Of a stretch of 64,000 bases of DNA, positions 1 to 64,000 are shown in pieces. The position numbers and the translations under genes are program-made. Source of the DNA: Engelhardtia mirabilis. GTDB taxonomy: Bacteria > Planctomycetota > UBA1135 > GCA-002686595. Positions within the stretch are counted from its first letter, which is position 1. Every line of letters begins with the position of its first letter. The stretch spans positions 3,286,001 to 3,350,000 of the forward strand of contig CP036296.1 of the NCBI GenBank assembly GCA_007751255.1. Direction: 5' to 3'. The notes under the pieces are model-generated. The model did no database searches and was not told the origin of the DNA. It saw nothing but the letters and a program-made list of their open reading frames with translations.

Positions 1-344
1 ATCAGATCCTCGAGTTGATCGACGAAGAGGTCCTCGCGTTCGACCGAGAAGCCGTAGGTGAAGGAGTCCCCGAGGGCCAGGATCCGGTACACGCCCTCGG
101 GCTTGGCCGGAGTCGCCATCGGATCGTCGCGCAGTCCGAGCTCGTTCAACTCGAAGTGGGCGCGCAGCTCCGGCGTCTTCTTGGTCTGGGTGAAACCCGG
201 CTTCTTGGACCAGCCGGTCGCCCCGTCGAAGACCAGGGGGCTGACGGTTGGGCCCTTGCCGAGGACCCGTAGGCCGACCTCGAGGACGATGAGGCCGAGG
301 GCGAGGCTGACGAGGATGGAGAGGAAGACGTTGAGTGCGCGCAT
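1..344 (-). CDS. SGNH/GDSL-type hydrolase, 3' end cut by window edge
   Basis: Reading leftward from an ATG at 344, the protein starts with a hydrophobic anchor (MRALNVFLSILVSLALGLIV) and then carries ALGDSFTYG at about residues 91-99, the block-I motif of SGNH/GDSL hydrolases, where the Ser is the nucleophile. The catalytic Asp-His block would lie outside the window. Such membrane-anchored SGNH proteins usually act as esterases or acyltransferases on surface glycans. The gene follows the carbamoyltransferase on the same strand with a 60-bp gap, so an operon is likely. The family call is secure; the substrate cannot be told. Confidence 0.8.
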   Translation of the reverse strand, partial: MRALNVFLSILVSLALGLIVLEVGLRVLGKGPTVSPLVFDGATGWSKKPGFTQTKKTPELRAHFELNELGLRDDPMATPAKPEGVYRILALGDSFTYGFSVEREDLFVDQLEDL

Positions 345-404
345 CGATCTAGGCAGGCAGCGGAGACAGAAGAGTCAGCGGTGGAACCGGGGGGGCAGCG
401 GCGG

Positions 405-2195
405 TCAGCTGACCATCTCGGTCACCGAGTCGCCCTCGTGGCGCAGGGTGAACTTGGTGTCGGCGATCTTCTTCTTGGCGCTCTCCTCGACGACGAAATT
501 GTTCATCAGGAGCAGGTCCATGCCCGACAGGCTGAACGTGTTGAAGGCGTGGCTGGGGTGCTCGACGATCGGCTCGCCCTTCAGGTTGAAGGACGTGTTC
601 ATGATCACCGGCACGTCGGTCAGCTCGCCGAAGCGCTCGATCAGTCGGTGGTAGGCCGGGTTGGTCTCCTTGTAGACCGTCTGCAGCCGACCCGAGCCGT
701 CCTCGTGGGTGATCGCCGGGAGCACGTCGCGCTTCTCCTCGCGCACCGGGGCGACGTACAGCATGAAGCGCCCCGGCCACCAGTCGGCGGCCTCGGGGAA
801 GTCGAAGAACTCGTTGGCGCGCTCTTCCAGAACCGATGGCGCGAAGGGCCGGAAGGCCTCGCGGAACTTGATCTTGGCGTTGAGCTTCTCCTTCATCTCC
901 TGCTTGCGCGGATCGGCGATGATCGAGCGCGAGCCGAGGGCCCGGGGGCCCCATTCGAAGCGCCCGCGGTACCAACCGCAGACCATGCCGTCGGCCAGGG
1001 CCTGGGCCGCGAACTGGAAGAACTCCTCGTCGTCCTCGTAGTAGGTGTACGGGATGTCGTACTTCTCGAGGAAGGCGCGGATCTCGTCGTCGGAGTACTC
1101 GCTGCCCAGGTAGGCGTGGGTCAGACCCGGTCCGCGGGGCTGGTCGAGCAGGTGGTTGTAGGCCCAGTAGGCCGCGCCGACCGAGCCGCCGTCGTCACCC
1201 GGAGCCGGGTGGATGTAGACGTTCTCGAAGGGGCCCTGGCGCAGGATCTTGTAGTTGGCGACCGAGTTGAGGGCCACGCCGCCGGCCAGGCAGAGGTTCT
1301 TCATCCCGGTCTCCTTGTGGAGCCAGGTGGCCATCTTCAGCAGGATCTCCTCGGTCACCTTCTGGATCGAGGCGGCCATGTCGCAGTAGTAGGGATCGAG
1401 CGACTGGTCCTGCAGCTTCGGATCGCGCGCCGGCTTTCCGAAGTGCTGACCGAAGGCCTCCGCCAGCGTCTGGTCACGCGAGTAGTGGTAGGCGAAGTAC
1501 TTCATGTCGTGCCAGATGCTGCCGTCCTCGCCGACTTCCAGCAGCTCGTAGATCTCTTTGCAGTACTTCGGCTGGCCATAGGGGTGCATCCCCATCAGCT
1601 TGTATTCGCCCTCGTTGATCTCGAAGCCGCAGTAGGCGGTGAAGGCCGAGTACAACAGGCCCAGGGAGTGCGGGAAGCGCAGCTCCTTGATGATCTCGAT
1701 CTTGTTGCCACGGCCGACGCCGTAGGTCGCCGTGCTCCACTCGCCGGCGCCGTCGACGGTCAGGATCGCGGAGTCCTCGAACGGCGAGGTGAAGAAGCTC
1801 GACGCCGCGTGGCTCATGTGGTGGTCGGCGAAGAGCAGCTTCGAGCCGGGCACGCCCATCTCCTTCTGCATCAACGACTTGATCCAGAGCTTGTCTGTGA
1901 CCCAGCGCTGCATCGACTCGCGGAACACCGCCGACGAGCGCGGGAACGTCGCCATCGCCGTGAGCAGCATGCGCTCGAACTTCACGAACGGCTTCTCGTA
2001 GAAGACGATGTGATCGACGTCGTGGATCGTCAGTCCGGCCTGGCTGAGCACGAACTCGATGGCGAGCGTGGGGAAGCCCGAATCGTGCTTGAGGCGACTG
2101 AAGCGCTCCTCCTCGGCTGCGGCGACGAGGACGCCGTCCTTGACCAGGGCGGCTGCGGAGTCGTGGTAGTAGAAGGAAAGGCCGAGGACGTTCAT
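405..2195 (-). CDS. NodU/CmcH-family carbamoyltransferase
   Basis: A 596-residue protein, normal length for the family. The N-terminus MNVLGLSFYYHDSAAALVKD is the ASKHA-type start of carbamoyltransferases. HHMSHAAS near residue 125 contains the His cluster of the carbamoyl-phosphate/carbamoyladenylate site, and LCLAGGVALNSVAN near residue 300 is the nucleotide-binding loop. The C-terminal YrdC-like half has the FEWGPRALGSRSI motif. Members transfer a carbamoyl group from carbamoyl phosphate to a hydroxyl of a sugar or natural product. Its neighbours, an SGNH hydrolase and an SxtJ-like small membrane protein, are a recurrent trio in surface-glycan clusters, so a glycan or lipid-linked acceptor is likely (inference). 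Confidence 0.92.
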   Translation of the reverse strand: MNVLGLSFYYHDSAAALVKDGVLVAAAEEERFSRLKHDSGFPTLAIEFVLSQAGLTIHDVDHIVFYEKPFVKFERMLLTAMATFPRSSAVFRESMQRWVTDKLWIKSLMQKEMGVPGSKLLFADHHMSHAASSFFTSPFEDSAILTVDGAGEWSTATYGVGRGNKIEIIKELRFPHSLGLLYSAFTAYCGFEINEGEYKLMGMHPYGQPKYCKEIYELLEVGEDGSIWHDMKYFAYHYSRDQTLAEAFGQHFGKPARDPKLQDQSLDPYYCDMAASIQKVTEEILLKMATWLHKETGMKNLCLAGGVALNSVANYKILRQGPFENVYIHPAPGDDGGSVGAAYWAYNHLLDQPRGPGLTHAYLGSEYSDDEIRAFLEKYDIPYTYYEDDEEFFQFAAQALADGMVCGWYRGRFEWGPRALGSRSIIADPRKQEMKEKLNAKIKFREAFRPFAPSVLEERANEFFDFPEAADWWPGRFMLYVAPVREEKRDVLPAITHEDGSGRLQTVYKETNPAYHRLIERFGELTDVPVIMNTSFNLKGEPIVEHPSHAFNTFSLSGMDLLLMNNFVVEESAKKKIADTKFTLRHEGDSVTEMVS

Positions 2196-2435
2196 CGATG
2201 GGCTGCGGGCGAGGGGCGAGCGACGGCCGGCTCTCGGCCGTGTCGCACTGCGGGGGGCGTGAACTCGGGCGCGATTCCGGCGCGGTGGCTGCGGCCGAGA
2301 GGGCGCTGATTCAGGCTCTTGTGAGGAGATGGCGGGCTGCGCTGCGAGCGTCGACGACTTGGTCGCGCGGGGCTCGATCGCGAGGGGGGTGCCAGCGAAA
2401 GGCCGGACAGAGGGCTGTACGGAGCGGTGGGAGAA

Positions 2436-2645
2436 CTAGCCCTGGCGCCGCGCGGCGCTGAGGGTCGAGTTGTTCTCTTCCCACTTGGACCAGTTCCCCG
2501 ACTTCGGCCGACGCAGGCGGAGGGGGTCGGCGACCAGTTGGTAGACCAGCGCGGGCGGGCCGAGCAGCAGGTAGTAGAGGACCGTCAGGAACACGCGCGA
2601 GAGCATGCTCCCGAAGCGCTCGGAGAACTGGATCAGGGCGTTCAT
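2436..2645 (-). CDS. Small SxtJ-like membrane protein
   Basis: A 69-residue protein with one hydrophobic segment (VFLTVLYYLLLGPPALVYQL, about residues 18-37) followed by DPLRLRR and a polar tail with GNWSKWEEN. The combination of a membrane helix ending in P, then DPL and an aromatic W near the end, resembles the C-terminal half of SxtJ-type proteins that accompany carbamoyltransferases. It lies first in the run of three minus-strand genes, 240 bp before the carbamoyltransferase. No enzymatic residues are visible, so a scaffold or partner role is only a guess. It ends in TAG. Confidence 0.65.
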   Translation of the reverse strand: MNALIQFSERFGSMLSRVFLTVLYYLLLGPPALVYQLVADPLRLRRPKSGNWSKWEENNSTLSAARRQG

Positions 2646-2812
2646 TCGGCGATGCGGTGGGGGGCCGTGGGACGGCGCGGGGCCGCCCTGGGGGGGGACG
2701 CCCTTCGTCGGGCGCGAAAAGTATAGCCGGCCCCAGCGGGAGCCGTCCTAAGTCACTGTCAACGGCCGGTCGCCGCCTTCGTCCCGGGGCGGCGGCCGGC
2801 TAGGCTCTGCCC

Positions 2813-4690
2813 ATGGGGTCGATCGACGCGCAAGGGGGCCGAGCTGGGCACTCCATCCGGTTGGTGTGGAGCCTGGTGTCGGTCCTGGTCCTCGCGGGGG
2901 CTCTGCTGATGGTTTGGGGCAGCCTGCATGCCGGACCGGTCAGTGAGGACAGCGCGGCCCTCGGCTACGTCCACCGGGAGGGCCCTTGGGCGGACCTTTG
3001 GGGCGCGCAGTACGGCCTGCGGACGGTCCTCTTCTGGCGGCCGCTGGTGACAGCGAGCCTCGGTTTGCAGGAGGCTGTGTCGGGGTCCGCGATGCTGCCC
3101 CTGCGGGTCTTCAACCTGGCCTGCCACGTGCTCTCGGCCCTGCTGGCCGCTGCCCTGGCGCGCCGCTTGGGCGGAGGCTGGCTGGCGGCGGCCGCGGCCG
3201 TGGCGATTGCGATCACCTTCCCCTACCAGGGCGGCACGGTCACGTGGATCGTCGGCCGGGTCGACTCCCAGTGCCTGCCCCTCGTGCTGTTGACTGCTTG
3301 GGCCAGCCTCGCGGGGCGCCGCTGGACGGCTGGCCTCGCCGCCTTGGCGGCATTGGCCACGAAGGAGGCCGGCGCGGCCGCGCCCCTGGTCGCCGCCGCC
3401 CTGCTCTGGGGCCGAGGGGACAGCGTCGCGGCGACCCTGCGCGGGGCACTCCCCGCCGCGGTCGGGACTGCCGTCGGCCTGGTCGCACGGACCCTGGCTC
3501 TGGGCGAGATCGTCGGCGGCTACGCACCCGAGGGCCGCCCGGTGGGGGGCGACCTGTGGGGCGGTCTCACCTCGGCCGCCGTGAGCCTGGGCAACCTGCC
3601 CCTGGCCCTGCCCGCTCTAGTGGTGCTCGGACTCCTGGCCGGGCGAGCTCGACCCCGCGCGATCGTCGGCGCGGCGCTGGCCGCTCTGGCCACGGTCTTG
3701 CCCCTCGTGCCGCTGCTCGATGCGGGCGACCTGGAGCTCGTGCACCGGCGTTGGATGCTGGCGCCCGACGTCTTCCTGGGACTGACCTTGGCCCTGTGTC
3801 TGGGTGCCCCGGGGCCCGGGCGCCGCGCGCGGTTGGTGCCGACCCTGGCAGCCCTGTCGATCCTGCTGCTGGTCGTGGGTCAGCGGGCACAGGATGCGCG
3901 GCTGGACGTGCGCCGTTGGAGCCATGCGGCGAACGAGGCCTCGGCCCACGAGCAGCGCACGCGTCTGGCCCTGGAGGGCGTCGAACCCAGCGCCGTGCCG
4001 GTACTCGACGCCACCTTCCCCCGGGTCAACGCGGACGGCAGTGCCTATGTCGCCCAGTGGGGTGTGGCCGATCGATTCCGCGAGCCCTTCCCGAGCACGC
4101 CTCGGCCCGTGTGGCCCTGGCGCCGTCTGTTCGAAGCTGCCCAGAGTCCACGGGGCTCGGTGACGACCCCCCGCGACGGCCTGCGCTGGCCTCCGGGAGA
4201 AGCCCAGCTGCAGGTCGCGCCCATCGTGGTCGAGATCACCGACGGCGGCCAACCCACGGATCGTGTGCCCTTGGACCTGCGACTGTTGGCTGACGTGGAA
4301 CCCGGAAGCGGCGTCGAGCTGCGGGTCCTGGGCGAGTATCCCGGGGCGCGGATCGAGTTCGTGGTCTTCACCGAGCTGGGCTACGGCACCGGCACCTGGG
4401 TCGGGGCGCCCGACGCCGCACGGATCGAACCCGCTGCGGACGACCCGGATGGCGTCCTGCGCTCGATCCGCAGGCTGCCCCTGCGAGAGGTGTTTCTGGC
4501 GTCGAATCGCGAGGGGATGCCCCTCTACCACGTAATTCGCCAGGCCGCCGATCTCGGTGCCCAAGTGGCCTACTTGGAGCTGCGGGCGGTCGATGATGCG
4601 CGCGGCAAGACCGATCGACCGATCGCCGCCAGCGCGTGGATCCGACTCGATCTGAGCGACGAGCTGCGGCGGGCGATGCTCGAGCGTTGA
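2813..4690 (+). CDS. GT-C-like polytopic membrane protein (TMTC/PMT-type)
   Basis: 625 residues. The first ~350 are mostly membrane helices and the last ~250 a soluble domain. After TM1 there is a PVSEDSAAL loop with an acidic pair where GT-C glycosyltransferases bind the lipid-phosphate donor. LFWRPL, RVFNLACHVLSALLA and VGRVDSQ, followed by ATKEAGAAAPL, follow the pattern of TMTC/PMT-like proteins. Predicted role: transfer of a polyprenyl-linked sugar in the outer leaflet or periplasm. Divergent from the small membrane protein at 2645 (167 bp between) and convergent with the HtrA gene (22 bp apart). Family assignment comes from motifs and topology only; the substrate is unknown. Confidence 0.65.
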   Translation: MGSIDAQGGRAGHSIRLVWSLVSVLVLAGALLMVWGSLHAGPVSEDSAALGYVHREGPWADLWGAQYGLRTVLFWRPLVTASLGLQEAVSGSAMLPLRVFNLACHVLSALLAAALARRLGGGWLAAAAAVAIAITFPYQGGTVTWIVGRVDSQCLPLVLLTAWASLAGRRWTAGLAALAALATKEAGAAAPLVAAALLWGRGDSVAATLRGALPAAVGTAVGLVARTLALGEIVGGYAPEGRPVGGDLWGGLTSAAVSLGNLPLALPALVVLGLLAGRARPRAIVGAALAALATVLPLVPLLDAGDLELVHRRWMLAPDVFLGLTLALCLGAPGPGRRARLVPTLAALSILLLVVGQRAQDARLDVRRWSHAANEASAHEQRTRLALEGVEPSAVPVLDATFPRVNADGSAYVAQWGVADRFREPFPSTPRPVWPWRRLFEAAQSPRGSVTTPRDGLRWPPGEAQLQVAPIVVEITDGGQPTDRVPLDLRLLADVEPGSGVELRVLGEYPGARIEFVVFTELGYGTGTWVGAPDAARIEPAADDPDGVLRSIRRLPLREVFLASNREGMPLYHVIRQAADLGAQVAYLELRAVDDARGKTDRPIAASAWIRLDLSDELRRAMLER

Positions 4691-4712
4691 GGCGGTATCC
4701 CCGAGGGACGGC

Positions 4713-6032
4713 TCAGCGCAGGTCGAGCGTGCCCTGCAGCAGCTCGCTGTAGTCCGCGTCGAGCTCATAGCGCCCGTTGGCATTGCTGTCACGCCAAACG
4801 TCGAGGGTCACGCGGGCCCCCGGGGCGAGGGCGTTGACGAACAGGGCCAGGTCGTCGGGCCGCTGGGGCGCGAAGGGGCGCGGCGAGCCCTCGGCCCGCA
4901 GGGCCTCGATCAGATCGCCGGTGCGCAGATCGATATCGGCGGCAGGTCCGCCGGGGCGCACGTCGACCACACGCAGCAGACGCTTGGGACTGCGAATGCC
5001 GATCACGATCGGTTCGACCAGCAGCCCCGCTCGCTCGAACAGGAGTCCGTCGCGCCGCTCCCAACCGCGCATGCTGAGCACCGTCGATCGCCCCCCGCGT
5101 GAGACGGTCAGTTGCATCTCCTGACCCGGCTGGAGGGGCAGGCGGGCGCGAGTGAACTCCTCGGCCGACGTGACCTCACGTCCGTCGACGGCCACGACCC
5201 GATCGCCGCTGCGCAGCTCCGCTCGGTCGGCGGGGCCGCCGGGCGCGACGCGGGCGACCTCCAGGCTCTGGTCCGCCAGGTCGAACCCGAGCCAGGTGCG
5301 GGCCATGGAGGGCGAGAGCAGGGAGTCTTCCAACACCTGTCGGACGCGATCGACGGGGATCGCGAAGCCCATGTTCTCGGCTGCCCTGTTGACCACCGTG
5401 TTGATCCCGATCAGCTGACCGTTGATGTTGAGCAGCGGGCCACCGCTGTTGCCGGGGTTGATCGAGGCGTCGGTCTGGATCAGGTTCGTGAAGCGCAGCC
5501 CGTCGGCCTCCACGTCCCGGTGGAGTCCCGAGATGATCCCGGTGCTGACCGTGAAGGACTGGCCGTAGGGGTTGCCGATGGCGAGCACCGGCTCGGCGAT
5601 CATCAGGTCCGAGCTGGTCCCCAGGGGAACGGTCGGGAAGGGCCCCGGCGAGCTGATCTTGAGCAGCGCGAGGTCCTCCTCGGGCACCGCCGACACGACT
5701 GTCGCGGGGTACTGTCGGTCGTCGATGGCCGGGTCGAAGGACACGACGATGTTCTGGGCACCGCGGATCACGTGGTTGTTCGTGACGACGTAGCCGTCCT
5801 CGAAGATCACCACCCCGGAGCCGGCGCTCTGGGCCAGTCGGTCCGGCAGGCGTTGGCCGAAGATCGTCTGTTGCGGGACCAGGACCTCGGTCACCACGTG
5901 GACCACTGCCGGCCGCACGGAGCGAGCCACGAGCACCTCGGGCGTCATCCTGCGGGACAACTCGTCAGCGATCTCGCCTCCCGGGGTAGGGGTGAGCTGG
6001 GCGGCGAGGGCGAGCAGGAGAGCTGTAGTCAT
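4713..6032 (-). CDS. HtrA/DegP-family periplasmic serine protease with PDZ
   Basis: 439 residues from the ATG at 6032, which directly opens a signal-like hydrophobic stretch; an upstream in-frame ATG at 6140 would add a charged leader and was not chosen. The trypsin-like triad is visible: His87 in VTNNHVI, Asp120 in EEDLALLKI, Ser196 in NPGNSGGPLL. A PDZ domain with GGPADRAELRSGDRV follows at about 255-335. A second PDZ-like region (GGPAADIDLRTGDLI) runs to about 400. The tail contains DSNANGRYELDADY, a dockerin-like calcium loop. Predicted to degrade or refold envelope proteins. Catalytic family is certain; exact substrate is not. Confidence 0.93.
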   Translation of the reverse strand: MTTALLLALAAQLTPTPGGEIADELSRRMTPEVLVARSVRPAVVHVVTEVLVPQQTIFGQRLPDRLAQSAGSGVVIFEDGYVVTNNHVIRGAQNIVVSFDPAIDDRQYPATVVSAVPEEDLALLKISSPGPFPTVPLGTSSDLMIAEPVLAIGNPYGQSFTVSTGIISGLHRDVEADGLRFTNLIQTDASINPGNSGGPLLNINGQLIGINTVVNRAAENMGFAIPVDRVRQVLEDSLLSPSMARTWLGFDLADQSLEVARVAPGGPADRAELRSGDRVVAVDGREVTSAEEFTRARLPLQPGQEMQLTVSRGGRSTVLSMRGWERRDGLLFERAGLLVEPIVIGIRSPKRLLRVVDVRPGGPAADIDLRTGDLIEALRAEGSPRPFAPQRPDDLALFVNALAPGARVTLDVWRDSNANGRYELDADYSELLQGTLDLR

Positions 6033-6138
6033 GGTCGCTTGCGGGCCGGGTTGCCGGCGGTCGAGGGGACCGACGTGGCCGCGCTCGAGGTCACTACGGC
6101 TGGAGTGACACGGGTGTGAGCGCACCGAGGGGCCCCCC

Positions 6139-6263
6139 ATTTGGCGTTCGTACGGTGCCAGGCACGAAACCGCCGCCTACGCTGCCCTGAGCAGCCGCCC
6201 TCGGCGGCCGCTCTGGGCCGCGTAGGCGGCGGTTTCGTGCCTGGCACCGTACGAACGCCAAAT
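6139..6263. repeat. 125-nt near-perfect palindrome (REP/RAYT-like or cruciform)
   Basis: Arms 6139-6182 and 6220-6263 are a perfect 44-bp inverted repeat. The 37-nt centre folds on as well: 6184-6187 with 6215-6218, 6189-6192 with 6210-6213, and 6194-6199 with 6203-6208, leaving only three mismatched positions and a 3-nt tip. Each arm contains the smaller palindrome GTGCCAGGCAC. It sits upstream of the HtrA gene and holds no ORF. Short palindromes of the GTGCCNGGCAC kind are typical of REP elements mobilised by RAYT transposases, but no such gene is in the window. Confidence 0.9.
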
Positions 6264-6356
6264 GCTCTCGGCGTCCCCAGCCCGGTGCGCTCCGCTCGGC
6301 GGGAGACTTCCTGGGTTGATCCGCCGGTGCTGCTCCGCATCTGCGGGTCCGCAGCC

Positions 6357-6468
6357 AGTGTCCTGGATCAGAAGTTAGGCGTCACTGCCCGGAGGTCCGG
6401 TCGATGCTGGCTAGTGTCCTGGATCGGAAATTCGGCGTCACTGCCCGGAGGTCCGATCGATGCTGGCT
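6357..6468. repeat. 56-bp direct duplication at the left end of a MITE-like element
   Basis: Two adjacent 56-bp copies, 6357-6412 and 6413-6468, start with AGTGTCCTGGATC and differ at four positions. The second copy is also the left end of the inverted-repeat element 6411-6577. This may be a partial second insertion of the same element, or a replication-slippage duplicate. Confidence 0.85.
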
Positions 6469-6577
6469 AGGCGCGCCGACGACGCGTATCCGCTGCGATA
6501 CTCGGAGGAGGCGCTGGCGACGCCAGCGGCGATCGGAGCCCGGGAAGTGACGCCGAATTTCTGATCCAGGACGCTAG
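6411..6577. mobile_element. MITE-like element with 37-bp terminal inverted repeats
   Basis: 6411-6447 and the reverse complement of 6541-6577 match at 34 of 37 positions. Both ends read CTAG(T/C)GTCCTGGATC inward, so each end is flanked by TA, as expected for IS630/mariner-type elements that duplicate TA. The interior (about 93 bp) has no plausible ORF, so it would need a transposase supplied elsewhere. The IS family is an inference from the TA flanks. Confidence 0.75.
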
Positions 6578-6636
6578 TTCCCCGCCCGCCCTACGACCGG
6601 CGTCCGTGGGGGAGCCAGGAGGGCAGGGGGATTGAG

Positions 6637-6713
6637 TGGTGGGCCATAGTGGATTCGAACCACTGACCTCCACGATGTCAACGTGGCGCTCTAACCAACT
6701 GAGCCAATGGCCC
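6637..6713 (-). tRNA. tRNA-Val(GAC) with encoded CCA
   Basis: Reading leftward from 6713: acceptor GGGCCAT/ATGGCCC, D-stem GCTC/GAGC, anticodon stem CCACG/CGTGG with loop TTGACAT (anticodon GAC, valine), variable AGGTC, T-arm AGTGG-TTCGAAT-CCACT, discriminator A and an encoded CCA at 6639-6637. All stems pair fully. It stands alone between the MITE-like element and ald. Confidence 0.97.
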
Positions 6714-6922
6714 ACTCAAGGCGGCAGAGACTAGCGCGCGCTCGGGGGGCTAACAAGCCCGTCCTGGCCTGACTTTCAGTCCTCGCTCTAGGCCCAGCTC
6801 GCGGGGCACGGAGGCTGGCCTCCTCCGCGGCCGGCACTACACTGCGCGGCTCGCGCCCGCGGTTCGGACTGCGGCGGCGCCCCCTTCGAAAGCCTCGTCC
6901 CCGAGCCCCCCCGGTACCTATC

Positions 6923-8044
6923 GTGAAGATCGGCGTTCCGACCGAGATCAAGCCCCAGGAGAACCGCATCGCCCTGACCCCCGCCGGTGCAGACCGCTTG
7001 GTGGCTGCCGGCCACCAGGTCTACGTCCAGTCGGACGGCGGACTCGGCAGCGGTTTCGACGACTCGGCCTACGAGCTGGCGGGCGCGACCATCGTCAGTG
7101 ACGCCGACTCGGTCTTCGGTGAGTCGGACCTGATCCTCAAGGTCAAAGAGCCGCTCAAGGAAGAGTGGGCGCGGATTCGCAAGGGGCAGACGCTCTTCAC
7201 CTACTTCCACCTCGCGGCGGATCGCGTGCTGACGGAGGGCCTGATGGCGACCGGCGCACACTGCTTCGCCTACGAGACGCTCGAGGTCGGCCGCACCCTA
7301 CCGCTCTTGACGCCGATGAGCGAGGTGGCGGGTCGCATGTCGATCCAAGCCGGCGCTCACCACCTCGAGAAGGCCCACGGCGGGTCCGGCATCCTGCTGG
7401 GCGGTGTCCCCGGCGTGAAGCGCGCCAAGGTGCTCGTGATCGGCGGAGGCGTGGTCGGGATCAACGCCGCGCGCATGGCCTGCGGCCTGGGCGCCGACGT
7501 CACGATCATGGACGTCAACCTCGACCGGCTGCGCTACCTCGACGAGGTCATGCCGGCCAACTGCCGCACCGTCCACTCCTCGCGCTTCGCGATCCGCGAG
7601 CACTTGAACCACGTCGACCTGGTCATCGGGGCGGTGCTGATCCCCGGGGCCGCGGCGCCCAAGCTGGTGCATCGTGAGGACCTCGAGCTGATGGGCGAGG
7701 GCTCGGTGATCGTCGACGTGGCCGTGGACCAGGGCGGCTGCGTCGAGACCTGCAAGCCGACCACCCACGCCAATCCGACCTTCGTCGTCGACGGCGTGGT
7801 GCACTACTGCGTGGCCAACATGCCCGGCGCCGTGCCCCGCACGAGCACCCTGGCCCTGACCAACGCGACCCTGTCGTACACCCTCGAGCTGGCCCGTCTG
7901 GGCGGCAAGGCGGCCGTCGAGCAGTCCGCGCCACTGCGTACCGCGGCCAACATCATCGGCGGCCAGATCACCTGCAAGGCCGTCGGCGAGGCCTTCGGCA
8001 TGGCTTCGGTCGACCCGGCCGAGGCCTACGGCCGGTTGGCCTGA
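6923..8044 (+). CDS. ald: Alanine dehydrogenase
   Basis: 373 residues, the normal length. The start [20 protein letters not shown] is the family signature; K74 in LILKVKEPL and H95 in [10 protein letters not shown] are the substrate-binding Lys and catalytic His region. [20 protein letters not shown] at about 174-193 is the NAD-binding Rossmann loop, and [14 protein letters not shown] follows near 300. It catalyses reversible oxidative deamination of L-alanine to pyruvate and ammonia with NAD+. The gene ends 17 bp before uppP and may be cotranscribed with it. Confidence 0.97.
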
Positions 8045-8061
8045 GGGGCGGGATATCGCCC

Positions 8062-9946
<1,885 letters not shown>

Positions 9947-9954
9947 GGTTGGCC

Positions 9955-10866
9955 GTGGCAGGCACCCTGGTCACCGGCGCGTCGGGCTTCGTCGGCGGAC
10001 GATTGCTGCGACGCCTCTCCTCGGCGGGGGCTGAGGTCTGGGGCTTGGCCCGCCGCCCCCAGGCGTCGCCCCCCGCCCTGCCCGCCGAGCGTTGGATCCG
10101 GGCCGATCTGCGTGACCGGGAGGCCGTCATCGCCGCAGTGCAACGGGCCGCGCCCGAGCGCATCTTCCACCTCGGCGCCCTGGCCTCCCCGCGGGCCTGC
10201 GACCGCGCGCCCGACGAGGCGCGAGCCAGCAACGTGGCCGGTACGGCAGCGATCCTCGAGGGGGCCCAGGCCGTCGGGGCACGGGTACTGCTGGCCAGCT
10301 CGTCCCAGGTCTACGGCCGCGTCGAGGGCCACATCGACGAGCACCACCCGTTGGATCCGGTGACGGTCTACGGCCAAACCAAGCTCGAGGCCGAGAACCT
10401 GGCGCGCGACTACGCAGCGCGGGGGCTGCCGGTCGTCATCGCACGGCCCTTCAACCATTCCGGGCCGGGCCAGACCACCGACTACGTCCTGCCGGCCCTG
10501 GTCGAGCAGGTTCGCGTGGCGGCGGCGAAGGGTGTTCCCATTCGCACCGGCAACCTGTTCCCGCGGCGCGACTTCCTGCACGTGGACGACGTGCTGGACG
10601 CCTACGAGCTATTGATCGAGCGCGGGCAGGCGGGTGAGGCCTACAACGTGTGTCGCGGCGAGGGACTGACCATCGGCGAGGCCCTGCACGGGATCCAGCG
10701 CCGCTTGGGCGCCGCCGATCAGCGCACCGAAGAGGACCCCGAACGGGTCCGATCCCAGGATCCGAGCGAGGTGGTCGGTGTGGCCGCCAAGCTCGCCGCC
10801 CTGGGCTGGTCGCCCAAGGTCGGGCTGGAATCACTGCTCGACGACATCGCCAAGCCGGCCTTGTAG
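9955..10866 (+). CDS. rmd: GDP-6-deoxy-D-mannose reductase-like SDR
   Basis: 303 residues from GTG 9955, chosen because GAGG at 9945-9948 lies 6 nt upstream; a TTG at 9949 is possible. TGASGFVGGRLL is the Rossmann loop and TVYGQTKLEAE gives Tyr-x3-Lys. RPFNHSGPGQ is typical of Rmd-type reductases. Following gmd, it probably reduces the 4-keto intermediate to GDP-D-rhamnose. Related 4-reductases making other 6-deoxysugars cannot be excluded. Its 3' end overlaps the convergent amidase gene by 148 bp. Confidence 0.85.
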   Translation: MAGTLVTGASGFVGGRLLRRLSSAGAEVWGLARRPQASPPALPAERWIRADLRDREAVIAAVQRAAPERIFHLGALASPRACDRAPDEARASNVAGTAAILEGAQAVGARVLLASSSQVYGRVEGHIDEHHPLDPVTVYGQTKLEAENLARDYAARGLPVVIARPFNHSGPGQTTDYVLPALVEQVRVAAAKGVPIRTGNLFPRRDFLHVDDVLDAYELLIERGQAGEAYNVCRGEGLTIGEALHGIQRRLGAADQRTEEDPERVRSQDPSEVVGVAAKLAALGWSPKVGLESLLDDIAKPAL

Positions 10867-11804
10867 CGCGTCAGCCACGAGGCCAGGTTGGTGCCCGGGC
10901 ACTCGGTGTTCTTGAAGTGACGGTGACCGAAGACGGCGCTGCGCGCGATCCCGTATTGACCGCGCAGGCCGTCGATCAGCTGGGTCAAGGCGATCAACGC
11001 CGCCGGCGTCGGCCGCTCGCTGTTGAAGTTGCCCAGCAGGCAGATGCCGATGTTGCCGGAGTTGAAGTTCGCGCCCGTGGCGGGGTCGCGCCCCGCGTGG
11101 GCGCCCTGCCACTGCAGTTCGCGACCCTGGAACACGCGGCCGCAGGGATCGATCAGGAAGTGGTAGCCGATGTCGGCCCAGCCGTTGGTGCTGACGTGCT
11201 CGTGCTGGACCCGGCGCAGGGCGTCCGCCGACGCGGCGAGGCTGGCGCCATGGAGGTGCCCGGCGCTCATGGCCGTGTGGTGGACCGTGATCTTGTTCCA
11301 GCGCGAGGCCGGGGTCATGTCGCGGCGATCCGCGGGCGAAGCACCCCAGATCGCGCGCGGGATCGCTGTGCCGCTGAAGCTCGCCTCCACCCGCTCGGCC
11401 TTGTCCACATGCCCGACGTCCAGTCCGAGCTGCTCGATGGCCGCCAGACCGTCTTCCGCGCGGTGCTGTTGGTAGGCGCTGGCGAGGCGGTCGGTCAGCA
11501 CCGCCTGGAAGCCCAGGGCCGCCAGCTCCAGTCGCGTCGAAATCACCTCAGGATCGGCTGAGTTGCGGTCCAGAGCCGCCATCTCGGCGCGACCCTCGGC
11601 CAGGTCGAGCAGGGCGTCGAGGCGCTCTTCGGAGGCGGCGCCGGGTCCTTCCGCCGAGAGCCAGCGGTCGATACGGTCCAGACGCTCCCAGCCCATCGGG
11701 AGCTGAGCCCAGTCGTTGAATTGCACCCGCGCACCGAGGCGGGGACCTGGGGCGGCGCAGGCGACCACCAGCAGCGCGATCGCGAGGCCCCGGACCAACG
11801 CCAT
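10719..11804 (-). CDS. N-acetylmuramoyl-L-alanine amidase lipoprotein (Amidase_2/PGRP fold)
   Basis: 361 residues from ATG 11804. The N-terminus has a lipobox (VVAC, Cys about 16), so an outer-membrane or periplasmic lipoprotein is likely. After an alpha-helical region (residues ~25-130), the zinc amidase domain shows ITVHHTAMSAGHL, YHFLIDPCGRVFQGR, HAGRDPATG and GHRHFKNTECPG, giving the His, His and Cys zinc ligands. It would cleave the MurNAc-L-Ala bond of peptidoglycan. The last ~45 residues are Ser/Thr-rich and lie antisense to the 3' end of the rmd-like gene. A much longer upstream extension of the reading frame is low-complexity and was rejected. Confidence 0.9.
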   Translation of the reverse strand: MALVRGLAIALLVVACAAPGPRLGARVQFNDWAQLPMGWERLDRIDRWLSAEGPGAASEERLDALLDLAEGRAEMAALDRNSADPEVISTRLELAALGFQAVLTDRLASAYQQHRAEDGLAAIEQLGLDVGHVDKAERVEASFSGTAIPRAIWGASPADRRDMTPASRWNKITVHHTAMSAGHLHGASLAASADALRRVQHEHVSTNGWADIGYHFLIDPCGRVFQGRELQWQGAHAGRDPATGANFNSGNIGICLLGNFNSERPTPAALIALTQLIDGLRGQYGIARSAVFGHRHFKNTECPGTNLASWLTRYKAGLAMSSSSDSSPTLGDQPRAASLAATPTTSLGSWDRTRSGSSSVR

Positions 11805-12055
11805 GGCACCGCCCGACCGGCCAGCGCCTGCACTTCCTCGCGTCGCAGACCAGGCGCGGGGGGCCTCACCACCTCGACGGGCTTCGAGTCGGGTTCTCTC
11901 GACAGGAGAAATCTGGGGCCGCTTGGACGATAGTGAGGAAGGAGCCAAGCCTGCGAGACCGCCTGGGCGGTGATGGGACCGTGGGGCCGTGGCGGCCGCT
12001 AGGGCGCCCGCTCGCCCACACTCGTACCACTTTGGATGATCCCGGAGCAACGACC

Positions 12056-15019
12056 GTGACCCGACCTGTTCAACGACGGCGCCTGCGCGGGCTCGCCACC
12101 CTCGGCCTGCTCCTGTTGGGATCAGGCCTGTGCGCCCCGCTCGCAGCGGGCGCTCAGGACGAGGATCTGGAGCTCGAGGCGCTGCTGCGCGAAGTTCGGG
12201 TCGAGGCCGATCGACTGCGGCTGCGCGGGGACTGGTCGGCGGCGGGCCGAGAGTTGGACGAACTGCTGGGTGAGGAGCCCTCCGACTGGCGCTCGCGCGT
12301 CTATCTCGGGCGCCTGGACCTGGACCGTGGACAGCACGACGCAGCCCTGGACGAGCTCGAGCGGGCCTTGAAAGACGCGGCCGGCGCACCGCCGGCCGAT
12401 CCGGACCTGCTGCTGCTGTTCGAGACGCAGCTCGAAGCCCTGGCCGAGCTGGGCCGGGGCAGCGAGGTCGAGGCGGTCCTGATGGAGGCCGGCGAGCGTG
12501 GTTTCTCGGCCGAAGAGCCGCGACTTGCGGAGCCCGCGGCCCGGGGCCTGTTGGAGATCGGCAAGCGCACACGTGCCGTCGAACTGCGCCGCAGCGCCGC
12601 CCGCGCCGAGGTCGACGATTGGCGCTCGCTGCTCGCACGGGGTCAGTGCCAGCGGGCCCTGGGCGACCTGACCGGCGCTTCCGAGAGCGTCGTCGCGGCC
12701 GCGGCGGCCTGCGGGACCACGCCCGAGGCGCCGGTGCTGGCCGAGCTGGCCGACATCTACTTCGAAGCCGACGGCGAGGGCCAGCGTGGAAGCGGCTCCC
12801 GTCCGGCGGGCGAGCTCTTCCTCGAGGCCTTGCAGCGCAATCCCAAGTGCGAGTCGGCCCTGCTCGGCCTGCACGCCATGGGTCGGGTCAACTGGCGACG
12901 CCAGAACCGTGGCGCCATGGAGTACATCGAGGACCTGCTGCGGGACCGACCGACCTCGGTCGAGGGACTCCTGGCCGTGACGCGCTACCAGCTCGATCTG
13001 GGCCAACTGCCCGCGGTGCGAGCGCGCCTCGCGCGTCTGGACCAGATCGCCCCCGGCCGTCGCGACGTGGGCACCCTGCACGCGGCACTGGCCTGGGTCG
13101 AGCACCATCGCGACGACTGCCGGAAGATCCTCGCGCGCCTGGCGCAGGTCGATCCAGACGATTCCGAGCCCGAGCGTGAGGTGGGCCGCCACCTGCTCGA
13201 GCTGTATCGCTTCTCCGAGGGACTCGACTTCCTGCGCTCGGCGGTCGAGCGCGACACCGGCGACCACCAGGCCTGGACGCAGCTCGGACGCGCCCTGGCG
13301 AACACCGGCGACGTGCGCGGCGGCCTGGAGGCCTTGGACCGGGCCAAGACCGAGGCCAAGGGCCGCCACGACGTCTGGCGCGAGAACACGCGCGTGGTGC
13401 TCGGTCGCATCGTCGACGAGTTCGAGGAAGTCGAAGCGGGCCTTCTGACCTTCGCCTGGCCGCCGACGGGCTCGGACGTGCTGGCGGAGTATTGGGTGCC
13501 CTTCTACTCGGAGGCGCGCAAGGATCTGGCCCTGCGCTACGGCTACTCCTCGGGCAAGGTTCGCATCGAGGTCTTCGATCGCCACGGCGACTTCTCCGTG
13601 CGCTCGACGGGTTTCCAGGGCTTTCCGGCCCTGGGTGTGTGCTTCGGCCCGGTCGTGACCGCCGTGTCGCCCCTGTCCGAGATGCGCGGCAGCTTCTCCT
13701 GGGCGCGCACCTCGTACCACGAGTTCACCCACGTGGTGCACCTGGGCCTGTCGAACAACCGTTGCCCGCGCTGGATCACCGAGGGCCTGGCCACCTGGGA
13801 GGAGACGCGCGTCAACCCCTCCTGGGATCGCAACCTGCGTCGGGACCTGCTCGACAGCCACGCCAGCGGCACGATCTTCCCGCTGCGCGAGCTGAACGCG
13901 GCCTTCCGCGGACCGCGCATCATCTTCGGCTACTACCAGGGCGGCCTGCTGTGCCGGATGCTGATCGACGAGTTCGGCTTCCCGTCGATGATCAGGCTGC
14001 TGGAGGCCTTCGATCGCGGTGAGGACCTGGACGGAGCCATGGACTCCGTCTTCGGGCTCACCCCGGAGCAGATCGACGAGCGCTTCGACGCCTTCGTGCG
14101 CCAAGAGATCGCGGGCCTTTCGATCGAGCCGCGCTGGGATCCGGACCAGGTCCGACGCCTGCGGTTCGGGCTGGATCCGGAGCCGCCGCAGGATCCGGCC
14201 CGGCTCGAGCGTTGGAAGGACGACTGGGCGACGGTGGCCTGGTCCGCCTACCAGCAGGACAGCCAAGTCGACGCTCAGGAGGCCCTGCGGCGGGCCGAAT
14301 CGGCGGGGGAGCCGCCCCTGCGCGCCCTGGCATTGCGCGGGCAGATGGCCTTCGCGGCCAAGGACGTCCGGCGCGCGGTGGAGCTCTGGGACCAGTTCCT
14401 CGGTGCCGGCGGTGACGACTTCTTCGTGCGCGTCGCCCTGGCCGACCTGGCCTGGAACGACGGCGATTCCGACACGGCCAAAGGGCACCTCTTGGCAGCG
14501 GAGGCGGCCTACCCGGGCTTCCCGGACCCGTCCCTCTCGGCCGAGCTCGGCCTGGCCCGGCTCTACGAAGGCTTGGACGACGAGGACTCGGCCATGGCCG
14601 CGCGGGAGCGCTGGTTGGGCTGGAACGGTGGTGAGGCCGAGCTGCGGCTGGTCGTGGCAGCCTGGCATGCCCGCGCCGGGCGCTTCACCGAGGCCGAGCG
14701 CTTGCTGCGCGAGGCCAACGAGGTCGATCCCTTCCGCAGGCGCATGCACGTGGACTGGGCGGCGGCGCTGCTCGAGCTGGGGCGCTTCGACGATGTGCTG
14801 CGCGAGGTGCGCGTGGCACGCATGGTCAGTCCCGAGCTCGACGCCGACGGACCGGCCGAGTGGGGCGACGCGGAGTTCGCCGAGCTCTTCGGCCTCGAGG
14901 CCCAGGCTCTGCGCGGCCTGGGGCGCGACGAGGAGGCCCGCGAGCGGGCGCAGGATGGGCTGGATCTCGACGCGCAGGAGCCGCGCTCGCGCGACGTCCT
15001 CGACCGGCCCGGCGGCTGA
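12056..15019 (+). CDS. Secreted TPR protein with gluzincin (peptidase MA-like) domain
   Basis: 987 residues from GTG 12056, with GGAG at 12043-12046. A Sec signal is visible (LRGLATLGLLLLGSGLCAPL, then AGAQ). Residues ~30-480 and ~690-970 consist of TPR-like helical pairs. Between them is a zinc peptidase core: His555-Glu556-x2-His559 in YHEFTHVVHLG and the third ligand Glu576 in WITEGLATWEE, the HExxH...E arrangement of gluzincins. Proteins of this build occur mainly in Planctomycetes and relatives. A periplasmic or surface protease in large complexes is likely; the substrate is unknown. A long antisense frame here is not a gene. Confidence 0.85.
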   Translation: MTRPVQRRRLRGLATLGLLLLGSGLCAPLAAGAQDEDLELEALLREVRVEADRLRLRGDWSAAGRELDELLGEEPSDWRSRVYLGRLDLDRGQHDAALDELERALKDAAGAPPADPDLLLLFETQLEALAELGRGSEVEAVLMEAGERGFSAEEPRLAEPAARGLLEIGKRTRAVELRRSAARAEVDDWRSLLARGQCQRALGDLTGASESVVAAAAACGTTPEAPVLAELADIYFEADGEGQRGSGSRPAGELFLEALQRNPKCESALLGLHAMGRVNWRRQNRGAMEYIEDLLRDRPTSVEGLLAVTRYQLDLGQLPAVRARLARLDQIAPGRRDVGTLHAALAWVEHHRDDCRKILARLAQVDPDDSEPEREVGRHLLELYRFSEGLDFLRSAVERDTGDHQAWTQLGRALANTGDVRGGLEALDRAKTEAKGRHDVWRENTRVVLGRIVDEFEEVEAGLLTFAWPPTGSDVLAEYWVPFYSEARKDLALRYGYSSGKVRIEVFDRHGDFSVRSTGFQGFPALGVCFGPVVTAVSPLSEMRGSFSWARTSYHEFTHVVHLGLSNNRCPRWITEGLATWEETRVNPSWDRNLRRDLLDSHASGTIFPLRELNAAFRGPRIIFGYYQGGLLCRMLIDEFGFPSMIRLLEAFDRGEDLDGAMDSVFGLTPEQIDERFDAFVRQEIAGLSIEPRWDPDQVRRLRFGLDPEPPQDPARLERWKDDWATVAWSAYQQDSQVDAQEALRRAESAGEPPLRALALRGQMAFAAKDVRRAVELWDQFLGAGGDDFFVRVALADLAWNDGDSDTAKGHLLAAEAAYPGFPDPSLSAELGLARLYEGLDDEDSAMAARERWLGWNGGEAELRLVVAAWHARAGRFTEAERLLREANEVDPFRRRMHVDWAAALLELGRFDDVLREVRVARMVSPELDADGPAEWGDAEFAELFGLEAQALRGLGRDEEARERAQDGLDLDAQEPRSRDVLDRPGG

Positions 15020-15058
15020 ATCGGATCGCCCGGAGCGGGCAGGCGCTAACATCCTGCG

Positions 15059-15685
15059 GTGAGCCCGACCTCAGACCCCCGGCCCGTCTTCGTCGTGCTC
15101 GATGGCGTCGACGGGTGCGGCAAGAGCACCCAAGCCGAGCGCCTTTGCGACGCCCTGCGGCGCGAGGGTCGCGAGCCCCTGCACCTGCGCGAACCCGGCA
15201 GCACCGGTGCCGGTGAACGGCTGCGGGCGATCCTCTTGGACCCCGAGGTCGAGCTCGGAGCTGGCGCCGAGACGTTGATGTTCGCCGCCGCGCGGCGGCA
15301 GCTCCTGGACGAGCTCGTGCGCCCGGCTCTGATCGCCGGGCGCGACGTCGTCTGTGAGCGCGGCAACCCGGCCACCTACGCCTACCAGGCCGTGGCCGGC
15401 GAGCTGGACCCCGACGCGGTCCTGGCGCTCTTGGATGGTTGGTGCCGATCCCCTGCTCCCGACCTGGAGCTGGTGCTCTCCATCGACGTCGACGAGGCCG
15501 CTGCCCGCCGCGGCGGCGAACACGACCGCATGGAGCAGAAGGGCCTGGAGTTCCAACGTCGCGTCGCCAAGGGCCTGGCCGACTACGTGCAGCGCCGCGA
15601 TCGCGCCCGCAGTCTGGACGCCGCGGGCTCCACCGATGAAGTGGCCCAGCGGGTGTTGCAGGAGGTGCGTCGTGCGCGTGGTTGA
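15059..15685 (+). CDS. tmk: Thymidylate kinase
   Basis: 208 residues starting at GTG 15059. FVVLDGVDGCGKSTQAERL carries the P-loop, HLREPGSTGAGERLR is the DR(E)P-type dTMP-binding region (here REPG), and a Lid-like LLDGWCRSPAPDLELVLSIDV segment follows. The enzyme phosphorylates dTMP to dTDP for DNA synthesis. It overlaps holB by 14 bp, a common tmk-holB arrangement. Confidence 0.95.
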   Translation: MSPTSDPRPVFVVLDGVDGCGKSTQAERLCDALRREGREPLHLREPGSTGAGERLRAILLDPEVELGAGAETLMFAAARRQLLDELVRPALIAGRDVVCERGNPATYAYQAVAGELDPDAVLALLDGWCRSPAPDLELVLSIDVDEAAARRGGEHDRMEQKGLEFQRRVAKGLADYVQRRDRARSLDAAGSTDEVAQRVLQEVRRARG

Positions 15686-16796
15686 ACCCCTCGGTCACGC
15701 GGACGCCATTCGCGGCCTGTGGCGGGCGGCGGCGGCGGATCGCCTCAGTCACGCGCTCCTGGTGCGCGGACCCCAGGGCGTGGGCAAGTTCACGGCCTGC
15801 GTCTGGCTGGCCCAGGGGCTGCTCTGCCGAGACCTGGCCGCCGCGGGTGCGGTGGACGACTGGCGACCCTGCGGAACTTGCCCTTCGTGCAAGAAGGTGG
15901 CCAGCGGCGAGTGGCGCGGAAACCACCCCGACTTCCTGCGGGTCGACCCGGTCGAGGAGGGTTGGGACGAGATCCCGATCCAGGCGGTGGCCGAGCGCTC
16001 CGGCGATTCGGGCGGTCCCTGCGTGGGCAGCTTCCTGAAGCTGCGCCCCGCGGAGGGGGCGAACCGCGTGGTGCTGGTGCGGGAGGCCGAGCGCCTGAAC
16101 CTGCCGGCTCAGAACGCCCTGCTCAAGACCCTCGAAGAACCCTCGGCGGGGACCTTCCTGCTGCTCGAGGCCAGTCGCCCCGACAGCCTGCTGCCGACCA
16201 TTCGGAGCCGCGTGCTCGAGGTACGCCTGGGCGCCCTGAGCGACGCGGACACCGAAGCGGTGTTGGCAGCCAGCGCCGCGGACGACGAAGCCCTGGCTGG
16301 GCTCGACCTGATCGAACTCGCCGTGTTGGCCCGGGGGGCACCGGGCGAGGTTCTGCGCCTGGCGCGCACCGGTGCCCTGGCCCTGCTGGCGGCAGCGACG
16401 CCGCTGCTCGAGGGTCGTGGCGACGCCCTGGCTGCCGCCGCGGCCGTGTGGGAGGTGGACGGCGAGTATCAGGGAGGCACGGCCCTGGCACGCGACCGTG
16501 GCCGGGTGCGATTGACGCTGGAGCTGCTGCGCGATGTCCTCGCCGGCGCCCTGCGGGTCGCAGCGACCGGGGATCCCGCCCAGGCAGGTCGGGGCGAGCC
16601 GGCGCGCTTGGCCCAGGGCCTCAGCGCGCGCCTGGGAACCCAGGCCCTGACCGACGGACTCGATGGCCTCCTGCGTGTGCGCCGCGACATCGATCTCAAC
16701 CTGGACCCAGGCGCGGCCCTCGAGCGGGCCCTGGTCGGCCTCGAGGCCCAGCTTGGATCGCCAGCGGGGGCGACAGGGGCACGGCGCCGCGGTTGA
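15672..16796 (+). CDS. holB: DNA polymerase III delta' subunit
   Basis: 374 residues from GTG 15672, with GGAGG at 15661-15665 six nt upstream inside tmk. The AAA+ clamp-loader fold is shown by LSHALLVRGPQGVGKFTAC (Walker A), a four-Cys zinc module (LLC ... CGTCPSCKK), and the sensor-type LNLPAQNALLKTLEEPS and DSLLPTIRSR. It is part of the clamp loader that loads the beta sliding clamp. Translation is probably coupled to tmk. Confidence 0.93.
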   Translation: MRVVEPLGHADAIRGLWRAAAADRLSHALLVRGPQGVGKFTACVWLAQGLLCRDLAAAGAVDDWRPCGTCPSCKKVASGEWRGNHPDFLRVDPVEEGWDEIPIQAVAERSGDSGGPCVGSFLKLRPAEGANRVVLVREAERLNLPAQNALLKTLEEPSAGTFLLLEASRPDSLLPTIRSRVLEVRLGALSDADTEAVLAASAADDEALAGLDLIELAVLARGAPGEVLRLARTGALALLAAATPLLEGRGDALAAAAAVWEVDGEYQGGTALARDRGRVRLTLELLRDVLAGALRVAATGDPAQAGRGEPARLAQGLSARLGTQALTDGLDGLLRVRRDIDLNLDPGAALERALVGLEAQLGSPAGATGARRRG

Positions 16797-16843
16797 ATGG
16801 AGCACCCGCCCGGGCCGCGAGGTCCGAGCCGAGCCGGAACACC

Positions 16844-17230
16844 ATGGACGACCGCTTTCGATCGATTGCCCTGCGCGACGGGCGCTATGCACCGGAGGCG
16901 GTGCGCTTCCTGCTCGAGGGGCTGGACTACGCCATGAAGCTCTCCGGTCGCGGCAGCCTGAAGGGGCAGGCGCGGCACGTGAGCGGCAAGGAGGTTCTGC
17001 TCGGGTTGCAGCGCTTCGCGGGCGAGACCTTCGGACCCCTGACGCCGCAGGTCTGGCGGACCTGGGGCGTGAAGCAGACCATCGACTGGGGCCGCATCGT
17101 GTTCCTCCTCGTGGAGAACGGGATCCTGAGCCAGCAGGAGAGCGACAGGATCGAGGACTTCGAGAGCGACCTCGACTACGAGCGCGAGTTCGTCGAAGGC
17201 TACCGGGTGGATCTGCCGACGCGCCTCTGA
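16844..17230 (+). CDS. Minf_1886 family protein of unknown function
   Basis: 128 residues. YAPEAVRFLLEGLDYAMKL, HVSGKEVLLGLQRFA, WRTWGVKQTIDWGRIVFLLV and ILSQQESDRIEDFESD match the conserved layout of the Minf_1886 family, known from PVC-group and other bacteria without a known role. All-alpha, cytoplasmic, no signal. Start ATG 16844 is 47 bp after holB on the same strand, so it may belong to the tmk-holB transcript. Confidence 0.85.
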   Translation: MDDRFRSIALRDGRYAPEAVRFLLEGLDYAMKLSGRGSLKGQARHVSGKEVLLGLQRFAGETFGPLTPQVWRTWGVKQTIDWGRIVFLLVENGILSQQESDRIEDFESDLDYEREFVEGYRVDLPTRL

Positions 17231-17242
17231 CGGGGTGCGTCG

Positions 17243-17298
17243 GTGACCGCCACGCGGTGCCCACTACGCGGTGACCGCCACGCGGTGCCCACTACGCG
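17243..17298. repeat. 28-bp direct repeat, two copies
   Basis: Copies 17243-17270 and 17271-17298 (GTGACCGCCACGCGGTGCCC...) are identical, and a third partial copy follows. They lie in the 294-bp gap between the Minf_1886 gene and the permease. No gene is visible in the rest of that gap. Confidence 0.9.
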
Positions 17299-17524
17299 GT
17301 GCCCGCTCGAGTGGCCCGTCGATGGAAGACCGCCGCAACGCCGCGGCGAGGCCGGTGGATGGCTCCGTGCCGAGGCTGACCCTCGAGGTCCCTCGGCCGA
17401 TGGAACCGGGCGCCGGGGCTGTTCGCCGACTCGGCGTCACGGGCGACAGGCCTTGGGCACCCTGCGCTGACGCGGCGGTGGAAACCCGCTCGCGCCCGGC
17501 GGGCCCTGTCCCCATCATGCTCGG

Positions 17525-18871
17525 ATGCTGGAGAACCTGTCTCGCACGCGCCGCAACGTCGCGCTGGGCATCGTCGCCACAGTCGTACTGTTGTTTGCTT
17601 GGTACATCCGCTCGGTCCTGAACCCGCTGCTGCTCGGCTACCTGTTGGCATTCATCCTGCAGCCCGTGGTTCGCAAGCTGACGGATCGGGGGATGAAGCG
17701 CACGGGAGCGGTGGTCTCCGTGTTCGCCCTGGCGTTCGTGGTTGCGACCGTGCTCGGACTCGGCGTGCTGCACCAGGGTCGCTCGCTGATCGTGGATGTC
17801 CTGGCCCCCAAGGACGGTGAAGGCAGAGCGGCCCGGAGCGAGGCGGCGCGAGGCGACCAGGCCGCCGATGAGACCGAGTTCGAGCTCACGCAGGACGAAT
17901 CCGCCGGCGTGGATGCTCCCGAAGAAGTGGCTACGGCGAAGGGTGAGGCTGCTGCAAGAATGGCGGCGGGCGAGAAGCCGGTCGACGCGCACCGATCACC
18001 GGAGTCCGACTCGCCGTCCGCGGGCGAAGCGGAAGAAACCGGAGTGCAATCCCTGCAACGGGTGCGCGACTGGGCGGCCAAGGTGCTCGGTGACGAGTGG
18101 GTCCCGGCTTCGGTTCCGAGCCAGAAGGAATTGGTCGGGATCCTGTCGGAGTTCGCTGCCGAGAACGAGGGCGCGGTGCAGGCCGCGGGCGAAGTCGGAG
18201 CGCGCGCGGCCGAGTCGATCTTCGCCTACATCCAGCGCTTCTTCGGCGGCTTCCTGGGCCTCTCGACCCTGGTGATCCTGGTGCCGGTCTACGCCTTCTT
18301 CTGGCTGTTCGAGATCGAGCGCCTCAACGAATACCTGGCCAGTCGCTTTCCGCGCCGCCAGCGCCATCGCCTGACCAAGACCTTCGAGAAGCTGGGCGAG
18401 GTGCTCTCGGTGTTCTTCCGCGGCAGGCTTCTCGTGAGCCTGTTGAAGGGCCTGTTCCTGACGGTTGCCCTGGCCCTGGCTGGCGTTCCCTACGCGCTGC
18501 TCTTGGGGCTCGGTGGCGGGTTCCTGTCGATCGTGCCGTTCATCGGCGGGCTGGTGTCCTTCGCCCTGGCCCTGGTGGTGGCCCTTTCCAGCCACGGTCT
18601 GGTCTACGCACTCTTGGCCACCGGTGGCATCTTCGCCGCAGCCGAGTTGCTCGAGGGCTACGTGCTCCTGCCGCGCATCTTGGGCGAGAGCCTGGGTCTG
18701 TCCGATGTCGCCGTGCTCTTCGCCGTCACCGCCGGCGGTGCGGCCCTGGGTCTGTTCGGTGTCCTGGTCGCCTTGCCCCTGGCGGCGGTGATCAAGATCT
18801 GTTGGATGGAGTTCGTTGAGCCGGCCCTCGATCAGTTCGCTGAAGAAGAGAGCAAGTTCGACGCGGGCTGA
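17525..18871 (+). CDS. AI-2E family (PerM-type) permease with large hydrophilic insert
   Basis: 448 residues. Two N-terminal helices (about 12-45 and 62-85) are followed by a ~95-residue acidic, Ala-rich insert (about 95-190) that is unusual for the family. Then come the typical amphipathic segment and the C-terminal membrane half with FGGFLGLSTLVILVPVYAFF, GLGGGFLSIVPFIGGLVSFA and LPRILGESLGLSDV. Members export small molecules, including AI-2 or sodium, or have unknown roles; the true substrate cannot be read from sequence. Preceded by a repeat-containing 294-bp gap and followed by a terminator-like hairpin. Confidence 0.85.
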   Translation: MLENLSRTRRNVALGIVATVVLLFAWYIRSVLNPLLLGYLLAFILQPVVRKLTDRGMKRTGAVVSVFALAFVVATVLGLGVLHQGRSLIVDVLAPKDGEGRAARSEAARGDQAADETEFELTQDESAGVDAPEEVATAKGEAAARMAAGEKPVDAHRSPESDSPSAGEAEETGVQSLQRVRDWAAKVLGDEWVPASVPSQKELVGILSEFAAENEGAVQAAGEVGARAAESIFAYIQRFFGGFLGLSTLVILVPVYAFFWLFEIERLNEYLASRFPRRQRHRLTKTFEKLGEVLSVFFRGRLLVSLLKGLFLTVALALAGVPYALLLGLGGGFLSIVPFIGGLVSFALALVVALSSHGLVYALLATGGIFAAAELLEGYVLLPRILGESLGLSDVAVLFAVTAGGAALGLFGVLVALPLAAVIKICWMEFVEPALDQFAEEESKFDAG

Positions 18872-18927
18872 CGCGGGGTCCAGCGTTGGATCGGGCGAGA
18901 GCGCGAACCGAGCCGGGCCGAACGAAG

Positions 18928-18963
18928 CAGGCGGGGCCGACCCTGATCGGTCGACCCCGCCTG
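18928..18963. terminator. Hairpin between convergent genes, likely bidirectional terminator
   Basis: Arms 18928-18942 and 18949-18963 pair over 15 bp with one G:U, around a 6-nt loop CTGATC. It lies between the convergent permease and S41 protease genes. There is no T-run, so termination strength is uncertain. Confidence 0.6.
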
Positions 18964-18997
18964 AGTGTCACGGGCCGCGGCCCGGTCGCACCGCGAT

Positions 18998-21475
18998 CTA
19001 CTCGTAGCCGAGTTCGCGCAGCGCGGCGAGCAGGGCGTCGAGCTCCTCGGGTGACACGTCGCCGCGAGCGGCGCGGGCCTCGCGCACGAGCGACAGGGCC
19101 GAGCGCAGGGCCTCGCGTGACGTATCGGCGCTGGCCAGCAGCGGTCCCCCGGGGTCGACCTTGTTGAAGGCCGCCACGTACTCGGGGAACTGAGCCACTT
19201 CACGACCGGTCTGGCCGAGCAGGAACTCCACGGCAGCCTGGGCCTGTTCGTCCTCCTCGTAGTCGCCCATGGGGAACTCGCCCCCGCGGTTGTCCTGCAC
19301 GCGTCGACGGATCTCCCGCCGCAAGAGGCTCCGCACGTCGTCCCGCGGCGCGCCCGTGTTCAGGCTCTCGTAGAACTCGTCGAAGTCGGGGTACAGCGAG
19401 GTGTCGCGGTTGTCGCCCTCGGCGATCTTGACGAACAGGTCCTCGTACTGGTCCCAATGGTCGTTCACGTACTTGCGGTGAAGGCCGCGGCCGATCAGGT
19501 CCAGTTGCTCTTCGATGCGCCAGCCGTCGATGCGCTTCAGCATCACCTCGAGGTCGGGGCGCACGCCACCTTCCGAGAGCACGTTGCCGTCAGCGTCCAG
19601 TTCGCGGTGGATCGAGCGACCCGACGGCAGCAGGTAGCGCGCGATGGTCAACTTCAGCCGCGGCGCGAAGTCGAACTCGCCATCTTCGTCGAAGTCACCG
19701 ACCAGGGGCTCCCAATCGTCGTAGCGGCCGTTGCGGTTCTCGTCGATGAAGCGATCGTCGAAGGAGCCGATCAGCGTCTCGAGGTTCTGTACCGAGCCCT
19801 TGCCGAAGGTGCGTTCGCCGACGATGGTCGCGCGCTCGTGGTCCTGCAGGGCACCGGAGACGATCTCCGAGGCCGAAGCCGTGAAGCGGCTGGTCAGGAC
19901 CGTCATCGGCACTCCGGGCGCCAGCACCGGCGGCCGCTGGGTGTAGAGGGACTGGGGCGCCTCGCCGCGGTAGTCCGCAGTGACGACCTTCAGGCCGCGG
20001 GGCAGGAACAGGTCCGCGACGCGCACAGCCTCGGTCAACAGACCTCCACCGTTGCGACGCAGGTCGAGGATCAGGCCAGTCAGGCCCTGGTCGATCATCT
20101 GGTCGAGGGCGTCCTCGAGCTCGCTGGCGGCGACGCGGCTGAAGGTCGACAGCTCGACCATCCCGATGCCGCCGGGCAGCATTTGCCAGTGCACGGCCGG
20201 GATCTCGATGATCGCGCGATCCAGCTCGACGATCATGTCGTCGGTGGGGCGGTCGATCAGTCCCGGATCCATGCCGCGACGCCAGATGTAGAGCTTGACG
20301 TGGGTGCCAGGCTGGCCCTTGAGGCGCTTGATCACGTCCTCTTGGTCCTCACCCAGGGTGGGCCAGTCGTCCACGCGCACGATCTTGTCGTCGGTCATCA
20401 GGCCCGCGCGGTAGGCGGGGCCGGAGTAGATCGGCCGCGTGATCGTGAACAGGTTGTCGGCCGGGTCGATGCCGACGTAGGCGCCGATCCCGCCATACTC
20501 GGCCTCGAGGTCCTGTACGAAGGTCGCGTAGACCTCGGGGGCCAAGTAAGCCGAGTGCTCGTCGAGGGAGCGCATCAACCCGGACAGGGCGGCGTCGGCC
20601 AGGTCGTCGCGGGAGTAGAGCTCACCGTCCAGGTGGCGCTCCTCGATCATCTCCATCGCGGCGGCGATGCGCGCCAACTCGGGCGGCAGGAGCTCGCGGT
20701 CGAGGCGGTCCTGCAGCTCGCGGACCTTGCGGTCGCGCAGGCGCCGATCGCGTTCGAGCTTCAGGTAGACGTTGGCCAACTCGGCCTTGTCACCGGGGAG
20801 TTGCGTCAGGCGTTCCAGCTCGAGCTCCAGCTCGCCGGCGATCTCTTCGTTGATCGAGGCCAGGCCCAGGGCCGCCAGGCCGCGGACCTCGGCGTCCTCG
20901 GAGCCCAGGAAGTCGAGCAGTTGCTGGCGCGCCTGGCGCCGCTCCGTGCCACCACCCACGGCGTGGGCCGAGAGGGCCGCCGCGATTCGCACCGGGGCCG
21001 GTCGCTCGCCGCCCTCGCCGATGGCGAGCAGCGACTGGGAGAGGTCGACCCGTGCCTCTCGAGGCCGAGCCTTGAAGGCCCGCGCTCCGAGCATGTTGAT
21101 GGCTGCCGACGCGCCCGCGGGCGAGGCCGTGCGGGCCAGGCCCAACAGACCCGCCTGGAGGGCGTCCAGGGATTCACCGATGGGGTCCTCGCCCTGGAGG
21201 CGGGCGGCGCTGACCAGGAGAAGGCCACTTTCGCCCAGGGGCGCCTCGCCGGCGACCATGCCGTCGAGGGTGGTATCGAGGGCGGCGGATTCCGACGGGC
21301 CGGCGGCGTCGCGCAGGGCCAGGGCCTGTTGCCAGACCTGTTCGGGGCCTCGGGAGTTGGCCCGCTCGACCTGGATGTCCACCAGGGTCGCTAGGCCGTC
21401 CTGGAAGGCGGCCGCGGCGGTGAGGGTCAGGAGCGGGAGGGCCGCGAGGGTTGCGAGGATCTTGGATCGAGGCAT
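18998..21475 (-). CDS. S41 C-terminal processing protease (CtpA-like) with HEAT-like N-terminal region
   Basis: 825 residues from ATG 21475 with a Sec signal (ILATLAALPLLTLTAAAAF). Residues ~40-280 are helical, with a HEAT-like FLGSEDAEVRGLAALGLASI. A PDZ domain follows (YGGIGAYVGI ... SGPAYRAGLMTDDKIV). The S41 core has the catalytic Ser in SRFTASASEIVSGAL and Lys in ERTFGKGSVQ. An insertion after it contains calcium-loop-like DENRNGRYDDWE and DFDEDGEFDF. A ~250-residue C-terminal helical region completes it. It cleaves envelope proteins, usually at C-termini. The gene is larger than typical CtpA (~450 residues). Confidence 0.9.
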   Translation of the reverse strand: MPRSKILATLAALPLLTLTAAAAFQDGLATLVDIQVERANSRGPEQVWQQALALRDAAGPSESAALDTTLDGMVAGEAPLGESGLLLVSAARLQGEDPIGESLDALQAGLLGLARTASPAGASAAINMLGARAFKARPREARVDLSQSLLAIGEGGERPAPVRIAAALSAHAVGGGTERRQARQQLLDFLGSEDAEVRGLAALGLASINEEIAGELELELERLTQLPGDKAELANVYLKLERDRRLRDRKVRELQDRLDRELLPPELARIAAAMEMIEERHLDGELYSRDDLADAALSGLMRSLDEHSAYLAPEVYATFVQDLEAEYGGIGAYVGIDPADNLFTITRPIYSGPAYRAGLMTDDKIVRVDDWPTLGEDQEDVIKRLKGQPGTHVKLYIWRRGMDPGLIDRPTDDMIVELDRAIIEIPAVHWQMLPGGIGMVELSTFSRVAASELEDALDQMIDQGLTGLILDLRRNGGGLLTEAVRVADLFLPRGLKVVTADYRGEAPQSLYTQRPPVLAPGVPMTVLTSRFTASASEIVSGALQDHERATIVGERTFGKGSVQNLETLIGSFDDRFIDENRNGRYDDWEPLVGDFDEDGEFDFAPRLKLTIARYLLPSGRSIHRELDADGNVLSEGGVRPDLEVMLKRIDGWRIEEQLDLIGRGLHRKYVNDHWDQYEDLFVKIAEGDNRDTSLYPDFDEFYESLNTGAPRDDVRSLLRREIRRRVQDNRGGEFPMGDYEEDEQAQAAVEFLLGQTGREVAQFPEYVAAFNKVDPGGPLLASADTSREALRSALSLVREARAARGDVSPEELDALLAALRELGYE

Positions 21476-21702
21476 GGAAGCTTGCGCGGGAGCCGACTGA
21501 TTGACGGCCAGGGAGTTGCCGAGGGGCGGTGGAGAGGTCCAGGGGTGGCCTGTCCCGCTCCGCCGGGCCCTACTATCTATCGACGATACGGACGAGGGAA
21601 CCAGGGTTGGCTTCGTCACTCGGCCCTCACAATTCGTGAACTTCCCGACGCGGGGTCCCGGGTCACCCCGCGAGCGTCGCCCACCGTCCCCCCCAGCGCG
21701 CC

Positions 21703-22281
21703 ATGAGCCAGACCGATTCCACGGCCCAGCCGGATCCCCAGAACATCGCCCCCGAGGCATCGGCCGGGGAGTTGAGCCACCTGCGTAGCGGGCCGGACGG
21801 GACCACAAGTCAGATGGTGGACGTTGGTTCGAAGCCCTCCACCGATCGACGGGCCCTGGCCCGCGCGGCGGTGGACTTCCCACTGGGGCGTCTGGACCAG
21901 GTCCTGGCTCGAGGGGGACCGAAGGGCCCCGTGGAGGAGGTCGCGCGGGTGGCTGGGATCCTCGCGGCCAAGCGCACGCCGGAGCTGATACCCATGTGCC
22001 ACTCGCTCGGCCTTGACCACGTCGAGGTGGAGTTCGAGCGGGCGGGGCCCGATCGGCTGGAGATCTACTGCTCGGCGGCCTGCCGGGGCCGTACGGGCGT
22101 CGAGATGGAGGCCATGACGGGGGCGGCCCTGGCGGCGCTGACGGTCTACGACATGGTCAAGGGCCTCGACAAGGGCGTCCGCCTGGCGGGGGTCGAGCTG
22201 CTCGAGAAGAGCGGCGGGCGCTCGGGGAACTGGTCGCGTCCGGGCTGGAACGGTCGCGCCCCGGTAACGACCGGGGAGTAG
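21703..22281 (+). CDS. moaC: Cyclic pyranopterin monophosphate synthase
   Basis: 192 residues with an extra ~28-residue N-terminal tail. MVDVGSKPSTDRRALA, KRTPELIPMCHSLGLDHVEV and RTGVEMEAMTGAALAALTVYDM are the MoaC signatures, including the active-site His and Glu-Met region. The enzyme forms cyclic pyranopterin monophosphate, the first stable intermediate of molybdenum cofactor synthesis. No other moa gene is nearby. It is divergent from the S41 protease across 227 bp. Confidence 0.95.
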   Translation: MSQTDSTAQPDPQNIAPEASAGELSHLRSGPDGTTSQMVDVGSKPSTDRRALARAAVDFPLGRLDQVLARGGPKGPVEEVARVAGILAAKRTPELIPMCHSLGLDHVEVEFERAGPDRLEIYCSAACRGRTGVEMEAMTGAALAALTVYDMVKGLDKGVRLAGVELLEKSGGRSGNWSRPGWNGRAPVTTGE

Positions 22282-22356
22282 GGCGCCCGGATTGGGGCGA
22301 GCTTGCGACGATTCGGGCGGCTATCCTGCGCCCCGCGGCCAGACGCCGCAGACCCC

Positions 22357-22899
22357 ATGGAGATCAAGCTCATCACTCAGTTGGCCCGGATCATGTCCCG
22401 CGCCGAACTGACCGAACTCGAGGTCGAAGACGAGAAGGAGGGGATCAAGGTCCACCTCAAGCGCGGCGGCAGCGACCGCGGCGCCTCGAACCCGATCGTG
22501 AACGTGACCCACGGCGGCGGCCCCCTGGGTGGCCCCCAGATGGGCGGCGCCCACTACGGGGGGGGCGGCGACGGTGGTTATGGCCAAGCAGGTGGCTATG
22601 GCCAGGGCGGCCCCGCACCGGGCGGCTCGGGGGACCAGCGCACGCTCCCGCCCGGGACGATCGAGTTCAAGAGCCCGATGGTCGGGACCTTCTATCGGTC
22701 CTCGTCGCCGGACGCCGAGCCCTTCGTGGAGAAGGGTTCCAAGGTCGACGACGAGTCGGTGCTCTGCATCATCGAGGCCATGAAGGTCATGAACGAGATC
22801 AAGGCCGAGCTCTCCGGCACGGTCGTCGAGGTCCTCGTCGAGAACGCCGAGCCGGTCGAATTCGGCCAGCCGCTGTTCCTGATCCAACGGGGCTCCTGA
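22357..22899 (+). CDS. accB: Biotin carboxyl carrier protein of acetyl-CoA carboxylase
   Basis: 180 residues from ATG 22357. The N-terminal helical region [20 protein letters not shown] is typical, and the biotinyl domain (about 100-180) carries EAMKVMNE with Lys143 as the biotin site. The linker (about 53-95) is Gly/Tyr-rich rather than the usual Ala/Pro-rich, which is odd. Biotin is carboxylated by AccC, and carboxyl is passed to acetyl-CoA. accC follows after 13 bp. Confidence 0.96.
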
Positions 22900-22912
22900 G
22901 CCCGTCGCGCTG

Positions 22913-24286
22913 ATGTTCGGCCGAGTATTGGTCGCGAATCGCGGGGAGATCGCCCAGCGCATCATCCGCGCGGCGAGGGAGCTCGGCGTCGAGACGGTCG
23001 CCGTCTATTCGGAGGCCGACGCCGACGCGCTCTACCTCAAGCAGGCGGACGAGACGATCTGCATCGGGCCCGCCGCCGGGGCGAAGTCCTACCTGAACAT
23101 CCCGTCGATCATCTCCGCCGCGGAGATCGCCGACGTGGATGCGATCGTGCCCGGCTACGGCTTCTTGGCCGAGAACGCGCACTTCGCCGAGGTCTGCCGT
23201 TCCTGCAACATCCAGTTCGTGGGGCCGGACCCGGAGACGATCTCGTCCCTGGGCAACAAGTCGCGGGCCCGCGAGATGGCCATGCGCGCGGGCGTTCCGG
23301 TGGTGCCGGGCTCGCCCGGTGCGCTCAAGGATGAGGAGGAGGCCCTGAAGATCGCCCGGGAGATCGGCTACCCGGTGATGATCAAGGCCTCGGCCGGCGG
23401 TGGCGGCCGCGGGATGCGCCTGGCGCGCAACGACGCCAGCCTGACCAGCGGCTTCCACGCCGCCCGCGCGGAGGCCGAAGCGGCCTTCGGCGACGGGACG
23501 ATGTACCTCGAGAAGTTCGTCGAGAACCCGCGGCACGTCGAGATCCAGATTCTCGGCGACCAGCACGGCAACCTGGTCTATCTGGGCGAGCGGGACTGCT
23601 CCGTGCAGCGCCGCCACCAGAAGGTCGTGGAGGAATCGCCCTCGCCTTCGGTGAGCCCGGCCCTGCGCCGCGAGATGGGGGAGGCGGCCCTACGCATCGC
23701 GCGCGAGGCCGGCTACTACAACGCGGGCACGGTCGAGTTCCTGATGGATCGCGACAAGAACTACTACTTCATCGAGGTCAACGCGCGCATCCAGGTGGAG
23801 CACACCGTGACCGAGATGGTCACCGGGGTGGACCTGATCCAGGAGCAGCTCCGCATGGCCTCGGGCGAGCACCTGAGCTTCACCCAGGACGACGTGGAGC
23901 TGCGTGGACACTGCATCGAGGTGCGGATCAACGCCGAGGATCCCGATCGCAACTTCCAGCCCTCGCCGGGGCGCATCGAGCAGTTCGTGGCCCCCGGAGG
24001 GCCGGGCATCCGCCTGGATAGCCACGTCTATGCCGGCTACACGATCCCGCCCAACTACGACTCGATGATCGGCAAGCTGCTCGCGCACCGCGCGGACCGC
24101 ACCCGCGCGATCCGGACCATGCTGCGGGCCCTGGACGAGTTCGTCATCGTCGGTCCGAAGACGACGATCGGACTGGCGCGCAAGATCCTGGGTCACAGCG
24201 AGTTCCTCTCGGGCGAGCACGACACGGGCTTCGTGGAGCGGTTCTTTTCGTCGAACTCCGCGGCCGTCAGCTCGAAGGGCTCCTGA
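22913..24286 (+). CDS. accC: Biotin carboxylase of acetyl-CoA carboxylase
   Basis: 457 residues, standard length. [20 protein letters not shown] opens the protein; [14 protein letters not shown], the ATP-grasp loop [40 protein letters not shown] and [14 protein letters not shown] are all present. It carboxylates biotin on AccB using ATP and bicarbonate. It forms an operon with accB, and the following lipoprotein gene starts immediately after its stop codon. Confidence 0.97.
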
Positions 24287-24287
24287 A

Positions 24288-25376
24288 GTGCTGGGCCAGC
24301 TGCGGACGCTCCCGGTCCAGACCTCGCCGGCCGCGCTGGTCTTGGCGGCGCTGGCGGTCCTGGCCGGGTGCAACACCCAGCGCTGGCCGGGTCCGATGAC
24401 TCCGACGGTCGTGCCCCTGCCCCCGGGTGAGGGCGCGGACATCCAGCCGGGCCTCGAGGAGGTCTTCGTGGTGCGCCACGCCGACCCGGTGCAGCTGCGC
24501 CGGACCGGCGCCACCGCCGGCTTCCCCCTGCGCTTCTACAACAAGAAGGAACGCATCGGCGCCGGCGCCTGGGTGCTGTCCGGTGCGGGCGGCAAGGCCG
24601 AGCTGTTCTGGCCGCGCGATGGCATCTCGATCATCCTCTTCGAGGAAGGCGCCGCCGTGGTCGGCGAGCGCGACCGCGACGAGCCGGTGGCGACCCTGGC
24701 CCGCATCACAAGGGCGCGCCTGATGCTGACCCCCGGGGCCCGGGTGGCCCTCGAGGGCGGCGCGGTGGTGCACGGCGACGACGACGAGAGCAGCGGGCCC
24801 TTCCTGTTGCAACGACTGGCCACGGGCGACGTCCTACGCCTGAAGAACCAGGCCAAGCACACGGCCTACGTCGAGTACCGCGACGGCCTTCTGCCCGTCG
24901 GGCCGGGCCAGGCGGTGGACCTCCCGATCCTCGACGCCGGTGCCGCGCCCTTCAACTCGCCGGCCTCTGGCCTGCGGGTGGAGGAGGGCGGGGTGGGGCT
25001 CGTGATCGAGGGCCCCGCCGAGCTGGTCCAACCGGCCGGGCGCCCCGGCGGCGCGACCGTGGAGGCCTCCGGCCCCGCGCGGATCGCCGCCCAGGGCGTG
25101 CGCGTCAGGCTGGGACCCGGCGTTCGCGCGCGCTTCACCGATCTGGGCTGGACAGCCGATAGCCCGCCGAGCGGGGCAGCCGATCGGCCTGGTCGGGCGC
25201 CTTCGTCGGAGGAGGAGTCGATTCTGTCCGAGGACGAACCCGAAGAACCCCCGGCCGACGGCGGAGCCTCGGCGCCGGGCGGTCAGAATCAGAACAGCTC
25301 CGCTGCGACCGGCTCTCCAACGGCTGGCCCCGCATCGGCCAATCCTGCACCGGGCGGCTCCCCCGGCGGCCCCTGA
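24288..25376 (+). CDS. Lipoprotein of unknown function with disordered C-terminus
   Basis: 362 residues from GTG 24288, one base after the accC stop, so translational coupling is likely. The N-terminus has a lipobox (AVLAGC). The central ~220 residues are beta-rich with FecR-like phrases such as [17 protein letters not shown] and [17 protein letters not shown]. The last ~70 residues are acidic then Gly/Pro/Ser-rich and likely disordered. No known family is recognised with confidence; a FecR-like sheet domain is a guess. It sits at the end of the acc operon, but its link to fatty-acid synthesis is not evident. Confidence 0.75.
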
Positions 25377-25437
25377 GGCCGCGGCCCGACCGTCCGGCTC
25401 TCCGCACCCCTCCGCTCCCCGACCCCCCCCCGCATCC

Positions 25438-26394
25438 ATGGCCTCCACCCGCGTCCTCATCACCGGCGGTGCCGGTTTCCTCGGCAGTCACCTCTGCGAG
25501 CGCTTCCTCGCCGAGGGCAACGAGGTGATCTGCATGGACAACCTGGTGACCGGGGATCTGCGCAACGTCGAGCACCTGTTCGACGATCCGCGCTTCCACT
25601 TCGCTCACCAGGACGTCACGGAGTTCATCCACGTCCCCGGCAAGCTGGACTACGTCCTGCACTTCGCCTCGCCGGCGAGCCCGATCGACTACCTCGAGCT
25701 GCCGATCCAGACGCTCAAGGTCGGTTCCCTCGGTACCCACAAGGCCCTGGGCCTGGCCCACGCCAAGGGCGCGCGCTTCCTGATCGCGTCCACCTCGGAG
25801 GTCTACGGCGACCCGCTGGTGCACCCCCAGAAGGAGGACTACTGGGGCAACGTCAACCCGGTCGGCCCGCGCGGCGTGTACGACGAGGCCAAGCGCTTCG
25901 CCGAGGCCATGACCATGGGCTACCAGCGCTACCACGGGGTCCAGACCCGCATCGTGCGGATCTTCAACACCTACGGTCCGCGCATGCGGCTCAACGACGG
26001 CCGCGCCCTGCCGGCCTTCATGGGCCAGGCCCTGCGAGGCGAGGACCTGACGGTCTTCGGCGACGGTAGCCAGACGCGCTCGTTCTGCTACGTCGACGAC
26101 CTGGTCGAGGGCATCTACCGCCTGCTGATGTCGGACGAGCCGCTGCCCGTCAACATCGGCAACCCCCACGAGATGACCATCCTCGAGTTCGCCAAGGCGG
26201 TGATCGACATCACCGGTTCGGGCTCGAAGATCACCCACCGGCCCCTGCCCGAGGACGACCCCAAGGTGCGTCAGCCCGACATCACCAAGGCCAAGTCGAT
26301 CCTGGGCTGGACGCCCCAGGTGGAGCTGCGCGACGGGCTCGAGCGCACCCTGGCCTACTTCAAGAAGCGCATCGAGTCCGGGGAGTCCGTCTGA
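25438..26394 (+). CDS. UDP-glucuronate decarboxylase (UDP-xylose synthase)
   Basis: 318 residues. [15 protein letters not shown] is the Rossmann loop, [16 protein letters not shown] is a strong hallmark of UXS enzymes, [12 protein letters not shown] supplies Tyr-x3-Lys, and [16 protein letters not shown] and [10 protein letters not shown] follow. It makes UDP-xylose from UDP-glucuronate with internal NAD+ recycling. The leader is C-rich with no Shine-Dalgarno site. It is followed 1 bp later by glmS, so a nucleotide-sugar operon is likely. Confidence 0.93.
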
Positions 26395-26395
26395 C

Positions 26396-28237
26396 ATGTG
26401 CGGCATCGTCGGCGCGCACACGCGCGGCGGCTCGGTCGTCGCGTCGTTGATCCAGGGTCTGAAGACCCTCGAGTACCGCGGTTACGACTCGGCCGGCGTC
26501 GGCGTGGTCCATGGGGGCCAGATCGAGGTTCGCAAGCGCGCCGGGCGCCTGGCGGAGCTCGAGGGCGCCCTGGCGTCCGATCCGCTGCCCGGGGCACCGA
26601 TCGGAATCGGCCACACTCGCTGGGCGACCCACGGCGAGCCCACGGACCAGAACGCCCATCCGCACGTGGATCCCGATGGGCGCCTGGCCTTGGTCCACAA
26701 CGGCGTGATCGAGAACTACCTCGAGCTGCGGCGCGAGTTGATGGCCGAGGGCGCGGTGTTCCTCTCGGAGACCGACACCGAGGTCCTGGCGCACCTGATC
26801 GGGCGGCAGCTGGCCCAGGGCGACACGCCCCTGGCCGCGCTGCAGGCGAGCCTGGCGCGGGTGGAGGGTTACTACGCCATAGCGCTGCTGGTCAATGGCG
26901 CCGAGCCCCAGTTGCTCTGCGCGCGGCACGGCCCGCCCCTGTGCGTGGGCATGTCCGCGGACGGCGCCTGGTTGGGCTCGGACGTCCTGGCGCTCCTGCC
27001 GCACACCCGCGAGATCCAGTACCTGGAGGACGGGGACGTGGCGGAGCTCGCCGTGGACGGCATCAAGATCGTCGACGGCCGCGGCCGCGCGGTCGAGCGC
27101 CCGGTGCGGACCATCGAGTGGAACGCCGAGTCCGCCGAGAAGGGCGGCTACGAGCACTACATGCTCAAGGAGATCCACGAGCAGCCCGACGTCCTGGCGC
27201 GCACCCTGGAGGGTCGGCTGCGTCCGGATACCGGCGACGTGGATCTGGGCGGCGAGGGCTGGGAAGACTCGGACCTCGCGAATGTCGAGCGCGTTCAGGT
27301 GGTGGCCTGCGGCACGGCGCTGCACGCGGGCTACATCGCCCGCTACATGATCGAGGGCCTGGCGGGCGTTCCGGTGGACATCGACTTCGCCTCGGAGTTC
27401 CGCTACCGCGACCCGCGCCTGGTCAAGAACACCATGGCCCTGGCCATCTCCCAGTCAGGCGAGACCGCCGACACCCTCGCGGCCCTGCGCCTGGCCCGCG
27501 ACCTGGGCGCGCGGCCGACGTCGATCTGCAACGTGGTCGGCTCGACGGTGATGCGCGAGTCCAGTGCCACCCTGTTGACCGAGGCGGGGCCCGAGATCGG
27601 CGTGGCGAGCACGAAGGCCTTCGTGGCCCAGGTCGTTGCCGCGTACCTCCTGGCCCTGCGGATGGGGCGCGCCAACGGGCGCATCTCCCGGGAGCAGGGT
27701 CGCGAGATGATCGAAGAGCTCAAGCGCCTGCGCGCGCGGATGGAGACGGTCCTCGCGCCCGAGGCGGTGGAACACATCCGTGAGTTGGCCGATCGCCACC
27801 GCAACGTGAAGGGCTTCTTCTTCCTGGGCCGCGGGATCAACTTCCCCATCGCCCTGGAGGGAGCCTTGAAGCTCAAGGAGATCTCCTACATGCACGCCGA
27901 GGGCTACCCGGCGGGGGAGATGAAGCACGGCCCGATCGCCCTGATCGAGCCCGACCTGACCACGGTCGTCGTCAATTCCATCGGCGGTGTCTCCGAGAAG
28001 TCACGCTCGAACATCGAGCAGGTCAAGGCGCGCGGTGGGCGCGTGATTGCCGTTGGCTCGGACCGACAGAGCCACGAGATCGCCGAGGAGGCGGTGGTGG
28101 TTCCCGAGAGCTCCGAGTGGCTCTCGCCGGTGCTCAACGTGATCCCGCTCCAACTGCTCGCCTACCACATCGCCGACCTGCGCGGCTGCGACATCGACAA
28201 GCCCCGCAACCTGGCCAAGAGTGTCACCGTCGAGTAG
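26396..28237 (+). CDS. glmS: Glutamine-fructose-6-phosphate aminotransferase
   Basis: 613 residues. Cys2 in MCGIVGAHTRGG is the glutaminase nucleophile; HTRWATHGEP and the Asn/Gly region of an N-terminal Ntn domain follow (to ~220). Two SIS domains bind sugar phosphate (ACGTALHAGYIARYMIEG, AISQSGETADT, GIASTKAF-like GVASTKAF). The C-terminus DKPRNLAKSVTVE is conserved. It makes glucosamine-6-phosphate for UDP-GlcNAc. It starts just after the UXS stop codon. Confidence 0.97.
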   Translation: MCGIVGAHTRGGSVVASLIQGLKTLEYRGYDSAGVGVVHGGQIEVRKRAGRLAELEGALASDPLPGAPIGIGHTRWATHGEPTDQNAHPHVDPDGRLALVHNGVIENYLELRRELMAEGAVFLSETDTEVLAHLIGRQLAQGDTPLAALQASLARVEGYYAIALLVNGAEPQLLCARHGPPLCVGMSADGAWLGSDVLALLPHTREIQYLEDGDVAELAVDGIKIVDGRGRAVERPVRTIEWNAESAEKGGYEHYMLKEIHEQPDVLARTLEGRLRPDTGDVDLGGEGWEDSDLANVERVQVVACGTALHAGYIARYMIEGLAGVPVDIDFASEFRYRDPRLVKNTMALAISQSGETADTLAALRLARDLGARPTSICNVVGSTVMRESSATLLTEAGPEIGVASTKAFVAQVVAAYLLALRMGRANGRISREQGREMIEELKRLRARMETVLAPEAVEHIRELADRHRNVKGFFFLGRGINFPIALEGALKLKEISYMHAEGYPAGEMKHGPIALIEPDLTTVVVNSIGGVSEKSRSNIEQVKARGGRVIAVGSDRQSHEIAEEAVVVPESSEWLSPVLNVIPLQLLAYHIADLRGCDIDKPRNLAKSVTVE

Positions 28238-28318
28238 CGGCGGCGCCGCGCGCCCGTCCGTTCCCCGAGCGAAGGCTCCCCCCCCCCCGCCAACCCTCCC
28301 CGCGACCTCCTCCCGCAC

Positions 28319-29269
28319 ATGCAGCGCGTCCTGATCACCGGCGGTGCCGGCTTCATCGGCTCCCACGTGACCGAGGCTCTCCTCGCTCGCGGCGACGAGG
28401 TCTGTGTCCTCGACAACTTCAACGACTTCTACGACCCGGCCATCAAGCGCGCCAACGCCGAGGCCGTGAAGGCGGCCGGGGCGCGCCTGGTGGAGGGTGA
28501 CATCCGCGACGCCGAGGGCATGGCCCGGCTGTTCACCGAAGGGAACTTCGACGCCGTGATCCACCTGGCCGCCATGGCCGGGGTGCGCCCCTCCCTGCTC
28601 GACCCGCTGCACTACGAGGACGTCAACGTCCGCGGCACGCTGATCCTCTTGGAGCAGATCCGCAAGCGGGAGGGCCTCAAGTTCGTCTTCGCCTCGTCGT
28701 CGAGCGTCTACGGGGCCAACGAGAAGGCGCCCTTCTCCGAGGTCGACGACATCCACCGCTGCATTTCGCCCTACGCCGCGACCAAGCGCGCGGGCGAGCT
28801 GCACTGCTTCACCTACCACCACCTCTACGGCATCCCGATCAGCGCCCTGCGCTTTTTCACCGTCTACGGTCCGCGTCAGCGGCCCGAGATGGCGATGCAC
28901 AAATTCGTGCGGATGACCCTGCAGCGCGAGCCGATCCCCATGTTCGGCGATGGCTCGACGCGCCGGGACTACACCTACATCGACGACATCGTCGACGGGG
29001 TGGTGCGCAGCCTTGACCACTGCGAGGGCTACGAGATCTACAACCTGGGCGAGTCGCAGACGACGTCCCTGGCGGAGATGATCGAGATCGTCGGTGAAGT
29101 CTGCGGCATCGATCCGATCATCGATCGACAGGCCATGCAGCCGGGCGACGTCGTGATCACCTACGCCGACATCTCGAAGGCCAAGCGCAGGCTGGGCTAC
29201 GACCCGCACACCACCGTGCGGGACGGCCTGAGCCGCTTCGTCGAGTGGTACCGGCAGCAGCTCGGTTGA
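28319..29269 (+). CDS. UDP-glucuronate 4-epimerase-like SDR
   Basis: 316 residues. GGAGFIGSHVTEALL is the cofactor loop, DNFNDFYDPAIKRAN and AAMAGVRPSLLDP are typical of the UDP-glucuronate 4-epimerase group, SPYAATKRAGE carries Tyr-x3-Lys, and RFFTVYGPRQRPEMAMHKF is another group hallmark. It probably makes UDP-galacturonate. The leader has a long C-run and no Shine-Dalgarno site. With UXS and GlmS this forms a UDP-sugar supply block. A 4-epimerase acting on another UDP-sugar is possible. Confidence 0.88.
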   Translation: MQRVLITGGAGFIGSHVTEALLARGDEVCVLDNFNDFYDPAIKRANAEAVKAAGARLVEGDIRDAEGMARLFTEGNFDAVIHLAAMAGVRPSLLDPLHYEDVNVRGTLILLEQIRKREGLKFVFASSSSVYGANEKAPFSEVDDIHRCISPYAATKRAGELHCFTYHHLYGIPISALRFFTVYGPRQRPEMAMHKFVRMTLQREPIPMFGDGSTRRDYTYIDDIVDGVVRSLDHCEGYEIYNLGESQTTSLAEMIEIVGEVCGIDPIIDRQAMQPGDVVITYADISKAKRRLGYDPHTTVRDGLSRFVEWYRQQLG

Positions 29270-29317
29270 GGTCGGTCCGCGGGCGTCGGCGGCTCGGTCT
29301 GTGATTGGGGCGGCAGT

Positions 29318-31426
29318 TCACTCGGCGGGAACCCACTCCTGCCGCTCCAGGTGGTCTTGTGCGGCCGTGCGGCTGAACCAGACCTCGCGCAGGGTCTGAC
29401 TGGCCGCCAGGGGCAACTGGTCCGAGCGGTGGCTCGAACCTGTTTGGGTCCAGTTGCCGTAGGTCATCAAGGCCTGGGCACGGGGCGGCGTGGCGAACTC
29501 GACCGCCGAGACGAAGCTGTCGCCGGCGATGACGCGCATTCGACCGTCGGCGTCGGGGGAGAACTCGAAGCTGCGAAAAATGCCCAGGCCGGCCATTCCG
29601 CCGCTGCAGGGTAGGTCCGAGCGGTCCGCGCGCAGGCGGAAAAGATCGCCCCAGGGGAGATCGAGTGCGCCCACGGATTCGACCGCTTGCCCTGCGGCAG
29701 CGCCCAGGGCCTCGAGCACTCTCTCCGCCGACGCAATCCCGCGCGGAGTGGCGAGCGGATCGTGCTCGTCCCAGGCCCGCTCGAAGACGTTGGTCTCGTC
29801 GCCCAGCGCCTGGACCAGGAGCAGGAAGAGCAGTGCGCCGCTGCTGCCGGCGTCGACGCTGCGATCCCAGGCGGCGAGCACTTCGCCGGCACGTCGGATC
29901 GTCGGGTCCCCATGGGCCGCCGCCAGGGGTAACAGGTCATCGAGGATCCGGTCCGCCAGCTCCACGTGAGTCGAGTGCTTGTAGTCCACGAGCTCGTCGA
30001 AGCTCACCGATTCGTCGTCCTGGAGCATCTGCGCGGAGTGCTGGGCTCGCAGGGACATGCGTCGAGGAGCGACGTACTGCGGAAAGTCGTCGGGATCGAG
30101 CACCGCGGGGAGCGTCGTGTTCCAGGGGGGATCGTTGGCGTTCTGCAGCCAGCCAGTCGTCGGGTTCAAGACCCGCGGCAGCTCGTCGTAGCCCAGATAC
30201 TCGCTCCACAGGTCACGGGGCGCGGATCCGTCCAGCAGTCCGGAGGGGTCCGATGCGCCTGCGGCGCGCCGCGGTGTCAAGCCGCCGAAGTGGTGCAGCA
30301 CGTTGCCCTCGACGTCGGCGTAGAGGATCGAGAAGAGCGGAAGCTGCTGGCTCGCCGTGGCGCTCTCGAAGCTCGCCAGGTCCCCGGCCGCACCCATTCG
30401 CCACCACTGCCGCGCCGAACCGGGGCGGTCGAGCCCGACCACTCGCAGGGCCAGGGCGCGGTCGGAGTCGCCCGAGACGATCGGGCCGTGGACCGAGCTG
30501 CGGATCTCGATCGGCTCCTCGCGCAGATCGCCGTTCGCCGCGCGCACACGCAGTCGATGGGGGTGCCGCTCGAGGCCGCGCCAGGCGCCATCCCAGCGGT
30601 AGCGGTCGCCGTCCAGCTCGAGGGCGTAGAGGTCCATGCCGTCCTGGGCGTTGACGGTGTGGGTCCAGCCGAGCTTGTCGTTGAAGGCCATGGCCAGGGT
30701 CGGGAAGCCGACCAGCGTGGCCCCGTAGGCACGGTACTCGGGGCACTCCAGATGGGCCTCGAAGAGGCGATAGCGCCCCTCCCAAGGCAGGTGCGGATTG
30801 GCCAAGAGAAGTGCCCGTGCACCGGAAGCATGGGCCGGCGCGATGGCCCAGGCGTTCGATCCACCGTCGGTTGGCGGCGTCGTCGCGCCCGCCTGCAGGC
30901 TCTCGTTGCTCACGAACGAGAAGTGCAGCACCCGCTGGAGGTGGGCCAAGAGGTCGGCGCCGGTGATCGGCAGCACGACCTCCAGGTCGTCGCGTAGTTC
31001 ATCCGGGTGCAGGCGACCGAAGGCGTTTACGCCCGCTGCGAAGGCATCCAGATGCCGCGCGAACTCGGGCTCCTGGTCGGCGTACCAGTTCTGCGCTCGC
31101 TCGGGGATGCCGACGGTCCAGACCCAGCGGTCGGATTCGATCCAGGACTCGCCCCAGTACTCCGCGCCGCGGCCGCGAGCCTCGCCGATCAAGGTCAGCA
31201 GCAGGTCCCCGTGAGCCCGCATCTGGGCCCAGCCGAAGCCGCGAAACAGCCCGTCCGCGTCGGCGGCGAAGACGTGCGGAACGCCCCAGGTGTCCCAAAG
31301 GATCTCGGCGTCGGTGGTGGCCTGGGGCCGACCGCAGCTGGCCAGGGCCAAGAGGACGATCCCGAGGGTCGCCCGCCGGGGCCCCGCCGCGGCCGTACCT
31401 AGGAGCGATCGCGGGCGCGCGTCCAA
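29318..31426 (-). CDS. Penicillin-acylase-like Ntn hydrolase, secreted lipoprotein
   Basis: About 702 residues if it starts at TTG 31426, 28 bp inside the upstream gene; no better in-frame start exists before the lipobox LASC (Cys ~31), so the start is tentative. GGSNAWAIAP near residue 188 contains the autocatalytic Gly-Ser cleavage site, Ser190 becoming the N-terminal nucleophile. WGVPHVFA, GFGWAQMRAH and a HTVNAQDGMD-type segment fit the S45 family (penicillin G acylase, AHL acylases, PvdQ). Such enzymes hydrolyse amide-linked acyl chains in the periplasm. As last gene of the operon, it may remove an acyl group added by the first (inference). Confidence 0.85.
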   Translation of the reverse strand: MDARPRSLLGTAAAGPRRATLGIVLLALASCGRPQATTDAEILWDTWGVPHVFAADADGLFRGFGWAQMRAHGDLLLTLIGEARGRGAEYWGESWIESDRWVWTVGIPERAQNWYADQEPEFARHLDAFAAGVNAFGRLHPDELRDDLEVVLPITGADLLAHLQRVLHFSFVSNESLQAGATTPPTDGGSNAWAIAPAHASGARALLLANPHLPWEGRYRLFEAHLECPEYRAYGATLVGFPTLAMAFNDKLGWTHTVNAQDGMDLYALELDGDRYRWDGAWRGLERHPHRLRVRAANGDLREEPIEIRSSVHGPIVSGDSDRALALRVVGLDRPGSARQWWRMGAAGDLASFESATASQQLPLFSILYADVEGNVLHHFGGLTPRRAAGASDPSGLLDGSAPRDLWSEYLGYDELPRVLNPTTGWLQNANDPPWNTTLPAVLDPDDFPQYVAPRRMSLRAQHSAQMLQDDESVSFDELVDYKHSTHVELADRILDDLLPLAAAHGDPTIRRAGEVLAAWDRSVDAGSSGALLFLLLVQALGDETNVFERAWDEHDPLATPRGIASAERVLEALGAAAGQAVESVGALDLPWGDLFRLRADRSDLPCSGGMAGLGIFRSFEFSPDADGRMRVIAGDSFVSAVEFATPPRAQALMTYGNWTQTGSSHRSDQLPLAASQTLREVWFSRTAAQDHLERQEWVPAE

Positions 31427-32493
31427 AGCTCGTAGCGCGAGAAGTAGCCGACGCGATCGGCGCTGGCCAGGTCGGCCGCCAGGTTCACGTCCATGGTCCA
31501 ACGCTCGCGAATGGACGCCGGGAGGGGACGTGGGCGCAAGAACGAGCGCAGGAAGACTCGCGCGCCGTCGGCCGCGGCGCGGTCCATCTGCTGCCACAGG
31601 TCGTCGTGGCCCGCGTCGTCGCACCAATCCAGGACGTTGCTGGCGTTGACCACGTCGACGCTGCTTTCCGGCATGGTCGCCAGAAAAGCGCCCAGGTCGG
31701 CCGTGTGCCAGGTGATGCGATCGAGTTGCTCCAGCAGCAGGGAGTACTGCTCCTGACGCAAGTAGGCGGGCACGGCGTCCGTGCCGGGGAAGCTGTCCCG
31801 CCAGATGCGGTGCAGGAAGTAGTTCTCGCGCGGGTCGAGCTCGACGGTCAGGTGCCGCAACACCCGATGGTAGAAGGCCCCGAACTCGGGCTCCGCCATC
31901 CGGTCCCACGCGGCGGCGGGAATGAATGCGTTCCCGATGGTGTGCTCGTTGAGAGCCAGCGCGAGGAACTCGTGCACGGCCGTCGTATCGAGGTGCTCGT
32001 CGAACAGGGCCGTGCGGCGAGTCCGGTCGGACTCGCCGAGGAGCGCGGCCAGGGGCTCGGCGCCGACGATTCCGGTCAGGCCCTCGCGCAGGGGGGCGAG
32101 GAAGGCCGAGAGCTGACCACAGCCGGCGAGCCCGAACCGCTCGATGTCACCGCGCAGATCCGGGTCGTCCAGCAAGCCGCGGTGTACCGCGGCGGGCAGC
32201 CGATCCAGGAGCGCTGCGCGAGCCTCGGCGCCGCACGGCACGCTGCCCACCAGGCCGGCGAACTCGACCCAACTGAGCTCGCGCAGGGCCGCCTCCTTGA
32301 GCCGGCAGAGTCGCGTCTGGGCCTCGACCAAGTCGACCCCGAACACGTGGCGAGCGCCGTCGAGGGCCGCGTTGAACACGTTGTCCCCGGCGGACGAGAC
32401 GACGACGACCGTCTCGTCACTCTCGATTCCGAACGCGGCGGAGAGACCACGATGGTCCTCCATCACCTCGGAGTAGGCGGGCCGGACACTCAT
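31399..32493 (-). CDS. DUF3419/BtaA-like S-adenosylmethionine aminocarboxypropyl transferase
   Basis: 364 residues. YSEVMEDHRGLSAAFGI and VVVVSSAGDNVFNAALDG with FGVDLVEAQ form the SAM-binding region of the BtaA/DUF3419 family; RLKEAALRELSW continues the family pattern. BtaA moves the 3-amino-3-carboxypropyl group of SAM onto a hydroxyl of diacylglycerol. The transferred group is itself an alpha-amino acid moiety. The acceptor here is unknown; no betaine-lipid N-methyltransferase (BtaB) is next to it, which argues against plain betaine-lipid synthesis. Overlaps its neighbours: 4 bp upstream (ATGA), 28 bp downstream. Confidence 0.82.
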   Translation of the reverse strand: MSVRPAYSEVMEDHRGLSAAFGIESDETVVVVSSAGDNVFNAALDGARHVFGVDLVEAQTRLCRLKEAALRELSWVEFAGLVGSVPCGAEARAALLDRLPAAVHRGLLDDPDLRGDIERFGLAGCGQLSAFLAPLREGLTGIVGAEPLAALLGESDRTRRTALFDEHLDTTAVHEFLALALNEHTIGNAFIPAAAWDRMAEPEFGAFYHRVLRHLTVELDPRENYFLHRIWRDSFPGTDAVPAYLRQEQYSLLLEQLDRITWHTADLGAFLATMPESSVDVVNASNVLDWCDDAGHDDLWQQMDRAAADGARVFLRSFLRPRPLPASIRERWTMDVNLAADLASADRVGYFSRYELWTRARDRS

Positions 32494-33185
32494 CGGCCGG
32501 CAGCCGCGGGCTCCAGCCGGCGGCTCTCCTGGTGTACGCGGATCACGCCCTCGAGCACGGTCCCCTGCAGATGCAGCGAGGTCCGCAACACGTCCAGCAC
32601 ACCCGCGCGCAACTCGTCGGTGGTGCAGTGCTGCACGATCGTGCGACGGACCTCCTCCAGGTGCCCCTCGTCGATCTTCCCGTGGGCCACGAAGAAGGTC
32701 ATCTGGCCGTCCGTCAGGGACAGGCTGCTACGCATCGACTGCAGGACTTCGGCGATGTGTGGATAGCAGCCTTCCGCCCACAAGCTGTAGCCCAGTCGTG
32801 CGGTGGCGTCCCGCGTCGACGCGACGCGATAGAGGTACGCGACGAAGGCCTGGGTCTCCGGCAGCGGCGAGCTGGCCATGGCGCGCTCGGGGTCGGCGCC
32901 CACCGAGCGCAGGTCGTTCAGGGCCATCAGGTCGTGACCGGCCTCCTCGAGCGCATGGTTCAGACAGAACCGCATCAAGGACAGGCGATCCGAATGCAGG
33001 TCGAGCGCAGCGAGGGCCTGGTTCTGGGTGTTCTCGCGGGTGTAGTGGTAGATCTCGGTCATCAGACCGACGTACAGCTCGCGGTCGAAGCCGTGCTCCA
33101 TCACGTGGCGCCAGAAGGTGCCGCGCTTGATCCGAGCCCAGCCGTCGGCGGCCGCGCGTTCACAGGTATCGAGGAAGTCGCTCAT
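32490..33185 (-). CDS. Heme-oxygenase-like di-iron oxidase (iron-containing redox enzyme family)
   Basis: 231 residues from ATG 33185, overlapping the upstream gene by 4 bp. All-helical. Candidate metal ligands follow the HDO pattern: Glu44 in MTEIYHYTREN, His77/Glu81/His84 in HALEEAGHDLM, Glu138 in LWAEGCYPH, and His168/Asp172/His175 in AHGKIDEGHLEEV. Relatives include TenA/PqqC-like proteins and di-iron HDOs such as SznF, BesC and UndA, which do N-oxygenation or C-C cleavage on amino or fatty acids. Position between an acyltransferase and a SAM transferase suggests oxidation of an acylated amino acid (inference). Confidence 0.8.
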   Translation of the reverse strand: MSDFLDTCERAAADGWARIKRGTFWRHVMEHGFDRELYVGLMTEIYHYTRENTQNQALAALDLHSDRLSLMRFCLNHALEEAGHDLMALNDLRSVGADPERAMASSPLPETQAFVAYLYRVASTRDATARLGYSLWAEGCYPHIAEVLQSMRSSLSLTDGQMTFFVAHGKIDEGHLEEVRRTIVQHCTTDELRAGVLDVLRTSLHLQGTVLEGVIRVHQESRRLEPAAAGR

Positions 33186-34114
33186 CCGTGTTGTCGTTCG
33201 ATGGTGGGGGACACGAGGGAAGTCGGCCCGGGGTGAGTGGGCCTCGCAGGCGATAGCGCCGCTGAGGATGGAACGTCGCGGGGTCGCTCCGTCCTGACCG
33301 GTAGGCTCCACGGATTGCTCTCGTGGAGCTCGAGGAACTCGGTGATGACTCGATCCGACGTGTCCATGCGCCCGCGCACGAAGTGGTAGAGCTGGCCCTG
33401 CCGGCTCGCGAGGACCACCTCGCCGCCCTCGATCGCGTGGGCGCCGAAGTGCTCGTAGTAGCGTGCGAGCTTGGGCAGGCAGAGGGCGAAGTAGCTGCGG
33501 TGCGAGGTGAACTCGAGCAACCAGCGACAGGCCAGGCAGAGCATCACCTCGGTGATCAGCCGTCGACGCATGTCCGCACGCACGACCACTCGGCTGATCT
33601 GAAGGGGCGAGTCTCCGACGTCGCGAATTCCGGCCGGCAAGGGGCACAGCCCGCTGGCCTCCCATCTTCCGTCGAGCGCGGGCGAGTAGCGACAGGCGGC
33701 GACTACCTCGTCCCCGATCGTGCAGCAGAACTGGTAGGCGTCGGCGTCGAAGTCGTCCTCGGCGGGGTGCCTGCCCGCGCGGTTGCCCAAGAGATAGTCG
33801 CTGTGAGCGCGGTACTCCGTCTGTCGGAGGGTGAAGATGTCGAGCAGCCTGGCCGCACTCGGACGGGCCTCGAAGATCAGGGGGGCGGAGGCCCCGCGCG
33901 CCGGAACCGAGTCGATGCGAACTAGCGTCGGGCCAGCTGCGCCGGAGATCGTCGCCAAGTCCGACGCGAGCCCCGATGACCCGACGTACCTCGACGGCGG
34001 ATGCGGCGCTTCAGAAGGACTCGGAAGTGGTCTCCCCGACCCCACGGACGGCAGCTCGAACGGCGGAATCCGAGCGGGAGGGGAGTCCCCCGCGAGTTCC
34101 AAATCGCTCTTCAC
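33182..34114 (-). CDS. FeeM-like N-acyltransferase (AHL synthase/GNAT fold)
   Basis: 310 residues from GTG 34114; GGAGGAGGAG at 34130-34121 lies 6 nt upstream and fixes the start. The first ~75 residues are Pro/Ser-rich. The GNAT-like core has LRQTEYRAHSDYL near 95, EDDFDADAYQFCCTIGDEVV, and QISRVVVRADMRRRLITEV, the layout of FeeM N-acyl amino acid synthases and AHL synthases. These join an acyl chain from acyl-ACP to an amino acid. First gene of a four-gene overlapping operon, 57 bp downstream of the split tRNA on the same strand. Confidence 0.72.
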   Translation of the reverse strand: MKSDLELAGDSPPARIPPFELPSVGSGRPLPSPSEAPHPPSRYVGSSGLASDLATISGAAGPTLVRIDSVPARGASAPLIFEARPSAARLLDIFTLRQTEYRAHSDYLLGNRAGRHPAEDDFDADAYQFCCTIGDEVVAACRYSPALDGRWEASGLCPLPAGIRDVGDSPLQISRVVVRADMRRRLITEVMLCLACRWLLEFTSHRSYFALCLPKLARYYEHFGAHAIEGGEVVLASRQGQLYHFVRGRMDTSDRVITEFLELHESNPWSLPVRTERPRDVPSSAALSPARPTHPGPTSLVSPTIERQHG

Positions 34115-34120
34115 CCGGTT

Positions 34121-34130
34121 CTCCTCCTCC
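34121..34130 (-). promoter_or_regulatory. Strong Shine-Dalgarno site for the FeeM-like operon
   Basis: On the minus strand GGAGGAGGAG sits 6 nt before the GTG at 34114. This stands out because many genes in the window have C-rich leaders with no such site. Confidence 0.8.
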
Positions 34131-34170
34131 AGGAAAGACCCCGAACCGGCAAGGCGGCTCAGGTTGTGAA

Positions 34171-34538
34171 TGGTGCACCCGACGGGACTCGAACCCGCAA
34201 CCGCTGAATTTGAAGTCCAGCACTCTTCGAACCTGCTCTCGGGACTCGCTCGAGGGTCTCGACTCCTCCTCTCCTGGCGTTCTCGAACCGCGTCGATCGC
34301 TCGTCGGTGTCGACCGGTCGACGCTACACGGGTACGCGGTCGGAAGGGGGGAGTCAGGTGGAACGGACAGGGGCGACGAAACTCAGTCGGGTATTTTCGA
34401 CGCGACTTCCCACTCGAATACGAAGCCGCATCTCTACGAGTGGCCGACGGGGTGAGTCTCTGCGCTCCTGCTCGCCGCTGTTTGATCTCCGGCGCGTGGT
34501 CCTGATCACAGTGCTCTTGACCATTGAGCTACGGGTGC
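34171..34538 (-). tRNA. Split tRNA, anticodon UCA, two halves separated by 291 bp
   Basis: 5' part 34538-34512: acceptor GCACCCG, TA, D-stem GCTC/GAGC with loop AATGGTCAA, then A26. 3' part 34220-34171: anticodon stem CTGGA/TTCAG with loop CTTCAAA (anticodon TCA, reads UGA), variable CGGTT, T-arm GCGGG-TTCGAGT-CCCGT, acceptor CGGGTGC, discriminator A, encoded CCA. Joined, they make a canonical 77-nt cloverleaf with all seven acceptor pairs Watson-Crick. A CTG at both junctions leaves the exact splice point open by 3 nt. The short variable loop and 7-bp acceptor exclude a standard selenocysteine tRNA. It could be a spliced gene or a disrupted one. Confidence 0.75.
34221..34511 (-). other. 291-bp intervening sequence inside the UCA tRNA
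   Basis: It interrupts the tRNA between positions 26 and 27 (within 3 nt), not in the anticodon loop used by known bacterial tRNA introns. AGCACT at the 5' junction (34515-34510) is complementary to AGTGCT at the 3' junction (34224-34219). GAGACTC (34460-34454) and GAGTC (34247-34243) could form a P7-like helix of a group I intron, but the full core is not evident. It also holds the palindrome GTCGACCGGTCGAC (34309-34322). No convincing ORF. Confidence 0.6.
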
Positions 34539-34729
34539 ACACTGGTTGTCAAGGCGGGCGAGTGCGCGATGGGTCGCGCGCTTGCCGATGTGACGGGCGC
34601 GATACTACCATCGACCTCGGACGGCGAAAGTCGGTGCGAACTTTCTCCGCGTGCGGCGTTCGGCGCCAAATGCAACTTCGGTTCGCACGAAGCCGGGAGC
34701 CCGGTCGCGACCCCAGTCGGAAGCCAGTG

Positions 34730-36469
34730 ATGAGCGAAGTTTTTCCCGCGGCGAAGCCCGCATCGGTCAGCGCGCTGCGGTCCTTCGAAGGCACGTTACT
34801 TGCTATCTGCGACGACGCCGCTCGTGCGGTCGGGTCGAGTTGTATGCGCCCGAGCCTGGGCTACCGCCGTCTGGCCCGCTCGCCGGTGGATCTGCGCCTG
34901 TTCTTCACGGACACGTCTGCCCTTGCGGGTGGAATGGCCGGTGCGTTGGTGGAACGGCTGGCGGGCCTGGGGGTCGTGGACACGGTGCGCCGCCGAGGCG
35001 CGGAGGTTTCGCTCCGGTTGACCGAGGACTTCATCGATCAACTCGGGCGAGAGCTGGAAGGCGCCGCTCCTTCGGCCATCGCAACGGTGGGGGGCATGGA
35101 CGGCCGCCACTATGTGGTCAATTTCCTGAACCCCAACGCCAGCAAGCCGCTGCACGTGGGGCACCTTCGCAATGCCGCCTTGGGCATGGCGGTGGCCGCG
35201 TCCCTCGAGGCCTGCGGGGCCAGGGTGTTGCGCCAGTGCTACGTCTGTGACATTGGCCGCAGCGTGTGCGAGGCCATGGCAGGCTACGAGGGCCTGCTGG
35301 CGCAGCACGGGCAGGACTGGGGCCCGGAGCGGGCCGGGCTGGCGCCCGACCAGTTCGTCGGTCGCTGCTACGCGGACTACGCCCGAGCCAGCGACGCGGT
35401 CCCCGGTCGTGGGGCGGAAAGCGGAGCGGACCCCGCGGAGCGCGAGGACACGGTCGTCCACGACCGTGCGGACGAGCTCTTGGCGGCTTGGGTCGCGGGG
35501 GAAGCAGAGGCTCGAAGGCTCTGGGAACGGGTGCGTTCCTGGGCCCTGGGTGGGCAGGAGGCGACGTTGGAGCGACTCGGCGCCCGCTGGGATCGGGTAC
35601 ACCACGAGTCGGCGAGCTTGGCCGCCGTCGAACGCCTGACAGCTGCGGGCCTGGCTTCGGGTGCGTTCTACCGCGGCATCGGCCAGGAGGTGCTGTTCGA
35701 CACTGGGCGCTCCGAGTACGCGACCCTCAAGCTGCTGCGGGAGGATGGCTTCCCGACGGAACACGCCCGGGTGATCGGTCTGTTCCTGGAAGAGCAGGCC
35801 GTGGGGGCCCCGCCCTACCGTTGGATCGTCGTCTGCGGTGACGAATGGGGCGCGGCGGGCCAGGCGGAACTGGACGTCGCCCGCAGGTTCGGCGCGGCGG
35901 AGCTGGTGGAGCGGGTCGAGGTCTTCGCCCACGGTATGGTCACTGCGGCCGGCTCGAAGATGAAATCGCGCGACGGTCAGGCGGTGCTGATCGACGAGCT
36001 GCTCGATCTGTTGATCGACTCCGCCCCGGTACAGGACCTGTTGGAAGAGTACGGACGCCCGTTCGCGCCCGAGCAGCTGGCGGACATGCTCGTGAAGGGC
36101 TACTTCCTGTCGAAGCGGGCCTCGAAGGGGCTCGAGTTTACACTCGAGTCGTTCACTGACGAGGCTTCGAACCCAGCCTGGGCCGTGGTGCGCGCTCTGT
36201 GTCGCGGTGCGGCGTCGAGGGCTCGAGCGACCGTGGGCGCACCGTCGGATCCGGAACGCTACCGGACGGCCGTCCTGCAGGCATTCCAACTGCGGCAACT
36301 CGTCGCGCGCAGCGCGGAGGGCTTTCAGGGGACTTCGCTCATGAAGTTCGTCGGCGGATTCGCGCGTTGGTACCTGGATGGGGCCAGCGACCCGCGCCTG
36401 GACCGAGTGGTGGTGGCGGTGTGCTCCGCCAGTCTCGGCACGCTCGGGGTGGCAGCTCGAGGACGTTAG
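34730..36469 (+). CDS. Arginyl-tRNA synthetase-like class I synthetase, divergent
   Basis: 579 residues from ATG 34730, normal ArgRS length. Residues ~55-110 match the ArgRS N-terminal domain. NPNASKPLHVGHLRNAALG has the HIGH motif (His142-x2-His145), and GSKMKSRDG at 408-416 stands for KMSKS. SEYATLKLLREDG, VVCGDEWGAAGQ and FAHGMV fit the ArgRS catalytic fold. The anticodon-binding part is divergent: the usual YAHARI is WAVVRAL, and the end reads LGTLGVAARGR. It may be the housekeeping ArgRS or a specialised paralogue. Divergent from the split UCA tRNA, 191 bp away. UCA shares C35 with arginine anticodons, the main ArgRS identity base. Ends in TAG. Confidence 0.85.
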   Translation: MSEVFPAAKPASVSALRSFEGTLLAICDDAARAVGSSCMRPSLGYRRLARSPVDLRLFFTDTSALAGGMAGALVERLAGLGVVDTVRRRGAEVSLRLTEDFIDQLGRELEGAAPSAIATVGGMDGRHYVVNFLNPNASKPLHVGHLRNAALGMAVAASLEACGARVLRQCYVCDIGRSVCEAMAGYEGLLAQHGQDWGPERAGLAPDQFVGRCYADYARASDAVPGRGAESGADPAEREDTVVHDRADELLAAWVAGEAEARRLWERVRSWALGGQEATLERLGARWDRVHHESASLAAVERLTAAGLASGAFYRGIGQEVLFDTGRSEYATLKLLREDGFPTEHARVIGLFLEEQAVGAPPYRWIVVCGDEWGAAGQAELDVARRFGAAELVERVEVFAHGMVTAAGSKMKSRDGQAVLIDELLDLLIDSAPVQDLLEEYGRPFAPEQLADMLVKGYFLSKRASKGLEFTLESFTDEASNPAWAVVRALCRGAASRARATVGAPSDPERYRTAVLQAFQLRQLVARSAEGFQGTSLMKFVGGFARWYLDGASDPRLDRVVVAVCSASLGTLGVAARGR

Positions 36470-36488
36470 GCGCCGGTGGCCCCGAACG

Positions 36489-36518
36489 GGTTCGGCCGGG
36501 CTTGCGCCCGGCCGAACC
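36489..36518. terminator. Strong 13-bp hairpin after the ArgRS-like gene
   Basis: Arms 36489-36501 and 36506-36518 pair perfectly around loop TTGC, 20 bp after the synthetase stop and 39 bp before the 3' end of the convergent small gene. No long T-run, but position and symmetry suit a shared terminator. Confidence 0.75.
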
Positions 36519-36556
36519 TTCGCATCGACTAGGTTCACCGACCCTAGTCCCAAGCG

Positions 36557-36868
36557 CTATTTGCTATCGCACTTGACTTCGACCCACTGGGGGATCTCAC
36601 AGACAGGCAGTCATGTCGGGGTCAGGCATCCGCTGACGCCGTTGACGGTGCCGTTCACCGGATCCACCTTGTCACCAGGACAAGCGGGCTTGTTGGCCCA
36701 CTCGAGGTTCTGGATTCATGTCGGGTGGTAGGTGAGCTTGTAGCACTTGCCCTTTTCGAACGCACAGGGCGACGACGTGATGTCGTTTTGGGCAGCACTG
36801 ACCATGCCAGCGAGAAGTGCCGGAATGGCAAGCAGGCGAGCCTTGCGGAGAATCGATCGATTCTGCAT
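36557..36868 (-). CDS. Small secreted Cys-rich protein with two in-frame TGA codons
   Basis: Reading leftward from ATG 36868, 103 codons run to TAG at 36559-36557, with TGA at codon 51 (36718-36716) and codon 86 (36613-36611). AAGGAG lies 6 nt before the ATG. Residues 1-26 form a Sec signal (RLLAIPALLAGMVSAA), then a mature part with six Cys (35, 42, 62, 81, 90, 100). Both TGA codons lie in the same context, CCCGACATGA, giving HPT-TGA-IQ and TPT-TGA-LP. Codon use stays gene-like past both TGAs. Either the TGAs are decoded, possibly by the nearby UCA tRNA, or this is a pseudogene with a 50-residue remnant. Family not recognised. Confidence 0.65.
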
Positions 36869-36874
36869 GGGACG

Positions 36875-36880
36875 CTCCTT
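36875..36880 (-). promoter_or_regulatory. Shine-Dalgarno site AAGGAG for the TGA-containing gene
   Basis: AAGGAG, six nt from the ATG at 36868, is a near-ideal site and supports active translation of this small gene. Many other genes in the window lack one. Confidence 0.8.
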
Positions 36881-37063
36881 CAGTCGTGCTTGGGGACTAT
36901 CGAGCGATGGGTCTCGATCGGAACAGGTTGAACGTCAGCCTGCGTCACCGAATCGCAAGAGCTCCGAACTTCGAGGTCATCAATCCCGATGAACGGCGCG
37001 GCTGACACGGTCGCGAGCCTAGCACGCCGCAGAGCGACGCGCGGCAAGGCTCGCGATTTCGAA

Positions 37064-39295
37064 CTAATCCTCGAGTGCGACATCGAGGTAAGTGCCTGGT
37101 GTGATGGCGGAATACTGCTCCGCCTCGAATCGCCCGAGAGGATCACTGATGGTGATGCGATGCTCGGCGGGCGCGACCTGCTCGTAGATCGCAAAACCGT
37201 GATCGTCGGTCTTGATCCCGAAGGAGACGCAACCGCAGTGCCGGTTCTCGGGCGGCTCGAGGCGCACGTCGATGCCCTCGAGGGGCACACCGTCGGGGCC
37301 GACGACCAGCACGATGATCGGATCGCTGACGTAATCCGCGGTCTCGAGCTGCACGCTCTGCGACGGGGACATCGCGACGTCTGGCACCGTGCGCACGAAT
37401 GGCTCGAACCGGCCCCGCATGTCGGAAGCACTCAACTCGAGCGGACGACCCGCGGGGGCGCGCAGGCTGAAGCTACCGTCCAGCTCGCTGAAGGTCATGG
37501 CGACCGGATCGTCGTGGGCCAAGTCGTCGGGCTCGAAGATGCCGACAAATACACCGCTCAACGGGCCGCCGGCGGGCGTGAGCACGCGACCCACTAGCTG
37601 TGCCATGGACTCGTCCGCGGGTCGCGGGACGAATACCTCGATCGGTCCCTGCAAGGTTGAGGGAACCACGGCGCGATTGTCGACGAGCTCGCCCTCCCAC
37701 TTGATGTCGTAGGAACCCGGCGCGAGCCCGTCGAAGCGGAAGTAGCCGTCGCTGCGAGTCGTCGTGGTCAAGGGGCGCCACCACGAGCTCGGCCGCCAGG
37801 TGTCGAACGCGGCGCCGGAGACGATCAGTTCGAGGTGGACGCTGACCGTGCCCGGTGCAACGGGATCGCCGTCGTCATAGCGCACGACGCCGAACAGCCC
37901 ACCGGCCTCGGGCAGGGTCACCTGGCCTAGCTCGACGGTCGATCCGGCCGTGCTCAGGGCCGGCCACACGAAGGTTGGCGCGCATGGATCTCGGGTCGGA
38001 TCCACAAGGGCCAGGATGTATTGCAGGTCTGCCGCCAGGCGCGGCACGCTGAACCCGCCGGATGCGTCGGTGGCGGTGACGTGCGCCCAACGCTCGGTGT
38101 AGTGGGGCGGGCGCATGAGTCCTGACACCAGGGCGTCCTGCCCGCGCCCGATCGGGTCGATGGAGGCCAGGTGAACCTCGGCGCCAGCTAGTCCCGCGCC
38201 GCTCGCGTCCACCAACCGGCCGCGCGCCACGCGCTCGGGCGCCGCGAGCGTCAGGTCCAGGCGCAGACCCTCGGGATCCGGCTCCATCGGCACCAGGGTC
38301 CAGGCCTGGACCTCGCCGAGCCCCTCGGCCGTGGCGCTCACCCGCACGGTCTCGCCGGGGGCGAAGATCGCTTCCGTCGCGTAGCTTCCGTCGGCGCTGC
38401 ACTCCGGCTGGAGTCGGATGGACTGGCCGCGCGAGTAGGCCTCGACGGTGATCAGCGGGGCGCGCAGTGCTGCGGACCCCGCGCCGGCATGGATCTGGCC
38501 GTGGACGCCGTAGCCCGTGCCAACCGACAGCGCCACGGGGATGTGGGTCAGGGGCGTGTCGGAATCGACGCTCTCGACCAAGTAGTGCGAGCCGGGGTGG
38601 ACCACGCTGACGTAGTTGTCGCCCGGACCGTGGGCGGGGAGCTCCGCCTGGCCCAGCGCGTCGGTCACGGCGCTGGCCAGGGGCGTGCGACCCAGACGAC
38701 GAAAGCCCGGGAGCAGATCGACCCGCGCGCCGACCAGGGGCCGTCCGTCCCCGTCGACGAGCGACACGTCGAGGGTCTTGGGCGCCGTCAGCCGAATCTC
38801 GAGGTCGTCCCCGCCGCGCAGGTGGTCGGCCCACCAACCGCCCTGACCCTCGGCCTCGACAGCCAGGCTCCAAGAGCCAGACGGCGCGGGAAGCGCGAAG
38901 CGCCCCTCGGCGTCCGTCGCCGCCTGAAGCGGATCGGTCCCCGGGATCCGCTCGATGGCCGCGACGAAGCCCCAGGCCGGCTCGCCGGGCGCGAGGGTGC
39001 AGCGCGCGCCCTCGAGGGGCACTCCATCGCTCCCGAAGACCCGTCCGACGATTCGACCGGCCTGCCCCGTGCGGTACGGGGCGACGAGTTTCGGCTGAAT
39101 GGTCGTGGGCGTCTGGAAGTTCGCCGCGGGCGCGAGCGCCTCCGGGGCCTGAGAGTCCTGGGTCGCTTCTGCGCTGCGATCGACGGCTTGGACCGGCCCC
39201 TCGGGCGAGCGGGTCAGGAACCACAACGCCCCCGCCACCACGGCGGCGAGGAGCCACAGATGGACGCGCGTGGTGGGAGCCGCAGCGGGAGACAT
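37064..39295 (-). CDS. Membrane-anchored protein with repeated carboxypeptidase-regulatory-like domains
   Basis: 743 residues. One N-terminal membrane segment (HLWLLAAVVAGALWFLT) then an extracytoplasmic region. GRIVGRVFGSDGVPLEGARC, VARGRLVDASGAGLAGAEVH, GLFGVVRYDDGDPVAPGTV and QLVGRVLTPAGGPLSGVFVG are repeated starts of CarboxypepD_reg-like beta-sandwiches, about six in all. No enzymatic motif is visible. Such proteins are frequent in Planctomycetota and may bind or build surface structures. It lies upstream of the small TGA-containing gene on the same strand (195 bp gap), so cotranscription is possible. It ends in TAG and has no in-frame TGA. Confidence 0.8.
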   Translation of the reverse strand: MSPAAAPTTRVHLWLLAAVVAGALWFLTRSPEGPVQAVDRSAEATQDSQAPEALAPAANFQTPTTIQPKLVAPYRTGQAGRIVGRVFGSDGVPLEGARCTLAPGEPAWGFVAAIERIPGTDPLQAATDAEGRFALPAPSGSWSLAVEAEGQGGWWADHLRGGDDLEIRLTAPKTLDVSLVDGDGRPLVGARVDLLPGFRRLGRTPLASAVTDALGQAELPAHGPGDNYVSVVHPGSHYLVESVDSDTPLTHIPVALSVGTGYGVHGQIHAGAGSAALRAPLITVEAYSRGQSIRLQPECSADGSYATEAIFAPGETVRVSATAEGLGEVQAWTLVPMEPDPEGLRLDLTLAAPERVARGRLVDASGAGLAGAEVHLASIDPIGRGQDALVSGLMRPPHYTERWAHVTATDASGGFSVPRLAADLQYILALVDPTRDPCAPTFVWPALSTAGSTVELGQVTLPEAGGLFGVVRYDDGDPVAPGTVSVHLELIVSGAAFDTWRPSSWWRPLTTTTRSDGYFRFDGLAPGSYDIKWEGELVDNRAVVPSTLQGPIEVFVPRPADESMAQLVGRVLTPAGGPLSGVFVGIFEPDDLAHDDPVAMTFSELDGSFSLRAPAGRPLELSASDMRGRFEPFVRTVPDVAMSPSQSVQLETADYVSDPIIVLVVGPDGVPLEGIDVRLEPPENRHCGCVSFGIKTDDHGFAIYEQVAPAEHRITISDPLGRFEAEQYSAITPGTYLDVALED

Positions 39296-39752
39296 GGGCG
39301 AGCGAGAGGCGTCGCGGGCAAGGTCGCGCGACGTCGACTCACTCTCCGCTGCCGATTCCGATTCGGCTACGAAGTTGCGAAGTGGGGGAGAGTCAGCGCC
39401 GTGGAGGTGCTGGCGTCCCGCCTACCGCACCTCATTCCTCGGGCGCGGTTGCCTGCTGAGTGCGCCTTGGTTCTGCCCGCAGCGAGTCTCGGGCGGGTCC
39501 TCCCGGATGCGCCGGCGCTTGCCCGGAGTCGACGACCTGGGCGACCGGTTCGGCTCCCCGCACCTCGGGTCCGGGCCCGACCGCCTGGGGGGATCGAATT
39601 GGTGGCCGAAGTGGGTCGCTCGCGGAGGGGGGCCCGCCCTGGCGGGTCCCAACGGCCCCACAAGCGCCCCCCGTGTTAGAGTTCCGCGCCCGTGGGGCCC
39701 GTCCCCGCCTCACGCTCCGACCCCTTCGACCCCAGCCCCCCCCCCCGCTCCC
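39296..39752. other. 457-bp divergent intergenic region
   Basis: It holds no convincing gene. A near-palindrome at 39629-39650 (GGGGCCCGCC against GGCGGGTCCC) could form a hairpin. The last ~70 nt before rmlA are C-rich, with a run of 12 C and no Shine-Dalgarno site. Promoters for both flanking genes must be here but no clear -35/-10 pair is visible. Confidence 0.6.
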
Positions 39753-40490
39753 ATGAAAGGCGTGATCCTCGCCGGTGGCCTCGGTACGCGACTCCACCCG
39801 CTGACCAAGATCACCAACAAGCACCTGCTGCCGATCTACGACAAGCCGATGGTGTACTACCCCATCCAGTCGCTGGTGAACGCGGGCGTCACGGACATCA
39901 TGATCGTGACCGGGGGCAAGAAGCCGGGTGAGTTCCTGAGCCTGATCGGCAACGGCGCCGACTTCGGGCTCAAGCACATCAACTACACCTACCAGCGCGG
40001 CGAGGGCGGCATCGCCGAGGCCCTGGACCTGGCCGAGCACTGGGCCGCGGGTGAGCCGATCTGCGTGGTCTTGGGCGACAACCTGATCGAGAAGAACATC
40101 GCCAAGGCGGTGGCCGACTTCCGGGCCCAGGGCAGGGGCGCGAAGATCATGCTCAAGGAGGTCCACGACCCGGAGCGCTTCGGCGTGGCCGAGCTGGACG
40201 GCGAGCGGGTCGTGGCGATCGAGGAGAAGCCCAAGGCGCCCAAGACCAACCTGGCCGTGATCGGCATCTACATGTACGACGCGCGGGTCTTCGACGTGAT
40301 CAAGACCCTCGAGCCCTCGGGCCGCGGGGAGCTCGAGATCACCGACGTGAACAACTGGTACATCAAGGACGGTTCGATGACCTACGAGGTCCTCGACGGC
40401 TGGTGGACCGATGCCGGCACCTTCGACTCGATGCTGCGCGCCGCGCAGCTGGTGGCCGAGGGCGGCGCGAACCGCATGGACGGCGCGTGA
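39753..40490 (+). CDS. rmlA: Glucose-1-phosphate thymidylyltransferase-type nucleotidyltransferase
   Basis: 245 residues, shorter than E. coli RmlA (~290), matching the short class. MKGVILAGGLGTRLHPLTK is the nucleotide-binding loop; KPMVYYPIQSL, VVLGDNLIEKN and EEKPKAPKTNLAVIGIYMYD are conserved. It makes dTDP-glucose from glucose-1-phosphate and dTTP. Its stop overlaps the next start by one base (TGATG), so the rml genes are coupled. Confidence 0.9.
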   Translation: MKGVILAGGLGTRLHPLTKITNKHLLPIYDKPMVYYPIQSLVNAGVTDIMIVTGGKKPGEFLSLIGNGADFGLKHINYTYQRGEGGIAEALDLAEHWAAGEPICVVLGDNLIEKNIAKAVADFRAQGRGAKIMLKEVHDPERFGVAELDGERVVAIEEKPKAPKTNLAVIGIYMYDARVFDVIKTLEPSGRGELEITDVNNWYIKDGSMTYEVLDGWWTDAGTFDSMLRAAQLVAEGGANRMDGA

Positions 40491-41398
40491 TGCTCGGCTC
40501 CGGAACCACCGGGCGCGTCCTGGTGACCGGGGCGCGGGGCATGCTCGGCGGGCAGCTCCTGGCGGACGCGCCCCAGGGACTGTCGCCGGTCGGGACTGAC
40601 CGCTCCGCCGAGGGGCGGGTGTCCGGCCTCGAGCACCACGGGGGCGTCGATCTGACCGTTGCGGACGCCGTGGAGCGCCTCTTCGACTGCATCGATGATC
40701 TGGTCGGCGTGATCCACCCCGCCGCCTACACCGCGGTCGACAAGGCCGAGGAAGAGCCCGGCTTGGCGCGCGCGGTCAACGCCGCGGCGGCCCAGATCGT
40801 GGCCCGGGCCTGCGCTTCGCGCGGGCTGCCGCTCGTGGTCGTCTCCACCGACTTCGTCTTCGACGGCACCGGCGAGCGGCCCTATCGCGAGGACGACGCG
40901 CCGAACCCGACCAGCGTGTACGGCGCAACCAAGCTCGAGGGCGAGCAGTTGGCCCTGGCGGCGAATCCCGGGCGCACGGCGATCGTGCGCACCCAGTGGC
41001 TCTACGGACCGGGCGGCAACCACTTCCCCGGCACCATGCTGCGCCTGGCCTCCGAGCGCGATCAGTTGCGGGTGGTGTCCGATCAAGTGGGCTCGCCGAC
41101 CTCGACCCTCGAGCTCAGCCCTGCTCTTTGGGACGTGCTCGTGCGCGGCGCCGCGGGGGTCTACCACGCCGCCTGCGAGGGCCGGGCGAGCTGGTACGAT
41201 CTCGCCGTCGCCACCCTCGCGGAGGCCGGCGTGACGGGGGTGAAGGTCGATCCCTGCACGACCGATGAGTTCCCCAGGCCGGCGAAGCGTCCGGCCTACA
41301 GCGTCCTCGATTGCTCCAAGCTGGCGGCCCTGCGGGGTGCGCCGCTCGCCCCCTGGCGCGAAGCTTTGGCTCGGTTCCTCGCGCACGAGCGGGCCTGA
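40490..41398 (+). CDS. rmlD: dTDP-4-dehydrorhamnose reductase
   Basis: 302 residues from ATG 40490. VLVTGARGMLGGQLL is the NADPH loop, HPAAYTAVDKAEEEP is the RmlD hallmark, STDFVFDGT and TSVYGATKLEGE give the catalytic Tyr-x3-Lys, and RTQWLYGPGG follows. It makes dTDP-L-rhamnose in the last pathway step. rmlB follows after 63 bp. The 3,5-epimerase RmlC needed before this step is not encoded in the window. Confidence 0.92.
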   Translation: MLGSGTTGRVLVTGARGMLGGQLLADAPQGLSPVGTDRSAEGRVSGLEHHGGVDLTVADAVERLFDCIDDLVGVIHPAAYTAVDKAEEEPGLARAVNAAAAQIVARACASRGLPLVVVSTDFVFDGTGERPYREDDAPNPTSVYGATKLEGEQLALAANPGRTAIVRTQWLYGPGGNHFPGTMLRLASERDQLRVVSDQVGSPTSTLELSPALWDVLVRGAAGVYHAACEGRASWYDLAVATLAEAGVTGVKVDPCTTDEFPRPAKRPAYSVLDCSKLAALRGAPLAPWREALARFLAHERA

Positions 41399-41461
41399 GA
41401 CCGCCTCCCGACGGCCCGCTCCCTTCTCCCCGCCTCTCGGCTGCCCGCCCCCCTCAGCGTC

Positions 41462-42487
41462 ATGACCTCCACCTCCGTCCTCGTCACCGGCGGCGCCGGC
41501 TTCATCGGCAGCAACCTGCTCCACCTCCTGGCCGAGGTGCGGCCCGACTGGCACCTGGTGAACTTCGACGCCCTGACCTACGCCGGCAACCTGGAGAACC
41601 TGGGCGCCGTCGAGGGGCGGCCCAACTACACATTCGTGAAGGGCGACGTGGCCAAGCCGGAGGACGTGGAGCGGGCCTTCGACGCCTGCCCGGCCGGCAG
41701 CCGGATCCTGGTCATGCACCTGGCGGCGGAGAGCCACGTGGACCGCTCGATCCAATCCGGGCAGCCCTTCGTGATGACCAACGTGGTCGGGACGCAGGTA
41801 ATGCTCGACGTGGCCCGGGCCAGGGGCGCTGAGCGCTTCCTGCACGTGTCCACCGACGAGGTCTACGGCAGCCTGGGTGCCGAGGGCTTCTTCCTGGAGA
41901 CCACGCCCTACGACCCCAGCTCGCCCTACTCGGCCTCGAAGGCCGGCTCGGACCTCCTGGTGCGCGCCGCCCACCGCACCCACGGCTTCGACGTGGTGGT
42001 GACCAACTGCTCCAACAACTACGGGCCGTACCAATTCCCCGAGAAGTTGATCCCGTTGATGATCGCCAACGCCCACGAGGACAAGGCCCTGCCGGTGTAC
42101 GGCGATGGGATGAACGTGCGCGACTGGCTCTACGTGCGCGACCACTGCGAGGCTCTGCTGGTGGCCCTCGAGAAGGGGCGCTCGGGCGAGACCTACAACA
42201 TCGGGGGCAACAACGAGTACCCCAACATCGCGATCGTCAAGCTGATCCTCGAGACCCTGGGCAAGCCCGAGAGCCTGATCCAGTACGTCAAGGACCGGCC
42301 CGGCCACGACCGTCGTTACGCGATCGACGCCACCAAGATCAAGAACGAGTTGGGCTGGGAGCCGCGCTTCCGCTTCGAGCAGGCGTTGCCGCTGACGATC
42401 GAGTGGTACCTGGCCAACAGCGAGTGGCTGGGGCGGGTGCGCAGCGGGGCCTACCGCGACTACTACGCGACCCAGTACGGCGGCTGA
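41462..42487 (+). CDS. rmlB: dTDP-glucose 4,6-dehydratase
   Basis: 341 residues. LVTGGAGFIGSNLLHLL, HLAAESHVDRSI, STDEVYGSLG, SPYSASKAGSDLLV (Tyr-x3-Lys) and TNCSNNYGPYQFPEKLIPL are all RmlB signatures. It converts dTDP-glucose to the 4-keto-6-deoxy form. The C-rich leader has no Shine-Dalgarno site. Together with rmlA and rmlD it supplies activated rhamnose or a related 6-deoxyhexose to the export locus downstream. Confidence 0.96.
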   Translation: MTSTSVLVTGGAGFIGSNLLHLLAEVRPDWHLVNFDALTYAGNLENLGAVEGRPNYTFVKGDVAKPEDVERAFDACPAGSRILVMHLAAESHVDRSIQSGQPFVMTNVVGTQVMLDVARARGAERFLHVSTDEVYGSLGAEGFFLETTPYDPSSPYSASKAGSDLLVRAAHRTHGFDVVVTNCSNNYGPYQFPEKLIPLMIANAHEDKALPVYGDGMNVRDWLYVRDHCEALLVALEKGRSGETYNIGGNNEYPNIAIVKLILETLGKPESLIQYVKDRPGHDRRYAIDATKIKNELGWEPRFRFEQALPLTIEWYLANSEWLGRVRSGAYRDYYATQYGG

Positions 42488-42923
42488 ACCGACGGTTCGG
42501 ACCGTCGCGGCGGAGGTTGAAGGTGGTGGGGGAGCGGTGGCGCCCGGGGTCACCCGCCCGTAACCACCGATCGGGGGGCGTCCACTCGCGCTCGCCGCGA
42601 GCTAGCCTGAGGAGGCGCCCGAGACGCGCGCTCGGCCAGCGGCCAGGCGATGACCCCTGCGCGTCACGGGCTCGACCTCCCCGGCCGTCGGGAAGCCCGG
42701 TCCTGACCTGCACTTGGCGCTGGACCTGGCCCCCCCGATCCGGCCTCATACCCCCAGCGCGAGCCACCTTCCCGGGCCCGGGAAGGCGGTCATCGGAATC
42801 CCCGCCGGCCCGGCCCGGCCGGACTCCGGTCGGGACGTCCCGATCGCCGACGAAAGACCCGCCCGACCCACCCACCCTCCTCATTCGAGGTCGGCCTCAT
42901 TCGAGGTCGGGACCCCAGGCTCC
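42488..42923. other. 436-bp intergenic region before the export genes
   Basis: No gene is supported. Just before the export gene a 16-bp unit, CCTCATTCGAGGTCGG, is present twice in tandem (42879-42894, 42895-42910). Since the locus has a sigma-54-type regulator, I looked for a -24/-12 site (GG-N10-GC in context) and saw no convincing one. Confidence 0.55.
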
Positions 42924-43706
42924 ATGCGATCGCCGAACACTGGCCTCCTACTGCTGCTCCTCGCCGCCCTGTTCGCCTCGGGCTGCGCGGCAACGCCCGA
43001 CAAGCGGATCCTGCAGTACCTGAACACCCACGGGTTCGGAAGTCGCTACACGGGCAACGCAGAGGAGGAGAACTACGTCTCGCTGGGGGACTCGTTCGTC
43101 TGGACCGACGAGTACGACCCGACCTTGAGCGGCACCGGGCGTGTCGACATCGATGGGACGATCGTGCTGCCCCAGGTCGGCGCGGTGGCCGTGGCCGGCA
43201 TGACCCGTTCCGAGATCGAGGCCTTCCTGACCCAGAAGTTGGCGCGCTTCTACCCGCGGGTCGACATCAAGATCGCGTCGTTCACGGTCAAGGGGAAGGT
43301 CTTCTTCATCTTCGGCGAGGTCGGCAGCGAGGGCGCGCGACCCTTCCCCGGCAACCTGACGGTGTTCGAGGCGGTGATGGCCGCCAAGCCGGTGCAGTAC
43401 CGCTCGAACCTCGGTCGAGTGCGCCTGGTCCGCGGTGACCCGCGCGACCCGATCATCATGACGGTCAACATCCGCGACATCATGAACGGCGACACGACCT
43501 TCAACGTGCTCGTCCAGGAGCGCGACATCATCATCGTGCCGCCGACGATCCTGAGTCAGATCGGCAACTTCCTGGCCGCTCTGGTCCAGCCCTTCACCTC
43601 GGTGCTGACCCAGATCACGAGCAGTCTGTATTCGTTCAACCGACTCAACTCCTTCGGAGCGGTCGGGGCCAACAACAACAAGAACAACAACTTCAACCTG
43701 TTCTGA
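42924..43706 (+). CDS. Polysaccharide export outer-membrane lipoprotein (Wza/OPX family)
   Basis: 260 residues from ATG 42924. The lipobox FASGC is in the first 22 residues. A Poly_export domain follows (VDIDGTIVLPQVGAVAVAGM, then YPRVDIKIASF), with an SLBB-like part (FFIFGEVGSEGARPF). The C-terminal ~45 residues are hydrophobic then Asn-rich (GANNNKNNNFNLF), an odd ending. It forms the outer-membrane part of the polysaccharide exporter and pairs with the chain-length protein downstream. Confidence 0.92.
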   Translation: MRSPNTGLLLLLLAALFASGCAATPDKRILQYLNTHGFGSRYTGNAEEENYVSLGDSFVWTDEYDPTLSGTGRVDIDGTIVLPQVGAVAVAGMTRSEIEAFLTQKLARFYPRVDIKIASFTVKGKVFFIFGEVGSEGARPFPGNLTVFEAVMAAKPVQYRSNLGRVRLVRGDPRDPIIMTVNIRDIMNGDTTFNVLVQERDIIIVPPTILSQIGNFLAALVQPFTSVLTQITSSLYSFNRLNSFGAVGANNNKNNNFNLF

Positions 43707-43753
43707 CCGACCGCTGGCACGCCGCCCCTCCCGGGGCCGGCGGCCCTGGGCCC

Positions 43754-45397
43754 ATGGCACTCCAAGTCGACTCCCAAGACCAGATCACCGAGTTCATCGG
43801 TGTGCTCTCGCGCAGGCGCTGGCAGATCATCGTGCCGGCGCTCTACGTGATCATGCTGGGCGTGGTCGTGGGCGTGTTCATCCCCAAGAAGTACGTGGCC
43901 GAGATGCAGATCAACCTGCTCGAGGCCCGCATCGACGATCGCGACAACGCGAACCGGAGCCTGGAGCAGACGGCCACCCAGCGCGAGATCGAGAACGCCG
44001 AGTACCAGGCCAAGTCCAGCGACCGCGTGCGGCGGGTGATCGATGAGCTGAACTGGTCCGACTATCTGCAGTTGGACTCGGTCGAGCGCAACGAGTACTT
44101 GGCACGGGTCAAGAACTCGATCGAAGTCGCCGTGCTGCCCAAGACCGGCGACGAGGGCTCGACCTTCATCGACCTCTCCTATGCGGACGTGGACAGCGGT
44201 CGGGCGATCGCCTTTCTGAGCCGGCTCTCGACGCTGTGGGTGCAGGAGGTGTACGACCGCGACACCAAGAACCTGCGGCTCGAGAAGGAGACGCTCCAGA
44301 ACCTGCGCGACGATGCCAGGAAGGAACTGGAGACCCTGGAGCGTCGACGCGGGCAGTTGATCATCGAGGCCGAGCTCTCGCCGACCCAGCTCGAGGGCGG
44401 GAATTCGGGCGGCCGTGAAGAGGACCCGCTGTTCAAGCGGATGAACGCCCGTCGCGACGAGATCGAGGACCTCACAATCGCGATCAGCGAGTTCAACGCC
44501 AAGATCGACTCGCTGCAGAAGGAATACGACGCCGAGCCGGCCTACGTCGTCCAGGTGGCGAGCCTGCAGGGCAAGTTCGACCAGCAGATCGCGGCCATCG
44601 AACGGCAGATGAGTGAGCTGGTGTCCCAGCAGGACAGGTACCTGCCTGCGAACACCCAGTGGCAGAAGATCCAGGACCAGGTCGCCGACCTCGAGGGTGA
44701 CGTCGAGCTAATCAGGCAGCAGGCCCGCGAGACGGTGATCCAGAGCGAGCCGGTCCCGAACCCGCGGCGCAAGTTGCTCAGCGACCAGATGGCCACCCTG
44801 CGCTCGGAGGCGGACGCCAAGGGGCGGCGGTTGGCGGAGTTGAGCGCCCTCGACACGCGCGACGAGCAGGCCTACGAGACTCGCGTCCAGGCGGTCTCCG
44901 AGGTGCGGGACATCGACACCAAGATCATTCTCGCCAAGGCCCGTCTGGTCGAGGCCGAGGACCAGCTCAGCGGTCGCAACACGAAGCTCGAGCTGCTGCA
45001 GAAGGCCTACCCGCAGCCCTGGATCGTCACGGAGGAGGCCCACACGGACAAGCGTCCGACCCAGCCCAACGTCGCGATCATCGTGATCTTCGTGAGCATC
45101 ATGGGCATCGGCCTGGGTCTGACCCTGGCCGTGGTGCGTGAGTTCACCCAGCCGGGCTTCCGCAACCCGGGCGACGCCGCGCGGGCCATCGAGCTGCCGG
45201 TGTTGGGGGTCGTGGGGGAGTTCAAGCCCCAGCGGGAGCGCCGGCGAGAGAGCGTGCGACGGATCGTCGTCGGGCTGTCGACCCTGGTGATCCTGGGCGG
45301 CGTGGGTTGGTTCACCTGGACCTGGGCCAACCGCCCCGAGCTTCTGAGCACGGAAGTCCTCGAGGTCATCGAGGGCGTCCGGATGGAGCTGCGCTAG
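43754..45397 (+). CDS. Polysaccharide chain-length determinant (Wzz/GumC type), no kinase domain
   Basis: 547 residues. TM1 (about 20-42), a long periplasmic coiled-coil region (about 130-420), then TM2 with NVAIIVIFVSIMGIGLGLTL (about 437-456). A short cytoplasmic segment with RNPGDAARAIELPVLGVVGE follows and a third hydrophobic stretch near the end. It resembles the chain-length proteins of XrtA-type EPS loci. The tyrosine kinase domain of Wzc-type proteins is absent. Works with the OPX protein to control length and export. Confidence 0.88.
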   Translation: MALQVDSQDQITEFIGVLSRRRWQIIVPALYVIMLGVVVGVFIPKKYVAEMQINLLEARIDDRDNANRSLEQTATQREIENAEYQAKSSDRVRRVIDELNWSDYLQLDSVERNEYLARVKNSIEVAVLPKTGDEGSTFIDLSYADVDSGRAIAFLSRLSTLWVQEVYDRDTKNLRLEKETLQNLRDDARKELETLERRRGQLIIEAELSPTQLEGGNSGGREEDPLFKRMNARRDEIEDLTIAISEFNAKIDSLQKEYDAEPAYVVQVASLQGKFDQQIAAIERQMSELVSQQDRYLPANTQWQKIQDQVADLEGDVELIRQQARETVIQSEPVPNPRRKLLSDQMATLRSEADAKGRRLAELSALDTRDEQAYETRVQAVSEVRDIDTKIILAKARLVEAEDQLSGRNTKLELLQKAYPQPWIVTEEAHTDKRPTQPNVAIIVIFVSIMGIGLGLTLAVVREFTQPGFRNPGDAARAIELPVLGVVGEFKPQRERRRESVRRIVVGLSTLVILGGVGWFTWTWANRPELLSTEVLEVIEGVRMELR

Positions 45398-45427
45398 TCC
45401 CCCTAGCGGGGACCAGGGGGCGACGGC

Positions 45428-46843
45428 GTGCTTCGCGACCTAATCGTCAGCCTGTCGATCATGGCGCTGATGCCGGTCTCGTTCCGGCGTCCGTACATCG
45501 GGCTGGTGATGTTCTCCTGGCTCGCCTACATGCGCGTCCAGGACTTGACCTGGGGTTTCGCCAAGTCGTTCCGTTGGTCGTTCTACATCGCGATCATCAT
45601 GTTCGTGGGCTTCGCGCTGAAGAAGAAGGACCGCTTCTTCAAGCCCGACATCCGCAACTACATGATGATGGGCATGGTCGTGATGGTGGCCCTGGGGGTC
45701 GCATTCGGGCCCCCCGGCGCCGACCCGACCTTCCAGGTCAAGCGTCTGATCGAGTTCGCCAAGATCGTAGGCATCGCGCTGTTCACCACGGGAGTGGTGC
45801 GGACGCGCGAGCACATGCGCCTGTTGATCTGGGTGATCGCGCTCTCGTTCGGGTTCTATGGAGTCAAGAATGGCATCTGGGGCATCATGACCCTGGGGCG
45901 CACGCCGATCAAACAGGGGCCCGGCGGGCTCATGTTCGACAACAACGACTTCTCGCTGGCCCTCTGCATGGCGATCCCCATGCTCTGGATGATCGGGGAG
46001 TCGGAGAAGCGCCAGGTCCTGTCGCGGGCCTTCAAGGCAATGGTTCCGCTGACGGCGTTCACGGTCCTGTTGACCCAGTCCCGGGGCGGCCTGTTGTCGC
46101 TCGTCGGTTGCATCGGGGTGCTGGTCTGGCACTCGAAGCACCGGGTCAAGGCGATCATCGCCGGCCTGGTCCTGGCGGTGGTGGGCTTCGCGATGATGCC
46201 GGACGGCATGCGCGATCGATTCATGTCGATCCGCAACTTCCGCACCGAGGGCAGCGCCCAGTCGCGCTTCCGCTCCTGGTCGGTGGCGATCCGCATGGCG
46301 ACCGCCAACCCCCTGCTGGGGGTCGGCCTGTCGAACTTCCGCGGTAGCTACCTGAAGTACCAGCCCAACCCCACCGCGCGGGAGATGGCTGGCCAGGACA
46401 TCTACGTCGCCCACAACTCCTACCTCCAGATCTGGGCCGAGACGGGGACCATCTCCCTGCTCCTGTACCTGGGGTTGATCGTGCTGTCCTTCGTCACGAT
46501 CTGGCGCGTCCGCGCCAAGGCCCGACTACGTTACGAGTCGAGCTGGATCATCAACTACGCCACGATGTTCGAGGCGTCGCTGGTGGCCTTCGTGATCGGC
46601 TCGACCTTCCTCAACCGCGCCCACTTCGACCTCGTCTACCACTGGTTCGCCGTGATCATGCTCTTCGGTGAGTTCGCGGAGCAGCAGATGAAGGAGGACG
46701 CGCGCAACCCGCTCCAAGTCGGATCCAAGAAGGGTCGGCGGGGGACCATTCGTGCCCTGGGCGGCCAGGGCTTCGGCGTCAAGCCGCGGCCCCCCAGCGG
46801 CGGCGGCTTCCGGGACACGCCCCTCGTGGAGGGCTCGCGCTGA
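45428..46843 (+). CDS. O-glycosylation ligase of the exosortase-A-associated type (DUF5935 + Wzy_C)
   Basis: 471 residues from GTG 45428 with AGGGGG shortly upstream. About ten membrane helices. The N-terminal RPYIGLVMFSWLAYMRVQDL is the DUF5935 signature, and LTQSRGGLLSLVG with the later HNSYLQIWAETG loop belongs to the O-antigen ligase family. Related proteins sit in XrtA EPS loci. Predicted to ligate or polymerise the polysaccharide in the periplasm. Its stop overlaps the next ATG by one base. Confidence 0.88.
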   Translation: MLRDLIVSLSIMALMPVSFRRPYIGLVMFSWLAYMRVQDLTWGFAKSFRWSFYIAIIMFVGFALKKKDRFFKPDIRNYMMMGMVVMVALGVAFGPPGADPTFQVKRLIEFAKIVGIALFTTGVVRTREHMRLLIWVIALSFGFYGVKNGIWGIMTLGRTPIKQGPGGLMFDNNDFSLALCMAIPMLWMIGESEKRQVLSRAFKAMVPLTAFTVLLTQSRGGLLSLVGCIGVLVWHSKHRVKAIIAGLVLAVVGFAMMPDGMRDRFMSIRNFRTEGSAQSRFRSWSVAIRMATANPLLGVGLSNFRGSYLKYQPNPTAREMAGQDIYVAHNSYLQIWAETGTISLLLYLGLIVLSFVTIWRVRAKARLRYESSWIINYATMFEASLVAFVIGSTFLNRAHFDLVYHWFAVIMLFGEFAEQQMKEDARNPLQVGSKKGRRGTIRALGGQGFGVKPRPPSGGGFRDTPLVEGSR

Positions 46844-48732
46844 TGTGTGGTTTCACCGGACTGGTCTTCAACGACCCGCGTCACCTGCCCGACCGGGCAC
46901 AGCTGCGCGCGATGTCGGACACGATCGTCCACCGCGGACCGGACGACGGCGTCGAGATCGTCGCGCCCGGAGCCGGCCTGGCCTTCCGTCGCCTGTCGAT
47001 CATCGACCTGGACGGGGGGCGCCAGCCCTTCGTGCTGGAGGGCGGCAAGCTCGTGGTCAGCGTCAACGGCGAGATCTACAACTGGCGCGAGCTGCGGGCC
47101 TGGTGCGAGGAGCGCGGCGCGGTCTTCCAGAGCGACTCGGATTGCGAGGTCGTCCCGCACCTCTACCGCCTCGTGGGGGACCGCTTCGCCGAGCGCCTGG
47201 TGGGCATGTTCGCCTTCTGCGTGCTGGACCTCGCCGGGGACCGGCCGCGGGTGGTCCTCGGGCGCGACCGCCTGGGGATCAAGCCCATGTACTGGGCCTG
47301 CGACGGCGAGGGCCTGCTCTTCGGTAGCGAGGCCAAGACCCTCCTGGCCAGTGGTCGTCTGGCGCGCGAGCTGCGCCCGACGGCCCTGCTCGACTACCTG
47401 GTCCAGGGCTACGTCGGCGGTGAGGACGCCGCCTGGGCGGGCATGAACCGTCTGCCCGCGGGTTCGATCCTGTCCTTCGCATCCGGCGACCCGGCGCCGC
47501 GCATCGAGCGCTACTGGGACCTGCCCCTGGAGCTGCGCGACGACCCGCCGGCCGAGGGCGAGATCCTAGAGCTGCTGGACCGCGTGGTGGCCGATCGCAT
47601 GATCGCCGACGTGCCCCTCGGCGCGTTCCTCTCGGGGGGCATCGACAGCACGGCGGTGGTCGACTCCATGTCGCGCCAGCAGGAGGGGCCGGTCACCGCC
47701 TGTTCGGTCGGCTTCCGCGAGCACTCCCACGACGAGCTCGACCTGGCCCGCGCCACGGCCCAGCGCGTGGGTGCGAAGCACTACACCCAAGTGCTCGATC
47801 CCGATCCGCGCGAGGCCCTCGAGGTGCTGCCGTGGCTGTTCGACGAACCCCACGCCGATCCCTCTTGCCTGCCGACCTGGCTGGTCTCGCGCATGGCCCG
47901 CGAACACGTGACCGTGGCCCTCTCCGGCGACGGCGGCGACGAGGTCTTCGGGGGTTATCGACGCTACGTGCACGACGTGGCCGAGAATCGCCTGCGGGGG
48001 GCGTTGGGCGGCCCCGGACGCGCCCTGGCCGGGGCCCTCGGGCGGGTCTATCCCAAGCTCGACTGGGCCCCACGCTTCCTGCGCGCGCGGACCTTCCTGA
48101 CCAACGTGGCCGACGACCCGGCCGCGGCCTACTGGCGCAGCGTGACCCAGATGGATCGGTCGGAAGCCCTGGCGCTCCTGTCCCCGGACCTGGCGGCTTC
48201 GCTGGCCGACCACGACCCCTTCGAGCGCTTCGAGCAGCACTACCGCCGGCCCCGGGTGGACGATCCCCTCTACCGGGCGCAGTACGCCGACGTGCACACC
48301 TACCTGACCGATCAGATCCTGGCCAAGGTCGACCGCGCCTCCATGGGGGTCAGCCTCGAAGTGCGGGTGCCGATCCTCGACCACCGCTTCATGGGGCGCT
48401 TCGCCAACCTGCGGCCGCAGTTCAAGGTCAACGGCGGGCGTGGCAAGCACGCCCTGCGCGAGGCCCTGCGCGGACGCCTGCCGAGCGAGGTCCTCGACGG
48501 CACCAAGCGCGGCTTCGACACGCCCCTCAAGGCCTGGCTGCGTGGCCCCCTGGCCGCGCCGGTCCAGGAGGCGATCGAGACCCTCCCGACCCAGTGGTTC
48601 CGCCGCGACGTCCTGCGCGCGCGCCTGGCCGAGCACCAGGCCGGGCGGCGCGACCACGGGCGCCTGTTGTGGAGCCTTCTGATGTTGGAGCACTGGCGCC
48701 GGCGCCACGGCGTCACCGGCCTGGTCGCGTGA
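46843..48732 (+). CDS. Asparagine-synthase-like amidotransferase of EPS locus
   Basis: 629 residues. MCGFTGLVF has the glutaminase Cys2; RLSIIDLDGGRQPF and SVNGEIYNW belong to the Ntn domain. The synthetase half has LGAFLSGGIDSTAVV (PP-loop) and ALSGDGGDEVFGGYRRY. This build, next to GT4 and DUF3473 genes, is the XrtA-system amidotransferase subgroup, thought to amidate uronic acids of the polysaccharide (inference). One-base overlap with the ligase and 4-bp overlap with the next GT. Confidence 0.9.
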   Translation: MCGFTGLVFNDPRHLPDRAQLRAMSDTIVHRGPDDGVEIVAPGAGLAFRRLSIIDLDGGRQPFVLEGGKLVVSVNGEIYNWRELRAWCEERGAVFQSDSDCEVVPHLYRLVGDRFAERLVGMFAFCVLDLAGDRPRVVLGRDRLGIKPMYWACDGEGLLFGSEAKTLLASGRLARELRPTALLDYLVQGYVGGEDAAWAGMNRLPAGSILSFASGDPAPRIERYWDLPLELRDDPPAEGEILELLDRVVADRMIADVPLGAFLSGGIDSTAVVDSMSRQQEGPVTACSVGFREHSHDELDLARATAQRVGAKHYTQVLDPDPREALEVLPWLFDEPHADPSCLPTWLVSRMAREHVTVALSGDGGDEVFGGYRRYVHDVAENRLRGALGGPGRALAGALGRVYPKLDWAPRFLRARTFLTNVADDPAAAYWRSVTQMDRSEALALLSPDLAASLADHDPFERFEQHYRRPRVDDPLYRAQYADVHTYLTDQILAKVDRASMGVSLEVRVPILDHRFMGRFANLRPQFKVNGGRGKHALREALRGRLPSEVLDGTKRGFDTPLKAWLRGPLAAPVQEAIETLPTQWFRRDVLRARLAEHQAGRRDHGRLLWSLLMLEHWRRRHGVTGLVA

Positions 48733-49889
48733 AGGTCGGCGTCGTCACATCCCTGTTCCCCTCGCAGCCTCGCCCGCGCGAAGGGGTCTTCGCCCTGCGG
48801 CGCTGGGCCGGCATGGCGGCGCGCGGGCACAGGGTGCACGTGATCCAACCCCTGCCGTTCGCGCCCCCCCTCTTGGTGCGAGGCGAGCGGGCGGAGCTGG
48901 CCCGCATGGCCGCGCGCGAGGTGCGCGAGGGGATCCCAGTTCTGCGGCCGCGCTACCTGCACCTGCCGCGCTCGGCCCGGGGCAACGCCCGACGCTTCGC
49001 GGCGCGAGCCCTGGCGGCCCTGGCCCAGGGCGACGTGCCCGATGTGGTCGTGTGCGACTACGCCTGGCCGGCCTCGGCCTGTGCGCCCGCCCTGGCGCGG
49101 CGCGGTCTGCCCTGCGTGGTCAACGGTAGGGGCAGCGACGTGCTGCAGGTCGCAGGCGAATCGGACCTCGGCCCGCTCCTGGCCCTGAACCTGCGAGCGG
49201 CGGGGCACTGGACTGCCGTCTCCGCTGATCTGGTGCGGGCCATGGACCGTCTAGCCGGCCTGCCCGGACGGGGGCGGTTGGTGCCCAACGGCGTCGACGC
49301 CGAGCGCTTCCGGCCCGGTGATCGCGGCGAGGCCTGCGCTCGAATCGGTCTCGCTCCGGGTGGGCCGCTGGTCCTGGTCGTCGGCCACCTGATCCCGCGC
49401 AAGGATCCATTGTTGGCGCTCGAGGTCTTCCGCCGCGGTGCACCTGAGGCGGCGCGGCTCGTCTTCGTCGGCCGCGGGCCTCTCGAGGGCGAGTTGCGCG
49501 CCGCGATCGACCGCGCGGGACTCTCGGAACGCGTGCAGCTGGTCGGCGAGGCGGAGCCGGACACCCTGGCGGACTACTACCGCGCGGCCGACGTCTTGCT
49601 CCTGACCAGCCATCGGGAGGGCCGACCCAACGTGGTGCTCGAGGCCCTGGCCAGCGGATTGCCGGTCGTGGCCAGTGCAGTGGGTGGCACGCCCGAACTA
49701 CTCGCTAACCTGCCCGGGTCCCTGGCCCCCGACGGTGATGTCGAGGCCTTCTGCGAGCGTCTGACGGCCAACCTCCATCGGCCGCCCGCCGCTGCCGAGT
49801 GTCGCGCCGCTGTCGCCGATCTGACCTGGGAAGCGAGCCTCGAGGCCCTGGAGCGGGCCCTCGCCGAAGCCGTGGAGCCCTGTCCGTGA
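48729..49889 (+). CDS. GT4-family glycosyltransferase
   Basis: 386 residues from GTG 48729, overlapping the amidotransferase stop by 4 bp (GTGA). A GT-B fold is shown by VKVGVVTSLFPSQPRPREG at the start, VPNGVDAERFRP in the linker, LVVGHLIPRKDPLLALEVF, and the C-terminal EGRPNVVLEALASGLPVVAS with the retaining Glu pair (E-x7-E). It adds a sugar to the lipid-linked EPS unit. Donor sugar unknown. Confidence 0.9.
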   Translation: MKVGVVTSLFPSQPRPREGVFALRRWAGMAARGHRVHVIQPLPFAPPLLVRGERAELARMAAREVREGIPVLRPRYLHLPRSARGNARRFAARALAALAQGDVPDVVVCDYAWPASACAPALARRGLPCVVNGRGSDVLQVAGESDLGPLLALNLRAAGHWTAVSADLVRAMDRLAGLPGRGRLVPNGVDAERFRPGDRGEACARIGLAPGGPLVLVVGHLIPRKDPLLALEVFRRGAPEAARLVFVGRGPLEGELRAAIDRAGLSERVQLVGEAEPDTLADYYRAADVLLLTSHREGRPNVVLEALASGLPVVASAVGGTPELLANLPGSLAPDGDVEAFCERLTANLHRPPAAAECRAAVADLTWEASLEALERALAEAVEPCP

Positions 49890-51076
49890 AAGTCCTCTAC
49901 CACCATCGAACCCAGGCCGAGGATGGCCAGGCGATCCACATCCGCGCCCTGCAGGACGCCCTGCGATCGGAGGGGCACGAGGTCCACGAGGTCGCTTTGG
50001 TGTCCCAGTCCGAGTCCCGCGGCGCCGCCGCGGAGCTCGAGCAGCAACGCTCGCGCTTCGGTTGGATCGATCGAGTGCCCGGCTTCGTGCGCGAGTTGGC
50101 CGAGTACGGCTACTCCGCCGTGGCCCGGCGGCGCATCGTGGCGGCCGGTCGCGCCCTGAGACCGGACTTCATCTACGAGCGCTACGCCTTCGGTAACTTC
50201 GGCGGACTCTGGGCGGCGCGGTCACTGGGCGTGCCCTTCCTGTTGGAGGTCAACTCGCCCATGGTCCTGGAGCTCGGCCGAACCCGTGGCCTGAGCTTCC
50301 CGGGCCTCGCCGCGCGGGTGGAGAACAGCGTCTTCCGCCGCTCGGACCGGGTCTGTGTGGTCACCCGCGTGCTCGGCGACATGTTGGTCGAACTGGGCGT
50401 GGACCCGGCGCGGATCCTGGTCACGCCCAACGGCGTCGACCTGGAGTGCTACCCACAGGCGCGCGACGCGGCCCTGCGCCGCGCGGCGCGGGCGGAGTTG
50501 GGTCTGGCCCCCGAGCCCGAGGGGGGCGGCACCGTGCTCGGCTTCGTCGGCTACTACCGCGATTGGCACCGCTTGGATCTGGCCGTCGCGGCCCTGGCCG
50601 AGCCCGGTCTCGAGCAGGCCGAGCTGGTCTTGATCGGCGAGGGGCCCGCTCGCGAGGGACTCGAGGCCGCGGCCGCCCGCGCCGGCGTGACAGGTCGCCT
50701 GCACTTCGCCGGACGCCGCAGCCACGAGCGCATTCCTGACCTGCTGGCTGCCTTCGACGTCGCGCTGCTGCCCGCCATCAACCCCTATGCCTCGCCGCTC
50801 AAGCTGCACGAGTACATGGCGGCCCACCTGCCCACGGTGGCTCCCGACCAGCCCAACCTGCGCGAGGTGCTCGAGAACGGTCGCGACGCGGTGCTGGTTC
50901 CCGCGAACGACGGCGACGCCTTCGCCAGCGCCCTGATCGAGCTGTGCCGGGACGCGGAGCTTCGCGCGCGGCTGGGCGCGGCCGCCCGGGATACCATCGA
51001 GAGCCGCGACCTGACCTGGCGCGGTAACGCGCGGCGGGTGGTCGGCGCGGCCCAAGAGGAACTCGACAGACGATGA
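49886..51076 (+). CDS. GT4-family glycosyltransferase
   Basis: 396 residues from GTG 49886, overlapping the previous gene by 4 bp. VKVLYHHRTQAEDGQAIHIR, ILVTPNGVDLECYP, VLGFVGYYRDWHRLDL and NPYASPLKLHEYMAAHLPTV show a GT-B retaining transferase of the XrtA EPS type. The KLHEYMA motif includes the catalytic-site Glu. Donor sugar unknown. Overlaps the deacetylase by 4 bp. Confidence 0.9.
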   Translation: MKVLYHHRTQAEDGQAIHIRALQDALRSEGHEVHEVALVSQSESRGAAAELEQQRSRFGWIDRVPGFVRELAEYGYSAVARRRIVAAGRALRPDFIYERYAFGNFGGLWAARSLGVPFLLEVNSPMVLELGRTRGLSFPGLAARVENSVFRRSDRVCVVTRVLGDMLVELGVDPARILVTPNGVDLECYPQARDAALRRAARAELGLAPEPEGGGTVLGFVGYYRDWHRLDLAVAALAEPGLEQAELVLIGEGPAREGLEAAAARAGVTGRLHFAGRRSHERIPDLLAAFDVALLPAINPYASPLKLHEYMAAHLPTVAPDQPNLREVLENGRDAVLVPANDGDAFASALIELCRDAELRARLGAAARDTIESRDLTWRGNARRVVGAAQEELDRR

Positions 51077-51954
51077 CCGACCGGACGATGACCGACCGAC
51101 TGCACGCCCTGTCCTTCGACGTGGAGGAGTTCTTCCAGGTCGCCAACCTGCGCGGACAGTTCGACCGGGACGACTGGGAGAGCGCCCCGTCGCGCATCGA
51201 CGTCGGCATGGACGCGATCCTCGGCGCCCTCGATCGCAACCGCGCGCGCGCGACGTTCTTCTTCCTCGGTTGGGTGGCCGAGCAGCGGCCGGACCTGGTG
51301 CGTCGCTGCCTCGACGCCGGCCACGAGATCGCCAGCCACGGCTACGAGCACCTGTTCCTGTGGGACCTGGGTCCCGAGGGCCTGGAGACGGATCTGGCTC
51401 GCACCGAGGAGGCTCTGATGGCCGCCGGAGCTCCGCGTCCGTTGGGCTTCCGTGCGTCGACCTTCACGCTCACGCGGCGCACTTTCTGGGCGCTCGACGT
51501 GCTCGCCCGTCGCGGTTACGCCTACGACTCGAGCATCCATCCGGTCAGCCATCCGGTCTACGGCATCCCCGACTTCGAGCCGGGGATCTCGCGCGTCGCG
51601 GCCAGCGACGGCACCGAGTTGGTGGAGTTCCCCGTCTCGACCCTGCGCGCCCTGGGTCGCAACCTGCCCGTGGGTGGCGGCGGCTACTTCCGCCTGCTGC
51701 CCGGCTTCGTCACCCGCGGGGCCGTGGCGCGCCTGGAGGCTTCCGGGCGACCCGCGTCGATCTACCTGCACCCTTGGGAGTTCGACCCGCAGCAGCCGCG
51801 TTACCCCGCGCCGGTGCTCAAGAAGTTCAGGCACTACCTGAACCTGGATCGGACCCTGCCGAGGCTCGAAGCCTTGCTGGCGCGCTTCCGCTTCGCCGGA
51901 CTGGCCGAAGTCCTCGCGGCAGAGGGCTGGCTGGAGGCCGCCCCGAACGCCTAG
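51073..51954 (+). CDS. XrtA-system polysaccharide deacetylase (DUF3473)
   Basis: 293 residues. LSFDVEEFFQVANLRG begins the NodB-like domain and holds the metal Asp pair; GHEIASHGYEHLFLWDL gives the His-x3-His metal site; LGFRASTFTLT is the next catalytic block. The C-terminal part with YLHPWEFDPQQPR is the DUF3473 region specific to this group. It removes N-acetyl groups from exported polysaccharide. A second ATG at 51088 is possible. Overlaps the convergent TPR gene by 4 bp. Confidence 0.92.
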   Translation: MTDRTMTDRLHALSFDVEEFFQVANLRGQFDRDDWESAPSRIDVGMDAILGALDRNRARATFFFLGWVAEQRPDLVRRCLDAGHEIASHGYEHLFLWDLGPEGLETDLARTEEALMAAGAPRPLGFRASTFTLTRRTFWALDVLARRGYAYDSSIHPVSHPVYGIPDFEPGISRVAASDGTELVEFPVSTLRALGRNLPVGGGGYFRLLPGFVTRGAVARLEASGRPASIYLHPWEFDPQQPRYPAPVLKKFRHYLNLDRTLPRLEALLARFRFAGLAEVLAAEGWLEAAPNA

Positions 51955-54900
51955 GAGCCGGCCCCGGCGGCGACTTTGGAGTCAGCCACGGCTGGGGTGT
52001 TCGATGGGTCGCTGTGGGGCGATTCGTCCTTCGCCGAGCCGTCCTTCGCCGAGCCGTCCTTCGCCGAACCGTTCGCCGCCGAACCGTTCGCCGCCGAACC
52101 GTTCGCCGCCGAACCGTTCGCCGCCGGCGCCGCCGGTTCTGCAGCAGCGCTCTCGTCCCCGCTGTCTCCCGCATCGGGCTTCTCTTCGGCGGGCGGGGCG
52201 GGGATCTTCGTGGCGTAGGAGAGCAGGATCTCGAGGATCTCGAGCCGCAGCGGATCGCTCTCGGTCTCCAGCAGCACTTGTACCGCTGCCTTGGTCGTCG
52301 AGCGGTCCGGGGGCGAGCCGTGGTGCAGCATCGCCAAGGCGAAGATCCGCGCCAGGTCAGGCACGGCGAGGCGATCGGCGTTGGCTTCCCGATCCTTCCA
52401 AAGCTCGCGCAGGATCCGCAGGCCTTCTTCGAGGTCGGAGTCGGGCGAGTTGATCAGGGACTGGGCGCGAATCAGAGCCAGGGCCGGGTCGTCCGCGGGG
52501 CGATTCTCCATGCGGCGGATGGAGACCAGCATGGAGGTCACCCGCTCGGGGTTGCGGCCGAGAGTGGCCTGAAGCCTGGCCGCGCTCAAGATCGCCGCCG
52601 GCGAGGGGACCATGGCGCGCACGATCTCGTAGTGGGCCGCCGCGTCGAGGCGGCGCCCTTCGATCTCGTAGACCTCGCCCATCATCAACCACAGGTCGAG
52701 CGACTGGGGCAGGAGCGCCAACTCCGACTCGACGAACGCCTCGGCGCGCTTCGGAGCGTAGGTGGCCAAGAGCTCGGCCCAGGCTCGGCTCGTGCCCGCA
52801 CGCAGTCGATCGATGGCCACGCCACCGGTGCGCTCGCGGAACTGATCGAGCAAGAGCCACGCCCGACCGATGCCGATCTGCAGGCTCTCGCGCTGGTGGT
52901 CGATCTCGTAGCGCGCCCGCGCCAGGACCACCAACGGATCGTCCGGCAAGCGGGCCGACAGGGCCAGCAGCTCGGCGGAGTAGACCGACGGGGCGATCGC
53001 GTCCGTACGGTCCGCGAAGTCGAGGGCGGACAGGAAGGCGGGGGCGTATTCGAATGCCAGCTCCCGGTCGGCCGCGCGGAAGAAGCCCCCGTAGGTCGCC
53101 ACGGCGTCCGCGAAGTCACCCGTGGACTGCTGCAATCGCCCCATGATCAACTGGGCCGCCAGGTGCCGCGGGCGCTGCTCGAGCACCTTGCTCACCAGGG
53201 CCTTGGCCCGCGGCAAGCGGCCGGCAGACTCCTCTTGCAGCGCTTGGGCCAGGGTCGCGTCGACGCTCTCCTCGTCGGGTGCTCCCAGCGCCGCGGCTCG
53301 CGCTGCTCGCAGACGCAGCAGCTTGGGGTGCTCGGGTCGCAACAGCCGCTCGGTCTCGATCGACAGGAGCAGGTCCCAGGCCGATGAGAAGCGCGGGAAG
53401 ACGGTGGTCAAGGCCTCCAGCAGGACCGCGGCATCCCCGTCGCGACCCAGCCGCAGGTTGGCTTCTGCCGCCAGGTACGTCGGCCACAGGGCTCCGGCCG
53501 GATCGGCGGTGAGGTTGCCCAGTTCGGCCATGGCCCAGATCGACCATTCGTCGAACTCCAGAGCCATCAGGATCGCCAGCGCGCGGCGCGGATCCTTGGG
53601 ATCCTCCGCGCTGCCGCGCAGGAAGTTCGCGGTCTGCACCGTGCCCTCGCGACCGAGCTCCGACCAGGGCGCGGGGGTCTCGCTGCGAAGGAACTGGATC
53701 GCGCGCAGAGCGAGGGCCCAGCGGGCGGACTGACCCGACTCGATCAGGCCGTCGATGGCCAGTAGGTTGGCTTCCTCGAGTCGCTCCTCGAGCGCCGCCA
53801 GCAGGCAGGCACCGAGCGGACTGGGGGTGTACGAAGTCGAGCGCAGGGCGCGCACCCGGTTGGCGAGGTCAGTCCAACGCCGCTCCTGAACCGCCATCAG
53901 GAGCTCACCCATCTCCGCCACGCCGTCGTCGCGGAAGGCCAGCAGGCGTTCGAGCGCGTCGCGCGCACTGCTCGCCTGGCGTCCCTGGAGGTGGGCCAGG
54001 GCCAGTTGGGCCACCACCTCACCGCTGCGACTGCTGGGGAGCTGGTCGAGGCGCTCGAGCAGCATCAAGGCCGGTTGCCACTGACGCTCGAGGAGCAGCT
54101 GTTGGGTGACCTTCAGGACCTCGTCGGGGTCGAGGGCCTCGGCCTGAGACACGCCGGCGAGGACCTTCGCCAGCCGGTCGGTCTGACCCAGGGCCGTCGC
54201 CGCGGCGACGCGTAGCCGCACGGCCGACGCGAACTGCGGATCGGTGGGCACGATCGTCGCGAGGTGCTGCATGACCCGTTCAGGCCGCCCGCGCGCCAGG
54301 TCGATCTCCGCCGCCAGAAGTCTGCCGGGGGTCCCCAGGGTTGCCGGGTCGGCCTCGGCGAGGGCCTGGGACGCGAGCTCGGCCTGGCCGGTCTCGAGCA
54401 GCTCGCGACCGAGCACGAGGACCCCGGTGTAGTGGGGGTCCAAGCGCATCAGCGCGAGCAGTTGATCGGGGGTCAGGCGCCCGGCGTGCTCCAGCTCGCG
54501 TAGCTCGGCCAGGGTCTTGGCTGCGTTGGGGACATCCGCCAGGCGCGCGAGCAGCAGCGGAACCATCAGGTCCAACCGATTCAGCGTGCGATAGACATCG
54601 ATCAGGAGGTCGTTCGCCGGCAGCAGATTCGGGTAGTCCTTGAGCAGCTTGCGGCAGACGTTGATCGCGCCACCCTCCGCACCCGCCGCCAAGTGCATCT
54701 CGGCCAGCCGATAGCGTTCGTAGGGATTGCGCGACTCGGTGTCGTACCACTCGCCGCGGGCGAGGACCTTGCGATAGATCAGGTCCAGGTCACGGTCGGC
54801 CTCGAGCAACGAGCGGTCCCCGATCTCGATCCAGCGCGGCAGTAGCTCGGCCGTTCGGTGGGGCAGCAGCGCCAGGGCGTGGGTCAACTCGACCAGGGGT

Positions 54901-56264
54901 TGCTCGAGGGGCGTGTTGCGCTCGATGCGGAACTCCGCCAGGAGGCGCCAGGCCTCGCCCGAGTAGTCCGGCGCCTCACGCACGCAGCTCTGAAGTGCCG
55001 TGCGGAAGCTGTCCCAGTCCTCGCGATCGCGGGCCAGGTCGGCCAGGGTCCACCAGGCCTCGCCGATCGCCCCCGGAACCGGTTCGACGTCCGGTCGGTC
55101 GGCCACGAAACGCGACAGGTGGGACGAGCCCGCCTGGCGGTTGACCCCGTTCGACAGGGCAATGCCGCGATAGAAGAGGGCCGCTTGGCGTTGGGGCAGG
55201 CTCGCGTCGCCGGCCTTGAAGCGATCCGCGAGTTCATCGGCGACCCAGGCCAGGCGCGCCCAGCTCTGGTTCTCGTAGACGATCCTGGCCCAGGTGGGCA
55301 GGAAGTCCTGGTCCATCCAGACGCCGCCCTGGGCCGGCAGCGTGGTCTCCACCACGGTCTCCGCCAGGTCGTTGCGGTCGACCTGTGAAAGACTCTCGGT
55401 CAGGAGCTGCATGCAGTCGCGGTTGCCGGCGACTCCGTCGAAGCGCCGCAGGGCCAAGCCCAGGTCGACCACGTCCTGATGGCGACCCGCGCGCTGTAGC
55501 AAGTCGAAGAGGTTGAAAGCGGCGGTGGCGTTGGCCCAACGGCCCACGGCCACCTCGAAGTCGCCACGGACCACCGCAGCGATGTCGGAGGCCTCGTCCA
55601 CCAGCGTGCGCAGTTCGGACTTGCTGCTGTCCGACGACCCGCTGAGCAGCAGATCCAGCTCGTTCTGGAGCGTCGCCCGCAGGGGTGCATCCTGGGGCAG
55701 GTAGACCACGCGCTCGGCCAGGCCCACGGCGATGTCGGAGGCCTCGTCGGGCAGTTCGTCCTCGATCAAGGTCTCGACGGAACCCCAGGCCAGGTCCAGG
55801 CGCTCGCGGTGGATCTGACCGCGCAGGACCTCGACGCGTGAGTTGTTCGGGTCGTCGGCGAGGATCGCCTCGACCCGTGCCTCGGCCGAGTCGTAGTTGT
55901 CGAGGGCCAGGTCCATCTCGGCCAACTGGCGCAGGGCGTCGTTGCGCTCGTAGAACTCGTTGTCCAAGAGGGCCAGGAAGTCCGCCTCCGCGTTGGAGTA
56001 GGCCCCCCGGCGCAGGGACAGTCGGCCGCGCTCGTCCAGCAACTCGGCCAAGAGGGTCTGGTCCCCCAGTCGCTGGGCCAGCTCGACGCCGAAGTGCAGC
56101 TCCCGGAAGGCGCCCTGCACGTCCTGTGGGTCCTCCTCCAGGTGCGCGCGGGCGGCGTCCAAATAGTCCGCTGGCCCCCGCGCTGCGCTCGTGCGAATCA
56201 CATACGCGAGGGTTGCCGCCCCGAGCAGGGCGAAGAGAAGGAGGAGCCAGGGCAGCTTGGTCAT
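51951..56264 (-). CDS. Giant TPR protein, PrsT-like
   Basis: 1437 residues. One N-terminal membrane segment (LPWLLLLFALLGAATLAYVI) and then near-continuous TPR helical pairs (about 40-1340). PEP-CTERM/XrtA loci encode a large TPR protein (PrsT) beside a sigma-54 regulator, as here, so PrsT-like is the best name; the sequence itself shows only TPRs. The last ~90 residues are Ala/Glu/Ser-rich with seven pentapeptides (GSAAN and GSAKD types). It overlaps the regulator by 4 bp. Confidence 0.75.
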   Translation of the reverse strand: MTKLPWLLLLFALLGAATLAYVIRTSAARGPADYLDAARAHLEEDPQDVQGAFRELHFGVELAQRLGDQTLLAELLDERGRLSLRRGAYSNAEADFLALLDNEFYERNDALRQLAEMDLALDNYDSAEARVEAILADDPNNSRVEVLRGQIHRERLDLAWGSVETLIEDELPDEASDIAVGLAERVVYLPQDAPLRATLQNELDLLLSGSSDSSKSELRTLVDEASDIAAVVRGDFEVAVGRWANATAAFNLFDLLQRAGRHQDVVDLGLALRRFDGVAGNRDCMQLLTESLSQVDRNDLAETVVETTLPAQGGVWMDQDFLPTWARIVYENQSWARLAWVADELADRFKAGDASLPQRQAALFYRGIALSNGVNRQAGSSHLSRFVADRPDVEPVPGAIGEAWWTLADLARDREDWDSFRTALQSCVREAPDYSGEAWRLLAEFRIERNTPLEQPLVELTHALALLPHRTAELLPRWIEIGDRSLLEADRDLDLIYRKVLARGEWYDTESRNPYERYRLAEMHLAAGAEGGAINVCRKLLKDYPNLLPANDLLIDVYRTLNRLDLMVPLLLARLADVPNAAKTLAELRELEHAGRLTPDQLLALMRLDPHYTGVLVLGRELLETGQAELASQALAEADPATLGTPGRLLAAEIDLARGRPERVMQHLATIVPTDPQFASAVRLRVAAATALGQTDRLAKVLAGVSQAEALDPDEVLKVTQQLLLERQWQPALMLLERLDQLPSSRSGEVVAQLALAHLQGRQASSARDALERLLAFRDDGVAEMGELLMAVQERRWTDLANRVRALRSTSYTPSPLGACLLAALEERLEEANLLAIDGLIESGQSARWALALRAIQFLRSETPAPWSELGREGTVQTANFLRGSAEDPKDPRRALAILMALEFDEWSIWAMAELGNLTADPAGALWPTYLAAEANLRLGRDGDAAVLLEALTTVFPRFSSAWDLLLSIETERLLRPEHPKLLRLRAARAAALGAPDEESVDATLAQALQEESAGRLPRAKALVSKVLEQRPRHLAAQLIMGRLQQSTGDFADAVATYGGFFRAADRELAFEYAPAFLSALDFADRTDAIAPSVYSAELLALSARLPDDPLVVLARARYEIDHQRESLQIGIGRAWLLLDQFRERTGGVAIDRLRAGTSRAWAELLATYAPKRAEAFVESELALLPQSLDLWLMMGEVYEIEGRRLDAAAHYEIVRAMVPSPAAILSAARLQATLGRNPERVTSMLVSIRRMENRPADDPALALIRAQSLINSPDSDLEEGLRILRELWKDREANADRLAVPDLARIFALAMLHHGSPPDRSTTKAAVQVLLETESDPLRLEILEILLSYATKIPAPPAEEKPDAGDSGDESAAAEPAAPAANGSAANGSAANGSAANGSAKDGSAKDGSAKDESPHSDPSNTPAVADSKVAAGAGS
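52026..52130. repeat. Seven 15-bp tandem units encoding pentapeptides
   Basis: Units start GTCCTTCGCCGAGCC (three copies) and GTTCGCCGCCGAACC (four copies, the last diverging). They encode GSAKD and GSAAN pentapeptides near the C-terminus of the TPR protein on the minus strand. In-frame copy number could change by slippage. Confidence 0.92.
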
Positions 56265-57691
56265 GCGGACGGAGACGTCTTCCTACGGCCGTCGGGCCCG
56301 GTCGATAGAAGTCCGTACTTTCTCATCTTGTTGAACAAGGTGCTCCGCGTCACGCCGAGGAGCCCGGCAGTTTCGTTCCTGTTACCGCCGCAGGCCTCGA
56401 GGGCCAGCCGGATGAAGCGCCGCTCGGGGACCTCGAGCATGGTCTTGAGGGGGCCCAAGGGGGGGTCGCCCGCGCCCTCGGGGGGCGACGCGGGCTCCGC
56501 CTGGCGCAGCAGGGGAGGCAGGCAGTCCTCGGTCACCTCTGGCCCGGTGGAGAGCAAGACCGCCCGTTGGATGGCGTGTTCGAGCTCGCGCACGTTGCCT
56601 GGCCACGAGTGGGCCGCGAGGGCGCGCAGCGTCGACGGGTCGATGCGCTCGGCCGGCTTGCCGAACTCGCCCGCGTAGCGGCTCAGGAAGGACTGCGCCA
56701 AGAGCGGCACGTCCAGAGGGCGCTCACGCAGGGGTGGCACGTCCAGGGTGACCACTTGGATCCGGTACATGAGGTCTTCACGGAAGCGGCCGGCGGCTAC
56801 CTCGTCCATCAACCGGCGGTTGGTGGCCGCGATCAAACGCACGTCGACCTGCCGGGTCTTGGTCTCGCCAACCCGCTCGAAACGACTCGATTCGAGCACC
56901 CGCAGAAGCTTCACCTGGAGTTCGGTCGAGGCTGTCGCGATCTCGTCCAGGAATAGGGTGCCGCCGTCCGCGGCCTCGAATTTGCCCTCGCGGTCCCGAT
57001 CGGCGCCTGTGAAGGATCCCTTGGCGTGACCGAAGAGCTCCGACTCCAGCAGCGACGATGGCAGTGCCCCGCAGTTGACCTCTATGAACGGCCCCTGGGC
57101 GCGGTCCGAACGGCGGTGGATCGCTCGGGCGAGCCGCGTCTTGCCGGTCCCGCTCTCGCCCTCGATCAAGAGGTTGGCCGAGCTGGGCGCGACCGCCTCC
57201 ACCAGGCTGAACAGGCGCCGCATGGTCGGATCCCGGCTGTCGAGGCCATCCAGGGTCACCCGGGCGTCGAGGTTCTCGCGCAGGGTCTGGTTCTCGCGCT
57301 CCAGGGCCCGCTGCTTGAGGCCCCTGTCGATGCAGCCCGCGACCTGCTCGGGAGCCGCAGGCCGGGGCAGGCAGTCGAAGGCCCCTGCCTCCAGGAGCGC
57401 CCTGCCGTCGCCGGGCAGGCCGAAGGTATCGAAGAAGACCACCAGTGGGTCGCCGGGGGCCACGTGGGCCACCGCAAGGAAGTCGCTTCCCACGCTCTCG
57501 AGGTCGGCCAGTACCAGATCGAATTCGCCCAGGACCAGCAGGCCTTCGGCTTCGCCCCGTCCCTCGGCGCTGGCCACTTCGATGCCCTGCCGACGGAGCA
57601 GGGCCGGCAGGTCGCCCCAGACCCGCGGATCCGGATCGATCAGCAGTAGTCGGGGCGGCGCGGTCGTGGTGGTGGCGGCGGCGGGGGGCAT
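56261..57691 (-). CDS. Sigma-54-dependent response regulator, PrsR-like
   Basis: 476 residues from ATG 57691. REC domain with acidic Asp19/Asp21 and acceptor Asp63 in LVLADLESV; the conserved Lys is Arg in [11 protein letters not shown]. The AAA+ domain has GESGTGKT (178-185), [16 protein letters not shown] (GAFTGA written GSFTGA) and [13 protein letters not shown]. The HTH at the end ([20 protein letters not shown]) is Fis-like. It should activate sigma-54 promoters of the EPS locus. The usual partner kinase PrsK is absent from the window. Confidence 0.92.
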
Positions 57692-57868
57692 GGTGGAGCG
57701 GGGCGGCGTCCATTTTCTTCGACATGGAGGGCCGCGACCCTGAATCGGACCTGGCCGGCGGGACGATCTGGCACCCGGGCTCGACCTGGAGCCGTCGAGC
57801 GCACGACAACAGGTAAGTCCGTCCTGCCCCGACGGACGGGGCCGCCCGGCCCGGTAATCTCTGGCCCC

Positions 57869-58873
57869 ATGGACGCGCCGCCCCAGCCCCCCAAGGATCG
57901 CGACGGACCGATCGCCGTCTCGGTGGTGGTCCCGATCTACAACGAGCGGGAGTCCCTTCCGGTGCTGCACGGGGAGATCGCGGCGGCCATGACGGCCCTG
58001 GGCCAGCCCTGGGAGGTGCTCTACGTGGACGACGGGTCCACCGACGGCAGCCTGGGGATCATGCTGGGTCTGCGGGAGGTGGACCCTCACATCCGCATCG
58101 TGAAGTTCCGGCGCAACTACGGCCAGACCGCGGGACTCGGCGCCGGCTTCGACCACGCCCGCGGGGCGGTGGTCGTGACCCTGGACGGCGACCTGCAGAA
58201 CGACCCCGCCGATATCCCGCGGCTGCTCGAGCGGGTCCACGACGGCTACGACATCGTCGCCGGCTGGCGCAAGCGGCGCGAGGACGGCTTCATCCTGCGG
58301 CGCCTGCCCTCGATCATCGCCAACCGGTTGATCGCCTGGTTCACGGGCGTGTCGATCCACGACACCGGCTGCACCCTGAAGGCGTTCCGCCGGGAGCTGG
58401 TGCGCAGCCTATCGATCTACGCCGACCAGCACCGCTTCCTGCCGGTGCTCTCAGCCGGCCGAGGGGCGCGCGTGACCGAAATGGTGGTCAACCACCGCCC
58501 GCGGCGTTTCGGCGTCAGCAAGTACGGCCTCAGCCGCGCCGTGCGCGTGCTGTTCGACCTCATGAGCATCAAGCTCGTGACCCAGTTCTCACAGCGGCCG
58601 CTGCACTACTTCGGCCTGCTCTCGATGACCTTCGCCGGTCTGGGCCTGTTCTTCGCCAGCGTGGGGTTGATCAGCTTCCAACCCGATCCGGACCTCGGGC
58701 GCGGCGACGGCCGAATCAACCGCTGGGAATGGATGGTCATCACGGTGCTGATGATGGTCTTCTGCCTGGTGGTCTTCTACGCACTGCTCGGCCTGCTGAG
58801 CGAGCTGGTCGTCAAGGCCAGCGGCATGCATCGCCGCGGAATCCTCAACCGGATCCTCAACGAGCTCCATTGA
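57869..58873 (+). CDS. GT2-family polyprenyl-phosphate glycosyltransferase (DPM1/ArnC-like)
   Basis: 334 residues. AVSVVVPIYNERESLPVL, EVLYVDDGSTDGS and TLDGDLQNDPADIPRLLE give the GT-A core with DGD as the DXD metal site. Two C-terminal membrane helices (about 235-260 and 290-315) anchor it. Relatives move mannose, glucose or aminoarabinose onto polyprenyl phosphate for GT-C enzymes. Divergent from the regulator (177 bp). The next gene is a paralogue starting at TTG in a TTGA overlap. Confidence 0.9.
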   Translation: MDAPPQPPKDRDGPIAVSVVVPIYNERESLPVLHGEIAAAMTALGQPWEVLYVDDGSTDGSLGIMLGLREVDPHIRIVKFRRNYGQTAGLGAGFDHARGAVVVTLDGDLQNDPADIPRLLERVHDGYDIVAGWRKRREDGFILRRLPSIIANRLIAWFTGVSIHDTGCTLKAFRRELVRSLSIYADQHRFLPVLSAGRGARVTEMVVNHRPRRFGVSKYGLSRAVRVLFDLMSIKLVTQFSQRPLHYFGLLSMTFAGLGLFFASVGLISFQPDPDLGRGDGRINRWEWMVITVLMMVFCLVVFYALLGLLSELVVKASGMHRRGILNRILNELH

Positions 58874-59904
58874 ACGCGCCCCAAGACACCACATCGGACG
58901 ACTCGCAAGTCGATCCGGCTCCCGTTCTGGCCACGGTGCACCGCTCCCACCGGGAGGGCTATGCCGGTCCTGTTGACGTGAGCATCGTCGTGCCGGTCCA
59001 GAGCCCGGAGGCCGAGGTCCGAGACGTCACCCGCGCCCTGGGCACGCAACTCGACCGCCTGGGCAAGACCTGGGAAATCATCTTCGTCTTCGATGGCGTC
59101 GAAGGAATGGCCTGGGAGGCGGTCCAGGGCTTGCACGCCGAGCGGGGCCAGCAGATCAAGACGATCCTGTTCAAGAACCCCTTCGGCGAGTCGGTCTGCC
59201 TGTCGGCCGCCTTCGAGCGCGCCCACGGCGGCCTGATCTTGACCTCGCCCCAGTACGTGCAGGTCGATCCGCTCGAGCTCGAACGCATGCTGCAGGCCAT
59301 CGACGAGGGCGCCGATTTCGTCACGCCGTGGCGGCACCCGCGGGTCGACCCGGTCCTGAACCGCCTGCAATCGGGCTTCTTCAACTGGGTCATCCGGCAG
59401 ATCATCCGCGGCGAGTTCCACGACCTGAACTGCTACTTCCGCCTGATCCGACGCGAGGTGCTCGAGGAGATCTCGGTCTACGGCGACATGTACCGCTTCT
59501 TGCCGGTGATGGCCTTCCGCCAGGGCTTCCAGGTGGTCGAGGTCCGCGTGCGGCACCTGACCGAGTGGGGCCGCGCGGGCTTCTTCGGGATGGGCGTCTA
59601 CATCCGGCGCTTCCTGGACGTGCTGGCGGTCATGTTCCTGGCCAAGTTCACCCTGAAGCCCCTGCGCTTCTTCGGGACCCTGGGCGGCCTCTCGGCGCTG
59701 ATCGGCGGAGGCATCTGCACCTGGCTGGCGGGCGAGAAGCTCTTGCTCGACGTGAGCATCTCGGGCCGTCCGATGCTGGTGGCCGGCGTGCTGCTCTTGG
59801 TCCTGGGCGTGCAGATCATCGGCTTCGGCCTGGTGGGGGAGATCATCATCTTCAGCCAGGCGCGCAACCTGAAGGAGTACCGCATCGAGCGGATCTACGA
59901 ATGA
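58870..59904 (+). CDS. GT2-like paralogue with degenerate catalytic site
   Basis: 344 residues from TTG 58870, overlapping the previous stop by 4 bp. VDVSIVVPVQSPEAEV, EIIFVFDGVEG and the two C-terminal helices align with the preceding gene, but where that has TLDGDLQNDP this one has LTSPQYVQVDP, so the DXD metal motif is lost. It may act as a non-catalytic partner, for example a heteromeric subunit. The coupled start and shared topology support joint function. Confidence 0.85.
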   Translation: MNAPQDTTSDDSQVDPAPVLATVHRSHREGYAGPVDVSIVVPVQSPEAEVRDVTRALGTQLDRLGKTWEIIFVFDGVEGMAWEAVQGLHAERGQQIKTILFKNPFGESVCLSAAFERAHGGLILTSPQYVQVDPLELERMLQAIDEGADFVTPWRHPRVDPVLNRLQSGFFNWVIRQIIRGEFHDLNCYFRLIRREVLEEISVYGDMYRFLPVMAFRQGFQVVEVRVRHLTEWGRAGFFGMGVYIRRFLDVLAVMFLAKFTLKPLRFFGTLGGLSALIGGGICTWLAGEKLLLDVSISGRPMLVAGVLLLVLGVQIIGFGLVGEIIIFSQARNLKEYRIERIYE

Positions 59905-60980
59905 CGAGCGCCAGCAGCCCCGAGCAGCGGGCGAACGAGGACTTCGAGATCCGACGACTGTCGCCCGAACACGACGAGGCGCGCGATGATTTCGTGCGCG
60001 CTCACCCGCGCGGCACGGTCTTCCACCAGTCCAACTGGCGGCGGACGGTCAACCGCGTCTTCCACCACGCGGGCTGGGACTACGGCGCTTGGCGTGACGA
60101 TGAGCTGGTGGGGGTCTTGCCGATGATGCGGATCAAGGCCCTGCCGCGCGGCGAGAACCTGATCTCGATGCCCTACGCGGTCTATGGCGGCGCGCTCGGA
60201 CAGACGCCGGCGGTGACCGAAGCGCTGCTGCGCGAGGGCATGGCCGAGGCGCGTAGGCTGCGCGTGGGTAGGCTCGAGCTGCGTTCGATCGATTCGGCGC
60301 CGCCGGCCCTCGGGCTGGTGGAGAGCGACCTCTACTCGACCTTCGTCAAGCAGCTCCCCCAGACCCCCGATGAGGTGCTCGCGGGGATGCCGAAGAAGTC
60401 CCGCGCGGAGGCCCGCAAGGCACGCAACAAGCATCGGCTCCAGTTGGTCGAGGGCCGTTGGTACGTGGAGGACTTGGCTCGGCTGTTCACGCTCAACAAG
60501 CGCCAGCTCGGCTCCCCCAGCCTGCCTGCCGATTTCTTCCGCACCCTCCTGGAGGAGCTCGGCGACCGGGTCGTCGTGCACCTGGTGGTGAGGGACCGCG
60601 AGCCGTTGATGGGGATCATGTCCTTCTTGGACGGCGACACCTTGATCGCCTACTACTCGGGCACGGCCCCCGACGCCGACCGCAACTTCAGCGCCAGCAA
60701 CTTCGCCTACATGGCTCTACAGGAGTGGTCGGTGGAGCAGGGCTTCCGGGTCTTCGACTTCTGCCGCAGTCGGCGCGACTCGGGGGCCTACAGCTTCAAG
60801 TTGCACCAGGGCTTCGAGGCGATTCCCTTGCACTACAGCTACTGCTTGGTGACCAAGCAGGGTCTCCCGGCGCTCACGCCGTCCAACCCGCGCACGGCCC
60901 TGTTGCGCCGCACCTGGAGTCGTCTACCCCTGCCGGTGGTGCAGCGCCTGTCGCCGATGCTGGCGCGCTACCTGGCCTGA
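59901..60980 (+). CDS. FemAB-family peptidyltransferase-like protein of EPS locus
   Basis: 359 residues from ATG 59901 (ATGA overlap). A GNAT-like double fold: GTVFHQSNWRRTVNRVF, MPYAVYGGALG, MPKKSRAEARKARN, and FDFCRSRRDSGAYSFKLHQG. This matches FemAB proteins associated with XrtA/PEP-CTERM loci, of unknown role; canonical FemAB adds amino acids from aminoacyl-tRNA to peptidoglycan. Last gene of the coupled run starting at 57869. Confidence 0.9.
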   Translation: MTSASSPEQRANEDFEIRRLSPEHDEARDDFVRAHPRGTVFHQSNWRRTVNRVFHHAGWDYGAWRDDELVGVLPMMRIKALPRGENLISMPYAVYGGALGQTPAVTEALLREGMAEARRLRVGRLELRSIDSAPPALGLVESDLYSTFVKQLPQTPDEVLAGMPKKSRAEARKARNKHRLQLVEGRWYVEDLARLFTLNKRQLGSPSLPADFFRTLLEELGDRVVVHLVVRDREPLMGIMSFLDGDTLIAYYSGTAPDADRNFSASNFAYMALQEWSVEQGFRVFDFCRSRRDSGAYSFKLHQGFEAIPLHYSYCLVTKQGLPALTPSNPRTALLRRTWSRLPLPVVQRLSPMLARYLA

Positions 60981-61020
60981 CGCCCGGCGTTTGCGACACG
61001 GCGCGGTCGGAATACGGCGC

Positions 61021-61068
61021 CGTCGGGACCGAGCGCCGTCAGGACCGAGCGCCGTCAGGACCGAGCGC
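61021..61068. repeat. 16-bp tandem repeat, three copies
   Basis: CGTCGGGACCGAGCGC at 61021-61036 is followed by two copies of CGTCAGGACCGAGCGC (61037-61052, 61053-61068). They lie between the convergent FemAB and gmhB genes. Confidence 0.92.
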
Positions 61069-61070
61069 CA

Positions 61071-61667
61071 TCAAGTCGCCGGGCCGAGGAGCAAGTCCAC
61101 GGCTGCGGCGAGGTCGGCAACCACCGTGGGCTCGCCTTGCAGGCGCGCGCGAGCCAAACGCTGTTCGGCTTCGCCCTTGCCCGTTCGCACCAGGATCGCC
61201 CGCGCTCCGCAGGCCTCTCCGGCCCGCAGGTCGCGGTCGGAATCGCCGATCGTCGCAGCTGTCGCAACGTCGACGCTGAAGCGCCGTGCGGCCTCGAGCA
61301 ACATCCCGGGAAGGGGTTTGCGCCATGAAGCGAAGGCTCCGAAACGCTCGACCTCGTGGTCCGGGTGGAAGGGGCAGTAGAGGATCTCGTCGAGGTGGGC
61401 ACCCTCTGCGGCCAGGCCCTCGCTGATGCGCCCGTGGATCGCGGCCAGGCCGGACTCGTCCAGCATCCCGCGGGCGATGGCGCTCTGGTTGGTGACCAGG
61501 GCAACCGGGACTCCGGCCCGATTCAACCGCGCCACAGCGGCGGGCGCTCCGGGCACGAACTGCCAACCCTCGGGGTCGGTCAGGTAGCCGGTCTCCGTGA
61601 TCAGCGTCCCGTCGCGGTCCAGGAAGACGGCCGACGGCGGTTGGGGATCGTCCACGGGGTCCGTCAT
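61071..61667 (-). CDS. gmhB: D-glycero-D-manno-heptose 1,7-bisphosphate 7-phosphatase
   Basis: 198 residues. AVFLDRDGTLITETGYL is the HAD nucleophile block (Asp-x-Asp), VTNQSAIARGML is GmhB-specific, CPFHPD is the zinc-loop start, and SWRKPLPGMLLEAA with IGDSDRDLRAGEACGA completes the HAD core. It forms heptose-1-phosphate for heptosylated glycans. The full Cys4 zinc set of GmhB is reduced here, as in many homologues. The PEGA lipoprotein is upstream on the same strand. Confidence 0.88.
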   Translation of the reverse strand: MTDPVDDPQPPSAVFLDRDGTLITETGYLTDPEGWQFVPGAPAAVARLNRAGVPVALVTNQSAIARGMLDESGLAAIHGRISEGLAAEGAHLDEILYCPFHPDHEVERFGAFASWRKPLPGMLLEAARRFSVDVATAATIGDSDRDLRAGEACGARAILVRTGKGEAEQRLARARLQGEPTVVADLAAAVDLLLGPAT

Positions 61668-61680
61668 CTGACCGGAAGTG

Positions 61681-62091
61681 CTAGTCCTCGAGCAGCCGCA
61701 GTCGAATGTGGATCCGACTGGGTTGCAGGTCGTCGTCGACCTGGAGCGGGAGCAAGAGCCCCCGGGCGTTCAGGAAGAGCGGGAACCAGAAGGTGTCGAC
61801 GCCGATCCACCCGGCCGTCCAGGGGGTGACCGTGGTCTGAGTCCCCGGCCCGACGATGCGAGTGGCCGGCACGTAGCCCGCGAGGCCGACGTCGATGCGG
61901 TGCCAGTCCGTGCGCGGCAGGAAGATGGCGGCGGGGGTGACGTAGCCGGACTCCTGCCCGTCGATGGAGATCGTCGCGCCAGGAGGGGTGCTGGCGATCA
62001 GCACGCCGGGTTGTCCGCGGGAGAGCTGACAGGAGACCAGGCTGCCGGCCAGGCAAATCGTGGCGAGGAGTCGGGAGCCGTTGGCTGCCAT
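61681..62091 (-). CDS. Small lipoprotein with PEGA domain
   Basis: 136 residues. Lipobox LVSC (Cys ~21) then a PEGA-type beta-domain: GVLIASTPPGATISIDGQES and the FLPRTDWHRIDVGLAGYVP segment. No enzymatic motifs. PEGA proteins are found as surface lipoproteins; the role here is unknown. Followed after 13 bp by gmhB on the same strand. Confidence 0.82.
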   Translation of the reverse strand: MAANGSRLLATICLAGSLVSCQLSRGQPGVLIASTPPGATISIDGQESGYVTPAAIFLPRTDWHRIDVGLAGYVPATRIVGPGTQTTVTPWTAGWIGVDTFWFPLFLNARGLLLPLQVDDDLQPSRIHIRLRLLED

Positions 62092-62151
62092 GGTCCCTAT
62101 TCTGTACGCCGACAGGGGGCCTCGGCAACGACGCCGTGATCCTGTTACTCG

Positions 62152-63660
62152 ATGCCCAAACTTCGACTCAAGCCGCCCCGCGATCCCCTGGCCCTGGGCC
62201 TCGGCGTCTTGGCACTGCTCCTGGGCACGGTCCGCTTCGTCAAGCTCGGCGAGTGGGGGCTGTGGATCGACGAGGCCTTCACCCTGGCGGACTCACTCCA
62301 CGGAGGGGGCTTCTCCAACCCCATGGGCTACGCGCTCTACGAGCGCTTCCTCTCGGGGCTGGGCCGCCGCGCCACCGAGTTCGACCTGCGCCTTCTGCCC
62401 GCCTTGGCCGGATGGGCCTGCATTCCGGCCCTGTGGTGGGCGCTGCGGCCGGGCTTCGGCGCCCGGGCCTCGAGTGCGGCGGCGCTCTTGCTGGCGACCT
62501 CGAGTTGGCATCTCTACTGGTCCCAGAGCGCCCGCTTCTACACCTTGGCGATGGTCCTCTCGATCCTCGGCGTGGGGGTCGCGATGCGCGCCTTCCGTCG
62601 GGAGAGCTGGGTCCTCCTGCTGGTGGGGATCGGCCTCGCCGGCTCCGCAGCACTGGCCCATCCAACCGCGGTCTTCGTGATTCCGGGGCTCGTGGTAGCG
62701 CCCCTCGTCCTGCGCCGCATGGGTCGGGACTGTGGCCAGGCCCTGGTCCGGACTGCAGTGGCGGTCCTGGTGGTCGGTGCCCTGCTCGGAACCGGCTGGG
62801 GCATCACCCTCATCGGCAAGTGGGGCAACATCAAGCCGGACAGTGCGAGCCCCGCCCACCTGGCCCTGACCACCGGGTTCTACGCCACGCCCCTCTTGGG
62901 AGCGGCTGCCCTGGCGGGCGCGGCCCTGGCCACCCGGCGTCGCCAGGCCGGGGGCCTCGTGGCTCTGTCGATCGTCGTCAGTGGTCTGGGCCTGGCCTTG
63001 ATCGCCTCGCTCGTCGTGCGAGTCGCCGCGCAGTACGTCTTCCTGCTCCTGCCCTGGCTGGTGACCCTGGCAGTGCTGCCGCTCGCGAGCGAGACCGAGC
63101 GACCCGAGGGGGAGCCGGACCTCGACGAGGACGACGAAGAAGAAGAGCCCCGTTGGCGTCGCCGAGCGCGGCTCGACGAGGGGCGCCCGCCTGCCAGGCG
63201 GGCACTCTTGCGTCGTCCCCTGGTGGCCACGGGCTGGGTGGCGGTGTTGACCCTCCCCGCCCTGACCAACTGCCTGCTCTACCTGGGGCCGCGCCATGGT
63301 GAGCGTCCGCGCTGGAAGGACGCCTACCTGACGGTCTTCGATCAGCGTCACGTCGGGGACCTGGTACTCGGCATGGCCGCGCCGGTGGGCGAGTACTACC
63401 TCTCTCCGAACCGAACCGACCTGCGCGACATGCGCGAGGTGGTCTACCTCGACAAGTTTCGCGCGAATGTCCCGGTGTTCTGGGATCGCTTCGCGCGGCG
63501 GACCTGGTTCGTGGTCAACCTCGAGGAACTCGAGGAGTGGGACTCGGTCGACCGTCAGCGCATGCAGCGGATCCTGCGCGAGGACTGCAGGCTCGTCGCG
63601 GATTTCCCTCTGAACGTCGAATCGAGGGATCTCAGCGTCTCGGTCTACCTGCGCGACTGA
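62152..63660 (+). CDS. GT39-like GT-C membrane glycosyltransferase
   Basis: 502 residues with about ten membrane helices. LGEWGLWIDEAFTLADSLH carries the WxDEa-type acidic motif of ArnT/PMT-like enzymes in the first periplasmic loop. SWHLYWSQSARFYTLAMVL is another family pattern. A charged Asp/Glu-rich loop (about residues 320-345) divides the membrane part from a C-terminal ~120-residue region. It would move a sugar from a polyprenyl carrier in the periplasm. The acceptor is unknown. Confidence 0.82.
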   Translation: MPKLRLKPPRDPLALGLGVLALLLGTVRFVKLGEWGLWIDEAFTLADSLHGGGFSNPMGYALYERFLSGLGRRATEFDLRLLPALAGWACIPALWWALRPGFGARASSAAALLLATSSWHLYWSQSARFYTLAMVLSILGVGVAMRAFRRESWVLLLVGIGLAGSAALAHPTAVFVIPGLVVAPLVLRRMGRDCGQALVRTAVAVLVVGALLGTGWGITLIGKWGNIKPDSASPAHLALTTGFYATPLLGAAALAGAALATRRRQAGGLVALSIVVSGLGLALIASLVVRVAAQYVFLLLPWLVTLAVLPLASETERPEGEPDLDEDDEEEEPRWRRRARLDEGRPPARRALLRRPLVATGWVAVLTLPALTNCLLYLGPRHGERPRWKDAYLTVFDQRHVGDLVLGMAAPVGEYYLSPNRTDLRDMREVVYLDKFRANVPVFWDRFARRTWFVVNLEELEEWDSVDRQRMQRILREDCRLVADFPLNVESRDLSVSVYLRD

Positions 63661-63742
63661 GCGTCGGCGCGGGAGGCCCCGGAACTCGCGCTAGCGCACC
63701 GCGCGGAAGGGGACCGAGCGGAAGGGGACCGCGCGGAACCGG

Positions 63743-64000
63743 CTACTCGTTGGCGCGCCCGAGGAAATCGCCAGTGTCGGTGTGGATCTTGATCTTCTCG
63801 CCCACTCCGATATGCATCGGGACCTTGACGGTCATGCCGGTCTCGACCACGGCGTTCTTCTTGACGTTGGTGGCCGAGTTGCCCTTGACGGCGGCTTCTG
63901 CCTCGATCACCTCGAGCACCACGGAGGGCGGCAGTTCGACGCCGATCGGAGTCGTGCCGTGGAAGGTCACCTCGACCGTCGAGTTCGGGCTCACGAACCC
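63743..64000 (-). CDS. efp: Elongation factor P, C-terminal part (5' end outside window)
   Basis: The visible 83-plus residues match EF-P domains II-III: VEVTFHGTTPIGVELPPSVV, EAEAAVKGNSATNVKKNAVV, VETGMTVKVPMHIGVGEKIK and the C-terminal DTGDFLGRANE, ending in TAG. EF-P relieves ribosome stalling at polyproline. The N-terminal domain with the modified Lys lies beyond 64000. Confidence 0.93.
   Translation of the reverse strand, partial: GFVSPNSTVEVTFHGTTPIGVELPPSVVLEVIEAEAAVKGNSATNVKKNAVVETGMTVKVPMHIGVGEKIKIHTDTGDFLGRANE

Follow-up and report, generated by a model that had tools for sequence, protein, structure and literature searches.

The window analysed here, a stretch of 64,000 nucleotides from Engelhardtia mirabilis, raises the question why a tRNA with the anticodon UCA, an arginyl-tRNA synthetase (ArgRS)-like gene, a small operon and a gene with in-frame TGA codons lie side by side. 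An initial annotation proposed that the operon may make a new amino acid, which the synthetase loads on the tRNA for insertion at UGA. To our knowledge, nature has extended the set of twenty amino acids only by selenocysteine and pyrrolysine, and a literature search did not find the system described in print. Comparative sequence analysis supports the proposal, and the island is probably a dedicated cassette by which UGA codons of one small secreted protein receive a non-canonical amino acid. The search set comprised 154 genomes of the host's order (the class-level search covered the same 154 genomes), and included five carriers, the window genome and four relatives, belonging to four genera of one family.

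The putative UGA-bearing target

The putative target gene (36557..36868, minus strand) encodes a secreted protein of 103 residues, reads from ATG to TAG and has a signal-peptide-like start by eye. TGA occurs in frame at codon 51 (36716-36718) and codon 86 (36611-36613). In a relative of another genus, the gene (E 6.8e-22) has its two TGAs at corresponding alignment positions; both are aligned in all five targets, and a third TGA is found in two of them. All five genes end in TAG, the stop of 13 of 61 crudely predicted genes, and four cysteines are invariant in the protein. The pN/pS ratio is 0.44 between the TGAs and 0.40 past the second one, with synonymous sites near saturation.

The initial annotation had named ordinary codons in homologues, or loss of conservation past the TGAs, as evidence that would count against its reading. 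All five homologues (E <= 0.01, 154 genomes) carry both TGAs, and protein-level selection continues beyond them. A chance or decayed reading frame was rejected on the pN/pS values and on the finding that five genomes from four genera all retain the two TGAs. A sense codon at these places would hint at the inserted residue, and such a hint is absent from the five homologues in the 154 genomes. Relatives of the target were found neither in Pfam nor in PHROGs, PDB gave none better than E 1.4, and phage records had no match. A multi-domain protein with carboxypeptidase-regulatory-like repeats (37064..39295, minus strand) adjoins the target in all five carriers.

TGA was described from the start as an otherwise normal stop, and it is indeed the commonest one in the window, ending 24 of 32 predicted genes. 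Because UGA remains the commonest stop elsewhere, any decoding of it would have to be restricted by context, expression or efficiency; a proven element restricting it was not found. Selenocysteine machinery is also widespread: tRNA-Sec is above cut-off in 139 of the 154 genomes, including all five carriers, which also have SelB above cut-off; the initial annotation did not take this machinery into account. The host tRNA-Sec gene lies away from the island (G000:C1:4599173-4599266), and the island tRNA is thus a second UCA tRNA. In bacteria the SECIS hairpin lies 16-37 nt after the UGA, and tRNA-Sec has a long variable arm and an extended acceptor. With a loose consensus, no SECIS-like hairpin after the 12 target TGAs rose above background (2/12 had none at all), and the best of them was equalled by a fraction of 0.19 of 3866 codons.

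A split tRNA(UCA) with a structured insert

The tRNA gene, on the minus strand, was reconstructed by comparison across carriers. The 5' exon (34520..34538; GCACCCGTAGCTCAATGGT) contains the 5' acceptor strand, the 5' strand of the D-stem and the start of the D-loop, and has the same sequence in four of the five carriers, G069 differing by one base. It is followed by a structured D-loop insert of 292 nt (34228..34519) and by a 3' exon (34171..34227) with the 3' strand of the D-stem, the anticodon arm (loop CTTCAAA), the T-arm, the acceptor and an encoded CCA. Once the exons are joined at the D-loop, ARAGORN recognises a cloverleaf of 77 nt in the window as well as in the four other carriers, each with anticodon UCA and an encoded CCA. 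The acceptor has 7 bp (7/7 pairs in four carriers, 6 plus one G-U in G015), and the variable loop 5 nt. The initial annotation was right that the tRNA is split, and the relatives place the break in the D-loop; a junction in the anticodon stem was set aside on this comparison.

Standard finders miss this tRNA because it is interrupted. Unjoined, the window tRNA is missed by ARAGORN and reaches 27.2 bits with the Rfam tRNA model (cut-off 29), over its 3' half; in default mode ARAGORN reports an unsplit island tRNA at one of the five carrier loci and none at the other four. The unsplit one, in G070, is read by both ARAGORN and Rfam as a tRNA of ~70 nt whose acceptor borrows insert bases. An unsplit tRNA was rejected, as a contiguous acceptor has at best 5 pairs plus one G-U (G070, G084) and the split version pairs better.

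The insert is 283-302 nt long across the five carriers and its ends pair with each other. The end helices average ~-20 kcal/mol for cognate ends vs -12.1 kcal/mol for non-cognate ones, and 2 to 105 of 1000 shuffles were as good, depending on the species. A hairpin at 34443-34410 has a loop that pairs just downstream, forming a predicted pseudoknot. This is clear in three of the five inserts, where 1, 2 and 9 of 2000 shuffles score equally well, and not above shuffles in the other two (490 and 1719 of 2000). A group I or II intron was rejected: Rfam intron families had no match in the window at 33500-37500 (E up to 5), and none reached the gathering cut-off in the four other carrier loci.

In three of the five carriers the island tRNA is closest to tRNA-Arg(TCT) of the window genome. 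The main bacterial arginine determinants include A20, C35 and A/G73, according to a published account (PMC9976931). The island tRNA keeps C35 and A/G73 and has lost A20 and U/G36. Given the loss of A20 with C35 and A/G73 kept, the host ArgRS should charge it poorly.

An ArgRS-derived synthetase with an altered pocket

The divergent ArgRS-like gene noted beside the tRNA (34730..36469, plus strand) encodes 579 residues and matches Pfam PF00750, as do the other four island enzymes; its score with the NCBIfam argS model is 95.5 bits, far under the cut-off of 261.65. HVGH or HIGH together with KMKSRDG is present in all five, which places them in class I, within the ArgRS superfamily. The C-terminal domain is not recognised by Pfam. 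The other island enzymes are 44-48% identical to that of the window, and a scan of named genomes gave best-segment identities of 20-37% among the matches listed (80 of 506 confirmed loci). In a tree with 42 ordinary ArgRS, including that of G015 itself, the island enzymes form a separate clade (support 100/100, stem 2.85). A recent copy of the family's ordinary ArgRS is rejected by this tree, from which the ordinary ArgRS of the window genome is absent. Two distant matches, G275 and G341, both group with ordinary ArgRS, and by eye the pocket motif of G275 is the ordinary one.

Judged from the alignment, the synthetase keeps its catalytic residues and has an altered arginine pocket. E293, N136, K139 and H142 are retained, and E344, V348, W373 and N131 of the island enzymes stand vs Tyr, Asp/Glu, Gln and Glu/Asp in 24/24 ordinary ArgRS. 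(For this count 33 of the 80 listed loci were prepared, giving 30 full-length frames, of which 24 were used and 6 omitted.) These residues presumably form the arginine pocket, a role taken from yeast ArgRS. The Tyr, Asp/Glu and Gln expected of a functional arginine enzyme are lacking in the island synthetase, and their replacements are invariant in all five enzymes.

The operon beside the tRNA

In all five carriers the tRNA precedes a FeeM-like gene on the same strand. In the window it is followed on the minus strand by four genes whose families, assigned by Pfam, agree with the N-acyltransferase, oxidase, SAM transferase and secreted acylase first recognised there. For the FeeM-like N-acyltransferase of the GNAT type (33182..34114) the predicted start codon is a GTG, 57 nt beyond the 3' end of the tRNA. 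The next gene encodes a haem-oxygenase-like iron-containing oxidase (32490..33185; PF14518), whose best solved relative is 3dde. Both of these genes end in TGA. They are followed by a BtaA-like (DUF3419) SAM 3-amino-3-carboxypropyl transferase (31399..32493), the function of BtaA being taken from a published account (PMC10491745), and by an exported Ntn-hydrolase acylase of the penicillin-amidase family (29318 to about 31426), with a predicted TTG start and a lipobox LASC by eye; the closest solved structure is glutaryl-7-ACA acylase. An exported acylase would fit poorly with a need for the free amino acid in the cytoplasm.

Distribution of the island

Co-occurrence across related genomes had been suggested as a check, its absence counting against the proposal. 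The synthetase (E <= 1e-40), the target (E <= 0.01) and the tRNA (exact pattern) occur in the identical five carriers among the 154 genomes. Nor is the tRNA confined to the window genome, a further outcome that the initial annotation had listed as refuting: its pattern is present in 5/154 genomes and a reversed-pattern control in 0/154. The search for orthologues of the oxidase and BtaA-like genes was positive for all carriers but one, giving four of five, and high-scoring ones are restricted to carriers within the 154 genomes; weaker matches in non-carriers to the oxidase (2 genomes, < 85 bits) and to BtaA (3 genomes, < 125 bits) were taken for other families by score. Neither orthologue was found in G015, a 65%-complete genome, in which the 161 nt of contig remaining after FeeM contain no oxidase start; the other four carriers differ in this. 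The parts are linked, and their co-occurrence is therefore not independent evidence. A plasmid search gave five matches, all below 30% identity and two annotated as argS, and 43 pattern stretches in viral contigs yielded no relative.

Proposed mechanism and alternative explanations

The FeeM-like enzyme, oxidase, BtaA-like enzyme and acylase would make, or help to make, a non-canonical amino acid. One guess is a homoserine-type compound, its side-chain amine kept acylated until the exported acylase frees it. The ArgRS-derived synthetase, with its re-cut pocket, would load this amino acid on the Arg-like UCA tRNA, from which the structured D-loop insert would be removed, or in which it would be folded aside. 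EF-Tu would then deliver the charged tRNA to the two target UGAs (three in two species), and the product would be an exported protein in which four cysteines are invariant.

The UGAs might instead receive arginine or another of the twenty amino acids, the operon being merely linked and making an unrelated lipid or signal. The ArgRS ancestry, the one retained pocket glutamate, the likeness to tRNA-Arg(TCT) with C35 and A/G73, and the operon of G015, not found beyond FeeM, fit this explanation. However, the invariantly replaced pocket, the confinement of high-scoring oxidase and BtaA orthologues to carriers, and the fact that an ordinary residue would require no second synthetase and no conserved, repeated UGAs leave it a small but appreciable probability. 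It is very unlikely that the target is a selenoprotein read by the host tRNA-Sec and SelB, despite their presence in the carriers: the target is found in 0/149 non-carriers, 134 of which have tRNA-Sec above cut-off, its TGAs have SECIS-like hairpins no better than background, and the island tRNA and synthetase would be left unexplained.

Aminoacyl-tRNA-dependent transferases with a GNAT-like fold are known, and the charged tRNA, encoded upstream of FeeM in every carrier, could have a non-ribosomal role, donating its aminoacyl group to the FeeM-like acyltransferase or another operon enzyme. Such a role could hold additionally, but it does not explain the conserved UCA anticodon and the conserved UGAs of the nearby target, and is highly improbable as an alternative. 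Within the preferred reading, insertion of a non-canonical amino acid at UGA, it is quite unlikely that the insert is a retained RNA domain steering the tRNA to the target messenger rather than an intron. Its near-constant length, paired ends and conserved hairpin would suit such a domain, and CACCGAC occurs in all five inserts, its complement GTCGGTG lying near four of the five targets vs 0.09-0.17 expected for each. This motif, however, was picked after looking, varies in position and is missing from one target, and a 290-nt extension of the elbow would be hard to accommodate in the ribosome.

Significance and comparison with known systems

On balance, the island appears to represent a third natural expansion of the code, in which a new ribosomal amino acid derives from the FeeM/oxidase/BtaA/acylase operon, an ArgRS-derived synthetase serves an Arg-like UCA tRNA with a structured D-loop domain, and UGA has three meanings (stop, selenocysteine and the new residue) in one bacterium. 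If so, a further cassette, using UGA and assembled from unrelated components, is present in bacteria that already possess the selenocysteine genes. It would open to experiment how the code acquires new amino acids and how a single codon can retain three meanings, and its class I synthetase/tRNA pair, of natural origin, could serve as a tool for UGA. Strain Pla133, whose plasmid is 99.8% identical to that of the host over 20 kb, is in culture.

As in the selenocysteine system (tRNA-Sec, SelA, SelB, SECIS), a UCA tRNA would recode UGA in selected genes while UGA also serves as stop. The island differs in indicating direct charging by its own synthetase, in having a 7/5-bp tRNA without the long variable arm and extended acceptor, and, under the loose consensus used, in showing no SECIS hairpin that stands out from background; separate tRNA-Sec and SelB genes occur in the same genomes. 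In the CysRS*/SelC*/SelB* system, cysteine is inserted at selenocysteine codons with a SelC-like tRNA (Mukai et al., 2017, as cited in PMC9437257). There too a paralogue of a bacterial synthetase comes with an opal tRNA of its own next to the wild-type Sec machinery, whereas the island synthetase matches ArgRS models only and is accompanied by an Arg-like, not SelC-like, tRNA, a putative biosynthesis operon and its own target. In the tyz cluster, the FeeM/AHL-synthase-type acyltransferase TyzA N-acylates an amino acid that is later oxidised (PMC10404671). The operon resembles such pathways in combining a FeeM-type acyltransferase with an oxidase, and differs in that its other enzymes are an iron oxidase, a BtaA-like transferase and an acylase where tyz has a flavin oxidase and a ThiF enzyme.

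With ordinary ArgRS and tRNA-Arg the island shares the catalytic core, the signature regions and tRNA bases C35 and A/G73; it differs in the replaced pocket, the Pfam-unrecognised C-terminal domain and the loss of A20 and U/G36. The pyl system consists of a class II PylRS, a tRNA-Pyl reading UAG, biosynthesis genes and UAG-bearing targets. The island differs in its class I, ArgRS-derived synthetase (PF00750), its Arg-like tRNA with a D-loop insert and anticodon UCA, its unrelated enzymes and its secreted target, and UAG is the stop of all five target genes. A likeness would lie in the composition of the cassette, with a putative dedicated synthetase, a predicted stop-reading tRNA gene heading the operon and a stop-bearing target in 5/5 carriers, and candidate biosynthesis genes in 4/5.

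Distribution of the island

All the parts named in the initial annotation (tRNA, synthetase, operon and target) are present in the window, within positions 29318-36868. Among 154 genomes of the order, the synthetase (E <= 1e-40), the target (profile search) and the tRNA pattern (control, 0) are each found in five, and the carriers are always identical: the window genome (G000) and its relatives G015, G069, G070 and G084. G067 and G068, congeners of G069 and G070, are without synthetase, tRNA and target, and 392 sampled genomes of the phylum gave no further synthetase carriers at E <= 1e-50. Orthologues of the oxidase (>430 bits) and of the BtaA-like transferase (>600 bits) occur in four carriers; across the same 154 genomes, two others score <85 bits for the oxidase and three others <125 bits for BtaA. 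The carrier without these orthologues is G015 (65% complete), whose contig stops 161 nt beyond FeeM. The other four have the oxidase within about 40 nt of FeeM or overlapping it. No oxidase start lies in the 161 nt of G015, and therefore the operon past FeeM is documented for the other four carriers only.

Four genes flanking the island in the window had no match in the other four carrier loci. In these genomes the cassette acts as a single unit, and as its parts are linked, finding them together does not count as separate support for each one. The window genome has 6.9 Mb in two contigs, the second of which (45 kb) has 99.8% identity to plasmid CP036288.1 of Planctomycetes bacterium Pla133, a strain of Engelhardtia mirabilis (20 kb tested).

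The UGA-bearing target

Relatives of the 103-residue target protein (36868-36557, minus strand; TGA at codons 51 and 86) were looked for by a profile search of the 154 genomes of the order, with stops translated through. Five homologues were recovered, one in each carrier, every one with 2 or 3 TGAs. Two TGA columns are common to all five, and the G069 and G070 targets have a third TGA 12 codons upstream of the first shared one. All five end in TAG, although a rough prediction of 61 genes, covering the window and three carrier loci, has TAG as the stop of 13 and TGA as that of the other 48. Upstream of the first shared TGA the pN/pS is 0.65; it is 0.44 from there to the second and 0.40 beyond that, with synonymous sites near saturation. 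Apart from the two TGAs, invariant features include four cysteines and the motif CYKL. No relatives were found in Pfam or PHROGs, and the best PDB match had only E 1.4.

Just past the TAG stop, a short hairpin is seen in the minimum-energy folds of three loci (L114, L115 and L021) and, by eye, in the window (about 36526-36549); it is possibly a recoding element or a terminator. In all five carriers the target adjoins a gene for a protein with carboxypeptidase-regulatory-like repeats (window 37064-39295), the order of the two being swapped in the window.

The island tRNA and selenocysteine machinery

Joining of two pieces in the D-loop gives, in all five carriers, a 77-nt cloverleaf with anticodon UCA and an encoded CCA. 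The anticodon stem has 4 or 5 pairs, as seen in three carriers and, with another junction, in the window. The acceptor has 7/7 pairs in four carriers, and six plus one G-U in G015. The break site is identical in all five (...AATGGT, insert, AAGAGTG...), the splice points being ambiguous inside a common AAG. The insert is 283-302 nt long (292 nt in the window, 34519-34228, minus strand). Its terminal 24-nt stretches pair mutually in each species, at -17.4 to -25.1 kcal/mol for cognate ends and a mean of -12.1 kcal/mol for non-cognate ends; depending on species, 2 to 105 of 1000 shuffles paired equally well. A hairpin, CACTCG/CGAGTG, is conserved in all five inserts, and its loop pairs with the immediately downstream sequence, clearly so in three. 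No Rfam intron family matched the insert. In G070, ARAGORN and Rfam call a contiguous tRNA, about 70 nt long, that uses the same 3' half and has a poorer acceptor. ARAGORN also calls a tRNA-Pro(CGG) within the acylase gene (L114, 4877-4969), which is probably spurious.

C35, A/G73 and A20 are listed among the main bacterial arginine determinants in PMC9976931; the island tRNA retains C35 and A/G73 and lacks A20. When compared with 40 of the window genome's ordinary tRNAs, it is nearest to tRNA-Arg(TCT) in G000, G069 and G070, to tRNA-Arg(ACG) in G015 and to tRNA-Asp in G084.

The motif CACCGAC is present in all five inserts (window 34303-34310) and falls within the loop of a hairpin in each of the three that were examined. 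Its complement GTCGGTG occurs near four of the five targets (expected 0.09-0.17 for each), upstream of the ATG in three and after the stop in the window. The pair was picked post hoc, and is therefore only a lead on how UGA decoding might be confined.

SelB and tRNA-Sec score above cut-off in all five carriers, so the island tRNA is a second UCA tRNA. The tRNA-Sec of the window genome is of ordinary type (98 nt; G000:C1:4599173-4599266). Selenocysteine use seems general in the order, since 139 of the 154 genomes have tRNA-Sec above cut-off. Bacterial SECIS-like hairpins, sought with a loose consensus downstream of the 12 target TGAs, were no better than background.

The synthetase

The island synthetase (34730-36469, plus strand) has 579 aa, and in all five members Pfam detects the class I ArgRS catalytic domain only. 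A second, ordinary ArgRS gene lies elsewhere in the window genome. A tree of 47 sequences places the five island enzymes in a single clade (100/100; stem 2.85 changes per column) separate from 42 ordinary ArgRS, which include those of G015 and of relatives but not that of the window genome. The ordinary ArgRS of G000 and G015 (L193, L194) resemble different lineages (KVFHVGH/GDFG and KPLHVGH/GDWG). The synthetase also has a match (2.7e-25) to a PHROG family of unknown function, 15344, which is probably ordinary ArgRS in phages.

The pocket was compared with 24 ordinary ArgRS, out of 30 full-length frames prepared. N136, K139, H142 and E293 are retained, whereas E344 replaces Tyr, V348 Asp/Glu, W373 Gln and N131 Glu/Asp of all 24; the four replacements are invariant across the five island enzymes. 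By alignment, numbered by hand, their counterparts in yeast ArgRS are Tyr347, Asp351, Gln375 and Glu148, which are reported to contact arginine in the crystal structure. From this pocket we infer a substrate other than arginine, perhaps still a basic one, because one pocket glutamate is retained and another gained.

The operon and its putative product

The operon genes lie downstream of the tRNA on the same strand. In all five carriers the FeeM-like acyltransferase is recognised by the Pfam FeeM model (E up to 0.1). The haem-oxygenase-like oxidase has a profile match to 3dde (8e-60) and weak matches to 4-aminobenzoate synthase (0.001) and 4-chloro-allylglycine synthase (0.37). The closest solved structure to the acylase is glutaryl-7-ACA acylase. 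Gene order is FeeM-oxidase-BtaA-acylase in G000, G069 and G070, and FeeM-oxidase-acylase-BtaA in G084. The window's FeeM and oxidase genes share 4 nt, as do its oxidase and BtaA genes, and thus TGA is a stop there.

BtaA uses SAM as the donor of an aminocarboxypropyl group (PMC10491745), which provides a free alpha-amino acid head. Amino acids are the substrates that enzymes of the FeeM type N-acylate (PMC10404671). The product could, as a guess, be a homoserine-type amino acid whose side-chain amine would stay acylated until export.

Interpretation and relation to known systems

The UGA codons of the target are very probably read as sense by the island's own tRNA/synthetase pair, on strong but comparative evidence. 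The inserted residue is probably non-canonical, as suggested by the altered pocket and by the operon linked to the pair, and more likely than not the operon makes it. A literature search, which missed most subscription papers, found no published description of such a system. The nearest known dedicated opal pair to the island tRNA and synthetase is CysRS*/SelC*, named in PMC9437257.
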